Below are positions 1-45,505 of a DNA stretch of 45,505 nucleotides, piece after piece. A model generated the notes under the pieces. The model saw only the letters and a list, made by a program, of their open reading frames with translations, did no database searches and was not told where the DNA came from. Within the stretch, counting starts at the first letter, position 1. Each line of letters starts with the position of its first letter. Made by a program: the position numbers and the translations under genes. The stretch is from Paludibacteraceae bacterium (GTDB lineage Bacteria; Bacteroidota; Bacteroidia; Bacteroidales; Paludibacteraceae): NCBI GenBank assembly GCA_017551675.1, contig JAFZLC010000002.1:1-45505 (forward strand), given 5' to 3'.

Positions 1-442
1 AAAAGTTATTCCACAAAAAGGCACAACCGTCTATGTTCCAAATCGCGTCTTGATTGGAGTTGTCTCTCCAAGCACAAGGAAAAATTATAATGAGAACTTT
101 GACAAGGGGGAGGCTGACATATATTACACAGGTCCTAACTTTCCATCAACCATTGCGCTTCACGACCTTCACTTTTTTATTCCCTACATTAAAGGGAAAG
201 GGATACGTGACGTATACGAAATCACAAAAATACGTACAATCAAAGGTAGCGAAGCAAAAGAGTTAACACCTGACGAAACTCATTCTGATGATATCCGATT
301 AGCATTCCACCTGCATATACACCATAGGTTGTCAGAAGAATTTATAAAGATTGACACGTCAGGATTAATAAATTATACATTTATCGACACTGATTTTGAC
401 AGACTAAAAGAATTGACGAGCAACGAACAATTGCACCCCTAA
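1..442 (+). CDS. C-terminal part of an unidentified protein (5' end outside window)
   Basis: The reading frame is open from base 2 to the stop at 440-442, so the gene begins upstream of the window; a TTG at 50 is available but is not a convincing start because the frame continues before it. The visible 146 or so residues are soluble, with no membrane segment. A central stretch (GEADIYYTG, then HFFIPYIKGKGIRDVYEI) has the alternating strand pattern of PUA/ASCH/EVE-like beta-barrels sometimes attached to restriction or acetyltransferase proteins, but this is only an impression and I do not recognise the family. The gene runs towards the convergent glycosidase and ends at a shared terminator. 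Confidence 0.6.
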   Translation, partial: KVIPQKGTTVYVPNRVLIGVVSPSTRKNYNENFDKGEADIYYTGPNFPSTIALHDLHFFIPYIKGKGIRDVYEITKIRTIKGSEAKELTPDETHSDDIRLAFHLHIHHRLSEEFIKIDTSGLINYTFIDTDFDRLKELTSNEQLHP

Positions 443-522
443 ACAATCAATCAGTTTTTCAATATAAAGAGAGACCATTTTCAATTCAGATGAACTGAAA
501 AAGATATTAATCCCCCCCCAAC

Positions 523-556
523 AAAAAAAGATGGACATCCCGCCCATCTTTTTTTT
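523..556. terminator. Bidirectional intrinsic terminator
   Basis: A-run, GATGG, 9-nt loop, CCATC, T-run: the stem reads AAAAAAAGATGG against CCATCTTTTTTT and gives a U-tract on either strand. It lies between the stop of the plus-strand partial gene (442) and the stop of the minus-strand glycosidase (594) and can serve both. Confidence 0.85.
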
Positions 557-593
557 CAATCTTTACTTTACTGATCTGTTGTTGCTTCTTAAG

Positions 594-2528
594 CTATCGT
601 TTGATAAACTTAATTCGCTTGCCATCCGCGGTAACCAATACATAAATCTCATCCTTGCGGATATCTCCGACAAGTAGCGAATGACCTTTTAAATCATAAT
701 AGTGTACATTCTCAAGTGTTTGTAAATCAGCATCTGTAAAGACTATGTTTACTCCTGTTGGATCATACACCTCAAATTTTAACCAATCTATGTTGATGTA
801 GCTTCCAACAATCTGTATCTTTATTATATGCTCTCCTCTCTCTAATCGTGTTCTGCATACGGGTACCTCCTTGTATTCACTCCAATCTTCACTCACCTGC
901 GGTATCGTATACGAGTTCGTAACCAACTTATCATCTACATACAACTGGAAGCCTTCCAATTCATTCGAGTTGGATACATTGGCTGTAACGGTGTATTCAT
1001 CCGTGTCGGCTACATTTACTGTATATTCCAACCACTCTCCTTTATCCGTATATCCTACCGCATATCCTTGGCCTGCTGCCACGATGTCAACTTCGTCCGT
1101 ACGATATGCTCCGCCTTTGTTCTCTGTGTCAACATCAAAATAAGAGAATCCTTGTCCGGCTTCATCATAATTCTCTGCCTCTATCACGCCTGGTATCGTA
1201 GCGGCTACATTGTTATATGGATATTGTGGTACATTCAACGCCGTCAACAAGATTCGGTATCCATACAACTTACTCTCAATCTTTACTGGTACCGTCAGTC
1301 CAGAGCCACTCACCGCCATATCTGTCTCCGAAATCAAATCTGTCGAAGATACAGGGGTGTCTTTACTCTTCCATGTCACACGCTCTATCTTAACATGCAC
1401 CTTTCCTCCTAAGAAGTCTGGTAATCTGCTGAACACCACATTCACATCTCCTTCTGTATTTCCTCCCAACACAAGCGATGCGCAATATTGCTTTCTATCC
1501 ACAGCGGCAAAGCCATCCACTCCATCACTCTTATCATTCGGAGGTGTCACCATTGCCATATATCCTTCCATATCGCCATACCATTTGTATAGCCACCATC
1601 CACCACCTTTCTCATTATTGGCTGTCAACAGACTACCCAAGCGTCCTGGTAGATTGGTAAACCACCACGATATAGTGGCACTCTCCACATTGTTACGCTC
1701 AAACTTGGCAATGAACGGTACCGAATAGCCCGGACATCCTTCATATTTCTTCTTATCATCAGAAGCACCTGCACAATACTCATTGATACACAATGGATAG
1801 TCGGTTGGCAATCCCAACTCGCGCTCTATCTTATGCACATCTTCCACCGCACTGATAAAGCCTTCACTACCCCATTGATGCCAACAAATCAGATCGGGCA
1901 TACAATTATTCTGCTTACAGAACGTGAGGAACTCCTTCATCCTATCACTACGATAATAAGAGATGCATGGACCTACAATCTTAGTCTTAGGGTCTTTCTG
2001 ACGTATCAAGTCGTAGGTTGGTTTCCAAACTGTCGTGTTCAAATTACCATTCGAATTGTTCCACGTACCATCTGGTTCATTCCATATTACATAGCTGTCA
2101 ATATTATCATAATTCCCATTCACTTTCTTATCCAAATACTTACTCACTGAATTCAACCACGATTGTTGTCCCGGCCATTTATAAGGCCAATTAGGCAACA
2201 AATCGGGGAATGTGATCTGCACCTTGGCTGTTGTTCCCTTCAATCGTTCTGCAGCGATAAAGCCATCGCCAAAAGGGTGTTGATTGCCTGATCCACCCTC
2301 TGGTGGCAAGCAAAACAAATTACATTTCAAAGGTGCCACCAAGCTAGAAATGTCACTCGGCAGCGTTTCTGTCAACCCATAAAGGGAACCAGAGGCACAA
2401 TGAGTCACTGGACGAATACTATCCATCAAATCGACCTTCAACGTTGCTGCTGAATAAGCTCCTTGCACAGAGGCAATGGCTAACAGCACCGAAAAATACT
2501 TTTTAACCTTACAACTTAAAGATTTCAT
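594..2528 (-). CDS. Secreted clan GH-A-like glycoside hydrolase with CBM6
   Basis: 644-residue predicted extracellular glycosidase. Residues 1-27 are a signal peptide. Residues 30-430 look like a TIM-barrel hydrolase of clan GH-A: WNEP at 149-152 gives the likely acid/base Glu151, and INEY at 248-251 the likely nucleophile Glu250; the conserved WHQWG strand lies between them. Overall it looks most like GH39/GH5-type enzymes, but I cannot fix the family. Residues 440-585 are a CBM6 module (IEAENYD, GEWLEYTV, INIDWLKFE), which commonly binds xylan or beta-glucan chains. The last 45 residues (YYDLKG...IKFIKR) resemble the short C-terminal tails of type IX-secreted proteins. It is a tandem paralogue of the next gene and lies 8 kb from a GH10 xylanase, so plant hemicellulose is a plausible but unproven substrate. 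Confidence 0.85.
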   Translation of the reverse strand: MKSLSCKVKKYFSVLLAIASVQGAYSAATLKVDLMDSIRPVTHCASGSLYGLTETLPSDISSLVAPLKCNLFCLPPEGGSGNQHPFGDGFIAAERLKGTTAKVQITFPDLLPNWPYKWPGQQSWLNSVSKYLDKKVNGNYDNIDSYVIWNEPDGTWNNSNGNLNTTVWKPTYDLIRQKDPKTKIVGPCISYYRSDRMKEFLTFCKQNNCMPDLICWHQWGSEGFISAVEDVHKIERELGLPTDYPLCINEYCAGASDDKKKYEGCPGYSVPFIAKFERNNVESATISWWFTNLPGRLGSLLTANNEKGGGWWLYKWYGDMEGYMAMVTPPNDKSDGVDGFAAVDRKQYCASLVLGGNTEGDVNVVFSRLPDFLGGKVHVKIERVTWKSKDTPVSSTDLISETDMAVSGSGLTVPVKIESKLYGYRILLTALNVPQYPYNNVAATIPGVIEAENYDEAGQGFSYFDVDTENKGGAYRTDEVDIVAAGQGYAVGYTDKGEWLEYTVNVADTDEYTVTANVSNSNELEGFQLYVDDKLVTNSYTIPQVSEDWSEYKEVPVCRTRLERGEHIIKIQIVGSYINIDWLKFEVYDPTGVNIVFTDADLQTLENVHYYDLKGHSLLVGDIRKDEIYVLVTADGKRIKFIKR

Positions 2529-2572
2529 GGTTTTACATTTAATATTTCATATAGTTCTTAAATACACACGGC

Positions 2573-2601
2573 CAAAATTAGAACCCACAAGGGGTATCAA
2601 A
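2573..2601 (-). promoter_or_regulatory. Promoter of the first CBM6 glycosidase
   Basis: Read on the minus strand, TTTG (2601-2598) is followed after 17 bp by TAATTTTG (2580-2573), matching the Bacteroidota promoter form, about 45 nt upstream of the ATG at 2528. Confidence 0.6.
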
Positions 2602-2652
2602 CTATAATTTATCATCCGTTTTCCATAACTTTTGTTTCATTTTCTCAAATGT

Positions 2653-2688
2653 GGCGAAGAGTCACTCTAACACCGATGACTCCCCGCC
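2653..2688 (-). other. Strong RNA hairpin downstream of the interrupted glycosidase
   Basis: On the minus strand GGCGGGGAGTCA pairs with TGACTCTTCGCC through 12 continuous pairs, two of them G-U, around a 12-nt loop. It lies 25 nt after the stop at 2714. No U-tract follows, so it may be a 3'-end stabiliser rather than a classical terminator. The G-U pairs make the hairpin strand-specific: the same segment on the plus strand has two A-C mismatches. Confidence 0.55.
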
Positions 2689-2713
2689 ATCTCACCATAA
2701 GAAACAATTATTA

Positions 2714-4645
2714 TTACTTCAGATAACTAAACTTCAACTTCTTCTCGTAGGATTTAACACCTATTTTGTTTTGTTTGACGACAATACAAGGTTTCTCGCC
2801 ATATATTTCATTCGATTTCAACTGAATTCCATTCAAATCATAATAGGAATATTCGTTCATTTCCTCATCATCTCTATGAATAAAATTCAAATCTGTGGAG
2901 CTTGCTTTTTCAAATCGCAACCAATCGATATTTACATAACTACCCACAATCTCTATTTTCAGTTCATGGGTACCCTCTTCCAATCGGGTCGTCACAATAG
3001 GAATCTCTTCATAGACACTCTAATCTTCACTCACCTGAGGGATCTGATAGTCATTCGTCAATTCCTTTCCATCAAGGAAGAGGCGGAATCCTTCCAACTC
3101 TGCAGAGTTTGAGACATTGGCTGTGATTACGTATACATCCGTAGCGGCAACCTGAATGGTATATTCCATCCACTCACCCTTTTCCGTATACCCGATGGCA
3201 TAGCCACTTCCTCCTTGCACGATATCCACACCATCAGTACGATATTTACCGCCTTTGTTCTCCGTCTCATTATCCATATAAGAGAAGCCCTGACCGGCTA
3301 CGTCATAATCCTCAGCCTCAACAGTACCTGGAATAAGGATAGGCTCCCCCTTGTATGGAGTCTGAGGGACATCCAACGGGGTCATATAAATTCGATAGGC
3401 ATAAAACTGACTTTCAATTTTCACTGGGATGGTTAGGGTGGTTCCGTTCAACACCACATCCGTCTCCGAAACCAAATCGGTAGATGCAACGGGGGTATCT
3501 TTATCCTTCCATGTCACCCTCTCAATCTTAACATGCACCTTTCCACCCAAGAAAGCAGGCAGTTTGGAGAAGACAACATCCACATCTCCCACAGAATTAC
3601 CACCTATGATGATGGAGGCATAATTATTCTTTTTATCCACTGCTGCAAAGCCATCCACACGTTCACTTCTATCATTCGGAGGGGTCACCCTTGCCATGTA
3701 ACCCGTCATGTCACCATACCATTTGTATAGCCACCATCCGCCACCTTTCTCATTGTTGGCAGTGAGCAAACTACCCAAGCGACCTGGCAAATTGGTGAAC
3801 CACCACGAAATCATGGCACTCTCCACTTTGTTACGTTCAAACTTGGCAATAAATGGAACAGAGACACCCGGACATCCCTCGTAGGTGTGCGTCTCCGACG
3901 AATATTCATTGATAGACACAGGATGCTCTTTCATTCCATATTTCTTCTCCAACGAACGAAGGTTTTCAAGAGCCCCAATGAAGCCTCCGCTTCCCCACTG
4001 ATGCCAACAAATAACATCTGGCTCACAATTATTATTCTTACAATATTCCAAAAACTTATCCATTCGTGTGGAATTGTAATAGGCAAAAGAGGGACCAATG
4101 ATTTTCGCATTCGGATCTAATTTTCTAATCAGATTGTACGTAGGTTTCCACAAAGAAGAGTGAAAGTCTCCGTTAGAGTCTTGCCATGTACCATAAGGCT
4201 CATTCCATATCTCATACCCATCAAAATTCGTATACCCTGAATTTAGTTTCTTTTGAATGATTTGAGTAACACTACTCTCCCAAGAGTTCCAACCTGGCCA
4301 TTTGTAAGGCCATCCTGGCAGGATGTCGGCAAGACGTATTTGCACCTTTCCCGTAGTGCCTTGCAATCTTTTTGCAACGTCAAAAGCATCTCCTATGGGC
4401 TGTTGATGTCCATTACCACTGATGGCAGGTTGCACATACACATTACCTTTTAAAGAAGCCACCAAACTTGTTATATCTCTAGGCAAATCAGCTGTTATTC
4501 CATATAGTGCACCTGAAGCACAATGGGTAGCCGGACGTATACTATCCGACAGGTCCACCTTCAATGTTTCTACAGAAAAAACATTCTCTATAGTAATTGA
4601 AGCAAACAAGATGCAGATGATAAAAATTCTAATAATATTCTTCAT
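2714..4645 (-). pseudogene. Paralogous CBM6 glycoside hydrolase interrupted by an in-frame amber codon
   Basis: This is a tandem paralogue of the 594-2528 enzyme, with the same order: signal peptide (1-24), GH-A-like domain with WNEP and INEY motifs, and CBM6. Codon 542 (3020-3022) is TAG where the paralogue has Trp (PQVSED-W-SEY versus PQVSED-stop-SVY). The same frame continues without further damage through the rest of CBM6 (GSYVNIDWLRFE) and a tail to 2714, giving 643 residues if read through, almost exactly the paralogue's length. Translation stopping at TAG would yield an intact catalytic domain with CBM6 missing its last strands and no C-terminal tail. I place the start at ATG 4645, because the upstream GTG at 4675 overlaps the -7 box. 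Recent nonsense mutation, sequencing error or stop suppression are all possible. Confidence 0.8.
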
Positions 4646-4674
4646 GACAGTTTTAATTTTATGATTTCCTGTCA

Positions 4675-4682
4675 CAAAATTA
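4675..4682 (-). promoter_or_regulatory. -7 promoter element of the interrupted glycosidase
   Basis: TAATTTTG on the minus strand, 30 nt upstream of ATG 4645. No clear TTTG is seen at the -33 position. It overlaps the alternative GTG at 4675 and so argues for the shorter protein. Confidence 0.5.
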
Positions 4683-4772
4683 GAATGGAGAAATAGCTAA
4701 AATTTATGATTTTTTGTGCTTTCAGTGCGATTTTTGTTTCAAACGCCCTATCTGATCCAATATTTTATAGGA

Positions 4773-4840
4773 AAAATTGTTCAATATGAATTCAACATAA
4801 TTACACATCAACTCATACAGAACCCACCTTGAACAATTTT
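4773..4840 (-). terminator. Long-stem terminator-like inverted repeat after the LRR gene
   Basis: A perfect 12-bp inverted repeat, AAAATTGTTCAA (4773-4784) and TTGAACAATTTT (4829-4840), encloses 44 nt. On the minus strand it follows the LRR stop by about 12 nt and its right arm ends in TTTTTCC, as in an intrinsic terminator, although the loop is unusually large. Confidence 0.5.
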
Positions 4841-4852
4841 ACTTAACGAAAA

Positions 4853-7800
4853 TCATCTGCTTTTCAAATATTGGTCCATCTCTTTGCACAAAGCCTCGTC
4901 ATCGGAATACATTTTTTTGTAACGAGAGACATGGCGACGCTTCAAAAGGCCCTCCCTCATCATGTAACGCACAGCACTTTTGCTTGCATTATTTTCATAA
5001 TCATTGTATTTCTTGTGTTCCCTTGACATATCCTCCAGATAACGGTCTAAGAACATGTGCTGTTTTGAACCTGAGGTCGACCACATATGTGCCAATGATT
5101 TCAAAAATACCCATGGGAAGCATACAACGTATAAAAATCCATTAACTATTCTTAGCAATAAAATATATAGGTAATAAAAGAACGTCACAAAGAACGGTGT
5201 GCGACGCATCAAGCGTCTCAGTAGTTTTCGATTGCGATCTACCGTCTCTTCCCTGTACGCATACCCCATCTCCATGCCCTTGCAGAAGTCATTCACCATT
5301 TTATGGAACATGGCTGGTCGCTTTATCTGCGACAAGTCTCCATTCCACAAAACCGTTTGCTGGCAATCATCCCATTCATTCCATATACTACGGTACAAGT
5401 TATCGTTCATTTCATATATCAGGTATTCTCCAAGCAAGGTCAACGTCTCTCCCGAGCGATCACGACAATCCTCCTTCCAACAAGAATCGGTTATTATCGT
5501 AGAGCCAGAGAGGTGATGCACATTGGCTGGAATCACCCAATTATGGATGTCGCAGCCAGAAAAGGCTGACTCTCCAATATATTTCAAATTATCTGGCAGA
5601 TCAATGTGGGAAAGAGCAGTACAACCCGCAAATGTACCACTCTCGATACAAGAAACAAATGCAGGCCATTTAAACGTCTGAAAGGCACAATCACTAAAGG
5701 CTTCCGAGCCTATATATTGCAGAGTGTCAGGCATGTGAATCTCCGAAAGATTTGTACAACCCATAAACGCCCTATCACCAATTCGAGTAAGCGTCGATGG
5801 CAAATGAACACTTTTGATCTCTTTATGTCCTTTGAATGCATCTTCCCCAATGCTATATATTCCCTCAGGGATCACAACAGACTCATCATATTTCCGTTTC
5901 GCACGTAAGAGTGTACCCGCAAAGATTTCAAACATAGAGTCCTTATTCGCCTCTTTGATCTCCCGAATAAGCGGTGTGCCTTCGAACATACTCTTTTGGA
6001 ACAAAGCTCCTTGTCCACTGAAATAGGTAAGACGTCCGCACCGAGAAAACAACTCTTCCGGCATCTCTTGCGGATTCGCCAAGAAAGTTACCTTCTCTAG
6101 TTTTTCACAAGAGGCAAAACAGTTTCTCCCTATCCATTTAACAGTGGATGGAATCACCACCTCTTCCAAATATGAGGTTGAAAATGCTTCCTCCCCAATA
6201 TCAATTAATCCCTCTGGAAGATCCATTTTCCGTACTTTCACGTCATAGAATGCCTCTCTTCCGATAGATTTAAGATTCTTAGGAATGTTGATTTCATGAA
6301 GATTTCTACAAGGGAAAAAAGCACCATCTTCAATCTCCTCCACGCTATCTGGCAACACCACCTTCCGTAGGAACCGACAAGAGGAGAATGCCCGTTGTCC
6401 AATCTTTTTCACTCCCTCTGGAATGATGGCCACGATGATATCTTCTCGATCTTGATACGCTCCATACCCAATACTATATGATTGCGGCACTTGTAAGATA
6501 ATCGGTTTCTCTTTCGCAGCATCTTCCCCCGGCAGAGCGTTGTCATAGACTTCAGTTCCCTCTGGAATCTGCACATCTGTCAAATTGCCACAATCATCGA
6601 AAACAGAAGCATAAATATGCTCCAACGACGAAGGCAACTCCACATGGCAAAGCGAGCAACATCCTCTAAATGTTGCAAAATAGAGGGCGTCAATTCCTTC
6701 TGGAATGACAATCTCTTCCAACGAAGCACAATACTCAAAAGCATGTGCATATATATTCTTAAGGCTCTTGGGGAGTATCACCCGTTTTAAAAACGAACAA
6801 TACGAAAAAGCACCATACCCTATTGTTTCCACACCCTCTTCGATAATCACTTCTGTGATATCTATGTTTCCATGAAAGGCATATCCTGAGATTTCCTTCA
6901 CTCCATTAACATGAACCGTACCTTTGCAAGCCTTACCATCCTGAAGAAAATCATTAATCACGACAAGCCCCTTCTCCTGCTGTTCCCTCAGCCATGGTGT
7001 ATTCTTGAATATTTCTTTCCCTATTGGCAATGTTTTATCCTTCGGAAAGACCACACTCTTCAAAGAGGTGCAATCTTCAAACATGTAATCACCAAGCACA
7101 GAATCAAGACTGTTAGGCAACTCCACATGATCAAGAGATATGCATCCATAAAATGCTCTGTAAGAGATGCTTTCAATCGTGTCAGGGAAAACAATCTTTG
7201 TCAATCTCGTACAATTCTTAAACGCTGCAGGACCAATCTCCCTAATTCCTTGAGGAATAACCAACTCGCCAGTGCAACCTCTACCATCCACCACACAATC
7301 GCCAATAATGGTCAGTTTATGCTCCTTTCTGTTTCTGTTGACCAAGGCTGTGTTTTCTAGCGCATCTTCATACAGAGGAGAATAAGTCAGCTCGTCTATT
7401 TCAACACTCTCCAACGAGGTACAGTCTGCGAAAGACCTTTCCCCAACATATTCCAATATGTTGCTCAAAAAGAAACTCTTCAAAGATGAACACTCCTCAA
7501 AAGCAGAATCACCAATTGTAATTAGGCTAATAGGCAGTGTTATCGACGGCAATGCCTTGCATCCTTGAAAAGCTCTATCTTGAATCTTCTTCAATTGATT
7601 TCCAAGGGTGACATTGGTTAACTTTGAACAACCATCAAAGCATTTTGATGGGATCTCTTCTAAGCTATTGGGGAGTATCACCGTCTTCAAATTTGAGCAG
7701 TCACGGAATGCCTCTTCTTCTATGGAGGTTAATCCTTCAGGGAGAGTGATTTCTTTCAATTCTCGGCATCCTTCAAAAGCACTTTCTTCAATCTTACGGA

Positions 7801-7915
7801 GAGATTTCGGAAATTCCACTTTCACAAAATCATTGTTATAATTAAACGCTTTTTTCTCTATCTCCGTCACCCCTTCAGGTATAATCAGCTTTTTTTTCTC
7901 GATTTTATATTCCAT
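4853..7915 (-). CDS. Giant BspA-type (LRR_5) leucine-rich repeat protein, no signal peptide, C-terminal membrane segments
   Basis: About 1,020 residues. Roughly the first 800 are LRR_5/BspA-like repeats of about 23 residues (pattern: I..AF..C..L..V.LP..L..I). Unlike typical BspA surface proteins there is no signal peptide. Near residues 915-950 are two adjacent hydrophobic stretches (FFVTFFYYLYILLL and VNGFLYVVCFPWVFL) followed by a basic/acidic tail, suggesting a membrane hairpin with the LRR face probably in the cytoplasm; that topology is inference. ATG 7915 is chosen over an in-frame GTG four codons earlier; either start lies immediately after the DjlA-like gene (stop 7943), so the two are probably co-transcribed. 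LRR_5 arrays bind proteins, but the partner here is unknown. Confidence 0.85.
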   Translation of the reverse strand: MEYKIEKKKLIIPEGVTEIEKKAFNYNNDFVKVEFPKSLRKIEESAFEGCRELKEITLPEGLTSIEEEAFRDCSNLKTVILPNSLEEIPSKCFDGCSKLTNVTLGNQLKKIQDRAFQGCKALPSITLPISLITIGDSAFEECSSLKSFFLSNILEYVGERSFADCTSLESVEIDELTYSPLYEDALENTALVNRNRKEHKLTIIGDCVVDGRGCTGELVIPQGIREIGPAAFKNCTRLTKIVFPDTIESISYRAFYGCISLDHVELPNSLDSVLGDYMFEDCTSLKSVVFPKDKTLPIGKEIFKNTPWLREQQEKGLVVINDFLQDGKACKGTVHVNGVKEISGYAFHGNIDITEVIIEEGVETIGYGAFSYCSFLKRVILPKSLKNIYAHAFEYCASLEEIVIPEGIDALYFATFRGCCSLCHVELPSSLEHIYASVFDDCGNLTDVQIPEGTEVYDNALPGEDAAKEKPIILQVPQSYSIGYGAYQDREDIIVAIIPEGVKKIGQRAFSSCRFLRKVVLPDSVEEIEDGAFFPCRNLHEINIPKNLKSIGREAFYDVKVRKMDLPEGLIDIGEEAFSTSYLEEVVIPSTVKWIGRNCFASCEKLEKVTFLANPQEMPEELFSRCGRLTYFSGQGALFQKSMFEGTPLIREIKEANKDSMFEIFAGTLLRAKRKYDESVVIPEGIYSIGEDAFKGHKEIKSVHLPSTLTRIGDRAFMGCTNLSEIHMPDTLQYIGSEAFSDCAFQTFKWPAFVSCIESGTFAGCTALSHIDLPDNLKYIGESAFSGCDIHNWVIPANVHHLSGSTIITDSCWKEDCRDRSGETLTLLGEYLIYEMNDNLYRSIWNEWDDCQQTVLWNGDLSQIKRPAMFHKMVNDFCKGMEMGYAYREETVDRNRKLLRRLMRRTPFFVTFFYYLYILLLRIVNGFLYVVCFPWVFLKSLAHMWSTSGSKQHMFLDRYLEDMSREHKKYNDYENNASKSAVRYMMREGLLKRRHVSRYKKMYSDDEALCKEMDQYLKSR

Positions 7916-7942
7916 ATCCCGATTCACTTTTATATGTGAGTT

Positions 7943-8797
7943 CTACAAATTTTTAACTTTACATATCAGCTGATAGGCTTCCGTCACCTGTCTGAAATTC
8001 ACAATTGATTCTTCTATCTCTTTTGGAGATGAATCAGGCGGCAAGCGATCTGGATGATATTTTTTCGCCAAAGCACGATACGAGTCCTTGACTTCCTGAT
8101 CAGTAGCCTCCGGTTTCAGATTGAGAATAGCATAGGCTTGTGCCGACAGACTGCCTTCAATACATTTCTGATTGTTAACACTCTCCTCCTTTTTACATTC
8201 ATACTGATATTCCAATTGTGTGATGTCCCACTCGTCAATCAACGTATGTTTGGCAAATGCCTCCAATAGGGAACGTTGCTGGTCATTCACACCACCATTC
8301 AGATAGGCGGTTTTAAACAGATACTCCAGCAACTCCAGTCTGGCCTCATACGACATCCTTGTTTTTAGAATAGAAATAGCATAGAGCCGATAGTTTAAAT
8401 TATATTTTCCTGATTTGTTTCGCAACAAATACTCCATTCTATCGGCATCCTTATAAATCGGAAATATGAAACGCGAATGTTGGAATCTTTTCCGAAAATA
8501 GGCAGTCGCCGTCTCACGTTCCGCCTCCGTCGTCGTCTCTTTGCATCTGATCAGTTTGTCAAAAACAGCCACGACGGCGGTAATACCATCTTTGTATAAA
8601 CTATGCTCGGTAAGGTCATAAATTCCCTTTGGGAAAATATCACCCTCTCCATCCTTCTTGAAGGATTTTATTTTTCTCTCTGTTTTTAATATTGATGGAA
8701 TGGCTAAAATGGAGAATACTCTAATGAATATCTTGAAGAATACAATTGCCCCGAAAGGTATAAATAAAAGCCACGAGTATTCTTCAATTATCTCCAT
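7943..8797 (-). CDS. DjlA-like membrane J-domain protein (TM-TerB-DnaJ)
   Basis: 284 residues. A transmembrane segment spans about residues 8-33. The middle (about 65-200) resembles the helical TerB domain of DjlA (GGVNDQQRSLLEAFAKH). The C terminus (about 218-284) is a J domain with the HPD triad at 248-250, required to stimulate DnaK ATPase. This order matches DjlA, an inner-membrane co-chaperone with the J domain in the cytoplasm. It lies 23 nt after hisIE and about 27 nt before the LRR gene, in a minus-strand gene train. Recruitment of DnaK to the membrane is family knowledge; a link to the LRR neighbour is inference from adjacency. Confidence 0.8.
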   Translation of the reverse strand: MEIIEEYSWLLFIPFGAIVFFKIFIRVFSILAIPSILKTERKIKSFKKDGEGDIFPKGIYDLTEHSLYKDGITAVVAVFDKLIRCKETTTEAERETATAYFRKRFQHSRFIFPIYKDADRMEYLLRNKSGKYNLNYRLYAISILKTRMSYEARLELLEYLFKTAYLNGGVNDQQRSLLEAFAKHTLIDEWDITQLEYQYECKKEESVNNQKCIEGSLSAQAYAILNLKPEATDQEVKDSYRALAKKYHPDRLPPDSSPKEIEESIVNFRQVTEAYQLICKVKNL

Positions 8798-8820
8798 TTC
8801 ACCATTATTTGCTTAAAAGG

Positions 8821-9450
8821 TTATTCTTTATGACGCGCTTTCAGTTCGCGAGCCAAATCTTCGATACGGTACCCCTTTTCCGTCAATAAGACAATAAGGT
8901 GATAAATCAGATCGGACGATTCATATAGGAACTGTTCTCCGGTTCCGTTTGTAGCTTCGATAACTGTTTCAACAGCCTCTTCTCCCACTTTCTGAGAGAT
9001 TTTGTTCACACCCTTCGTAAACAGTTTAGTAGTGTAAGAGCCCTCAGGCATCTCACGTTTACGTTTCTCAATGAAATCTTGCAAGTAGGAAAGGAAAGCC
9101 AAATCCTCGATGTTTTTATCACCACGGAATGTATCCGCACCCGTAGTAGACCCTTCAGGGAGTGCCTTGATGATCACTGCACTCTTATCCGTATTGTATA
9201 CGAATGAATCGACTGCAATTGGTTTGAAATATTCACCACCCGTAATCTCTTCCAATCCGGATTGGTCATCATTCAACATATAAACCGTCTTCGTCTCCTC
9301 CATCTTGGCAATGGCTTCATCATTGACGAATCCGACACGAAGAATTTGTTTGGTGCGTACATCTTGAACAACAGCTTGCAAAACATTTGTTTCGCATACC
9401 ATCTTCACGTTCAATTTCTTTCCGCCTATTTTAATAATTTGTTCTGACAT
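8821..9450 (-). CDS. hisE: HisIE-type protein: intact HisE domain, degenerate HisI domain
   Basis: 209 residues with the layout of bifunctional phosphoribosyl-AMP cyclohydrolase/phosphoribosyl-ATP pyrophosphohydrolase. The C-terminal half (about 115-209) keeps the HisE signature, including KVGEEAVE at 154-161, ESSDLIYHL at 177-185 and the GSYTTKL start, so pyrophosphohydrolase activity is likely. The N-terminal half aligns along its length with HisI (QAVVQD, LRVGFVNDEA), but the metal and catalytic residues are gone: the DCD motif is YNTD (85-88), the CHxGxxSCF segment is STTGADTFR (101-109), and the SRxxxxLWxKGETSG loop is NDDQSGLEEITGG (60-72). The only Cys is residue 19. Cyclohydrolase activity is therefore unlikely. 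The gene lies between argD and djlA in one transcription direction. Confidence 0.85.
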   Translation of the reverse strand: MSEQIIKIGGKKLNVKMVCETNVLQAVVQDVRTKQILRVGFVNDEAIAKMEETKTVYMLNDDQSGLEEITGGEYFKPIAVDSFVYNTDKSAVIIKALPEGSTTGADTFRGDKNIEDLAFLSYLQDFIEKRKREMPEGSYTTKLFTKGVNKISQKVGEEAVETVIEATNGTGEQFLYESSDLIYHLIVLLTEKGYRIEDLARELKARHKE

Positions 9451-9517
9451 TTTTATTCTGTTTTTTCAAAAGAGTAATTACCACTCGCGCGGAAGCACTC
9501 CACGCCTGCTTTAACTA

Positions 9518-10648
9518 TTAAGCCAACGCTTTTTTGAAGCGAACCATGAACTCATCCACATCCGCCTTAGTCAAGCACAAAGGTGGCAATAGACGAAGCA
9601 CATTCGTACCGCTACAACCTGTGAAGACATGTTGTTCGAAGACCAGTTTGTTTCTAATCTCCTTATAAGGGCAATCCAACTCCACACCAATCATCAAACC
9701 ACGACCACGTACATCCACTACGTGAGGCAAGTTAGCCGATTTGATCTGTTCCATGATATAGTTTCCTACTTCAGCTGCATTCTCCACCAAATTTTCTTTC
9801 TCCATCACATCAATCACTGCCAATGCAGCAGTACATGCCATGTGGTTTCCTCCGAAAGTAGTACCCAACTGACCATACACAGGAGCAAACTTAGGTGCGA
9901 TCAAAACACCCGCAGCAGGGAATCCATTACCAATACCCTTAGCCACTGTGATAACATCAGGCTTCACATCCAAATACTGATGTGCAAAGAACTTACCTGA
10001 ACGACCATATCCACATTGAATCTCATCACAGATCAAAACTGTGTTGTACTCATCACACAATCTGCGAAGCTCCTGCATAAACTCTTTCGTCACCATGCGA
10101 ATGCCACCCACACCTTGGATGCACTCCACAATAACAGCACAGACATCACCCTTTTCAAGTTCTTTCTTCCAAGCCTCAATGTCATTGATAGGAAGATAGG
10201 TGACATGACCATTATCGTTGATAGGTGCGATGATCTTTGGATTATTCGTCACCTCAACTGCCAAAGAGGTACGTCCGTGAAAAGCCTTCTCAGCCGACAA
10301 GACACGCTTACGACCATTATAGAAAGAAGCCAACTTCAAAGCATTCTCATTGGCCTCCGCTCCCGAGTTGATCAAGAAAAGCTGATAATCGTCATATCCG
10401 GAAATTTTTCCAAGACGCTCAGCCAACTTCACCTGAAGCTTGTTAATGACTGAGTTGGAATAGAATCCAAGAGTGTTCAATTGTTGCGTCATCATCTCAA
10501 CATAATGAGGATGACAATGTCCAATACTAATAACGGCATGACCACCATACAAATCAAGGTATTCCTGACCTTTCTCGTCCCATACCTTACAACCTTTTCC
10601 TTTTACGATATTGACATCGAATAGCGGATAAACATCAAAGAGTTTCAT
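9518..10648 (-). CDS. argD: Acetyl-/succinylornithine aminotransferase (class III)
   Basis: 376-residue class-III PLP aminotransferase. NSGAEANE (94-101), the DEI motif with Asp208 contacting the PLP pyridine nitrogen, and Lys237 in AKGIGNGFP as the Schiff-base lysine are all present; length and the final FMVRFKKAL helix fit ArgD. It would convert N-acylglutamate semialdehyde to N-acylornithine in arginine synthesis. In Bacteroides the acyl group is succinyl rather than acetyl, so N-succinylornithine is the likely substrate here, but I cannot tell from this protein alone. It is the first gene of the minus-strand run argD-hisIE-djlA-LRR, with its own promoter and a hairpin in its leader. Confidence 0.9.
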   Translation of the reverse strand: MKLFDVYPLFDVNIVKGKGCKVWDEKGQEYLDLYGGHAVISIGHCHPHYVEMMTQQLNTLGFYSNSVINKLQVKLAERLGKISGYDDYQLFLINSGAEANENALKLASFYNGRKRVLSAEKAFHGRTSLAVEVTNNPKIIAPINDNGHVTYLPINDIEAWKKELEKGDVCAVIVECIQGVGGIRMVTKEFMQELRRLCDEYNTVLICDEIQCGYGRSGKFFAHQYLDVKPDVITVAKGIGNGFPAAGVLIAPKFAPVYGQLGTTFGGNHMACTAALAVIDVMEKENLVENAAEVGNYIMEQIKSANLPHVVDVRGRGLMIGVELDCPYKEIRNKLVFEQHVFTGCSGTNVLRLLPPLCLTKADVDEFMVRFKKALA

Positions 10649-10665
10649 ATCTTAACTTTATAAAT

Positions 10666-10686
10666 GGTGAATTTCTAAAACTCACC
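10666..10686 (-). promoter_or_regulatory. Leader hairpin of argD, resembling hairpin 1 of the two-hairpin element
   Basis: On the minus strand GGTGAGT, a 7-nt loop and ATTCACC form a 7-bp stem with one G-U pair, ending 17 nt before the argD ATG. The stem matches hairpin 1 of the elements at 33483, 39430 and 40849. A smaller hairpin, GGG-AGTTGAAAT-CCC (10712-10698), lies just upstream and recalls the GGGTTGA side of their hairpin 2, but in the reverse order. Confidence 0.5.
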
Positions 10687-10734
10687 TATGGTAATTCGGG
10701 ATTTCAACTCCCTTTCATTCAAAAATTTGTTCTG

Positions 10735-10764
10735 CAAAATTACTAAAAATTATTAGAATACAAG
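10735..10764 (-). promoter_or_regulatory. argD operon promoter
   Basis: Minus strand: CTTG (10764-10761), 18 bp, then TAATTTTG (10742-10735). It implies an 80-nt leader containing two small hairpins before the ATG at 10648. Confidence 0.55.
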
Positions 10765-10808
10765 GTATTAAAATGAAGTTATAGGTCCCATCTTATCATA
10801 CTTTTTTC

Positions 10809-10816
10809 TATCTTTG
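10809..10816 (+). promoter_or_regulatory. -7 promoter element of the xylanase gene
   Basis: TATCTTTG, a perfect TAnnTTTG match, 32 nt upstream of the ATG at 10849. No TTTG is evident at the -33 position, which may indicate dependence on an activator; that is inference. Confidence 0.55.
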
Positions 10817-10848
10817 CACCAAAACCATTTAATTTTTAAATACCCATT

Positions 10849-12621
10849 ATGAATATCAAACAATTTTTTCTTTTAGGACTAACGTTTTGTGGCGCACAAG
10901 CTTTTGCTGCCGGACTATCTTATGATTTTGAGTCTAGTTACGACGATTGGGCAAGTAGAGGCGATGGCGTCATTGTAGAACTATCCTCCGACCAACATCA
11001 CGAAGGAGATAAATCACTCTATGTTAGCAAACGTTCTGCATCATGGCATGGTGCCTCTATGCAAAACGATTACATCGAACCTGGAAAGACTTATAAAATT
11101 TCAGTTTATGTCTTTTCAAAAACCAACACCAAACTGAACCTGAGTGTTCAGTACACCATCGGTGAAGATAATTCGTACCCATGCGTGGCTGAATCGGATG
11201 TATATGCCTACTCATGGAAACAATTGTCTGGCGAGGTTGTCATTCCCGAGGATGCCATTGGAATTCAACCCTACATTCAGGCACCTAATGATCCAGAGTT
11301 AGATTACTACATCGACGATTTCATTTGCGAGGAAAAGTCAGAGGACTTGGTGGACTTCTCCGAACAACTCCCTCTTAAAACGCTCTTCTCCAACTACTTT
11401 AAATTTGGAACAGCAGCTGTTGCCAGTGAAATCACACCTAAGAATGCAAAAAACATGGTGGTACACCACTTCAACAGTTTGACACCAGGAAATGAGTTGA
11501 AGCCAGAAAACCTGCTCGATCAAGCAGCCAGCATTAGCAATGGTGACAACGTCAATCCACAGGTGAAACTGTCAGCTGAGGCAAGAACCGTATTGAAGTT
11601 CTGTGTTCAAAACCATATACCTATTCGCGGACACGTCTTTGTATGGCATTCACAAACGCCAGACTGGTTCTTCAACGAAGGGTTTGAGACAAATGGATCC
11701 ACCGTGTCGGAGAATGTCATGCTAGAACGAATGGAGAACTATATCAAAAACGTTGTCGAACTCATCACCTCTGAATATCCATCCCTTGAAATCTATGCAT
11801 GGGATATCGTCAACGAGGCTTACCTAGACAATGGTTCCCTACGTGAAAAAGGAAGCAACTACCAAAAAGAAGGACTTTCTCGTTGGATGGAGATATTCAA
11901 CGATAACTCATTCATATACAGAGCATTTGAATATGCAAGAAAACACGTTCCAAGAAATTGTAAAATCTATTACAACGATTATAATGAATACATAGATAAC
12001 AAAAGAGATGCCATCTACAATATGGTTAGAGACCTATACGCAAAGGGATTGTGCGACGGTATCGGTATGCAGTCTCACTTAAGCACTCAATTCCCTTCAG
12101 TATCTCTGTACAAAACAGCACTCGAGAAATACGCTACAATCGGATGCGACATACAAATCACGGAGTTAGACATCACCGTGTCGGATGGCGACAACTTTGA
12201 TAAGCAAGCCAGCATCTACAAAGACTTGTTTGATCTCTATCGTCAACATAAGGATGAAATCAGTTCTGTCACTGTTTGGGGAATAAACGATGAGATCAGT
12301 TGGCGTAAGGAGGGAAAACCTCTCTTGTTCTCCAACTACCAACCAAAATCCGCTTACTACAAGATCATTGAGGGCATGGAACTTCCAGTCGACGTTGAGA
12401 ATTATGAGAACTCACAGGATATCAAAATATCCTATGCGAATCCAGACGTGACCATCACATGCGAAGGCGAATTCACCTATCAATTGATTAATTTGAACGG
12501 ACAAATCATCAAAGAGGGCAAGGGCAAAGACCAAGAAGTGATCACCCTCTCTCTCCCTATTCAACTAATCAAGGTGATGGATGCCAACCAAAAGGTTGCC
12601 ACCTTCAAGTTGATCAAATAA
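10849..12621 (+). CDS. Secreted GH10 endo-1,4-beta-xylanase with N-terminal CBM and sorting-like tail
   Basis: 590 residues. Signal peptide 1-20 (ends FAA). Residues about 22-160 form a beta-sandwich of the CBM4/CBM9/CBM22 superfamily (YDFESSYDDW...SLYVSKR). The GH10 domain spans about 175-505: HVFVWHSQTPDW, WDIVNEA with acid/base Glu323, QSH, and ITELDIT with nucleophile Glu439. The region between the CBM and the catalytic strands carries no large insertion. The last 70 residues (YQLINLNGQIIKEGKG...VATFKLIK) match the style of type A sorting tails for the type IX system. It should cut internal xylan linkages at or outside the cell surface. No SusCD pair is adjacent, so this is not a classical polysaccharide utilisation locus. 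Confidence 0.93.
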   Translation: MNIKQFFLLGLTFCGAQAFAAGLSYDFESSYDDWASRGDGVIVELSSDQHHEGDKSLYVSKRSASWHGASMQNDYIEPGKTYKISVYVFSKTNTKLNLSVQYTIGEDNSYPCVAESDVYAYSWKQLSGEVVIPEDAIGIQPYIQAPNDPELDYYIDDFICEEKSEDLVDFSEQLPLKTLFSNYFKFGTAAVASEITPKNAKNMVVHHFNSLTPGNELKPENLLDQAASISNGDNVNPQVKLSAEARTVLKFCVQNHIPIRGHVFVWHSQTPDWFFNEGFETNGSTVSENVMLERMENYIKNVVELITSEYPSLEIYAWDIVNEAYLDNGSLREKGSNYQKEGLSRWMEIFNDNSFIYRAFEYARKHVPRNCKIYYNDYNEYIDNKRDAIYNMVRDLYAKGLCDGIGMQSHLSTQFPSVSLYKTALEKYATIGCDIQITELDITVSDGDNFDKQASIYKDLFDLYRQHKDEISSVTVWGINDEISWRKEGKPLLFSNYQPKSAYYKIIEGMELPVDVENYENSQDIKISYANPDVTITCEGEFTYQLINLNGQIIKEGKGKDQEVITLSLPIQLIKVMDANQKVATFKLIK

Positions 12622-12643
12622 TGAAACGGGTAAGCGCAATGCT

Positions 12644-13054
12644 ATGGAATCCATTGAAGAGCATCTTTCAGAACATGGGGTAAAACCCACTGCCGTACGA
12701 ATACTCGTATGGAAAGAGATCATCAATCATACCGAGACATTCACGCTTGTTGATATTCAAGAGTGGATGCCTCAACTGGATCGATCAAGCATATTCCGTG
12801 CATTGCGACTTTTCACAGAGCACCACCTACTACATGAGATTGATGATGGTTCGGGACTACAGAAATATTGCGTTTGTCGATGTGAGAATGAGAGTCACCT
12901 AAACCACATTCACTTCACTTGTCTTCAGTGTGGTCACACCTATTGCCTTGTTCAATACAAGATTCCACTAGTCGAGATGCCTGAAGGCTTCGAGATGGAA
13001 GATGCAGAATATGTGGTAAAAGGCATTTGTCCGAAATGCCACAACAAGAGATAA
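12644..13054 (+). CDS. Fur-family metalloregulator (Fur/Zur type)
   Basis: 136 residues. The N terminus is the Fur winged helix (KPTAVRILVWKEI, then RSSIFRALRLFTEHHLLHEI). The dimerisation half carries HxNHIHFxCLQCGH and a C-terminal CPKCH, the paired CxxC structural zinc site of the family. Which metal it senses cannot be told for certain; its position convergent to a Zn/Cd-exporting ATPase favours zinc. It begins 22 nt after the xylanase stop with no obvious promoter between, so it may be read from the xylanase promoter or from one inside that gene. The two genes share no evident pathway. Confidence 0.88.
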   Translation: MESIEEHLSEHGVKPTAVRILVWKEIINHTETFTLVDIQEWMPQLDRSSIFRALRLFTEHHLLHEIDDGSGLQKYCVCRCENESHLNHIHFTCLQCGHTYCLVQYKIPLVEMPEGFEMEDAEYVVKGICPKCHNKR

Positions 13055-13059
13055 AAAGA

Positions 13060-13097
13060 GATGGGCGGAGCCTCAACGGTTCCGTCCATCTTCCTTT
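13060..13097 (+). terminator. Terminator between fur-family gene and P-type ATPase gene
   Basis: GATGGGCGGAGCC, loop TCAAC, GGTTCCGTCCATC: a 13-bp stem with two G-U pairs, followed by TTCCTTT. It begins 6 nt after the regulator's stop. Confidence 0.75.
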
Positions 13098-13120
13098 ATA
13101 AACAAGTCTCATGAAGAAAA

Positions 13121-15181
13121 TTAATCTATCTTTTTCAACGCCCTCATAGCGTTCAGAACAGCCAAGACAGTCACACCCACATCAGCAAAAACAGCCATCC
13201 ACATCGTAGCCAATCCAAATGCAGCCAAAAGCAGTACAATCAGTTTCACTCCAATGGCGAAGGCAACATTCTGACGGGCAATGCGAATCGTACGTCGTGC
13301 GATCTTAATCGCCAGTGCCAATTTTGACGGATGATCATCCATCAAAACAACATCCGCAGCTTCAATCGCGGCATCACTTCCCAAACCGCCCATGGCGATT
13401 CCAACATCTGCACGCGCCAAGACGGGTGCGTCGTTGATTCCATCCCCAACAAACGCCAAAGCCTCATCCTCTCCCTTCGTCTGCATCAAGCGCTCCACAT
13501 GTGCCACCTTATCCGTAGGCAAGAGCTCTGCATGCACCTCATCAATACCTAATTGCTTTGCCACAGAAGCCGCCTCGGAGGCCAAATCACCTGTCAGCAT
13601 CACCAAGCGAGAGACACCCAGGGATTTCATATCAGCAATTGCCTGCCCAGCATCCTCCTTGATACAATCATTGATGACGATATGACCCTCATATTCTCCA
13701 TTGACAGAGACATGCACAATCGTACCAGAAGCGTTGCATATATGATGCTGAACGCCCTCACGTTCCATCATCTTCGGGTTACCCACACAGACAACATCAC
13801 CATTCACCACCGCACGAATACCACATCCTGCAATCTCCTCTACCTGACTCACCTCACAATCATCGCCTCCTGCCTCTGGGTAAGCCATACGAAGGGCCTC
13901 CGCAATGGGGTGCGTGGAGAAATGTTCGACATGTGCCGCCAAGTGTAACAATCTGGAATTTAGTAACGCTGCATGTGATTCGTCACACCCATGATCGTGC
14001 ACAGCCACCACGTTAAACACCCCCTGCGTGAGCGTACCCGTCTTATCCATCACAACCGTATTCACTTTTGCTAAGACATCCATATAGTTAGCTCCCTTGA
14101 CTAATATTCCGTTGCGAGAAGCTCCTCCAATACCACCAAAGAAGGTCAATGGCACACTGATTACCAACGCACATGGACAACTCACCACCAAGAAGATCAA
14201 CGCCCTACTGAGCCATACAGGAAACGACTGAGAAAAGACCCCTGAGAACAACGGAGGAAGAATCGCCAATGCCAATGCAGCAAAGACAACAATCGGAGTG
14301 TAAACACGTGCAAATCGAGTGATAAATGTTTCGCTCTTCGACTTATTCTCTCCCGCATTCTCCACCAATTCGATGATCTTGCTCACCGTCGACTCATCAA
14401 AATCCTTGGTCGTCTGCAAATGAAGCAACCCACTTAAATTGACACAACCAGAAAAGACCTCATCGCCCTCTTTCACATCACGAGGGACACTCTCGCCCGT
14501 CAATGCAACCGTATTCAAACTGGAAGAACCCTCTATCACAATACCATCCAACGGCACCTTCTCGCCTGGTTTAACAACAATCGTCTCGCCCACCGCTACA
14601 TCATCTGGCGAGACCACCACAATCTGTCCATCGCGCTCCACATTAGCACTATCTGGACGTATATCCATCAAATGAGAGATAGACTCCCTACTTTTACCCT
14701 CGGCATAGCCCTCAAATAATTCTCCAATTTGAAAGAAGAGCATAACGAAAACCGCTTCGGGAAACTCCGACTCAACGCCTGGCAAGAAACCGATGCATAA
14801 AGCACCGATAGTTGCCACTGCCATAAGGAAATGTTCGTTGAAAGGATCTTTATCCATGATCCCCTCCCATGCCTCATGCAATGTCTCATGTCCGATTAAC
14901 AAATAAGGAACAAGATAAATCAATAAGAGTTGCCATGTTGGCAAATCAAAATTTTTCTCAATGACAATAGCAACAACCAATAAGATGGCAGTTGCAACAA
15001 TCAATGCGATTTGATGTTTCATACTTCCATTCTCATGAGAATGCTCATGACAATGTCCGCACCCTCCGTGAGAGTGGTCGTGCGAGTGACCATGCGAATG
15101 TTCGTGGTCATGGCAATGACAATGGCTGTGGCTGTGTTCATGTTCCTCAGAACTACAGCAATGTTCGTGATGATGTGCCAT
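13121..15181 (-). CDS. zntA: Zn2+/Cd2+-type P1B ATPase with His-rich N terminus
   Basis: 686 residues. Residues 3-50 are dense in His and Cys (HEHSHSHCHCHDH-type repeats) and replace the usual HMA domain as the soluble metal-binding region. Then come paired membrane helices, the actuator domain (ALTGES), the membrane CPC motif (Cys335-Cys337) in SCPCALV, the phosphorylation site Asp379 in DKTGTLT, HP in THPIAEA, and GDGINDAP. These place it in the P1B-2 group, which exports Zn2+, Cd2+ and Pb2+ from the cytoplasm. It is convergent with a Fur-family gene and has a palindrome across its promoter, consistent with metal-controlled expression. The symbol follows the family; actual ion preference is not shown by the sequence. 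Confidence 0.9.
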   Translation of the reverse strand: MAHHHEHCCSSEEHEHSHSHCHCHDHEHSHGHSHDHSHGGCGHCHEHSHENGSMKHQIALIVATAILLVVAIVIEKNFDLPTWQLLLIYLVPYLLIGHETLHEAWEGIMDKDPFNEHFLMAVATIGALCIGFLPGVESEFPEAVFVMLFFQIGELFEGYAEGKSRESISHLMDIRPDSANVERDGQIVVVSPDDVAVGETIVVKPGEKVPLDGIVIEGSSSLNTVALTGESVPRDVKEGDEVFSGCVNLSGLLHLQTTKDFDESTVSKIIELVENAGENKSKSETFITRFARVYTPIVVFAALALAILPPLFSGVFSQSFPVWLSRALIFLVVSCPCALVISVPLTFFGGIGGASRNGILVKGANYMDVLAKVNTVVMDKTGTLTQGVFNVVAVHDHGCDESHAALLNSRLLHLAAHVEHFSTHPIAEALRMAYPEAGGDDCEVSQVEEIAGCGIRAVVNGDVVCVGNPKMMEREGVQHHICNASGTIVHVSVNGEYEGHIVINDCIKEDAGQAIADMKSLGVSRLVMLTGDLASEAASVAKQLGIDEVHAELLPTDKVAHVERLMQTKGEDEALAFVGDGINDAPVLARADVGIAMGGLGSDAAIEAADVVLMDDHPSKLALAIKIARRTIRIARQNVAFAIGVKLIVLLLAAFGLATMWMAVFADVGVTVLAVLNAMRALKKID

Positions 15182-15222
15182 ATACTATTTCAATTTATGA
15201 TTACTATTTCTGTTTTACATGG

Positions 15223-15230
15223 CAAAAATA
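15223..15230 (-). promoter_or_regulatory. -7 promoter element of the P-type ATPase gene
   Basis: TATTTTTG on the minus strand, 41 nt upstream of the ATG at 15181. The -33 region falls inside the palindrome at 15241-15259. Confidence 0.6.
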
Positions 15231-15240
15231 GAAAGGAGAA

Positions 15241-15259
15241 TTTGCAACTCAGTCGCAAA
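15241..15259. promoter_or_regulatory. Candidate Fur-family (metal-responsive) operator
   Basis: TTTGCAACTCAGTCGCAAA is a 19-bp palindrome with 8 of 9 symmetric pairs matching around a central base. Size and symmetry fit Fur-family boxes. It covers the -33 region of the P-type ATPase promoter, where a bound dimer would block RNA polymerase. Assignment to the regulator at 12644 is inference. Confidence 0.55.
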
Positions 15260-15338
15260 ATGAGATTCAAACCATTTTTATGGAGATAAGAAGAAGTATT
15301 TCAAAAACAGAAATTCATCGTATAATGATTATTTTTAG

Positions 15339-15346
15339 TATTTTTG
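15339..15346 (+). promoter_or_regulatory. -7 promoter element of the transglutaminase-like gene
   Basis: TATTTTTG, 21 nt upstream of ATG 15367. Its position excludes an in-frame ATG at 15280 as the working start. Confidence 0.5.
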
Positions 15347-15366
15347 TCAAAACAAAAACAAAATTC

Positions 15367-16164
15367 ATGGAATACATTCTCATTATTCAATCAATAATAA
15401 TCATTCTGTTAATCGCAATTCTTGTGTCTAAAAACAAAAAAAAGAAGGCGGAGACTTCCTTAATGGATGTTTATGATGGCAAAGAGGAGCGCATTACATA
15501 CAGTTGGAAACTAGACTCAGCGAGGAAGACGAAACTAAAAGGTCATTTGGTGTTGCATTTCAATCTCAAAGAGTTGTCCGAGCAACGATTAAACAATCCA
15601 TTTGCCATAACGCCCCATCACGATACAGAAAGCAATTTGCGCGACATGTATTATTACATGCTAAACCATCCTCGCACACTCCTACATGCAATAGAGGTGG
15701 TTAAATACATCAATCGGGAATGTAGTCGCAACAATGTGGGGGAGTTAGACAAACTTCAGTTTGTTTTAGACTTTGTTCAAGAGCCTAACATACGATACAA
15801 TTACGACCACGATTGTGCAGAGATTCAACACTCTAAAGAGTACATACGATTCCCTGATGAGACACTTTACGATCGAAATGGCGACTGTGATTGCAAATCA
15901 TTCTTAGCCACCATACTATTTCATCTAATGGGGTATAATGTGCTGTTTATCATCTCATACAAGTTGGGTCATGCAGCCATCTGCATAGAGTATGATCAAC
16001 GTTGGCAAGCACTGCTTCAAAACGACAAAGAGGATGTCACCACCGAGATTGACGGCCGCAAATATGTCTATTGCGAAACCACCTCAGACCATTTCAGAAT
16101 AGGCGGCATCTCGTCCGACTTCACAATCAAAGACTTTGAAACAAGAATTGAATTCAGAGGATAA
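15367..16164 (+). CDS. Membrane-anchored transglutaminase-like protein
   Basis: 265 residues from ATG 15367, chosen because an in-frame upstream ATG (15280) lies before the -7 box and because the protein then opens with a membrane anchor (residues 3-20, IIQSIIIILLIAILV) followed by KNKKKK. The soluble part contains a transglutaminase-like core: GDCDCKSFL with candidate nucleophile Cys176, then His202 in KLGHAAICIEYD and Asp210. The family includes cysteine peptidases and amidases as well as inactive structural members; the triad looks intact. The basic flank after the helix suggests the soluble domain is cytoplasmic, which is inference. The gene is divergent from the P-type ATPase gene and shares its intergenic region. 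Substrate unknown. Confidence 0.7.
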   Translation: MEYILIIQSIIIILLIAILVSKNKKKKAETSLMDVYDGKEERITYSWKLDSARKTKLKGHLVLHFNLKELSEQRLNNPFAITPHHDTESNLRDMYYYMLNHPRTLLHAIEVVKYINRECSRNNVGELDKLQFVLDFVQEPNIRYNYDHDCAEIQHSKEYIRFPDETLYDRNGDCDCKSFLATILFHLMGYNVLFIISYKLGHAAICIEYDQRWQALLQNDKEDVTTEIDGRKYVYCETTSDHFRIGGISSDFTIKDFETRIEFRG

Positions 16165-16199
16165 AAACGATATAATATTGGGAATGAATTTATTCGGGT

Positions 16200-16232
16200 G
16201 GAGACAATAAACAGATCGTCTCCGAAAGAGAC
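16200..16232 (+). other. Three-arm set of alternative hairpins between transglutaminase-like and TonB receptor genes
   Basis: GGAGAC (16200-16205), GTCTCC (16218-16223) and GAGAC (16228-16232) permit two mutually exclusive stems, 6 bp with the first arm or 5 bp with the third arm (loop CGAAA). It follows the stop at 16164 by 35 nt and precedes the receptor promoter, so it most likely belongs to the 3' end of the upstream transcript. Confidence 0.35.
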
Positions 16233-16278
16233 AAAAGAAGGGAGATCAGATATGAATGAGCGATTTTATCTGCTTTTT

Positions 16279-16309
16279 TTTGATTTATTCACATCTTAAC
16301 ATATATTTG
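16279..16309 (+). promoter_or_regulatory. Promoter of the TonB-dependent receptor gene
   Basis: TTTG (16279-16282), 19 bp, TATATTTG (16302-16309): an exact match to the Bacteroidota consensus spacing, 31 nt upstream of the ATG. Confidence 0.75.
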
Positions 16310-16340
16310 TAGTTATTATTGAAACGAACTAGCATAAAAG

Positions 16341-18776
16341 ATGAGACATTTCAAACTAATATATGTACTGACAGCACTTTCATGGATATGTTGTGTGAAC
16401 ATTGCAACCGCCCAAAAGACGCAAGAATCAAAAGAACAGGAGAAAGAGAAACCTGAACTAAAAACATGGACGGAGATTCATGATGGAAAAGAGGTCACCC
16501 TAAGAGAGGTGACGATGGATACACTAGCAGCATGGTTAAATAGTGACGATACGATACCTGACGATCCTATCATGCACTTCCTTCGTGAGTTTGTCGTCAT
16601 TGCCAACACACGTGATAGCAAGTCATTACAGGAGCAGTCTGTTGCCTTCACCTCCTTTGGTGCCGATCAATTGGAGATGAGAGAGATAAAATCCATCAAA
16701 GACGTCAGTGGTAACACGCCAAACTTCTTCATGCCTGATTTCGGTTCCAGTATGACATCCGCCATATTCGTGAGAGGATTCGGTTCTATCGTTGGTGTTC
16801 CCGTTGTAGGTATGAATGTGGATAACGTGCCTACGCTCAACAAGAATGCTTTCGATGCAGACCTGTTTGATGTAGAACGTATTGAAATGCTACGTGGACC
16901 ACAAGGAACATCCACTGGTCGTAATTCCATGATGGGTGTATTGAACGTCTATACACTATCACCACTCAACTATCAAGGAACACGTGTTTCAGCTGATTAC
17001 TCCACAGCCAACACCGTCAAACTAAAGGCATCCACCTACCAAAAGCCAAAGGACAATTTCGGTTTCTCTGTGGCTGGCAACTACAAACACACAGACGGAT
17101 TCTTTATCAATGAATATAAAGGTGTCCCTTGCGACCCTCACAATAGTTTCAGTGCCAGAGGTCGTATTATATGGTCGCCAAAAGAAAAATTCACCGTCGA
17201 TAATGTCATTTCTGGAGGTTACTTAGCAGAGGGAGGTTTCCCTTACGCCTTCACCGACCGTTACGACCAGACACAACCCATCGCTTACGATGGCGACAAC
17301 AGATACAAGAGAGCAACAATATCAGATGGTTTGGTGATTCAATATCGATATGAGAAATTCATCTTCAACAGTATCACTGGTTACCAATTCCTTTCTGATA
17401 AGATGTTTTTGGACCCTGACTACATGACAAAATCCATTATCACAAGAGATGAGAAGCAAAAAGAACATGCCTTCTCTCACGAATTCAACTTCCGTTCCAC
17501 CATCAACCAAGAACGTAAATGGAACTGGAAAAACGGATTGTGGGTCTTCTACAAACATAACAAAACTGAATCGCCCATCACCTACCATCAAGACGGACTC
17601 GACTATCTGTTCGGTAGCACGGTGGACAAAGGTATACAATCAGCACACCCGAACAGCAGACTGACCATTAGTGGCAATGAGTTAACGGTCACCAACGACT
17701 TTGAAATACCAACCATCGGAACCGCTGTTTACCATCAATCAGAGTTCACATTGAAGAAATGGGACTTGGTGGCAGGTCTCCGTTTGGATTATGAGCACTC
17801 CAGACTTGATTATCTGAGTCAGAACGATATGAGTTACATCGTCTCCCTTTGCATGGATAAGGAGAAGGATATCAAAACTCACTTCTATGGTTCACAAACA
17901 TTATCAGACTTCCAAGTCTTGCCAAAGATCTCTGCTCAATATAACTTCAACCAGTATTGCAACCTATATGCATACGCAGCAAGAGGTCACAAGGCAGGTG
18001 GATTCAACACCCTATTGTTCTCGGATATCATACAAAACAAAATCATGACCAACATCTTCAATGAGGTGGATGTGAATGTGAAAGAGACCGGATTGCCTAT
18101 CTTCGACTATACACAAAACATTGCATACGAGTCGGAGCACAGCTGGGACTTTGAGTTTGGTGGTCACTTCCTCTCCCCTGAAAAGGTGTTTAACATAGAT
18201 TTCTCACTCTTCTACATCATCTGTAGAGACCAACAAATTCTGACCTTCCCTTCAGGTAAAAACTCAGGAAGTATGATTATCAATGCTGACAAAAGCCGAA
18301 GCGTAGGTGGTGAGTTCTCTATCAACTATCAGCACACCAGCAAAGAGACACACAACACGTTTAACCTTGAAGGATCATACGGTTACTCCAATGCGAAGTT
18401 CATAGAGTTCAAACACGACGACGTTGATTACAGTGGCAAAAGAATTCCTTTCGCACCAGCCAACACAATCGGATTGGACATTCAGTACAAAATCAAGTTC
18501 CACGAACCATGGATCACTCACTTGATTCTCGCTACAGAATGGAAAGGTTACGGAAAAGTATATTGGAACGAAGACAATCTATACAGCCAACAATTCTACT
18601 CATTGTTCAACGCCTCCATCACATGGGAGTGGAATAAACTAAACGTGAAAGGATGGTCTAAGAACTTGGCTGACAAAGAGTACAACACATATTCGTTCAC
18701 TAATTTCGGCAACCACTATTGTCAGAAAGGAAAACCAAGACAAATTGGTATCACAGTCAGCTACAAATTTGAATAA
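16341..18776 (+). CDS. TonB-dependent outer-membrane receptor
   Basis: 811 residues. Signal peptide 1-24 (ends ATAQ). After an unusual charged segment of about 60 residues (KTQESKEQEKEKPELK...) comes the plug domain (about 85-210: SVAFTSFGADQL, IFVRGFGSIVG, DVERIEMLRGPQGTSTGRNSMMGVLNV) and then a 22-strand barrel ending in a terminal aromatic strand (QIGITVSYKFE). There is no CarboxypepD-like N-terminal domain and no SusD neighbour, so this is not a SusC-type glycan transporter; the plug reads like siderophore, metal or cofactor receptors. The substrate cannot be assigned. It has its own strong promoter, and the genes on either side are not obviously related. Confidence 0.88.
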   Translation: MRHFKLIYVLTALSWICCVNIATAQKTQESKEQEKEKPELKTWTEIHDGKEVTLREVTMDTLAAWLNSDDTIPDDPIMHFLREFVVIANTRDSKSLQEQSVAFTSFGADQLEMREIKSIKDVSGNTPNFFMPDFGSSMTSAIFVRGFGSIVGVPVVGMNVDNVPTLNKNAFDADLFDVERIEMLRGPQGTSTGRNSMMGVLNVYTLSPLNYQGTRVSADYSTANTVKLKASTYQKPKDNFGFSVAGNYKHTDGFFINEYKGVPCDPHNSFSARGRIIWSPKEKFTVDNVISGGYLAEGGFPYAFTDRYDQTQPIAYDGDNRYKRATISDGLVIQYRYEKFIFNSITGYQFLSDKMFLDPDYMTKSIITRDEKQKEHAFSHEFNFRSTINQERKWNWKNGLWVFYKHNKTESPITYHQDGLDYLFGSTVDKGIQSAHPNSRLTISGNELTVTNDFEIPTIGTAVYHQSEFTLKKWDLVAGLRLDYEHSRLDYLSQNDMSYIVSLCMDKEKDIKTHFYGSQTLSDFQVLPKISAQYNFNQYCNLYAYAARGHKAGGFNTLLFSDIIQNKIMTNIFNEVDVNVKETGLPIFDYTQNIAYESEHSWDFEFGGHFLSPEKVFNIDFSLFYIICRDQQILTFPSGKNSGSMIINADKSRSVGGEFSINYQHTSKETHNTFNLEGSYGYSNAKFIEFKHDDVDYSGKRIPFAPANTIGLDIQYKIKFHEPWITHLILATEWKGYGKVYWNEDNLYSQQFYSLFNASITWEWNKLNVKGWSKNLADKEYNTYSFTNFGNHYCQKGKPRQIGITVSYKFE

Positions 18777-18803
18777 AATGCCATTCCTTCAATTGTTTTT
18801 TTT

Positions 18804-18811
18804 TAACTTTG
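18804..18811 (+). promoter_or_regulatory. -7 promoter element of sufSE
   Basis: TAACTTTG, 25 nt upstream of the sufS ATG; no clear -33 TTTG. Confidence 0.5.
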
Positions 18812-18835
18812 CACGCGTAAAAAAACAAGCATAAA

Positions 18836-20059
18836 ATGACTATCAATATAGAAAAAATAAGAGAGGATTTCCCTATTCTGAAAAAAGAAGTATACGGAAA
18901 GCCTCTCGTATATTTTGACAATGCAGCTACCACACAGAAACCAACTTGCGTGGTCGATACGATTGTCAAAGGATATTACGACTGCAACGCCAACATTCAC
19001 AGAGGCGTTCACTTTCTCAGTCAACAAGCTACCGAAGCGCATGAAGCGGCCCGTAAAACCGTTCAACAATTCATCCATGCGCAACATGCCCATGAAATTG
19101 TCTTCACAAGAGGTACGACAGAAGCCATCAACTTGGTGGCCCACTCTTTTGGTATCAGTCAGTGCTCAGATGGTGATGAAATCATCATCACACAGATGGA
19201 GCACCACTCCAATATTGTTCCTTGGCAACTACTGCAATCCATTCGTAACATTCGTCTTCGCATAATTCCGTTCGACGAAAAAGGTGTGTTGCAAGTGAAT
19301 CAACTGGAGAGTCTCATCAATGAAAAAACGAAACTGATTGCCGTATCACACGTATCAAATGCGTTAGGTTCCATCAACCCAATCAAAGAGATTGTGAAGA
19401 TCGCGCATGCACACGACATCCCTGTTTTAGTGGATGGTGCGCAATCGACTCCACACATATCCATCGACGTACAAGATTTAGACGTTGATTTCTTTGCTTT
19501 CTCAGGACATAAGATCTATGGTCCTACAGGTATCGGCGTACTTTATGGAAAAGAGAAATGGTTGGAGAAGATTCCTCCCTACCAAGGTGGCGGTGAGATG
19601 ATTCACAAGGTGACATTTGAGAAGACAACATTCAACGAACTACCATTCAAATTTGAAGCGGGAACACCCGACTATATTGGTTCCACCGCATTGGCTGCAG
19701 CACTCGACTACGTGTCGGCCATAGGCATAGAGAACATTGCCCAACATGAGCATGAATTACTTCACTATGCCACAGAAAAGCTAAGTCAAATCGATGGTAT
19801 GCGATTCATTGGCGAGTCAGATTCAAAGAGCGGACTGATCTCCTTCTTGGTTGGCAACATTCATCCGTATGACTTGGGTACGATTCTCGACAAGTTGGGA
19901 ATAGCCGTTCGAACAGGACACCACTGCGCAGAGCCCGTCATGCAAGCATTCCACATAGAAGGAACAGTGAGGGCCTCATTCGCAATGTATAACACAAAAG
20001 AAGAAATTGATATATTGGTAGCAGGCATCGAACGCGCCGCCAAGATGTTCAGAAGATAA
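18836..20059 (+). CDS. sufS: Cysteine desulfurase SufS
   Basis: 407 residues, full length for the group II SufS/CsdA family. Opens IREDFPILKKEVYGKPLVYFDNAATTQKP. PLP-binding elements are visible: HHSNIVPW (123-130), the Asp200-Gly-Ala-Gln203 segment, and Lys226 in FSGHKIYGPTG as the Schiff-base lysine. The catalytic Cys364 sits in RTGHHCAEPVMQ. It takes sulfur from cysteine as a persulfide for iron-sulfur cluster assembly. sufE follows after 11 nt, so the pair form an operon; the scaffold genes (sufBCD) are not in this window. Confidence 0.95.
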   Translation: MTINIEKIREDFPILKKEVYGKPLVYFDNAATTQKPTCVVDTIVKGYYDCNANIHRGVHFLSQQATEAHEAARKTVQQFIHAQHAHEIVFTRGTTEAINLVAHSFGISQCSDGDEIIITQMEHHSNIVPWQLLQSIRNIRLRIIPFDEKGVLQVNQLESLINEKTKLIAVSHVSNALGSINPIKEIVKIAHAHDIPVLVDGAQSTPHISIDVQDLDVDFFAFSGHKIYGPTGIGVLYGKEKWLEKIPPYQGGGEMIHKVTFEKTTFNELPFKFEAGTPDYIGSTALAAALDYVSAIGIENIAQHEHELLHYATEKLSQIDGMRFIGESDSKSGLISFLVGNIHPYDLGTILDKLGIAVRTGHHCAEPVMQAFHIEGTVRASFAMYNTKEEIDILVAGIERAAKMFRR

Positions 20060-20070
20060 TTAAGAAAGAG

Positions 20071-20496
20071 ATGACAATAGAAGAGAAACAGGATCAGATT
20101 ATTTCCGAATTTGAGTTTTTAGAGGATTGGTTGGACAAATATCAACTGATCATCGACAAAGGGATGTCAAACAAAGGCATTGATGAAGAGTATAAAACAG
20201 AAGAGTACCTAATCGAAGGCTGTCAGAGCAAGGTATGGGTACATGCTGAATACAAAAACGGGTTCGTTTTCTACCAAGGGGAAAGCAACACAGATATTGC
20301 AGGCGGAATCGTCAGCATGTTGGTGGATATTCTAACGGCCCATACACCTACAGAGATCTTGGATGCAGACCTCTATTTCATCGATCGAATTGGATTGAAA
20401 GAACACCTTTCACCCACTCGCTCCAACGGAATGTTGGCAATGGTGAAACAAATGAGAATGTACGCTTTAGCCTTCAAATCTCAGTACGAGGATTAA
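20071..20496 (+). CDS. sufE: SufE sulfur-transfer protein
   Basis: 141 residues. Cys51 in LIEGCQSKVW is the conserved persulfide acceptor; the surrounding YKTEEYLIEGCQS loop and the C-terminal FxxRIGLKEHLSPTRSNG segment are diagnostic. It accepts sulfur from SufS and stimulates its activity. Co-transcribed with sufS, and followed by a terminator. Confidence 0.95.
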   Translation: MTIEEKQDQIISEFEFLEDWLDKYQLIIDKGMSNKGIDEEYKTEEYLIEGCQSKVWVHAEYKNGFVFYQGESNTDIAGGIVSMLVDILTAHTPTEILDADLYFIDRIGLKEHLSPTRSNGMLAMVKQMRMYALAFKSQYED

Positions 20497-20509
20497 ATCC
20501 GAACAGAAC

Positions 20510-20537
20510 AGAGACGCCACGACGTGACGTCTCTTTA
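20510..20537 (+). terminator. sufSE terminator
   Basis: AGAGACG (20510-20516) pairs with CGTCTCT (20528-20534); the interior CACGACGTG can extend the stem. A short T-run follows. Confidence 0.65.
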
Positions 20538-20663
20538 CATATCAATCTATAGAACCCACACAAATGAAATGACCATGCAAATGCAGTTTTATTATAGAAG
20601 TGTCCTTTCATTTCAGTTTTTTTATTATCTTTATCAAAAAATAAACTTCAACCGATAAATAAC

Positions 20664-21158
20664 ATGAAAGGAATAAGATTATCACTAATAGCTATTTTTT
20701 CAATTGTGGCAACTGCATTGCTCGTTTCTTCATGCACAACACCAGCCGATTACCTCGATGGTATTATGACTAGATGCACACAAATCGAAAAAAACATCAA
20801 TAAGTTTATCGACCAATTATCTTCGAATGACCTTTCTAACATTCAAGAGAAATATGCAGAAAACGTAGCTGAGATAGATAAAACAATTGAATATATGCAA
20901 AACGTAGGAAGCTGCGACAATAAAGACTATTTACAGAAAGCAGGACTTTCCTTCGCACAAAAATACAAAGAGGTATACGAAACGGAACTCGCTAAAGCTG
21001 TTGAGTCCGTCACCGCCAACGGACCAATGGAGGCAAGTAAGGTGACTTCTCTATTAGAGAGTGTGGACGATAAAACTAAGAAGGTCAGATCAGACCTGAT
21101 CAATAACTTCACCCAGTTCCTTAAAGATTTTGATATCACGGTAAATACAAACTTCTAA
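20664..21158 (+). CDS. Small helical lipoprotein of unknown function
   Basis: 164 residues. Signal II: hydrophobic 5-20, then VSSC with Cys24 as the likely lipidated residue. The mature part is almost entirely helix-forming (charged, heptad-like, few Gly/Pro), suggesting a helical bundle or coiled coil; it contains one further Cys in GSCDNKDYL. No family recognised. It stands alone, with a terminator upstream at 20510 and a separate gene downstream. The 97 nt after it hold only short, weak repeats of CTCTTTC/GAAGAG. Confidence 0.75.
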   Translation: MKGIRLSLIAIFSIVATALLVSSCTTPADYLDGIMTRCTQIEKNINKFIDQLSSNDLSNIQEKYAENVAEIDKTIEYMQNVGSCDNKDYLQKAGLSFAQKYKEVYETELAKAVESVTANGPMEASKVTSLLESVDDKTKKVRSDLINNFTQFLKDFDITVNTNF

Positions 21159-21255
21159 AAAAGAGAGAATTGATGAATATAGCATTCCTCTTTCCCACTG
21201 AAAAAGAAGAGAGAGGTTAGGCTATGTAATTGTTGAATACTTTAAATTTATTATT

Positions 21256-22935
21256 ATGAATACGGATCCAAATTTGATTGAAATTTTCTGTGCTAACAAC
21301 AAGCAAAAGAAATACTATCCATTAGGCACTAACCTATTAGATATTTACAATGACATAAAACCCGATTTGAAATACAAAGTCATCGTTGCTAAAGTAAACA
21401 ACGTAACCAAAGACCTAAAATTCAAATTATTCAAGCCAAAGAAAATTGAGTTCATCAGCGCAGACCAACCTGCAGGAATGAGAGCTTATGTTCGTTCCTT
21501 GTCATTTATTTTCTGCAATGCTGTCAATAAGTTATATCCTAATGTTAAAGTAAGAATCGAACATCCCATCGCAAAAGGTTATTATTGCAAGCTTCTAAAC
21601 AACAACCAACCAATCGACCAAAAGATGGTGGATAACATCAAGAAGGAGATGCAAAGAATCGTTGATGCGGACATTCAATTCAACATGGCTAACGTGGCTA
21701 CCGAAGAGGCCATCGACATCTTCACGAAACAAGGATCTCCAGAGACTGTAACCCTACTAAAATCCAAAGGGTTCTTATATACAAGAATCTATGAATTAGA
21801 TGGACGTTACGACTGGTTCCTTGCTCCTTTGGCTCCTTCCACCGGTTATATTACCCTATTCGATTTGAAGATTTATCATGATGGCATCTATTTACAGATA
21901 CCAAACAGAAAGAATCCAACCGAATTGGAGACATTTATCCCTCAAGACAAACTATTCAGCACCTTCAGCGAGCACTCCGAATGGAACGGCATAATGGGAT
22001 TCTCAGGCAACGTGGGAGAGATGAATAACGTAGTCACCAACAAAGAGTATGCCTCTGCAATGATCAAAATCGCAGAGTCACTTCAAGCTAAAAAGATTGT
22101 GAAGATTGCCGACGAAATAACCAACAGAGGAAAGATCAAAATGGTGCTCATTGCAGGTCCTTCTTCCTCTGGTAAGACAACATTCAGTAAGCGTCTAAGC
22201 GTCGAACTGGCTGTTAATGGTTACATTCCAGTGGCCCTCTCTATGGATGATTACTTCCATCCTCGTACACTGACACCACGCGATGAAAACGGAGATTTCG
22301 ACTTCGAATCCATCTACTCGGTAGACCTCGATTTCTTCAACAAAGATATGAATACACTACTCGAAGGTGGTGAGATCGACTTGCCTCACTATAATTTCGA
22401 AAAAGGAGAACGTGAATTTTTAGGCAAGAAACTGAAACTCACTGATAGAAGTATCCTTATCATCGAAGGTATTCACGCACTGAACCCAATGCTCACGTCG
22501 AAGGTTCCTGAAGAAACCATATTCCGTGTCTATATCTCAGCATTGACAACCATCTCTTTTGATAATCATAACTGGATACCAACACGCGACAACCGACTTC
22601 TTCGAAGAATCATTCGCGACTACAACTACAGAGGCTACTCTGCTGAAGAGACTATCTCAAGATGGGATAAAGTGATGGAAGGTGAGGAAAAATGGATCTT
22701 CCCTTACCAAGAAAATGCCGATATGGTGTTCAACTCAGCCCTCATATTTGAGATCTGCGTATTGAAGAAATTTGCAGAGCCAATCCTTTCTGTCGTACCT
22801 GAGTCTTCACCTGAATACCATGAGGTACACAGACTACTCAACTTCCTAAGATACTTCTCTATCGTACCAGAAGTGGAGATTCCTCTCAACTCTCTATTAC
22901 GAGAATTCTTAGGAGGCGGAACATTCAAATATTAA
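21256..22935 (+). CDS. Nucleoside (uridine-type) kinase fused to TGS and ThrRS-like SAD domains
   Basis: 559 residues. Residues 1-65 resemble a TGS domain and about 75-240 the second additional domain of threonyl-tRNA synthetase (EHPIAKGYYCKL at 102-113, where the tRNA-editing domain has its His motif). The C-terminal half is a phosphoribulokinase/uridine kinase P-loop domain: GPSSSGKT at 301-308, SMDDYFHPR, and IIEGIHALNP. This fusion is a recognised family in Bacteroidota and Firmicutes annotated as nucleoside or uridine kinase; what the synthetase-like half does is not established. Only one of the SAD zinc/editing His positions is evident, so editing activity is doubtful. A terminator follows directly. 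Confidence 0.88.
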   Translation: MNTDPNLIEIFCANNKQKKYYPLGTNLLDIYNDIKPDLKYKVIVAKVNNVTKDLKFKLFKPKKIEFISADQPAGMRAYVRSLSFIFCNAVNKLYPNVKVRIEHPIAKGYYCKLLNNNQPIDQKMVDNIKKEMQRIVDADIQFNMANVATEEAIDIFTKQGSPETVTLLKSKGFLYTRIYELDGRYDWFLAPLAPSTGYITLFDLKIYHDGIYLQIPNRKNPTELETFIPQDKLFSTFSEHSEWNGIMGFSGNVGEMNNVVTNKEYASAMIKIAESLQAKKIVKIADEITNRGKIKMVLIAGPSSSGKTTFSKRLSVELAVNGYIPVALSMDDYFHPRTLTPRDENGDFDFESIYSVDLDFFNKDMNTLLEGGEIDLPHYNFEKGEREFLGKKLKLTDRSILIIEGIHALNPMLTSKVPEETIFRVYISALTTISFDNHNWIPTRDNRLLRRIIRDYNYRGYSAEETISRWDKVMEGEEKWIFPYQENADMVFNSALIFEICVLKKFAEPILSVVPESSPEYHEVHRLLNFLRYFSIVPEVEIPLNSLLREFLGGGTFKY

Positions 22936-22956
22936 AATGAGAATTCTATAATCTTT

Positions 22957-22988
22957 AATGCGGGGTTTCATCACTCCGCATTTTTTTA
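22957..22988. terminator. Bidirectional terminator between kinase and dprA
   Basis: AATGCGG (22957-22963) and CCGCATT (22976-22982) form a stem, extended by inner G-C/A-T pairs, with TTTTTTT after it on the plus strand. Its 3' end overlaps the dprA stop codon. Confidence 0.8.
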
Positions 22989-24092
22989 TTTAAGTCCGTA
23001 CATTCCTCCTGGCGAAGGTGTCACAATATCCTTCATCTCCATATCAAACAATAATGATGACAAGTCTGACATGGGCAGTTGCAATTCACGAGCCAAGGCA
23101 TTCAACTGCATATCCCCATTTGTTTCCAGTCGGCCGACTATCAATCTCTCTTTCTCAGACAAATTCGTATACGATACCTTACGCGCCGCCGGGTTATCCT
23201 CCTTTCCCTCTTCCCAATTCATCAATTCAAGGATATCATTGGCCGACTCTATCAGAGTAGCACGATTCGTTTTTATCAGATTATTGCATCCCATGGAATA
23301 CAGATCGTTTACACGTCCTGGTATCGCCCCCACATCCCGATTGTAAGAATTGGCAAACTCCGCAGTGAGCAATGCACCACCTTTAATACCCGACTCCACC
23401 ACCAACACAATATCACTCATCCCTGCAATGATTCGATTGCGAGAGACAAAGTTTTTACGGTCGATCACACAATGGGAATGAAACTCCGTTAGCAGTCCGC
23501 CATTTGCCATCATCTTCTCCGAGAGGGATCGATGCTCCGCAGGGTAGATCATATCCAATCCATGACCGACCACGCCAACCGTCTGCAAGCCCAAATCAAC
23601 CGACCGCCGATGAGCACAACCATCCACGCCATGGGCCAATCCACTCACCACCAACAAATCAGGAAATCGAGTGCGCAACTCCTCTAAAATCGAATCCACC
23701 TTATCCTTTCCATAAGGTGTCATACGTCGCGTACCCACCACTCCAATCACACGAGGTACATTCAGCCGCATATTCCCCTTCTGATATAAAACAATCGGAT
23801 GATCTTCACACTCCTTCAGACGAGTCGGGTAATCATCCTCTTCAAAATACAAAACACGTCCGCCAACCTTGTTTATAAACTGAAGTTCACGCTCCGCACG
23901 TCCCAACAAATCACTCTTCTTAATCTGTGAGGCAATGATTCTACCAATGTTTGGAATGCTCTCCAACTCCTTTCTGGAGGCTTCAAAAACAGTTTTTGCA
24001 TCTCCTAATGAGGTGATTAACTTTCTTGCAATCGCAGGTCCGACCCCCTTCACCATCGTAAGGGCAATGGGATATTTTAAATCCGTATCCAT
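22986..24092 (-). CDS. dprA: DNA processing protein DprA
   Basis: 368 residues from ATG 24092; an upstream in-frame TTG (24140) would add 16 poorly conserved residues and is less likely. An N-terminal helix-hairpin-helix/SAM-like region (GVGPAIARKL, IPNIGRIIASQI) precedes the Rossmann-type DprA fold: GVVGTRRMTPYG, VVSGLAHGVDGCAHR, GHGLDMIYPAEH, KGGALLTAEFA, and GRVNDLYSMGCNNLI. The end (about 310-368) is the winged-helix domain. DprA loads RecA on incoming single-stranded DNA during transformation; in Bacteroidota its role is less tested. comF lies at 28415, so two competence-type genes fall in this window. Confidence 0.92.
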   Translation of the reverse strand: MDTDLKYPIALTMVKGVGPAIARKLITSLGDAKTVFEASRKELESIPNIGRIIASQIKKSDLLGRAERELQFINKVGGRVLYFEEDDYPTRLKECEDHPIVLYQKGNMRLNVPRVIGVVGTRRMTPYGKDKVDSILEELRTRFPDLLVVSGLAHGVDGCAHRRSVDLGLQTVGVVGHGLDMIYPAEHRSLSEKMMANGGLLTEFHSHCVIDRKNFVSRNRIIAGMSDIVLVVESGIKGGALLTAEFANSYNRDVGAIPGRVNDLYSMGCNNLIKTNRATLIESANDILELMNWEEGKEDNPAARKVSYTNLSEKERLIVGRLETNGDMQLNALARELQLPMSDLSSLLFDMEMKDIVTPSPGGMYGLK

Positions 24093-24198
24093 ATAAAAAA
24101 CAACATCATTTATGGGAATAGATAGAAGTTCCCGAAACAAATAGAATAATAAAAACAGTTAAATTTCACGTAATACGAAAAAGCAATTCATTCAGGTG

Positions 24199-24230
24199 AT
24201 TGTAGATTCTACTTTTAAATATTACCTTTG
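24199..24230 (+). promoter_or_regulatory. rbfA promoter
   Basis: ATTG (24199-24202), 20 bp, TACCTTTG (24223-24230), 33 nt before the rbfA ATG. Confidence 0.65.
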
Positions 24231-24263
24231 CAAAGATAATAATTTATTGCAAAAAAGAACAAG

Positions 24264-24620
24264 ATGGAATCAACAAGAAAAAATAAAATAGACCGCTTAG
24301 TTCAAAAGGAATTGAGCGACATCTTTCAGAAATTCACTAAATCGCAAGGGGGCATACTAATTTCTGTCACCTCAGTAACGGTCTCTCCCGACTTGAGCAT
24401 AGCGAGAGTACACCTCAGCATCTTCCCTGATGAGAAGCAAGCAGAGATGATGGAGATGATCCAAAAGAGTGCAAAGGCTATCCGTTATGACCTCTCACAA
24501 AGAACGCGTCATCAATTAAGACAAACGCCAGAGCTCACCTTCTTCATCGACGATTCACTGAATTATCTAGAAAACATTGACAGACTTCTCGGTATCAACC
24601 AAAGACCTGAGGGGAAATAA
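24264..24620 (+). CDS. rbfA: 30S ribosome-binding factor RbfA
   Basis: 118 residues, the usual length. KH-type fold with KIDRLVQKELSDIF, VTVSPDLSIARVHLSI and the C-terminal TPELTFFIDDSLNYLENIDRLL. RbfA assists maturation of the 16S rRNA 5' region in the small subunit. It is 18 nt upstream of a LolC/E-like permease, a gene order that suggests co-transcription. Confidence 0.93.
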   Translation: MESTRKNKIDRLVQKELSDIFQKFTKSQGGILISVTSVTVSPDLSIARVHLSIFPDEKQAEMMEMIQKSAKAIRYDLSQRTRHQLRQTPELTFFIDDSLNYLENIDRLLGINQRPEGK

Positions 24621-24638
24621 TGCTCGATTCGTTTTTTC

Positions 24639-25862
24639 ATGAGACTACAATTCTTCATAGCACTACGTTACCTCTTCTCCAAGAAGAGCTATAACATCAT
24701 CAATATCATTTCGATGATATGTGCTGGAGGAATTTGTGTGGCAACCATTGCACTGGTCTGCACCCTCTCTGTCTACAACGGATTTCAGCAACTGATCTCG
24801 GGTGTCATCACCTCGTTCGACCCCGATCTGAGAATCACCCTAAAAGAAGGTAAGACATTCGATCCGACAGAGGTCAACCAATCACTGGGTCAGATTCCCT
24901 ACATTCAAGTTTCATCGGAAGTGCTTGAAGAGATTGCCCTCATAAGAAACAAAGAGAAACAGACCTTCACCACCATCAAAGGGGTTTCACGCAACTACAC
25001 ACAACTGATTCGAACCGACTCCATCATTGATGTCGGACGATTCCTTATAGAAGATGAAGATGGTGCCTACACTGTCATCGGCGCAGCATTAGCCAATCAG
25101 ATAGAAGCCAACATGGGTTTTCTAACCCCAGTCTCTTTCTATGCGCCTAAATATGCTACGAAGGTGAATGTCGCCAATCCAGAAAACTCGTTCAACCAAC
25201 AACAAATATTTGTCGGAGGCATATACGCCACACGACAATTCGAGATTGATAGCAAATATGCCTTTTTGCCACTGCAATATGCACAAGAGCTGTTTAACTA
25301 TGGGAACGTAGTATCTGCCATCGAACTCAACATCAACAAAGAGGTCTCCATCGAAAAGGCACAACAGGAAATCAAATCACTCATAGGCAACAAATATGAA
25401 GTGAAAAACAAGGAAGAACAACATGAGGACTTTTACCACATGATGAAAATTGAGAAGTGGATCACCTTCCTCATTCTCTTCTTTATATTGATTGTGGCTG
25501 TCATCAACATCATCGGTTCCCTATCCATGTTGATACTAGAAAAGAAACAAGACATCGCCACCCTGAAAAACTTAGGAGCTACACACTCCTTCATTCAACA
25601 AGTTTTCATGTTGGAAGGATGGCTTACCAGTGCCATCGGAGCTATTATCGGACTGATACTCGGTATCATACTCTGCTTGATACAAGAGTATTTCGGAGTT
25701 ATCAAATTAGGTAATGGATATGATGATGGAACATTCATTGTGAATGCATACCCTGTTTGTGTTCAGGTAACAGATATTCTGCTCATTATGTTTTCTGTAC
25801 TGTTGGTTGGACTTTTAATCGCATGGATTCCAACCCGATACATCCAAGAAAGAAAAGAATGA
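24639..25862 (+). CDS. FtsX-family permease, LolC/LolE type
   Basis: 407 residues with the MacB/LolC topology: one N-terminal membrane helix (about 20-45), a long periplasmic domain (45-270), and three C-terminal helices (about 275-300, 325-350, 370-395). The opening (FIALRYLFSKK...IINIISMICAGGICVATIALVCTLSVYNGF) is typical of lipoprotein-releasing permeases. It would extract lipoproteins from the inner membrane for transfer to the outer membrane. Its ATPase partner may be the LolD-like protein at 29250, although that is on the other strand. Its stop is one base from the stop of dnaG. Confidence 0.85.
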   Translation: MRLQFFIALRYLFSKKSYNIINIISMICAGGICVATIALVCTLSVYNGFQQLISGVITSFDPDLRITLKEGKTFDPTEVNQSLGQIPYIQVSSEVLEEIALIRNKEKQTFTTIKGVSRNYTQLIRTDSIIDVGRFLIEDEDGAYTVIGAALANQIEANMGFLTPVSFYAPKYATKVNVANPENSFNQQQIFVGGIYATRQFEIDSKYAFLPLQYAQELFNYGNVVSAIELNINKEVSIEKAQQEIKSLIGNKYEVKNKEEQHEDFYHMMKIEKWITFLILFFILIVAVINIIGSLSMLILEKKQDIATLKNLGATHSFIQQVFMLEGWLTSAIGAIIGLILGIILCLIQEYFGVIKLGNGYDDGTFIVNAYPVCVQVTDILLIMFSVLLVGLLIAWIPTRYIQERKE

Positions 25863-25863
25863 G

Positions 25864-27861
25864 TTATGGATGAATATGACGCTCACCCAAGCGTTTGTCA
25901 ATCTCCTTTTTAAACAACATCAACTCCTGTATCTGAGCGATGAGGGTACCCTCCTCCTCTTGGTTGTTTCTTAGTTTTTCCGTTTTCTCCACTATCAGAT
26001 TACTCAACCAGTGACTTTTGTAATTCAATAATGAGTAATTCAAGTCGTGAACCAATGTCACAGAAGCATCCGCAGAGACCTTCTTCACTTTAATACGGCA
26101 ATTGGTTTCATTCTCGTTGAATATTTTACTCAGCGGATAAGGATCACTCATTGCATCCGCAGCCACACTCACATAGTCAGGATTCGTGTTGCGAATAAAG
26201 AATTGGGACGATGAGATCTGATCTTGTTGGTAACGCTCAAAATAGTCCATCATCATACCCTGATACAATGGGTTTTGGAAAGAGAGACCATCCACTTCAA
26301 GGTCATCTTTAATATATTCGACCACAGGGATTGTATCCTTTTCCCCTGTCTCTGGATTCTCCACCGCCACTGGGTATTCTCCAAAACGAACGATATAGCA
26401 CAACAACTCCCTCTCCAATTTCTCCACCATCGAATCCACATGAACGGGAGCAGGTTCTTCCGTAGGGGGAACGTCGACAGACTGCATTTGGGATATAACA
26501 TCAGCACGTGATGGTCCAGCCGCCTCATCCACCTTCTTTTTGTTGATTTGGTTGACTCTCGAGCAGAGTATACGCTCCTCCGTATTCAACATCTTAGCCG
26601 CCATGCTGATATAGACAGAACGTTTCACTTCATCGGGAATCACCTCAATTGTAGAAGCTACATCTTCAATCAATTGAGACATCTTCATCGGATCTTTCTG
26701 AGCCTCTTTCAGATAGTGGTTGATCTTAAATACCACATAGTCTTGTTCGTTCTCCTCCAAGTATCTGGCCACTTCCGACGAATCATGATTCTGAGCAAAA
26801 GAATCAGGATCTTCAGGTTCAGGCAGAACAACCACCTTCACATTCAGTCCCTCCTCCAATAGCATCTTACCATTTTTCAGGGCAGCATGCATACCCGCTC
26901 CATCTCCGTCATACAGCAATGTGACGTTTTTATCATCCGAACGTTCCGCATCCGCCGATGGAAGGATGCGACGCAACTGTTGTATCTGTTGGGTGGTCAG
27001 AGCCGTACCACACGGAGCCACTATGTTTTCGATACCAGCCTGCACCATTGAGATGACATCCGCATATCCCTCAACGATGTAACATTTCTTCTTCTTTGTG
27101 ATTGCACTCTTGGCGAAATATAAGCCATAGAGCACATAACTTTTATGATAGATATCCGATTCGGGTGAATTCTGATATTTCGCCACCTCATCCTTTTTGA
27201 TGGCGCGACCACCAAAGGCCACCACACGACCTGAGATGGAATGTATAGGGAATATGACACGACCATGGAAACGATCGATCATATAATTATTCTCTTTGAC
27301 AATGGTCAGACCCGTCTTTTCCAGATAGTCCAACTTGTAACCCGCCTTTTGTGCTGCTATTGTATATTCATCACGCTTATCCAAAGCATATCCCAATTGG
27401 AACTTCTTGATGATATCCTCTCGGAACCCGCGGTGTGCCAGATATGACATACCCACAGATTGTCCTTCGGGTGATTGTAGATTTTCTGTAAAATGTTTCT
27501 GTGCCCACTCGGTCAGCGACATCAGACTCTCCTTCTCGTTCTGTTGCTGTACCTCCTCGTCCGACAACTCTTTTTCCTTTACCTCGATATGATATTTCTT
27601 AGCTAAGAAAAGTAATGCCTCATAATAAGAAAGGTTTTCCACCCCCATGATGAAATTCACCGAGTTGCCACCCTTTCCACAACCGAAGCATTTATAGATA
27701 TTCTTAGCAGGAGAGACACTGAACGAAGGGGTCTTTTCCTCATGAAACGGACAGTTTCCCCAATAGTTCGCACCTTTCCTCTTCAGCGAGACATAGTCAG
27801 AGACCACACTGACGATATCTGCCGCCTCAAAAATTTTATCTACGGTAACGGGATCAATCAT
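25864..27861 (-). CDS. dnaG: DNA primase
   Basis: 665 residues. N-terminal CHC2 zinc finger (CPFHEE...CFGCGKGG, about 37-65), RNA polymerase domain, then Toprim with EGYADVISM and YDGDGAGMHAA for metal binding. The C-terminal 200 residues are the divergent helicase-interaction region. It makes RNA primers for replication with DnaB. The gene lies just downstream of the lipoprotein terminator, with no recognisable promoter in the 64-nt gap; it may be expressed by read-through or from inside the upstream gene. It is not in the classical rpsU-dnaG-rpoD arrangement. Confidence 0.95.
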   Translation of the reverse strand: MIDPVTVDKIFEAADIVSVVSDYVSLKRKGANYWGNCPFHEEKTPSFSVSPAKNIYKCFGCGKGGNSVNFIMGVENLSYYEALLFLAKKYHIEVKEKELSDEEVQQQNEKESLMSLTEWAQKHFTENLQSPEGQSVGMSYLAHRGFREDIIKKFQLGYALDKRDEYTIAAQKAGYKLDYLEKTGLTIVKENNYMIDRFHGRVIFPIHSISGRVVAFGGRAIKKDEVAKYQNSPESDIYHKSYVLYGLYFAKSAITKKKKCYIVEGYADVISMVQAGIENIVAPCGTALTTQQIQQLRRILPSADAERSDDKNVTLLYDGDGAGMHAALKNGKMLLEEGLNVKVVVLPEPEDPDSFAQNHDSSEVARYLEENEQDYVVFKINHYLKEAQKDPMKMSQLIEDVASTIEVIPDEVKRSVYISMAAKMLNTEERILCSRVNQINKKKVDEAAGPSRADVISQMQSVDVPPTEEPAPVHVDSMVEKLERELLCYIVRFGEYPVAVENPETGEKDTIPVVEYIKDDLEVDGLSFQNPLYQGMMMDYFERYQQDQISSSQFFIRNTNPDYVSVAADAMSDPYPLSKIFNENETNCRIKVKKVSADASVTLVHDLNYSLLNYKSHWLSNLIVEKTEKLRNNQEEEGTLIAQIQELMLFKKEIDKRLGERHIHP

Positions 27862-27874
27862 AATTACTCAATAC

Positions 27875-27907
27875 AAGAAAAAGCACGGATTAACCTAATC
27901 CGTGCTT
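27875..27907 (-). terminator. Terminator of the 27926 lipoprotein gene
   Basis: On the minus strand AAGCACGGATTA, short loop, TAATCCGTGCTT followed by TTTC; a perfect stem of about 11 bp, 19 nt after the stop at 27926 and just upstream of the dnaG start. Confidence 0.85.
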
Positions 27908-27925
27908 CCCTTTATCTTCATAAAA

Positions 27926-28384
27926 TTATTTAGATGCAATAAAAGTTGCTATAGTAGCCAAAGCATTTGCAACATTCTCTGTTGTAATACCTTCGTCCAA
28001 CACTTTCTTTACTGTAGAAACTTTTTGTTGATATTCATCTGATTTTGCAAGAGCAGTATCTGTGATACCATACTTCTCCATTGCAACACCTGCCAAGAAG
28101 TTAGTAGACCACTCAGCATTTTTTCTATTCTTATAGTATTCTTGACCTAAAAGAACAACAGAAGCTGTAGAAGCTGTTATTTCTGCTGCAGTTGACTCAG
28201 AGCTAATAGCTTTAGCGCAGTTCTGATAAAAGCTTTGTCCGCTAGCTATCACATCCTTCTCAACATACTGTTTCTCAGTATTCTCTTGTTTCTCATTATC
28301 ATCATCATCACCGCAAGAAGTAACACCGAAAGATAATCCAAAAACCAAAGCCATTAACAATGACCAAAATTTCAAGTTTTTCAT
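27926..28384 (-). CDS. Small lipoprotein of unknown function
   Basis: 152 residues. Signal II with lipobox VTSC, Cys24, followed by GDDDDNEKQE, an acidic start very typical of Bacteroidota outer-membrane or surface lipoproteins. The mature part is predicted helical and rich in Ala, Ser and Thr (ASTASVVLLGQEYYKNRKNAEW). No domain recognised. It is 30 nt after comF but ends in its own strong terminator. Confidence 0.75.
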   Translation of the reverse strand: MKNLKFWSLLMALVFGLSFGVTSCGDDDDNEKQENTEKQYVEKDVIASGQSFYQNCAKAISSESTAAEITASTASVVLLGQEYYKNRKNAEWSTNFLAGVAMEKYGITDTALAKSDEYQQKVSTVKKVLDEGITTENVANALATIATFIASK

Positions 28385-28414
28385 TTTCTATACAATTTTA
28401 ATTAAACACTCTAA

Positions 28415-29140
28415 TTAATTTACAGCTGCCAACGTGGCAACGCTAATTCTAATATTTTTTAATTCTTTAAATGGTAAAACACACGCTTCTAATGTAGAAC
28501 CTGTCGTCAACACATCGTCTACAATCAGTAAATGGGTACCCTCCACCTCTCGTTGATGAGTCAGTTGAAATATACCTTTCACATTCTCCCAACGTTCATA
28601 CGCGCTCTTTTTCGTCTGGGTGGAATTCTCCACAACACGTTCAATAACGTCAGTCCAAACAGGACGTTCGAGCGAATCCGCCATTCCTTTCGCTATCCAT
28701 TCACTTTGGTTATAGCCTCTCGTCTTTAATTTATTAGCATGAAGCGGAACGGGAATTAACGCATCCACATCCTTAAACATCACCCCTTTCAGTCGAGAAC
28801 CGAACATTCTGCCCAATCTGCGACCCAACTCTTTATTCCCATGATATTTTATCTCATGCAAAATCTTCTGTGACATAGTCTCCTTCTCATAATAGAGGAA
28901 GGAAGCCGCCGATTCAATTTTTGCACGACCATAGAATCTCGTTTCTATGAAGTTTTCTGGTCTATAGCTTTCTGTTATCATGGGAAGACCCACCAAACAA
29001 GAAAGACACAAATCAGATTCGTCTCTAATCAGAGTAGCACCACACCCGATACAAAAACGAGGATAAAACAAATCAAGAAGGTCATTCCTTCTCTCTCTTA
29101 TCTGTCTGCCAAATCCTTGAAAGTAGGCGGACAACCTCAT
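28415..29140 (-). CDS. comF: ComF-family phosphoribosyltransferase-like protein
   Basis: 241 residues from ATG 29140. An upstream in-frame TTG (29221) falls inside the promoter and cannot be used; ATG 29164 is a possible alternative. An N-terminal four-Cys zinc ribbon (CIGCG...CLSC) is followed by the type I phosphoribosyltransferase fold with PVPLHANKLKTRGYNQS and the PRPP loop LLIVDDVLTTGSTLEAC. ComF proteins act in uptake and processing of transforming DNA; the enzymatic activity of the PRTase fold is not well defined. It has its own promoter and lies downstream of the lolD-like gene. Confidence 0.9.
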   Translation of the reverse strand: MRLSAYFQGFGRQIRERRNDLLDLFYPRFCIGCGATLIRDESDLCLSCLVGLPMITESYRPENFIETRFYGRAKIESAASFLYYEKETMSQKILHEIKYHGNKELGRRLGRMFGSRLKGVMFKDVDALIPVPLHANKLKTRGYNQSEWIAKGMADSLERPVWTDVIERVVENSTQTKKSAYERWENVKGIFQLTHQREVEGTHLLIVDDVLTTGSTLEACVLPFKELKNIRISVATLAAVN

Positions 29141-29191
29141 TTTCCAAGCGGGTAAATTTATCATACAACAGTTCGCTCTGTTTAGTAAACG

Positions 29192-29222
29192 CAAAAATAA
29201 TTTTATTATCTGAAAAATCAAA
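29192..29222 (-). promoter_or_regulatory. comF promoter
   Basis: Minus strand TTTG (29222-29219), 19 bp, TATTTTTG (29199-29192): exact consensus spacing. It decides the comF start in favour of ATG 29140 or 29164. Confidence 0.75.
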
Positions 29223-29249
29223 CAAAAAGGATGGAAAACCTTTTTTTAT

Positions 29250-29915
29250 CTATGAAACGATGATTCCATCCTGCATTTTCAAAATTCTATCAGAAATGGA
29301 AGCCATCTCGCTATCATGAGTAACAACCACCAATGTCTGATTCAATTCACTTTTCAGTTTCAACAGCAGTTTGTTCAGTTCTGCTTTATTCTTCGAATCC
29401 AAGCTACCCGACGGTTCATCAGCCAACAAGACATCCGGGTGATTCACCAATGCACGAGCGACTGCGATACGCTGACGTTCTCCACCCGACAACTCATTCG
29501 GTTTATGCGTTGCTCTCTCACTCATTCCCAAGAACTCCAATAATTCTAAGGCTTTTGTTTGAGCCTCCACTTTCGGTTTCTTGGCAATCAGTGCAGGAAT
29601 CATCACATTTTCCAAGGCTGTAAATTCAGGCAACAGTTGATGAAACTGAAAAACAAAACCGATATGCAGATTTCGAAATGAAGAGAGTTCCTTCTCATTC
29701 AAATCAAAAACAGATGATCCATTGATGTTTACTGAGCCCGTGTCAGGCTTGTCGAGCGTACCAAGAATCTGCAGCAAGGTGGTTTTACCCGCACCACTCT
29801 GACCAACGATAGAGACAAACTCCCCTTGTTGAATCTCCAAGGAAATATTCTTTAATACTTGCAATGAACCAAAACTTTTGGATATGTTCTCTGCCTTTAT
29901 CATCACATTACCCAT
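29250..29915 (-). CDS. lolD: LolD/MacB-type ABC transporter ATPase
   Basis: 221 residues, a single ATP-binding domain. Walker [10 protein letters not shown] at 38-46, Q-loop [21 protein letters not shown] (the LolD-type sequence after the Q-loop), signature [15 protein letters not shown], Walker [13 protein letters not shown], and switch His in VVTHD. It would power release of lipoproteins with a LolC/E permease, of which one is encoded at 24639. Start may be ATG 29903 (MIKAENISK) rather than 29915. It follows cdaA by 11 nt, so it is probably in the folP-cdaA transcript. Confidence 0.88.
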
Positions 29916-29926
29916 ACAAATATCAC

Positions 29927-30721
29927 TTATTTTTGAGGAGTTCCCTTCTTCATTATTTCACCATTGGACAAAACCGATTCCAGATCTTCTGTTGTAATAT
30001 TCAGTTTCAACTCACCCTTCATTGCAACAGAGATGTTACCTGTCTCTTCCGATACGATTACACACAAAGCATCATATTTTTCAGACATACCCAATGCCGC
30101 ACGATGACGCAAGCCGCACTCCTTCGGAACGTCCAAACTATGAGACACAGGCAAGATACAACCCGCACTCACAATCTTACTATCCGCGATAATCATAGCA
30201 CCATCATGCAAAGGGGAGTTTTTGAAAAATATATTTTGAATCAATCGAGTACTAATATTTGCATTCAGCGTCTCACCTGTAATCTCCACGCTTCGCAGAT
30301 CATCACCCTGACGAAGGACAATCAGTGCACCAATCTTTTGTTTAGAAAGATTTTTACAAGCGATCACAATCTGCATGGCATCCGATTCGACCAACGAAGT
30401 TTTCTTTGAAGAGAAGAATTTACCAAACAAACGCAAGACCAGTCTATTGTCCGAACCAATCATGGAGAGGAACTGACGAATCTCCTCCTGGAACAACACG
30501 ATTAGAGCGATGGCGCCCACATTCACAATCTGGTTCATCAAACCGCCCATCAGTTGCATTCCAAAGACGAAATTGACCACCAACCATCCCAACACAAAGA
30601 TCAAGATACCGAAGAAGACCCTGATGGCAGACGTACCCTTCAGCATCTTATATGTCTTGTATAATAAGATGGCAACGAGGACAATATCAACTATGTCTAT
30701 AAACCTAATTTGGAAACGCAT
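29927..30721 (-). CDS. cdaA: Membrane diadenylate cyclase CdaA
   Basis: 264 residues. Three membrane helices (about 8-25, 33-50, 62-78) precede the DAC domain, with DGA at 173-175 and RHR at 205-207, the two motifs that bind ATP and metal for making c-di-AMP. The arrangement is CdaA-type rather than DisA. The C-terminal extension after the DAC domain is short. It lies 21 nt downstream of folP; the pairing of folP and cdaA is common in Bacteroidota. A hairpin overlapping the folP end lies 33 nt before its start. c-di-AMP generally controls potassium and osmolyte balance and cell-wall stress. Confidence 0.94.
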
Positions 30722-30742
30722 AAAAGCAACACCTTAATTATA

Positions 30743-31594
30743 TTATTTATTATGGTGGGTACTATTAGGACTCACCTTATTACAAAGGGAGAATAAACGA
30801 ACAGCCTCATTAGCCTCTTTGACATCATGTACGCGAAGGATCTTAGCACCTTGTTGTAGTGCGATTGTATTCAACACCGTCGTACCATTCAATGCCTCAT
30901 TAGGAGTGATGTTCAACGATTGCCAAACCATCCTTTTGCGAGACAATCCCGCCAGAATTGGTAATCCGAACTGAAGCAGTTCAGACTGACGAGCCAGCAG
31001 TTCGAAGTTCTGTTCCATAGTCTTTCCGAAACCATAACCAGGGTCCAGAATGATATCTTTCACACCTCTACTTTGTAATACTGCTATTTTATCTGCAAAG
31101 AAACGAAAAATTTCTTTTATAAAATCATCATTTTCCATTTTAATCTCTAAAGAATGAGTAAGAACATACGGAACAGCACAAGAAGCGACCGCATCCAACA
31201 TAGAATCATCCTTATCGAAACCGAATACATCATTAATAATAGAGACGTTGTAAGACTCCACTGCCTCTTTAGCAATCGCACCACGGAAAGTATCAACAGA
31301 TATAACTAAGGAAGGATAGTTGGCACGAAGGAGTTCCAAAGCAGGGAACAGCCGTTTTTTCTCCTCCTCTTCAGAGACAAATGTAGCATTCGGACGAGTG
31401 GAACACGCACCGATGTCAATAATCGAAGCACCGTTCTGTACGAAAAAATCAACTTTTTCTAATAATTGAGAAGTCGATAAACAACGAGAAGATTCGAAAA
31501 AGGAATCAGTTGTAACATTTATTATACCCATCACAAGAGGAGAAGATGAGTCATAAAGCATTGATATACTATTATTTTTGAACAAATCAGACAT
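30743..31594 (-). CDS. folP: Dihydropteroate synthase
   Basis: 283 residues. The TIM-barrel landmarks are present: MGIINVTTDSF (start of the pterin site), ASIIDIGACSTRP, ISVDTFRG, IINDVFGF, ILDPGYGFGKT, and LAGLSRKRM. It joins p-aminobenzoate to dihydropterin pyrophosphate in folate synthesis. The final 12 residues (NKVSPNSTHHNK) are beyond the domain, and their coding DNA carries the GGTGAGT/ACCCACC hairpin ahead of cdaA. First gene of the folP-cdaA-lolD run. Confidence 0.94.
   Translation of the reverse strand: MSDLFKNNSISMLYDSSSPLVMGIINVTTDSFFESSRCLSTSQLLEKVDFFVQNGASIIDIGACSTRPNATFVSEEEEKKRLFPALELLRANYPSLVISVDTFRGAIAKEAVESYNVSIINDVFGFDKDDSMLDAVASCAVPYVLTHSLEIKMENDDFIKEIFRFFADKIAVLQSRGVKDIILDPGYGFGKTMEQNFELLARQSELLQFGLPILAGLSRKRMVWQSLNITPNEALNGTTVLNTIALQQGAKILRVHDVKEANEAVRLFSLCNKVSPNSTHHNK
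30754..30776 (-). promoter_or_regulatory. Hairpin before cdaA, related to the two-hairpin leader family
   Basis: Minus strand GGTGAGT, 9 nt, ACCCACC: six of seven positions pair. It sits in the last codons of folP, 33 nt upstream of the cdaA ATG. The arms match the outer ends of the 33483, 39430 and 40849 elements (left GGTGAGT, right ACCCACC) without the middle part. Confidence 0.35.
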
Positions 31595-31651
31595 GATGAC
31601 AAAAACTTAAATATTAAAAATAGTAAAAATTTATAGCTAAAATATTTTCTG

Positions 31652-31659
31652 CAAAAATA
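31652..31659 (-). promoter_or_regulatory. -7 promoter element of folP
   Basis: TATTTTTG on the minus strand, 57 nt upstream of the folP ATG; no clear -33 TTTG. Divergent from the gldJ -7 element 10 bp away. Confidence 0.5.
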
Positions 31660-31668
31660 GAAAATATA

Positions 31669-31676
31669 TATCTTTG
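31669..31676 (+). promoter_or_regulatory. -7 promoter element of the gldJ-like gene
   Basis: TATCTTTG, 126 nt upstream of the ATG at 31803, which implies a leader of about 120 nt. The leader is AT-rich and I see no strong structure in it. Confidence 0.4.
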
Positions 31677-31802
31677 TCCACTACTTTGAAAGCGAAGAAA
31701 AAATATGTGAGATAAAATTCTTTGTTTTCTAAGCAATATTTTTTAGAAACAGAGTTATTGAATTATTAGAAAGTAAAACATTATCTTATTATTTATAGTG
31801 CT

Positions 31803-33359
31803 ATGAGACACGTAAGTTTATTTAAAATGGCATTGGTGCTAATGATCGCGGGGATGGTGTTGCCATCTTGCAAAGAGAAGAAGCTGAAAGACTCAAAAGT
31901 ATCTAATGTCACGGGATGGAAGTATAACGACAAGGAGAACGGAGGTTTCCAAGTTGTTAGTGGTTACAAACAAGACACCCCTCCGGGAATGACGTTCATC
32001 GAGGGTGGTACGTTTACACAAGGACGTGTAATCGAAGATGTTTTGGGAGATTGGAATAATATTCCAAGACGTGTTACAGTTGCATCATTCTATATGGATC
32101 AGTGCGAAATTAGCAACGTAAACTGGAGAGAGTACATTCACTGGATGTCAAATGTGTTCCACAACAATCCAGAATACGTTGAAAAAGTATACCCAGATAC
32201 ACTAGTATGGCGTGAGGAGTTGGCATACAACGAACCATATTTGGATTTCTATTTCTCTCACGTTGCATACAACTGGTATCCAGTAGTAGGTGTTACATGG
32301 TTACAATGTGTTGACTACGCTACATGGCGTACAGACCGTGTTAACGAGATGAGAATGGCAGAGAGGGGAATCATTACTTATACTGATTTCCAAGCTTTGA
32401 AAGGAAATACAGACGCAAATGATATTGCTCAAAATCAGGTGTTCAATACATCTAAGTATATCATGAAATCTGACTACAAGCCAACAGAAGGTAAGAAACC
32501 TATGACAGATGTTTACGGAAACGTAAGAAAGACAAACATGTCTGACGGTGTCCTTCTTCCTAAGTATCGTCTCCCAACTGAAGCTGAGTGGGAATACGCT
32601 GCTTACGGTACAAAAGCAATCGACGGCGAAGAGAACTATCAAGAGAAGAAGATTTATCCTTGGTATGGTCACCAAATGCGTAACCCATCTAGAAAAGTAA
32701 AAGGTGAAATGTACGCAAACTACGTTCGTGGTCGTGGTGATATGATGGGTATGGGTGGAAAATTGAATGACCACGCTACCATCACTGCTCCAGTTGATGC
32801 ATTCTGGCCAAATGAGTTCGGTTTGTATTGTATGGCTGGTAACGTTAACGAGTGGGTATTGGATGTATATCGTGTATTGTCAAGCGACGATGTTCAAGAG
32901 TACAACCCATTCCGTGGTAACGAATACAAAGTTCCTATCAAAGTTGATTCTACTGTTGATGGACAAAACGTGAAAGTTCCTACAATCGATAGTTTAGGTC
33001 GTGTTAAATTCGATTATCCTTACTCTAAGGATAGTATGAACCAATACGTTAAACTTGATGTTCGTAACTTCCGTGATGGTGATGCAGGAAGTGCTCTAAA
33101 CAGAAACGACTGGTTGGTTGTTGGCGATCCTGACATTACTACTAAGAAATTGTACGATCCTGATACAGACAAAGAAGGTATGTTAACTTCTAAAATTTCT
33201 AACACTACTCGTGTTTACAAAGGTGGTGGATGGAAAGACCGTGCATACTGGTTGAATCCTGGTCAAAGAAGATACTTGGAACAAACAGAATGTAGAAGTG
33301 ATATCGGATTCCGCTGCGCTATGAGTAAAGTTGGTGCAGAAGATGGTGATGTAAGATAA
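31803..33359 (+). CDS. gldJ: GldJ-like lipoprotein with formylglycine-generating-enzyme (SUMF1) fold
   Basis: 518 residues. Lipobox LPSC with Cys23. The mature protein has the FGE-sulfatase/SUMF1 fold: MTFIEGGTFTQGRV, VASFYMDQCEISNVNWREYIHW, YPVVGVTWLQCVDYATWRTDRVNE, YRLPTEAEWEYAAYG, and SDIGFRCAMSKV at the end. The opening VTGWKYNDKENGGF and the tight similarity pattern point to GldJ rather than GldK/PorK; GldJ supports the GldKLMN type IX secretion and gliding machinery. From memory, gldJ lies beside murF in other Bacteroidota, as here. Neither gldK-L-M-N nor porU/porV is in this window. Codon usage shows runs of GTT/CGT preferred codons, suggesting high expression. Confidence 0.8.
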   Translation: MRHVSLFKMALVLMIAGMVLPSCKEKKLKDSKVSNVTGWKYNDKENGGFQVVSGYKQDTPPGMTFIEGGTFTQGRVIEDVLGDWNNIPRRVTVASFYMDQCEISNVNWREYIHWMSNVFHNNPEYVEKVYPDTLVWREELAYNEPYLDFYFSHVAYNWYPVVGVTWLQCVDYATWRTDRVNEMRMAERGIITYTDFQALKGNTDANDIAQNQVFNTSKYIMKSDYKPTEGKKPMTDVYGNVRKTNMSDGVLLPKYRLPTEAEWEYAAYGTKAIDGEENYQEKKIYPWYGHQMRNPSRKVKGEMYANYVRGRGDMMGMGGKLNDHATITAPVDAFWPNEFGLYCMAGNVNEWVLDVYRVLSSDDVQEYNPFRGNEYKVPIKVDSTVDGQNVKVPTIDSLGRVKFDYPYSKDSMNQYVKLDVRNFRDGDAGSALNRNDWLVVGDPDITTKKLYDPDTDKEGMLTSKISNTTRVYKGGGWKDRAYWLNPGQRRYLEQTECRSDIGFRCAMSKVGAEDGDVR

Positions 33360-33379
33360 TGTTAACACTACTAATAGAT

Positions 33380-33410
33380 AAAAAGCCCCTCAAAAAGGGG
33401 CTTTTTATTT
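33380..33410 (+). terminator. Terminator of the gldJ-like gene
   Basis: AAAAAGCCCCT, loop CAAAA, AGGGGCTTTTT, then ATTT: a strong Rho-independent terminator 20 nt after the stop, so murF needs its own promoter. Confidence 0.9.
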
Positions 33411-33482
33411 GTCAGTCTCCATAAAAAAAAGTGCGCCCTACACCTCACCTTTGATAACATTGTATGAAGTGGGCGGATTATA

Positions 33483-33561
33483 GGTGAATCCTATAAAATT
33501 CACCATTTAAACAATAAATTAGTACATATTGTGGGCTAAGAACCTTTCTCAAAAACCCACC
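33483..33561 (+). promoter_or_regulatory. Two-hairpin leader element, copy upstream of murF
   Basis: Hairpin 1: GGTGAAT (33483-33489), 8-nt loop, ATTCACC (33498-33504). Linker 33505-33530 with TAAACAA and ATTAGTA. Hairpin 2: GTGGG (33531-33535) with CCCAC (33556-33560). The murF ATG follows 36 nt later. Same order, spacing and orientation as the copies at 39430-39502 and 40849-40924. Just upstream (33440-33482) are CACCTCACCT and GTGGGCGG segments that could compete for the same arms. Confidence 0.65.
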
Positions 33562-33597
33562 TTATTTGAAATAGGATGTTGACCCTACTATAAGATT

Positions 33598-34872
33598 ATG
33601 GATATCAATCAAATTTACAACCTTTTCCTCCTTCACCCTGTCATCACAACAGACAGCCGCAACTGCCCCGAAGGAGCCATTTTCTTTGCCCTTAAAGGTG
33701 CGAACTTTAATGGTAATCAATTCGCAAAAGAGACTATTCAAAAAGGATGCGCTTTCGCCTTCGTAGACGAAAAAGAGTATGCTGACGACAAACAAATATT
33801 CTATGTTCCCGATTGCCTCACCACTCTTCAACAACTGGCTGAGAAACATCGTATGACTTTGAACACCCCTATCATCGGTGTCACTGGAACAAACGGTAAA
33901 ACAACCACAAAAGAGTTGATTGCAAGCGTCCTAAAACAGAAATACAATATTCTATACACCCAAGGTAACCTCAACAACCATATCGGTGTACCAATGACAT
34001 TGCTTCAACTAAAAAAGGAACATGAGATCGCCATCATCGAAATGGGTGCCAACCACCCAGGTGAAATCAAAACACTTGTCAACATCGCTCGTCCTAACTA
34101 TGGTATCATCACCAATGTAGGAAAAGCTCACATAGAGGGTTTTGGTTCATTTGAAGGCGTTATCAATACAAAATGCGAGTTGTACGATTTCCTAAAAGAG
34201 AACAATGGAAAAGCCTTCGTCAACCAAGGGAACGAAATCCTTTTCAACAAGGCTCAACAAAAAGGTATCGCAACCATTCCTTACGGAAAGGGTGCAAACA
34301 TAGATGCTGAAATTCTATCATCCGACCCTTTCCTATCCATCCAATGGAATGGTCATCAAATAAAGAGTCAACTAATCGGTCGATACAACCTCGAAAACAT
34401 CGTGGCTGCAATCGCTATCGGCAAAAACTTCCAACTCTCTGACGAACAAATCGTCAACGCTATCGAGAACTACACCCCAACCAATAATCGTTCTCAATTC
34501 AAACAAACAGAGCGTAACGGGTTGATTATCGACGCCTACAACGCCAATCCAACCAGCATGAATGCCTCTTTGGACAATTTCATATTGATCAATGGGAAAG
34601 AGAAAGCAGTAATCTTAGGCGACATGAAGGAGCTTGGCACTGTAAGTGATTCAGAACACCAAAAGGTGGCAGACAAACTGAGTCAATCCACCATCTCCGA
34701 AATCTTGCTCATCGGTCCCAATTTTGCTAAAACGAACTGTCCAAGAGCTAAAAAGTTTAATGATGTAACTGCTCTGAACGACTATCTTAGCAAAAACCCA
34801 ATCAACGGAAAATTGGTTCTCGTAAAAGGATCAAACAGTATGAAACTTATTGAATGCGTCGGCTTACTATAA
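33598..34872 (+). CDS. murF: UDP-MurNAc-tripeptide-D-Ala-D-Ala ligase
   Basis: 424 residues, slightly shorter than E. coli MurF. N-terminal UDP-binding domain (DSRNCPEGAIFFALKGANFNGNQFA), central ATPase with P-loop GVTGTNGKTTTKEL, NNHIGVPMTLL and EMGANHPGEI, and the C-terminal domain containing IDAYNANPTSM and ILGDMKELG. It adds D-Ala-D-Ala to the peptidoglycan precursor in the cytoplasm. The leader contains the two-hairpin element. The next gene starts 2 nt after its stop. Confidence 0.95.
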   Translation: MDINQIYNLFLLHPVITTDSRNCPEGAIFFALKGANFNGNQFAKETIQKGCAFAFVDEKEYADDKQIFYVPDCLTTLQQLAEKHRMTLNTPIIGVTGTNGKTTTKELIASVLKQKYNILYTQGNLNNHIGVPMTLLQLKKEHEIAIIEMGANHPGEIKTLVNIARPNYGIITNVGKAHIEGFGSFEGVINTKCELYDFLKENNGKAFVNQGNEILFNKAQQKGIATIPYGKGANIDAEILSSDPFLSIQWNGHQIKSQLIGRYNLENIVAAIAIGKNFQLSDEQIVNAIENYTPTNNRSQFKQTERNGLIIDAYNANPTSMNASLDNFILINGKEKAVILGDMKELGTVSDSEHQKVADKLSQSTISEILLIGPNFAKTNCPRAKKFNDVTALNDYLSKNPINGKLVLVKGSNSMKLIECVGLL

Positions 34873-34873
34873 T

Positions 34874-35320
34874 ATGATGAATAACAATACGATTATACTC
34901 CTGATTATATTCTTTTCCATTCTTATCTGGTACCTCGTATACATCAACAAAAGGAAACAAGCGAAGGATTCAGCAACTGAGGAGAAAAAGATTCCTACGG
35001 AGATGAGCGAGGAACGCAAGAGAGCTATTGAGAATGGGGAATGCTGCGGTCAGCACGAGGTGTGTGAACGCGATTCTCTTATCAACACGCGCATACAAGC
35101 GGAATATTACGATGACGAGGAGCTTGACCAGTTTAAGGGTCGCAACCCTGAATCGTACACAGAAGATGAAATAAAGCTATTTAACGATGTCTTTTACACA
35201 CTAAAAGAAGGAGATGTAAGTGGATGGCTGAAAAGCATGCAGATAAGAGAAATTGAGATCCCTCAAAATCTCAAAGACGAGGCTTTGTTTATCATACAGG
35301 AAAGAAGATTTAACAAATGA
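34874..35320 (+). CDS. Conserved small single-pass membrane protein
   Basis: 148 residues from ATG 34874; an upstream in-frame ATG inside murF (34850) is less likely. One membrane helix (about 5-22, IILLIIFFSILIWYLVYI) followed by a basic stop-transfer (NKRKQAK), then a charged soluble part with ENGECCGQHEVCERDSL and an acidic region (EYYDDEELD). The CCGxHxVCE motif could hold a metal or disulfide. I recall similar Bacteroidales proteins only as hypotheticals. It is translationally coupled: 1 nt after murF and overlapping the next gene by 4 nt. Confidence 0.75.
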   Translation: MMNNNTIILLIIFFSILIWYLVYINKRKQAKDSATEEKKIPTEMSEERKRAIENGECCGQHEVCERDSLINTRIQAEYYDDEELDQFKGRNPESYTEDEIKLFNDVFYTLKEGDVSGWLKSMQIREIEIPQNLKDEALFIIQERRFNK

Positions 35321-37125
35321 AGGAACGATTAAAATCCATAGCATTTTATTTTGCCTTTTGGTTAATCATTTTTGTTCTACAAAAACCGATATTCCTTTTA
35401 TTTCAACTCTCACATGACAGTTTTGCCGACTGGATAGGCACCATCACGCATGGCTTCTGCATGGATCTATCTATGGCTGGCTACTGCACTCTACTGCCAC
35501 TCGTAGTGACGATGGTTTCTTGCTTCTTCTCCAACAACCAGTGGGCTCGAAAGACTATCGACATCTACACCTACATCCTGATTGGTTTCGTCTCAATCAT
35601 ATTTGTCGCCGACCTCTTTCTCTATCGCTATTGGGGATTTAGAATAGACAATACTCCCCTATTTTATCTGAAAACACCTAAAGATGCGTTGGCAAGCGGA
35701 TCATGGTATGAATACATCGCCGCACTCATCACCTTAGCCATCTTCATCTTTGCACTCGTCAAATTTTATCGATTCATGCGTACAAAAACGCAGGAATCCA
35801 CCACTCATTCATATATAACCCTCTTGCCTTTGACCCTGCTCTTTGGACTATTGTTCATACTCATACGAGGTGGCGTGGGTGTATCAACCATGAATGCCGG
35901 TTATGTCTATTTCAGCGAGTCAACCTTCCTCAATCATGCTGCTATCAATCCAACATGGAATTTCATCAACTCATGCACCAAATCAAACGATTTTAATAAA
36001 CAATATCGTTTCATGGAAGAGGGCGAAGCGGTTCGTCTCGTCGATGAACTAAATGTACCAAACACTACAACAGCAGACTCCCTAACAGGCAAGTTGCTAA
36101 ACACCAATCGTCCCAACATCCTATTGATCATTATGGAAGGAATCGGTTCCAACATGATAGAGACGCTTGGCGGCAAACCTGGTGTGGCTCCCAACCTATG
36201 TCGATATACCCAAGAGAGCATCTGTTTCTCCAATTTCTTTGCCAGTAGTTTCAGAACAGACAGAGGATTGGTAGCTATTCTGAGTGGTTATCCTGCTCAG
36301 CCTACCAACTCATTAATGAAATTCCCAAATAAAACACAGAACGTTCCTATCATAACGCAAGACCTGCGCGCCAATGGTTATCATACAGCCTTCTATTATG
36401 GTGGTGATGATAATTTTACAAACCTTCACTCCTATTTGGTCACCGCCGGTTACCAGACAATCGTCAACCAACATGATTTCGCAGGAAAGGATATGTCCAG
36501 CAAATGGGGCGCCTACGACCATGTTGTGCTCAATCGTGTCAAAAAGGATTTACACGAGGCAGAGCAACCCTTCTTCAAGACCGTACTGACACTCAACAGT
36601 CACGAACCATTCGATGTACCCTCTCATGTGTTGGATGAACCTTATCCCAACTCAGTCCACTACACAGACAGTTGCATAGACGACCTCATTGAAGATTACA
36701 AAAAACAGGAGATTTGGAAGAATTCTCTTATCATCATTCTGCCCGACCATGCATTCCGATACCCAGCAACACTCGACAATGCAACACCATGGAGGTATAG
36801 AATACCAATGATTTGGTTGGGGGGTGCTATCGACTCTGTTAGGACCATCACCAAGACGTGCGGACAAGTAGACATTGCCGCCACCCTATTGAACCAACTC
36901 GACCTGCCGTCAGAGCGCTTTATCTTCAGTCACGATATCATGAGTTCAACCCACCCTGAGTATGCATTTTACTCCTTTATCGATGGCTTCGGACTCATCA
37001 CACCAAAGGACACATCAATATATGACTGTGGAGCAAATCGGACTGTACGAACCACTTACGAACAAACAATCGAACAGGGGAAAGCTTATCTTCAAAGACT
37101 TTACGACGATTTAAGTATAAGATAA
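35317..37125 (+). CDS. LTA synthase-family membrane phosphotransferase/sulfatase
   Basis: 602 residues. Five membrane helices in residues 1-200 (for example FAFWLIIFVLQKPIFLLF), then a periplasmic alkaline-phosphatase-superfamily domain: NILLIIMEGIGS with the metal-binding Glu, catalytic Thr in FRTDRGLVAIL, and ILPDHAFRYP with the Asp-His metal ligands. Gram-negative relatives transfer phosphoglycerol or phosphoethanolamine to surface glycans or lipids; Bacteroidota have no lipoteichoic acid, so the acceptor here is unknown. It overlaps the preceding membrane gene by 4 nt (ATGA), and forms a murF-linked envelope operon. Confidence 0.85.
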   Translation: MKERLKSIAFYFAFWLIIFVLQKPIFLLFQLSHDSFADWIGTITHGFCMDLSMAGYCTLLPLVVTMVSCFFSNNQWARKTIDIYTYILIGFVSIIFVADLFLYRYWGFRIDNTPLFYLKTPKDALASGSWYEYIAALITLAIFIFALVKFYRFMRTKTQESTTHSYITLLPLTLLFGLLFILIRGGVGVSTMNAGYVYFSESTFLNHAAINPTWNFINSCTKSNDFNKQYRFMEEGEAVRLVDELNVPNTTTADSLTGKLLNTNRPNILLIIMEGIGSNMIETLGGKPGVAPNLCRYTQESICFSNFFASSFRTDRGLVAILSGYPAQPTNSLMKFPNKTQNVPIITQDLRANGYHTAFYYGGDDNFTNLHSYLVTAGYQTIVNQHDFAGKDMSSKWGAYDHVVLNRVKKDLHEAEQPFFKTVLTLNSHEPFDVPSHVLDEPYPNSVHYTDSCIDDLIEDYKKQEIWKNSLIIILPDHAFRYPATLDNATPWRYRIPMIWLGGAIDSVRTITKTCGQVDIAATLLNQLDLPSERFIFSHDIMSSTHPEYAFYSFIDGFGLITPKDTSIYDCGANRTVRTTYEQTIEQGKAYLQRLYDDLSIR

Positions 37126-37239
37126 ACTCTTTATTCTGTGACGGTTTGATTTGGGTTAAAATCAAAGGACGTTATTACCACCTCAATGAGAAAGGCGAAG
37201 GACTTCCAGAATGATATTTTCGTCACATAACGATACAAA

Positions 37240-37265
37240 AAAAGGTGCGCTTCCACGCACCTTTT
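37240..37265. terminator. Bidirectional terminator
   Basis: AAAAGGTGCG (37240-37249) and CGCACCTTTT (37256-37265) around TTCCAC; usable by both the plus-strand transferase gene and the minus-strand symporter gene. Between the transferase stop (37125) and this point I see no convincing gene. Confidence 0.85.
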
Positions 37266-37283
37266 CTGTTATATAAAACGATC

Positions 37284-38846
37284 TTATTTCTTCTTTGTCA
37301 ACAAGCTCACAACAACGATTGTGATGCAAGAGAGTGGGAATGCGAACATGATAGGGTCGATAAACTTAATCATACCATTCGTAACCAATACGTCAGTTCC
37401 AAAAATAGCTTTGCAGATGCCTAACGCAGTAGCCTCTTTTGCATGAAGGAATAGGAGTGCCAAGATTGTCGCAACGACTCCAACCCACATACTTGCATAA
37501 GCACCTTTGGTAGTCACCTTCTTCCAATACAATGCGCAGAAATAGGATGGCAAGAATGCCGATGCACATATACCCATGAATAATGAAGTAGAGATTGCAA
37601 TGATTGGAGAATCATTACCTTCACCCAACACGAAACAAATGATGAAGCTGATGAGGATTGACACCAACACGGCAAGACGGATAACAACAGTCATCTTCTT
37701 CTTAGCCGACTCGCTCACACAAGAGCCATAGATATCAGAACCTGCAGCAGCAGCCATTGTATGGAACTGTGCACTTAGCGTAGACATACTGGCAGAAAGG
37801 ATACATAGCATAAAGATGGTTACAAACCATGTTGGCATGACACGTCCAATAAAGTATGGAATAATCTTATCAGAGGCATCCACCATGTTGATGGAGATAT
37901 TACCATCGTTTTGCCAGAAATAGAGGTTAGAAAGTGCACCTACGTGATAAACAACACCCACAGTGATCAGTAGGAAGACGCAACCAATAGCAACACCTTG
38001 GTTCAGTTTCTTCGTGCTATTAACCGTCATGAAACGAACCACCAATTGCGGTTGTGCCAAACAACCGATACCAACACCCATGATAAGTGAAGTAACCAAT
38101 GTATACCACTGTTGAGATGCGAACGCTGGCATGGAGGTCCATCCTCTGTGACCAACAGCCGCAAGTTTCTCAGGCACTTGATCTGAGATAGCTCCTAGGG
38201 CTGCATTCGCCTCAGAAAATCCCATTCCTAAAGCCTTGTATACACCAATCACCAAGAAGGCCATACATAAGAACATGATGACAGCCTGCAAAGCATCTGT
38301 ATACATCACACCTTTCATACCACCAGCGATTACATATGATGCAACAATGATGGTAAAAATCAACAAAGCTAAGTTAAAATCGATACCAAACACCTCCTGC
38401 ATACAGAATACACCACCACGAAGTACCGCAGCAGCATAAAGCGGCATACAAATGAAGATGACAGCTGCAACAAATATGCGAATCTTCTTTGAATCGTAGA
38501 ATGCTCCTAAGAACTGAGCAAATGTGGAGACTTTCAACTTCGCACCAATACGTCGGGTCGGACGTCCAAAGATGATGAAGGCGATAACAACACCAACAAA
38601 CATATTAAGAAACATCAGCCACTGAATTCCCATACCGAAAGTAGCAGCCACACCACCGAATCCAACTATAGCAGAAGCCGATATGAACGTCGCACCATAA
38701 GAGAGTGCCATAACAATAGGGTTCATCTCACCTCCACCGATAAGAAAATCTTTTGAATCTTTTGTTTTCTTATATCCTAGATATCCTAAAAATGCAACGG
38801 CTAAGAAATAAACCATTACAATTAGGTACATTGAAAAATTGTCCAT
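37284..38846 (-). CDS. Sodium:solute symporter (SSS family)
   Basis: 520 residues with about 13 membrane helices. LGYKKTKDSKDFLIGGGEMNP, SYGATFISASAIVGFGG, and GMKGVMYTDALQAVIMF are typical of SSS proteins close to acetate/proline/pantothenate carriers; the SASAIVGFGG unwound helix and SASMSTLSAQ region correspond to substrate- and sodium-site segments. It starts 5 nt after the 41-residue peptide gene and is the last gene of the paaK operon. Given PaaK, a carboxylic acid is a plausible substrate, but that is inference. Confidence 0.88.
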   Translation of the reverse strand: MDNFSMYLIVMVYFLAVAFLGYLGYKKTKDSKDFLIGGGEMNPIVMALSYGATFISASAIVGFGGVAATFGMGIQWLMFLNMFVGVVIAFIIFGRPTRRIGAKLKVSTFAQFLGAFYDSKKIRIFVAAVIFICMPLYAAAVLRGGVFCMQEVFGIDFNLALLIFTIIVASYVIAGGMKGVMYTDALQAVIMFLCMAFLVIGVYKALGMGFSEANAALGAISDQVPEKLAAVGHRGWTSMPAFASQQWYTLVTSLIMGVGIGCLAQPQLVVRFMTVNSTKKLNQGVAIGCVFLLITVGVVYHVGALSNLYFWQNDGNISINMVDASDKIIPYFIGRVMPTWFVTIFMLCILSASMSTLSAQFHTMAAAAGSDIYGSCVSESAKKKMTVVIRLAVLVSILISFIICFVLGEGNDSPIIAISTSLFMGICASAFLPSYFCALYWKKVTTKGAYASMWVGVVATILALLFLHAKEATALGICKAIFGTDVLVTNGMIKFIDPIMFAFPLSCITIVVVSLLTKKK

Positions 38847-38851
38847 AACGC

Positions 38852-38977
38852 TTACTCTTTTTTATCGTTTTCGTCTTCTTTGTTCCAATATTTTACTCCA
38901 AAAACAACGGAGCCGATCACGCATAGTATAGACAACAAATACACGATCCAAATACCAGGGTCTGAAATACCAAACAT
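38852..38977 (-). CDS. 41-residue symporter accessory membrane peptide
   Basis: ATG at 38977, stop at 38852. The peptide begins MFGISDPGIWIVYLLSILC, has one membrane helix (about 9-30) and ends in a charged tail (WNKEDENDKKE). Small proteins with a DPxIW...Y opening, encoded right next to SSS symporters, are annotated in Bacteroidota as symporter small accessory proteins; this one fits in size, sequence and position. It sits 11 nt after the ACT gene and 5 nt before the symporter gene. Confidence 0.85.
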   Translation of the reverse strand: MFGISDPGIWIVYLLSILCVIGSVVFGVKYWNKEDENDKKE

Positions 38978-38988
38978 AATTTTTATTT

Positions 38989-39414
38989 TTATAAGTTATT
39001 CAATTCTGTTTCTGATAGGTTATTCAAGTTGTATCTACGAATAACATCATTTGCAGCATCAATGTTGTTAGTTCTTAAAATCAAGATTGTCTTACCTGAA
39101 AAAGAAAAACTATACATATATTCGATGCTGATACCAGCCTTGGTGAATAGTTCTATCGTCTCTGCAAACTTCTCCATTGAGGACTCCACAGAAACAGCTA
39201 AAACTGAGTTTAGATTGGCACTTACTCCATGTTCTTTCAACAGTTGAATCACCTTATGCTGATTGGATGTAATCAAGCGGAGAATGCCATAATCCGATGT
39301 GTCAGCAACCGTGGCTGTTAGAACTCGTATATTCTCCTTGCTGAGAATAGAGAGAATCTCGTTCAAACGTCCGAACTTATTCTCCAAGAATATCGAAATC
39401 TGATTAATAGTCAT
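38989..39414 (-). CDS. Tandem ACT-domain regulatory protein
   Basis: 141 residues made of two ACT domains (about 1-68 and 72-138): QISIFLENKFGRLNEILSIL begins the first, and SIEYMYSFSFSGKTILILRT lies in the second. ACT domains bind amino acids and related small molecules. Paired genes for a PaaK-type ligase and a double-ACT protein are common in Bacteroidota and archaea, where the ACT protein is thought to sense aromatic amino acids or acids. It is second in the operon, and a copy of the two-hairpin element fills the gap between it and paaK. Confidence 0.88.
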   Translation of the reverse strand: MTINQISIFLENKFGRLNEILSILSKENIRVLTATVADTSDYGILRLITSNQHKVIQLLKEHGVSANLNSVLAVSVESSMEKFAETIELFTKAGISIEYMYSFSFSGKTILILRTNNIDAANDVIRRYNLNNLSETELNNL

Positions 39415-39429
39415 ACTGATATTTTTTAG

Positions 39430-39502
39430 ATGGGTTTCATGAATTCATTTCAACCCATAATTCATACTAATTTTGTTTATTCAGTGAATTGATAAGACTC
39501 AC
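39430..39502 (-). promoter_or_regulatory. Two-hairpin leader element, copy between paaK and the ACT gene
   Basis: Minus strand. Hairpin 1: GTGAGT (39502-39497) with ATTCAC (39489-39484). Linker 39483-39459 with TAAACAA and ATTAGTA. Hairpin 2: ATGGGTT (39458-39452) with AACCCAT (39436-39430). It starts 2 nt after the paaK stop and ends 15 nt before the ACT gene ATG. The hairpin 2 stem is changed on both sides (A-T where the other copies have G-C), which keeps pairing. Confidence 0.65.
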
Positions 39503-39504
39503 AA

Positions 39505-40812
39505 TTAATGATTCTTTCTTAAGTCTTTAACTCTCACTGCCTTTCCTTCTGATACTGGAAGGGTGCCTTTTTCAACCAACTTAACCTTTGGTGTCAAAAG
39601 AATCTCATCTTTCAACTGACGAGTAATCTCTTTGGTGAGAGCTTGCAACTTCGTGTAATCATCTGTATGAAGATCACCCAACTCTACCTCCACCAACATC
39701 TCATCGTTATTGCCAATCGTATCAATCGTGATTAGGTAATTCATACCCAACTCTTTGAAGTTCATCAAAATGCGCTCGATTTGAATTGGGAAGATGTTAA
39801 CTCCCTTCACAATCATCATATCATCTGAACGTCCCTTGATACGAGAGATTCTTCTGTGGGTTCTACCGCAAGGACACTGTCCTGGAAGGATACTGGTTAA
39901 ATCGCGTGTACGATAACGAATCAATGGCATGGCTTCACGACAAAGAGTGGTCAACACCATCTCTCCTACTTCACCCTCTTTCACTGGTTCAAGAGTCTCT
40001 GGATTGATAATCTCCACCAACACCAAATCCTCCCATATATGAAGACCATTTTGCTCTTGGCATTCGAATGCAACACCAGGTCCGTTCATCTCTGACATTC
40101 CAAAGCAGTTGTATGCCTTTAATCCAAGCAACTCCTCGATACGTTTACGTTGCTCTTCTGAGTGTGGTTCTGCACCAACACACATAATTTTCAATTTGGT
40201 ATCTTTACGAGGATCCAAGCCCTCTTCCTGAATGACTTCAGCCAAACGAGTAGCATAACTTGGAATAGTGTGAAGCACTGTCGTACCGAAGTCACGTATA
40301 AACTTAATCTGACGCTTGCTGTTACCCGCAGCAGCTGGTACCGTCAAGCAGCCCAAACGCTCTGCTCCGTATTGATAACCTAATCCTCCTGTGAACATAC
40401 CATAACCAGAGGTGTTTTGGAACACATCCGTATTACGAACACCCACCATGTACATACAACGAGCCACTTGATTAGCCCATGTATCAAGGTCTTTCTGTGA
40501 ATGAAGCACAACAGTAGGATTTCCTGTGGTTCCGCTAGAAGAGTGAAGGCGAACCACCTTTTCCATAGGGACGGCAGCAAATCCGAATGGATAATTGCTA
40601 CGAAGATCCTCTTTCGTTGTAAAAGGGAATTTCTTTATGTCATCTAACGAATTTATAGAATCGGGCGATAGTCCTTTTTCTGCAAATAACTTTTTGTAAA
40701 ATGGCGAATTCATCGCTTGTTTTACTGTGTTTTTCAAACGCTCCAACTGGAGTTTCTCGAGGTCAGGACGACTCATCGTCTCAATCTCTTCTTCCCAATA
40801 CTTTTCTGTCAT
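39505..40812 (-). CDS. paaK: Phenylacetate-CoA ligase family enzyme
   Basis: 435 residues from ATG 40812 (MTEKYWEEEIE). An in-frame ATG at 40860 lies within the loop of leader hairpin 2, and its 16 extra residues look non-coding, so the shorter form is preferred. ANL-superfamily signatures: LHSSSGTTGNPTVV (ATP loop), FGMSEMNGPGVAFEC, and YRTRDLTSILPGQCPCGRTHRRI. It would activate phenylacetate, indoleacetate or a related acid to its CoA thioester. Its neighbours are a double-ACT protein and a symporter. No indolepyruvate oxidoreductase gene is in the window. Confidence 0.9.
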   Translation of the reverse strand: MTEKYWEEEIETMSRPDLEKLQLERLKNTVKQAMNSPFYKKLFAEKGLSPDSINSLDDIKKFPFTTKEDLRSNYPFGFAAVPMEKVVRLHSSSGTTGNPTVVLHSQKDLDTWANQVARCMYMVGVRNTDVFQNTSGYGMFTGGLGYQYGAERLGCLTVPAAAGNSKRQIKFIRDFGTTVLHTIPSYATRLAEVIQEEGLDPRKDTKLKIMCVGAEPHSEEQRKRIEELLGLKAYNCFGMSEMNGPGVAFECQEQNGLHIWEDLVLVEIINPETLEPVKEGEVGEMVLTTLCREAMPLIRYRTRDLTSILPGQCPCGRTHRRISRIKGRSDDMMIVKGVNIFPIQIERILMNFKELGMNYLITIDTIGNNDEMLVEVELGDLHTDDYTKLQALTKEITRQLKDEILLTPKVKLVEKGTLPVSEGKAVRVKDLRKNH

Positions 40813-40848
40813 TTTTCTATTCTTTATGTCTCGCGTTAATAGATATAA

Positions 40849-40924
40849 GGTGGGTCCCATAATAACTTATCAACCCACTATTCATACTAATATTTGTTTA
40901 CACGGTGAATTAACAGAACTCACC
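40849..40924 (-). promoter_or_regulatory. Two-hairpin leader element, copy upstream of paaK
   Basis: Minus strand. Hairpin 1: GGTGAGT (40924-40918), 7-nt loop, ATTCACC (40910-40904), with one G-U pair. Linker 40903-40879 with TAAACAA and ATTAGTATGAAT. Hairpin 2: GTGGGT (40878-40873) with ACCCAC (40855-40850). It lies wholly in the transcribed leader: promoter at 40953-40984, ATG at 40812. Confidence 0.7.
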
Positions 40925-40952
40925 ATTTAGTGTGTATATCACATATGTCAGG

Positions 40953-40984
40953 CAAATTTACTTAAAAACGTTTATTGTAACAAA
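40953..40984 (-). promoter_or_regulatory. paaK operon promoter
   Basis: Minus strand TTTG (40984-40981), 20 bp, TAAATTTG (40960-40953). Transcription would begin near 40946, giving a leader of about 134 nt that contains both hairpins. The segment 40985-41103 between this promoter and the patatin stop shows no convincing terminator. Confidence 0.7.
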
Positions 40985-41103
40985 TTAATTGACGAACAAA
41001 TAAAAATCCCTCGAAATGAATTCACAGAATCTACCCAAAGCCTTGTCAGAATCTATTTGTCTCTACGACGAAACCAATTTGCACTCTTAGTTATGTTCCG
41101 TGA

Positions 41104-43140
41104 CTAGAACATAAAGCCAAGATTCAAGAAGAAGGCGAATTTTGACGTTGTATTACTCCAACTAAAATGTCCCTCTACAGGTCCGAATGGCGTTTTGTAC
41201 CCATAACCGAGTGCTGCGCCCAAACGATTGTTCTCACTCAAAAAGTGTCTTATCTCATCGGCATCCTTTGCATAATTTGCCACTGCAAATATGTTATGGT
41301 TCTTTCCAATTCTCTTCCTTCCTGTCAATCCTACAATACCCAAATGGTTGCCCACCACTTGCATTCTGTATATACCAGCAAAAGGAAGCTGTTGTGAAAT
41401 ATAGTGACCCATCGTACCAATACCGCCAATCATATTCTGATTTCCCAAAGAAGTGTTGGCTGAAGGAATAGAACGTCCGTATACCGAAGGCATAAGGGTG
41501 AATCCTTTTCCTAATGGAATCGCATGTTCGTAATGAACACCAAACTGCATAAGTCCGTGGTTTTCACCATAATGAGCTCCATCATCGGTCAGATACTCCA
41601 ATCGAACGCCGCTCTTCATTCCTCTTTCTGGATAGACTTCAGAGTCTTGATTGTCATATTTAAAATCAGCGAAATAGATCAAAAGGTTTTCTATCTTATT
41701 CGTGATAGGCATTTGCCATTCAAAACTACTATAGAGATCATCGTACCTACGAGACTGGAATTTAGCACCAATCTCTGCTTTCATATCATGCCAATACCTA
41801 GACACGCCCAGGTGAAACAGGTGTTCGAGATAATTAAGATCTGTGGTATGTTCTCCATTATGATAGAGTCTCATCTCGTAGTAACTATATCGATAAGAAC
41901 CACCTATTAGCCAATTAGTTGCAGGTGACAATGAGAGGGCGGCTCTACCATAACTACGTTTTCCAAGTCTAAAATCCAATTCCACTTTAGGGTAGAGTGT
42001 GCGACCCGACTGATAGCAAGCGCCCAACATAACGGAAGCCAACTCTTCAGAATCGATGCGTGAACCGACACTCAACGTACCCCCTCTGACGGGTTTACGA
42101 GAGTCATTCTGTTTGGAAGGAGGCAAACCTCTGCCAGTCTGTCTAAGGGTGGTGTCTGGCAATCCAAGACTTTTACGCAGTTCGATAAGCTCCGGTAGTT
42201 TCGCTCTCGCAGCCACGTCGCCATAGACGATTAAGGAATCGATAGCCTCTTCTGTGAAACTGGCAGCACCCAAGCCATGAACATCCACATCAATTTGAAG
42301 GTCGGTCTGTGCGACATTACCTCCGAATTTTTTGTTAGACAAGTCTGCCGCAAGAGCCGTAAGGACATCAGCCACATTTTTCACATTCTCCACCGTACGA
42401 GGATTCTTTTTGAAGGTCACACCGATGATGATATCAGCGCCCAATGATTTAGCAAGGTCCACTGGATAATTGTTTACGGCACCGCCATCCACCAGCACAT
42501 ATTGGTCAGTTCTGACAGGTTCGAAAACACCTGGTATAGACATACTAGCGCGGATTGCCTTAGCAAGGTTACCCGAAACGAAATCGATCTCCTGACCGCT
42601 AACCACATCCATTGCCACGCAACCATAAGGAATTTTGAGTTGAGTAGTAAAATCAATTGAATCAGGAAGGTCGGAGGTAAGGCGGTTGAGGAGGTTCATA
42701 ACAGCGTCGCCCGACAGGATACCTCCAGGAATGATATTTTTTCTATCAGAGACTCTTGCATTTAAGATATATTTATCTTCCCATTCGCGCTGACTGAATG
42801 GTTTATCGAGGCGAGCGGATGAGTTAGTGAGTAGGAGTTGCCAATCCTGAGTTCGGAAGAGGCTATCCATCTGATCGCAGGAGTAACCATTAGCATAGAG
42901 TCCGCCGACAATAGAGCCGATACTTGTACCCGTAATGACGTCGATAGGGATTCCCGCCTCCTCAATAATACGAAGGGCCGAGACATGAGCAGCACCTTTA
43001 GCGCCACCACCAGAAAGGACGACCCCCACTTTCTTTCTATGAGTATTTTGTACGTTTAGACTATCCTGAGCACTTGCTGATGTCGCACACGCGAAAGCAA
43101 GAAGCAGCAACATCGATTTCAAAAAAGAAAAGAATTTCAT
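41104..43140 (-). CDS. Patatin-like phospholipase with C-terminal outer-membrane barrel (PlpD-like)
   Basis: 678 residues from ATG 43140, chosen because it begins a clean signal peptide (MKFFSFLKSM...ATSASAQ, 1-25); an upstream in-frame TTG (43164) is unlikely. Patatin domain about 35-310: oxyanion loop SGGGAKGAAH (43-52), nucleophile Ser73 in GTSIG, and Asp218 in DGGAVNNYP. After a linker (about 320-350) the rest is beta-rich with alternating patterns and ends in a final aromatic strand (FAFFLNLGFMF), as in a surface-antigen/Omp85-type barrel. The layout matches type Vd autotransporters such as PlpD, although I do not see an obvious POTRA. The only gap to the upstream nuclease remnant is 10 nt. 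Confidence 0.87.
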   Translation of the reverse strand: MKFFSFLKSMLLLLAFACATSASAQDSLNVQNTHRKKVGVVLSGGGAKGAAHVSALRIIEEAGIPIDVITGTSIGSIVGGLYANGYSCDQMDSLFRTQDWQLLLTNSSARLDKPFSQREWEDKYILNARVSDRKNIIPGGILSGDAVMNLLNRLTSDLPDSIDFTTQLKIPYGCVAMDVVSGQEIDFVSGNLAKAIRASMSIPGVFEPVRTDQYVLVDGGAVNNYPVDLAKSLGADIIIGVTFKKNPRTVENVKNVADVLTALAADLSNKKFGGNVAQTDLQIDVDVHGLGAASFTEEAIDSLIVYGDVAARAKLPELIELRKSLGLPDTTLRQTGRGLPPSKQNDSRKPVRGGTLSVGSRIDSEELASVMLGACYQSGRTLYPKVELDFRLGKRSYGRAALSLSPATNWLIGGSYRYSYYEMRLYHNGEHTTDLNYLEHLFHLGVSRYWHDMKAEIGAKFQSRRYDDLYSSFEWQMPITNKIENLLIYFADFKYDNQDSEVYPERGMKSGVRLEYLTDDGAHYGENHGLMQFGVHYEHAIPLGKGFTLMPSVYGRSIPSANTSLGNQNMIGGIGTMGHYISQQLPFAGIYRMQVVGNHLGIVGLTGRKRIGKNHNIFAVANYAKDADEIRHFLSENNRLGAALGYGYKTPFGPVEGHFSWSNTTSKFAFFLNLGFMF

Positions 43141-43150
43141 ACTCGAATGA

Positions 43151-43490
43151 TTATAATTTTTCAATTTGGTCTTGGGTTAGGTGGGTTGTTTTCATGATAA
43201 TATCAATAGGGATATTATTCTGTTTCAATTCTTTGGCAACTTGTTCAACACCTTGTTTGATGCCTTGTTCCACTCCTTGTTTGATGCCTTGTTCAACCCC
43301 ACGTTCAAACCCCTGTTTTTCCATGTCAATCTCGTCAGCAAGAAGTTTCATGCTGGCTTCGTACTGGTCATATTCTTTCTCGCTGAGGGCTCCCACCTCG
43401 GCACGTTTGATCAGCTGACGTAATCCTTCGTCGGCGCGCTCATATACTGATGGGTCTATAAATTCCATATTGCCTAGGTTTTTGAAAAAA
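43151..43490 (-). pseudogene. Truncated duplicate of the Rpn-family nuclease gene (3' part)
   Basis: Repeats the last part of the intact gene at 43506: from FKNLGNMEFIDPSVYERADEG to the C terminus ...IEKL. It lacks the PD-(D/E)XK catalytic half, so no nuclease activity is expected. An in-frame ATG at 43468 would allow a 105-residue product. Sequence is nearly identical to the parent apart from a few substitutions (for example TQDQIEKL versus TQGQIEKL) and two rather than three GIKQGVEQ units. Confidence 0.85.
43240..43287 (-). repeat. Two 24-nt coding repeats in the truncated nuclease copy
   Basis: Units at 43240-43263 and 43264-43287 with a partial third; encode the 8-residue GIKQGVEQ repeat. 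Confidence 0.85.
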
Positions 43491-43501
43491 ACAATAATCT
43501 G

Positions 43502-43869
43502 ATGATTATAATTTTTCGATTTGGCCTTGAGTCAAGTGGGTTGTTTTCATGATAATATCAATAGGGATATTATTCTGTTTCAATTCTTTAGCAACTTGTT
43601 CAACACCTTGTTTGATGCCTTGTTCAACACCTTGTTTGATGCCTTGTTCAACTCCTTGTTTGATGCCTTGTTCAACACCACGTTCAAACCCCTGTTTTTC
43701 CATGTCAATCTCGTCAGCAAGAAGTTTCATGCTGGCTTCGTACTGGTCATATTCTTTCTCGCTGAGGGCTCCCACCTCGGCACGTTTGATCAGCTGACGT
43801 AATCCTTCGTCGGCTCGCTCATATACTGATGGGTCTATAAATTCCATATTGCCTAGGTTTTTGAAAAAA
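43502..43869. repeat. Tandem duplication, copy 2 (within the intact gene)
   Basis: 368 nt; parent segment of the duplication whose other copy is at 43147-43490. Both copies share the same end points: ATGATTATAA at one side and TTTTTGAAAAAA at the other. Confidence 0.9.
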
Positions 43870-44396
43870 TAAATCCATATATTTCGGGTCGTGATATCTT
43901 TCTTATCAAACTCGAAGTGGGGCAAAGATACAAAATATTTTCGCATTCTGTCCCAAAATTCTTTGCCTGTATCCAAGTCGCACTCACCCGTTCGGGTCAG
44001 CACTTTAGACAGTCCCATGTTGGGACGTCCCACAATGAAAATCCCTATGATACGTGAGATGTCCTCCTGCATCTCCGACCACTGGAATCCCTTCTTGAAC
44101 TTCCTCCGCATGAGGTTATACACATAAAAACTGGAACGGGTTTTGAAAAACCGTTGCGTACTGTTTTGCATCTCGATGAGGATATGGTCGCCCGTCTCCG
44201 TCGTGCAGAGGAGATCGAAAATCACACCACGTCCACTCTGTGTGTAGCGGGGTGACTCCACATTCTCAAATTTCACACTGGTAATCTTCTCGCAGTCGCC
44301 GTCGAGAATGGCGTTCAGGAAAGATTTCATAATCGTTTCGTCCTGCATGCAGAACTTAAATCCGAAGTCGCTCTTCAGATCAATGTACTTTGCCAT
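43506..44396 (-). CDS. Rpn/PDDEXK-family recombination-promoting nuclease (transposase-like)
   Basis: 296 residues. Opens with YIDLKSDFGFKFCMQDE, typical of the PD-(D/E)XK family transposase/Rpn group. Catalytic residues: Asp61 in IFDLLC and the E-x-Q pair Glu75/Gln77 in LIEMQNS. Family members cut DNA and promote RecA-independent recombination, and many are annotated as transposases without being true insertion sequences. The C-terminal part is highly charged and contains three perfect or near-perfect GIKQGVEQ units (about 248-271) before VAKELKQNN. No terminal inverted repeats or target duplications are evident, so I do not call an insertion sequence. Confidence 0.88.
   Translation of the reverse strand: MAKYIDLKSDFGFKFCMQDETIMKSFLNAILDGDCEKITSVKFENVESPRYTQSGRGVIFDLLCTTETGDHILIEMQNSTQRFFKTRSSFYVYNLMRRKFKKGFQWSEMQEDISRIIGIFIVGRPNMGLSKVLTRTGECDLDTGKEFWDRMRKYFVSLPHFEFDKKDITTRNIWIYFFKNLGNMEFIDPSVYERADEGLRQLIKRAEVGALSEKEYDQYEASMKLLADEIDMEKQGFERGVEQGIKQGVEQGIKQGVEQGIKQGVEQVAKELKQNNIPIDIIMKTTHLTQGQIEKL
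43595..43666 (-). repeat. Three 24-nt coding repeats in the intact nuclease gene
   Basis: Units at 43595-43618, 43619-43642 and 43643-43666 plus a partial fourth; they encode GIKQGVEQ. In-frame copy-number change (three here, two in the duplicate) implies slippage or unequal crossing over. Confidence 0.88.
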
Positions 44397-44460
44397 AAAA
44401 TGGTTATTAAAATATTAAACAATGGTAGAAAATCTCTTCGGGGAAGAATTTTTCATGAGA

Positions 44461-44468
44461 CAAAGATA
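44461..44468 (-). promoter_or_regulatory. -7 promoter element of the Rpn-family gene
   Basis: TATCTTTG on the minus strand, 64 nt upstream of the ATG at 44396; the upstream side is a short AATTAAG repeat with no TTTG. Confidence 0.45.
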
Positions 44469-44473
44469 GGGGA

Positions 44474-44504
44474 AAATTAAGAATTAAGAATTAAGAGTTA
44501 AGAA
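44474..44504. repeat. AATTAAG-type short tandem repeat
   Basis: Four imperfect 7- to 8-nt units of the form GAATTAA/GAGTTAA. Low-complexity; common between genes in AT-rich Bacteroidota DNA. Confidence 0.6.
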
Positions 44505-44570
44505 TTTTTCGGGCAGGTGTTTCTGTGGGGGTACGGTGGCGAATTGGTCGGAAAGGCTTAATCCATATAT

Positions 44571-44748
44571 AGGCAACACGCTGGGTTGGAAAACGCAACA
44601 TATCTCCGCAATGTGATGCCGCCAAGCCCCGGAGGGGCGCAACAGATATAGCCCAGGGCAACACCCTGGGTTGGAACGTCCATTAGAATTTAATTTACAA
44701 GCCTGAAGGGCTTGGACAGATATAACACGGGATAATGCCCTATGGTTG
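44571..44748. repeat. Interspersed palindromic (REP-like) repeat cluster
   Basis: Three related units: a partial one at 44571-44590 (GGCAACACGCTGGGTTGG), a full one at 44623-44674 (AAGCCCCGGAGGGGCG, then AGCCCAGGGCAACACCCTGGGTT) and a degraded one at 44699-44748 (AAGCCTGAAGGGCTTGG). The two palindromes per unit (CCCCGGAGGGG and CCCAGGGcaaCACCCTGGG) match a family I know from many Bacteroidota and other phyla between genes. The rest of the 44397-45118 gap, apart from the AATTAAG repeat and two promoter elements, shows nothing I can assign; an open frame at 44751-44972 looks like chance. Confidence 0.7.
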
Positions 44749-45091
44749 AATCAAACATTGAGAGGTGTCACATCCTGCAAGATGAGCCATCGGTAAGATA
44801 TTACGGACGAAAACCTATAAAAAACATATTCCGATTCGCACATTATAGTTTTTGTAACAATACATGTAAGAACAATCATATAAATAGCCTTCATAACACT
44901 CTCCATAATTAACCTATATAACCACACAAGTAGTGTGACCGAAGAATTGTATCGATCAAACCATTGAAACACCGTCTATCTCATCTTAGTTGTAGCCACC
45001 TAACATATTATATTTAATCATTTTTTTAATCATCTAAACAAACCTTTTCCATATAAGCAAAATTACGAAAATAAAGTTCGTAACACCATTC

Positions 45092-45099
45092 TACATTTG
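45092..45099 (+). promoter_or_regulatory. -7 promoter element of the HAD gene
   Basis: TACATTTG, 19 nt upstream of the ATG at 45119; no -33 TTTG seen. Confidence 0.5.
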
Positions 45100-45118
45100 C
45101 ATCGTAATTAAAAATACG

Positions 45119-45505
45119 ATGAAAATGAATTACATTTTTGATTTAGATAACACGCTTATTTATACTGATTTTGCAAATAACATTGCATACAGAGAGGCTG
45201 TTAAGAATATCATCGGAGCAGACTTGGAAATTTGTTGTTCTAGAATAACACGAGATAGTATTGCAATGCAGTTCCCTAATTTATCTGCAACTGAAATGTC
45301 AAAAGTAATTCAAGAGAAGGAACACCAATATGAGAAACATATCAACAAAACAATATTAAACACAGCGCTTGTGGATGTGCTCAAATATATGAAAGGCAAA
45401 AACATGTCTTCCATATTGCTAACTTACAGTTCAAAACATCGTGCAGAACAGTTGTTAAGGTTCCACGGAATTAGTAATCTGTTTTCTGCAAAATATTACA
45501 AAGAA
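45119..45505 (+). CDS. HAD-superfamily hydrolase, N-terminal part (runs off the window)
   Basis: 129 codons, open to the last base. ATG 45119 (MKM...) or ATG 45125 starts the protein. HAD motif I is IFDLDNTLIY at about 5-14, with the nucleophilic Asp (FDLDNT); motif II is near SSILLTYSS (about 96-104), with Thr/Ser in place. A helical cap lies between them (about 20-90). Likely a small-molecule phosphatase; the substrate cannot be predicted. The remainder, with motifs III and IV, is outside the window. Confidence 0.8.
   Translation, partial: MKMNYIFDLDNTLIYTDFANNIAYREAVKNIIGADLEICCSRITRDSIAMQFPNLSATEMSKVIQEKEHQYEKHINKTILNTALVDVLKYMKGKNMSSILLTYSSKHRAEQLLRFHGISNLFSAKYYKE

Follow-up and report, generated by a model that had tools for sequence, protein, structure and literature searches.

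Is the two-hairpin sequence that recurs ahead of several genes at this locus a regulatory RNA that controls them, or a repeat that has settled in their leaders? The window, i.e., the whole stretch of DNA analysed, comprises 45,505 nt of a Paludibacteraceae genome (contig JAFZLC010000002.1). The original prediction placed sense-oriented copies ahead of murF, paaK and an ACT-domain gene, a consensus promoter before the paaK copy, and single hairpins before argD and cdaA. All three copies are present in the sense orientation at coordinates that were right within a few bases, both single hairpins were found, and the putative promoter, TAAATTTG, fits the Bacteroidetes -7 box motif TAnnTTTG (PMC7366714; Table 1). 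Most likely, the two-hairpin leader repeat is a shortened form of a small mobile element found in gut bacteria, not a riboswitch.

Table 1. Copies and remnants of the element in the window, and the promoter motif at the paaK copy.
Feature	Position	Strand	Description
murF leader element	33483..33561	+	79 bp, internally deleted; hairpin 1 (left end), linker, hairpin 2 (closed by right end); 36 nt to start codon
paaK leader element	40849..40924	-	MITE-derived, 76 bp; start codon 36 nt downstream
TAAATTTG, -7 box match upstream of paaK copy	40953..40960	-	fits Bacteroidetes TAnnTTTG; retained at the empty site of G003
ACT-gene leader element	39429..39503	-	MITE-derived, 75 bp; between paaK stop codon and ACT-domain gene; 14 nt to start codon
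argD left-half remnant	10649..10686	-	hairpin 1 (10666-10686) and linker; abuts argD start codon
cdaA minimal remnant	30754..30776	-	left end GGTGAGTCCTA fused to right end ATAGTACCCACC, flanked on both sides by ATAA; read by eye

The element has inverted ends (GGTGAGTTCTATAAATTCA...TGAATTTATAGAACCCACC): the left end, GGTGAGTTCTATAAATTCA, matches GGTGGGTTCTATAAATTCA, the reverse complement of the right end, as terminal inverted repeats do. Hairpin 1 is the left end itself, and the right end closes hairpin 2. Among copies with both ends (n = 57), 33 measure 195-199 bp, 16 measure 53-170 bp, five 189-193 bp and three 249-270 bp; units of these lengths are too small to code for a transposase, like the short non-coding unit of a MITE. 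Exact 4-bp target duplications flank 41 of 57 non-redundant copies in other genomes (shuffled mean 7.6, maximum 16 in 2000), with none at 5 bp, and 12 of 49 copies in the window's own genome (shuffled mean 3.1, maximum 9), which points to a duplication fixed at exactly 4 bp, as in MITEs. As reconstructed from these sequences, the usual full form spans 195-199 bp, its inverted ends are 19 bp long, and its 4-bp target duplications are mostly T..A. Folding three full-length copies gave one extended hairpin apiece (-57 to -66 kcal/mol). Many copies of the window's species are without the central part and consist of about 65-80 bp foldable as two hairpins, of the left end only (hairpin 1 and linker), or of a 23-bp remnant. 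The window copies, together with the argD and cdaA hairpins, are short, internally deleted members of a dispersed MITE-like family that is present in Paludibacteraceae relatives. An internal ATG (AGTATGAAT) is present in many linkers.

About 100 recognisable copies are dispersed over the 3.3-Mb genome. A covariance-model search, as had been suggested, was run on this genome with a model built from 35 copies, pattern matches without linker similarity being excluded from it, and gave at least 122 matches at E<=1 among 150 scored candidates. The hairpin-1 pattern occurs at 36 distinct places in the genome and its reversed form at none, which, together with the model matches, excludes chance. Four relatives yielded at least 42, 41, 65 and 40 matches (40 candidates scored in each).

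Comparison of orthologous leaders indicates that closely related species differ in the presence of the element, by both gain and loss. Empty sites exist: a near relative whose PaaK is 100% identical lacks the paaK copy. By species, G014 carries this copy, G003 has an empty site in its place, and G013 is without it. The element occurs in the paaK leader of two of 13 species with 190 nt readable (in a 14th, 52 nt were readable, and the start was not located in two), and in the stretch after paaK in three of 15 readable species, where empty sites also occur. Over the 82 nt compared, the ACT copy shows no difference among G000, G003 and G014; G013 and G002 lack it. At the murF place, G003 and G014 retain the right half alone; both share the argD remnant, which by eye is unrecognisable in the remaining 13 species of the genus set. 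Overall, hairpin 1 was absent in nine of 65 ortholog comparisons, a count in which empty sites are under-sampled because the ortholog loci were chosen by matching the model, and in which G003 and G014 are not independent because they are sister genomes. Many copies together with empty sites in relatives are what a MITE leaves behind.

A transposase presumably mobilised the element. None with these ends was found around PF01609 and PF13751 matches (24 loci, no convincing shared ends) or between paired ends 0.5-4 kb apart; such pairs occurred in 10 loci, and in nine of these the ORFs of at least 100 aa, read by eye, looked like host genes, e.g., hisG and hisD, with no transposase recognised. A tandem PF01609 element in G029 was considered as an autonomous parent; one of its ends is four mismatches off and a matching second end is absent, and it is not claimed as such.

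The orientation of the copies is strongly non-random, against what the original prediction expected of a repeat. With genes called by our own simple dicodon ORF finder (4 of 108 copies lie inside called ORFs), copies between co-directional genes of the own genome are 53 sense vs. 14 antisense (p = 9e-7). Because the model set excluded pattern matches without linker similarity, the count was redone on pattern matches only, giving 20 sense vs. two antisense (p = 6e-5; 4 of the 36 pattern matches, absent from the model list, stand outside this count). In other genomes, filtered copies with both ends are 20 sense vs. five antisense, with a promoter at 13 sense vs. one antisense, and copies of at least 160 bp are 15 vs. 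4, with a promoter directed into nine sense and no antisense long copies. The least filtered set, exact 21-mers with near-duplicates partly removed, has a weaker bias (28 sense, 12 antisense, 16 divergent, 6 convergent, 6 inside, 31 undetermined). In the 60-nt stretches ahead of 76 sense copies, TAnnTTTG occurs 36 times forward and four times in reverse (shuffle mean 3.1, maximum 9). Of 67 near-start sense copies, 34 have a -7 box directed into them, vs. five of 41 cases in which such a box points through the element toward an antisense-side gene. In half of the 30 copies with a recognisable right end (15/30), the last base of that end lies 13-18 nt before the start codon. The sites, with genes and promoters as predicted, are A+T-rich and correspond to intervals between promoter and start codon or to stop codons within operons, and sense orientation strongly predominates among the copies that survive. 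Either selection or the insertion mechanism may cause this bias. Since a repeat can be strongly non-random in orientation, the original choice between a leader RNA and a randomly oriented repeat was too simple.

We therefore regard it as very probable that the element is a MITE (a non-autonomous DNA transposon) of the Paludibacteraceae. Inserted between promoter and start codon, it would join the mRNA leader, with hairpin 1 near the predicted 5' end. The consequence would most likely be a modest, gene-independent influence on mRNA stability or translation, and selection would purge copies that prevent initiation or are wrongly oriented; in both of these steps we have moderate confidence. A bolder version, which we put forward as speculative, holds that the fate of the MITE is set by RNA: copies would establish only where transcribed one way, the left hairpin and A-rich linker would be retained on many housekeeping mRNAs as a transferable 5' leader (cap hairpin and translation-initiation region), and the right half would be deleted, the start codon taking the place of the internal ATG.

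It is a real possibility, if not the one we would choose, that the sense copies are functionless passengers, their bias stemming from the insertion mechanism (e.g., transcription-coupled targeting) or from the loss of harmful antisense copies. The bias already present in the long copies of other genomes fits this explanation, and hairpin 1 is preserved no better than its flank: its divergence is 13.1%, vs. 6.2% in the upstream 60 nt and about 9% further out (21 sense/edge loci, one comparison each, leaving out four of 56 aligned ortholog comparisons with more than eight hairpin-1 mismatches as possible misalignments). The element lowers the predicted accessibility of the start by 3.0 kcal/mol on average relative to its deletion; native and inverted elements are alike in this respect (native better in 25 of 40, p = 0.21), so that start-codon occlusion is not supported as the source of the strand bias. 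Three observations speak mildly against pure passengers. An excess of fully paired hairpin 1 stems shows among sense copies (46 of 76, p = 0.001) and not among the remainder (12 of 32, p = 0.78); pairing is kept by 18 and broken by 7 of the stem changes between species in sense/edge copies, vs. 3 and 10 in the remaining copies (from 41 usable comparisons among 65, with two relatives that are not independent); and the 30 nt beyond the model end differ by 9.1% in sense/edge copies vs. 21.0% in the rest, many of these bases lying outside the element. These figures hint weakly at conserved RNA structure or selection for pairing on hairpin 1. Strong structural selection on this hairpin was dropped as a candidate.

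It is very improbable that the downstream genes are controlled by a structured cis-regulatory RNA of amino-acid or envelope metabolism, be it a riboswitch or a protein-binding leader. Such an RNA would suit the sense placement in predicted leaders behind promoters, the identity of the ACT leader in three species, and a small number of both-sided stem changes (e.g., GATGAGT/ATTCATC). The original prediction had indeed argued that stem changes keep pairing, and its examples are literally true; they were selected, however, since over 108 copies both-sided changes keep pairing in six cases and break it in six, and one-sided changes in 73 and 71, respectively. In the ACT copy, a U-U mismatch takes the place of the pair that closes hairpin 1, and the 35-copy alignment holds no strongly conserved core outside this hairpin. 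The comparison with Rfam, also suggested originally, bore out the impression that this is not a known riboswitch: at gathering thresholds there was no match in the window or in seven own-genome loci, and at E<=0.5 two sub-threshold matches in four loci were both unrelated. The downstream genes are diverse (murF, paaK, ACT, argD, topoisomerase subunit A, metG, fabD, map, engB, tmk, polA, cysteine synthase), and no common pathway, as expected under a riboswitch, emerged among those examined (20 chosen genes scanned of 52 listed outside the window). Nor are the paaK leader and the stretch after paaK conserved among orthologs as riboswitch leaders would be, and no specific ligand is indicated by the results. 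A riboswitch or other known RNA family was rejected on the lack of an Rfam match and on gain and loss at orthologous leaders. Of the two readings first offered, the dispersed palindromic repeat biased to leaders has thus held, and a MITE bounded by inverted ends and flanked by 4-bp duplications is its more exact form; the cis-regulatory RNA family perhaps tied to amino-acid metabolism has not, in view of this gain and loss, of a hairpin 1 that diverges above its flank, and of downstream genes without a shared function.

Single-strand hairpin transposition of the REP/RAYT kind is not known to make a target duplication. A REP/BIME-type palindrome mobilised by a RAYT-like single-strand transposase would explain many hairpin-forming, mostly intergenic copies; the clear 4-bp duplications and the matched left and right ends over a mostly 195-199 bp unit make it highly unlikely. 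Equally implausible are transcription attenuators or terminators ahead of the genes, an explanation suggested by the two hairpins of the leader and rejected on inspection by eye, as among the copies listed no T run follows the 3' hairpin; after its final ACCCACC come TTAA, TAAA or similar.

Bacterial MITEs are usually described as intergenic. In the present case, dozens of predicted mRNAs would owe a hairpin in their leader to a single MITE family, in a phylum that is not known to have Shine-Dalgarno sequences and with a strand bias strong enough to show in a single genome, which raises the testable question of whether the orientation of a DNA transposon can be fixed by transcription or by selection at the RNA level. 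It also calls for caution, since leader hairpins of Bacteroidales that are found repeatedly by eye or by a motif finder can be transposon remnants and not regulatory RNA families.

No account of a leader repeat in Bacteroidales or Paludibacteraceae was found in the open-access literature that was searched. With the cis-regulatory leaders of Rfam the element shares the predicted 5' leader position and hairpin anatomy; it differs from them in being mobile, in lacking an Rfam match and in the absence of a shared function among the downstream genes examined. Within the same order, BrickBuilt and other MITEs of Porphyromonas gingivalis are described as dispersed and non-coding, with terminal inverted repeats and without transposase remnants (PMC4596501), features that the present element has in common with them, and P. 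gingivalis MITEs are reported as strictly intergenic (PMC10969869). BrickBuilt differs in its 23-nt tandem repeats and in its listed ends, such as CCGAAAGGTCTC, which are unlike GGTGAGTTCTATAAATTCA (PMC4596501); its duplications, given for three of four copies, vary in length and sequence, in contrast to the steady 4 bp and the leader bias seen here. Two further likenesses are drawn from published descriptions. The Correia/NEMIS elements of Neisseria are short inverted-repeat elements that end up in transcripts, where RNase III processes them, at their ends in one documented case (PMC10969869, PMC2229807); the accounts cited do not mention a strand lock to the downstream gene. The enterobacterial ERIC and YPAL are MITEs co-transcribed with genes, filled and empty sites having been compared for YPAL, and the orientation of ERIC is described as crucial for its effect on mRNA stability (PMC2229807). 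Both differ from the present element in their host group, and the reported effect of ERIC is on the upstream transcript, via an RNase E site.

A check of the sequence bore out the original prediction of three copies of the element in the window, all in sense orientation; the names murF, paaK and argD, assigned by readers, go beyond the Pfam matches and are presumed here for the Mur ligase, the AMP-binding enzyme and the class III aminotransferase, respectively.

Copies and remnants of the element in the window, with the genes downstream of them and an ORF that meets one remnant
Feature	Position	Strand	Downstream gene (Pfam)	Last element base to start codon	Remarks
murF copy	33483-33561	+	Mur ligase	36 nt
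ACT copy	39429-39503	-	ACT domain pair	14 nt
paaK copy	40849-40924	-	AMP-binding enzyme	36 nt
Part of paaK copy	40924-40872	-			example of a linker with internal ATG
argD copy			class III aminotransferase		left half alone retained
cdaA hairpin	30754-30776	-	CdaA		left end fused to right end; 23-bp remnant, ATAA on either side
Pterin-binding (folP-like) ORF	30743-31594	-			runs through the cdaA-side remnant; stop codon 30745-30743

The last residues of the folP-like ORF thus appear to be encoded by a transposon remnant.

Because the left-end GGTGAGTTCTATAAA and the right-end TTTATAGAACCCACC, at opposite ends of the element, are complementary save one base, hairpins 1 and 2 are not independent. 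Longer forms were uncovered by a DNA search and an exact 21-mer scan across GTDB genomes, the latter yielding 102 stretches (sources among the 80 matches listed: Paludibacteraceae bacterium, (uncultured) Bacteroidales bacterium or Candidatus Minthenecus merdequi). Judging from such relatives, the genome of the window is probably itself from Paludibacteraceae. In other genomes, 33 of 57 non-redundant two-ended copies are 195-199 bp long, and folding predicted a single end-to-end hairpin for three copies of this length. Exact 4-bp duplications, most commonly TTAA (16 cases), flank 41 of the 57 (shuffled mean 7.6, maximum 16 in 2000 shuffles), and 5-bp duplications showed no excess in this set. 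Judged by sequence, a long unit that folds end to end between 4-bp duplications has the anatomy of a MITE, and the 75-79 bp window copies are forms of it with an internal deletion. Minimum counts in four relatives range from 40 to 65 matches per genome (40 candidates scored in each), many of them full length.

In the 3.3 Mb genome of the window itself, the pattern GGTGARTN{5,12}ATTCACC occurs at 36 distinct sites, with no match in the reversed reading, and a covariance model covering the element's left half, built from 35 copies, gave at least 122 matches at E<=1 among 150 candidates scored, the best 108 of which were analysed. Of the 49 copies here whose right end can be recognised, 12 are flanked by a 4-bp duplication (shuffled mean 3.1, maximum 9); fewer intact duplications would be expected if these copies are older. 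Some long copies (L043, L066) look as though a further repeat had inserted into them, since they carry an additional palindrome such as AGAGACGCAAAGCATTGCG(T/A)CTCT. In SIG111 and RGIG9480, many copies (L082, L084, L087, L092, L103, L115, L130, L146 and others) have the common left flank ctattatcaaaaaaggagaataaaaataggtttaa or a near-identical one, and several a common right flank, taaaagaatc, which suggests transport of the element within a larger repeat. At L436 and L438, on contig 28 of genome G029, lies a tandem PF01609 transposase element whose left end, GGTAGGCTCTAAAAATTGA, differs from that of the MITE by 4 mismatches; a right end to match was not found there.

Our own gene calls sort the 108 copies into 53 sense and 14 antisense between co-directional genes (p=9e-7 for sense vs antisense), 34 divergent and 1 convergent; a further 4 fall within called ORFs and 2 at the edge of a contig. 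The exact-pattern copies gave 20 sense vs 2 antisense (p=6e-5), 9 divergent and 1 inside (4 of the 36 being outside the model list), and simpler scans gave sense to antisense ratios of 12 to 5 and 16 to 5 at the loci analysed in the sister relatives G003 and G014. Filtered two-ended copies from other genomes were 20 sense and 5 antisense; the less filtered exact 21-mers were 28 sense, 12 antisense, 16 divergent, 6 convergent, 6 inside and 31 unclassified. The right end, where recognisable, lies 13-18 nt from the start codon in 15 of 30 copies; in copies lacking a recognisable one, the distance from the end of hairpin 1 to the start codon is 15-25 nt in 12 of 34. Among the 53 sense copies, 17 overlap the upstream stop codon or start no more than 5 nt beyond it, the ACT copy being of this type. 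In many own-genome copies the linker has AGTATGAAT, with an internal ATG roughly 18-21 nt past hairpin 1. Where the left half alone is left, the spacing from hairpin 1 to the start codon of the gene itself is similar; an upstream ORF or start-codon capture is possible.

The Bacteroidetes -7 box, given as TAnnTTTG in PMC7366714, occurs in the 60 nt 5' of 76 sense copies 36 times forward and 4 times in reverse (shuffles 3.1, maximum 9), and 29 of 37 listed boxes end 5-30 nt ahead of hairpin 1. Among 67 near-start sense copies, 34 have a predicted box directed into them. Where an antisense-side gene starts no more than 400 nt away (41 cases), a box is located between the element and that gene in 33 and reads through the element in 5, two of which also have one in between; filtered two-ended copies from other genomes had a promoter into the element in 13 sense vs 1 antisense. 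The sequence itself shows the element to be mobile, flanked by 4-bp duplications and placed in sense in predicted leaders.

The first of the two readings in the original prediction, a regulatory RNA perhaps linked to amino-acid metabolism, was not supported. The window genes and the 20 genes scanned of 52 listed downstream genes outside the window share no common pathway, which is consistent with a mobile element, not a metabolite sensor. Above NCBIfam cut-offs, the latter include topoisomerase/gyrase subunit A, methionyl aminopeptidase, purine-nucleoside phosphorylase, GlsB, metG, fabD, YihA/YsxC GTPase (engB), dipeptidase, argH, dTMP kinase, a TerC/Alx-family protein, cysteine synthase, DNA polymerase I, MltG and a BamJ-family protein. 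At gathering thresholds, Rfam returned no match across the window or at seven own-genome loci; at E<=0.5, four loci gave two sub-threshold matches, both unrelated.

Presence also varies among relatives. The paaK start was located in 14 of 16 genomes of the genus set, and of the 13 with 190 nt readable upstream, the own genome and G014 have the leader element; it is absent from G003, though PaaK is 100% identical and the promoter and both flanks still align, and none was seen in the remaining 10. The ACT copy, 3' of paaK, is present in the own genome, G003 and G014 and absent from 12 other readable genomes, including G013 and G002 (sequence of G008 stops within a few bases, and downstream DNA of G007 looks unrelated). 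At the murF site, the right half alone remains in G003 and G014. In 65 ortholog comparisons with these two at 46 loci, hairpin 1 aligned in 56 (4 with more than 8 mismatches) and was missing in 9; empty sites are under-sampled because loci were selected by model match.

Taking one comparison per locus, divergence of hairpin 1 was 13.1% for the 21 loci classed as sense or edge, where the 60 nt upstream diverged less (6.2%), as did the far flanks (8.6% and 9.0%); for 14 other loci it was 13.4%. Sense or edge loci diverged less than others in the linker (10.2% vs 15.8%) and in the 30 nt past the model end (9.1% vs 21.0%). In the 41 of 65 comparisons with a gap-free hairpin, changes affected 40 base pairs over 574 stem nt vs 51 of 285 loop nt; among changed pairs, 18 remain paired and 7 lose or gain pairing in sense and edge copies, and 3 remain paired, 10 lose or gain pairing and 2 are unpaired in both in the other copies. 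When the 3' arms were shuffled, the number of fully paired stems had p=0.001 among the 76 sense copies and p=0.78 among the 32 others, and stem changes on both sides retained pairing in 6 cases and broke it in 6. This mixed evidence points to weak selection on the hairpin at most. Three species have the same ACT leader copy throughout the 82 nt that were compared, and the DNA after it shows 35 or 39 differences in 370 sites, which may reflect constraint at this single locus.

A transposase supplied in trans would move the element, its strand would be set by tolerance or benefit at the RNA level, and its effect on stability or translation may be modest. Bacteroidetes are described as lacking Shine-Dalgarno sequences, and in Flavobacterium johnsoniae structure and adenines at -3, -6, -12 and -13 tune initiation (both PMC6847099); a hairpin followed by an A-rich linker would therefore make a plausible leader. 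Occlusion of the start codon upon inversion found no support (of 40 copies, the native form had the higher predicted accessibility in 25, p=0.21); predicted accessibility of the native form was on average 3.0 kcal/mol below that of the deleted form.

Entry of MITEs into transcripts has precedents (ERIC, YPAL, Correia; PMC10969869, PMC2229807), and MITEs are also known from Bacteroidales (BrickBuilt; PMC4596501). We found no earlier description of this Paludibacteraceae leader-repeat family in the open-access literature searched; the class is known and the family is new, and what sets it apart among MITEs is the locking of its strand to the leader.
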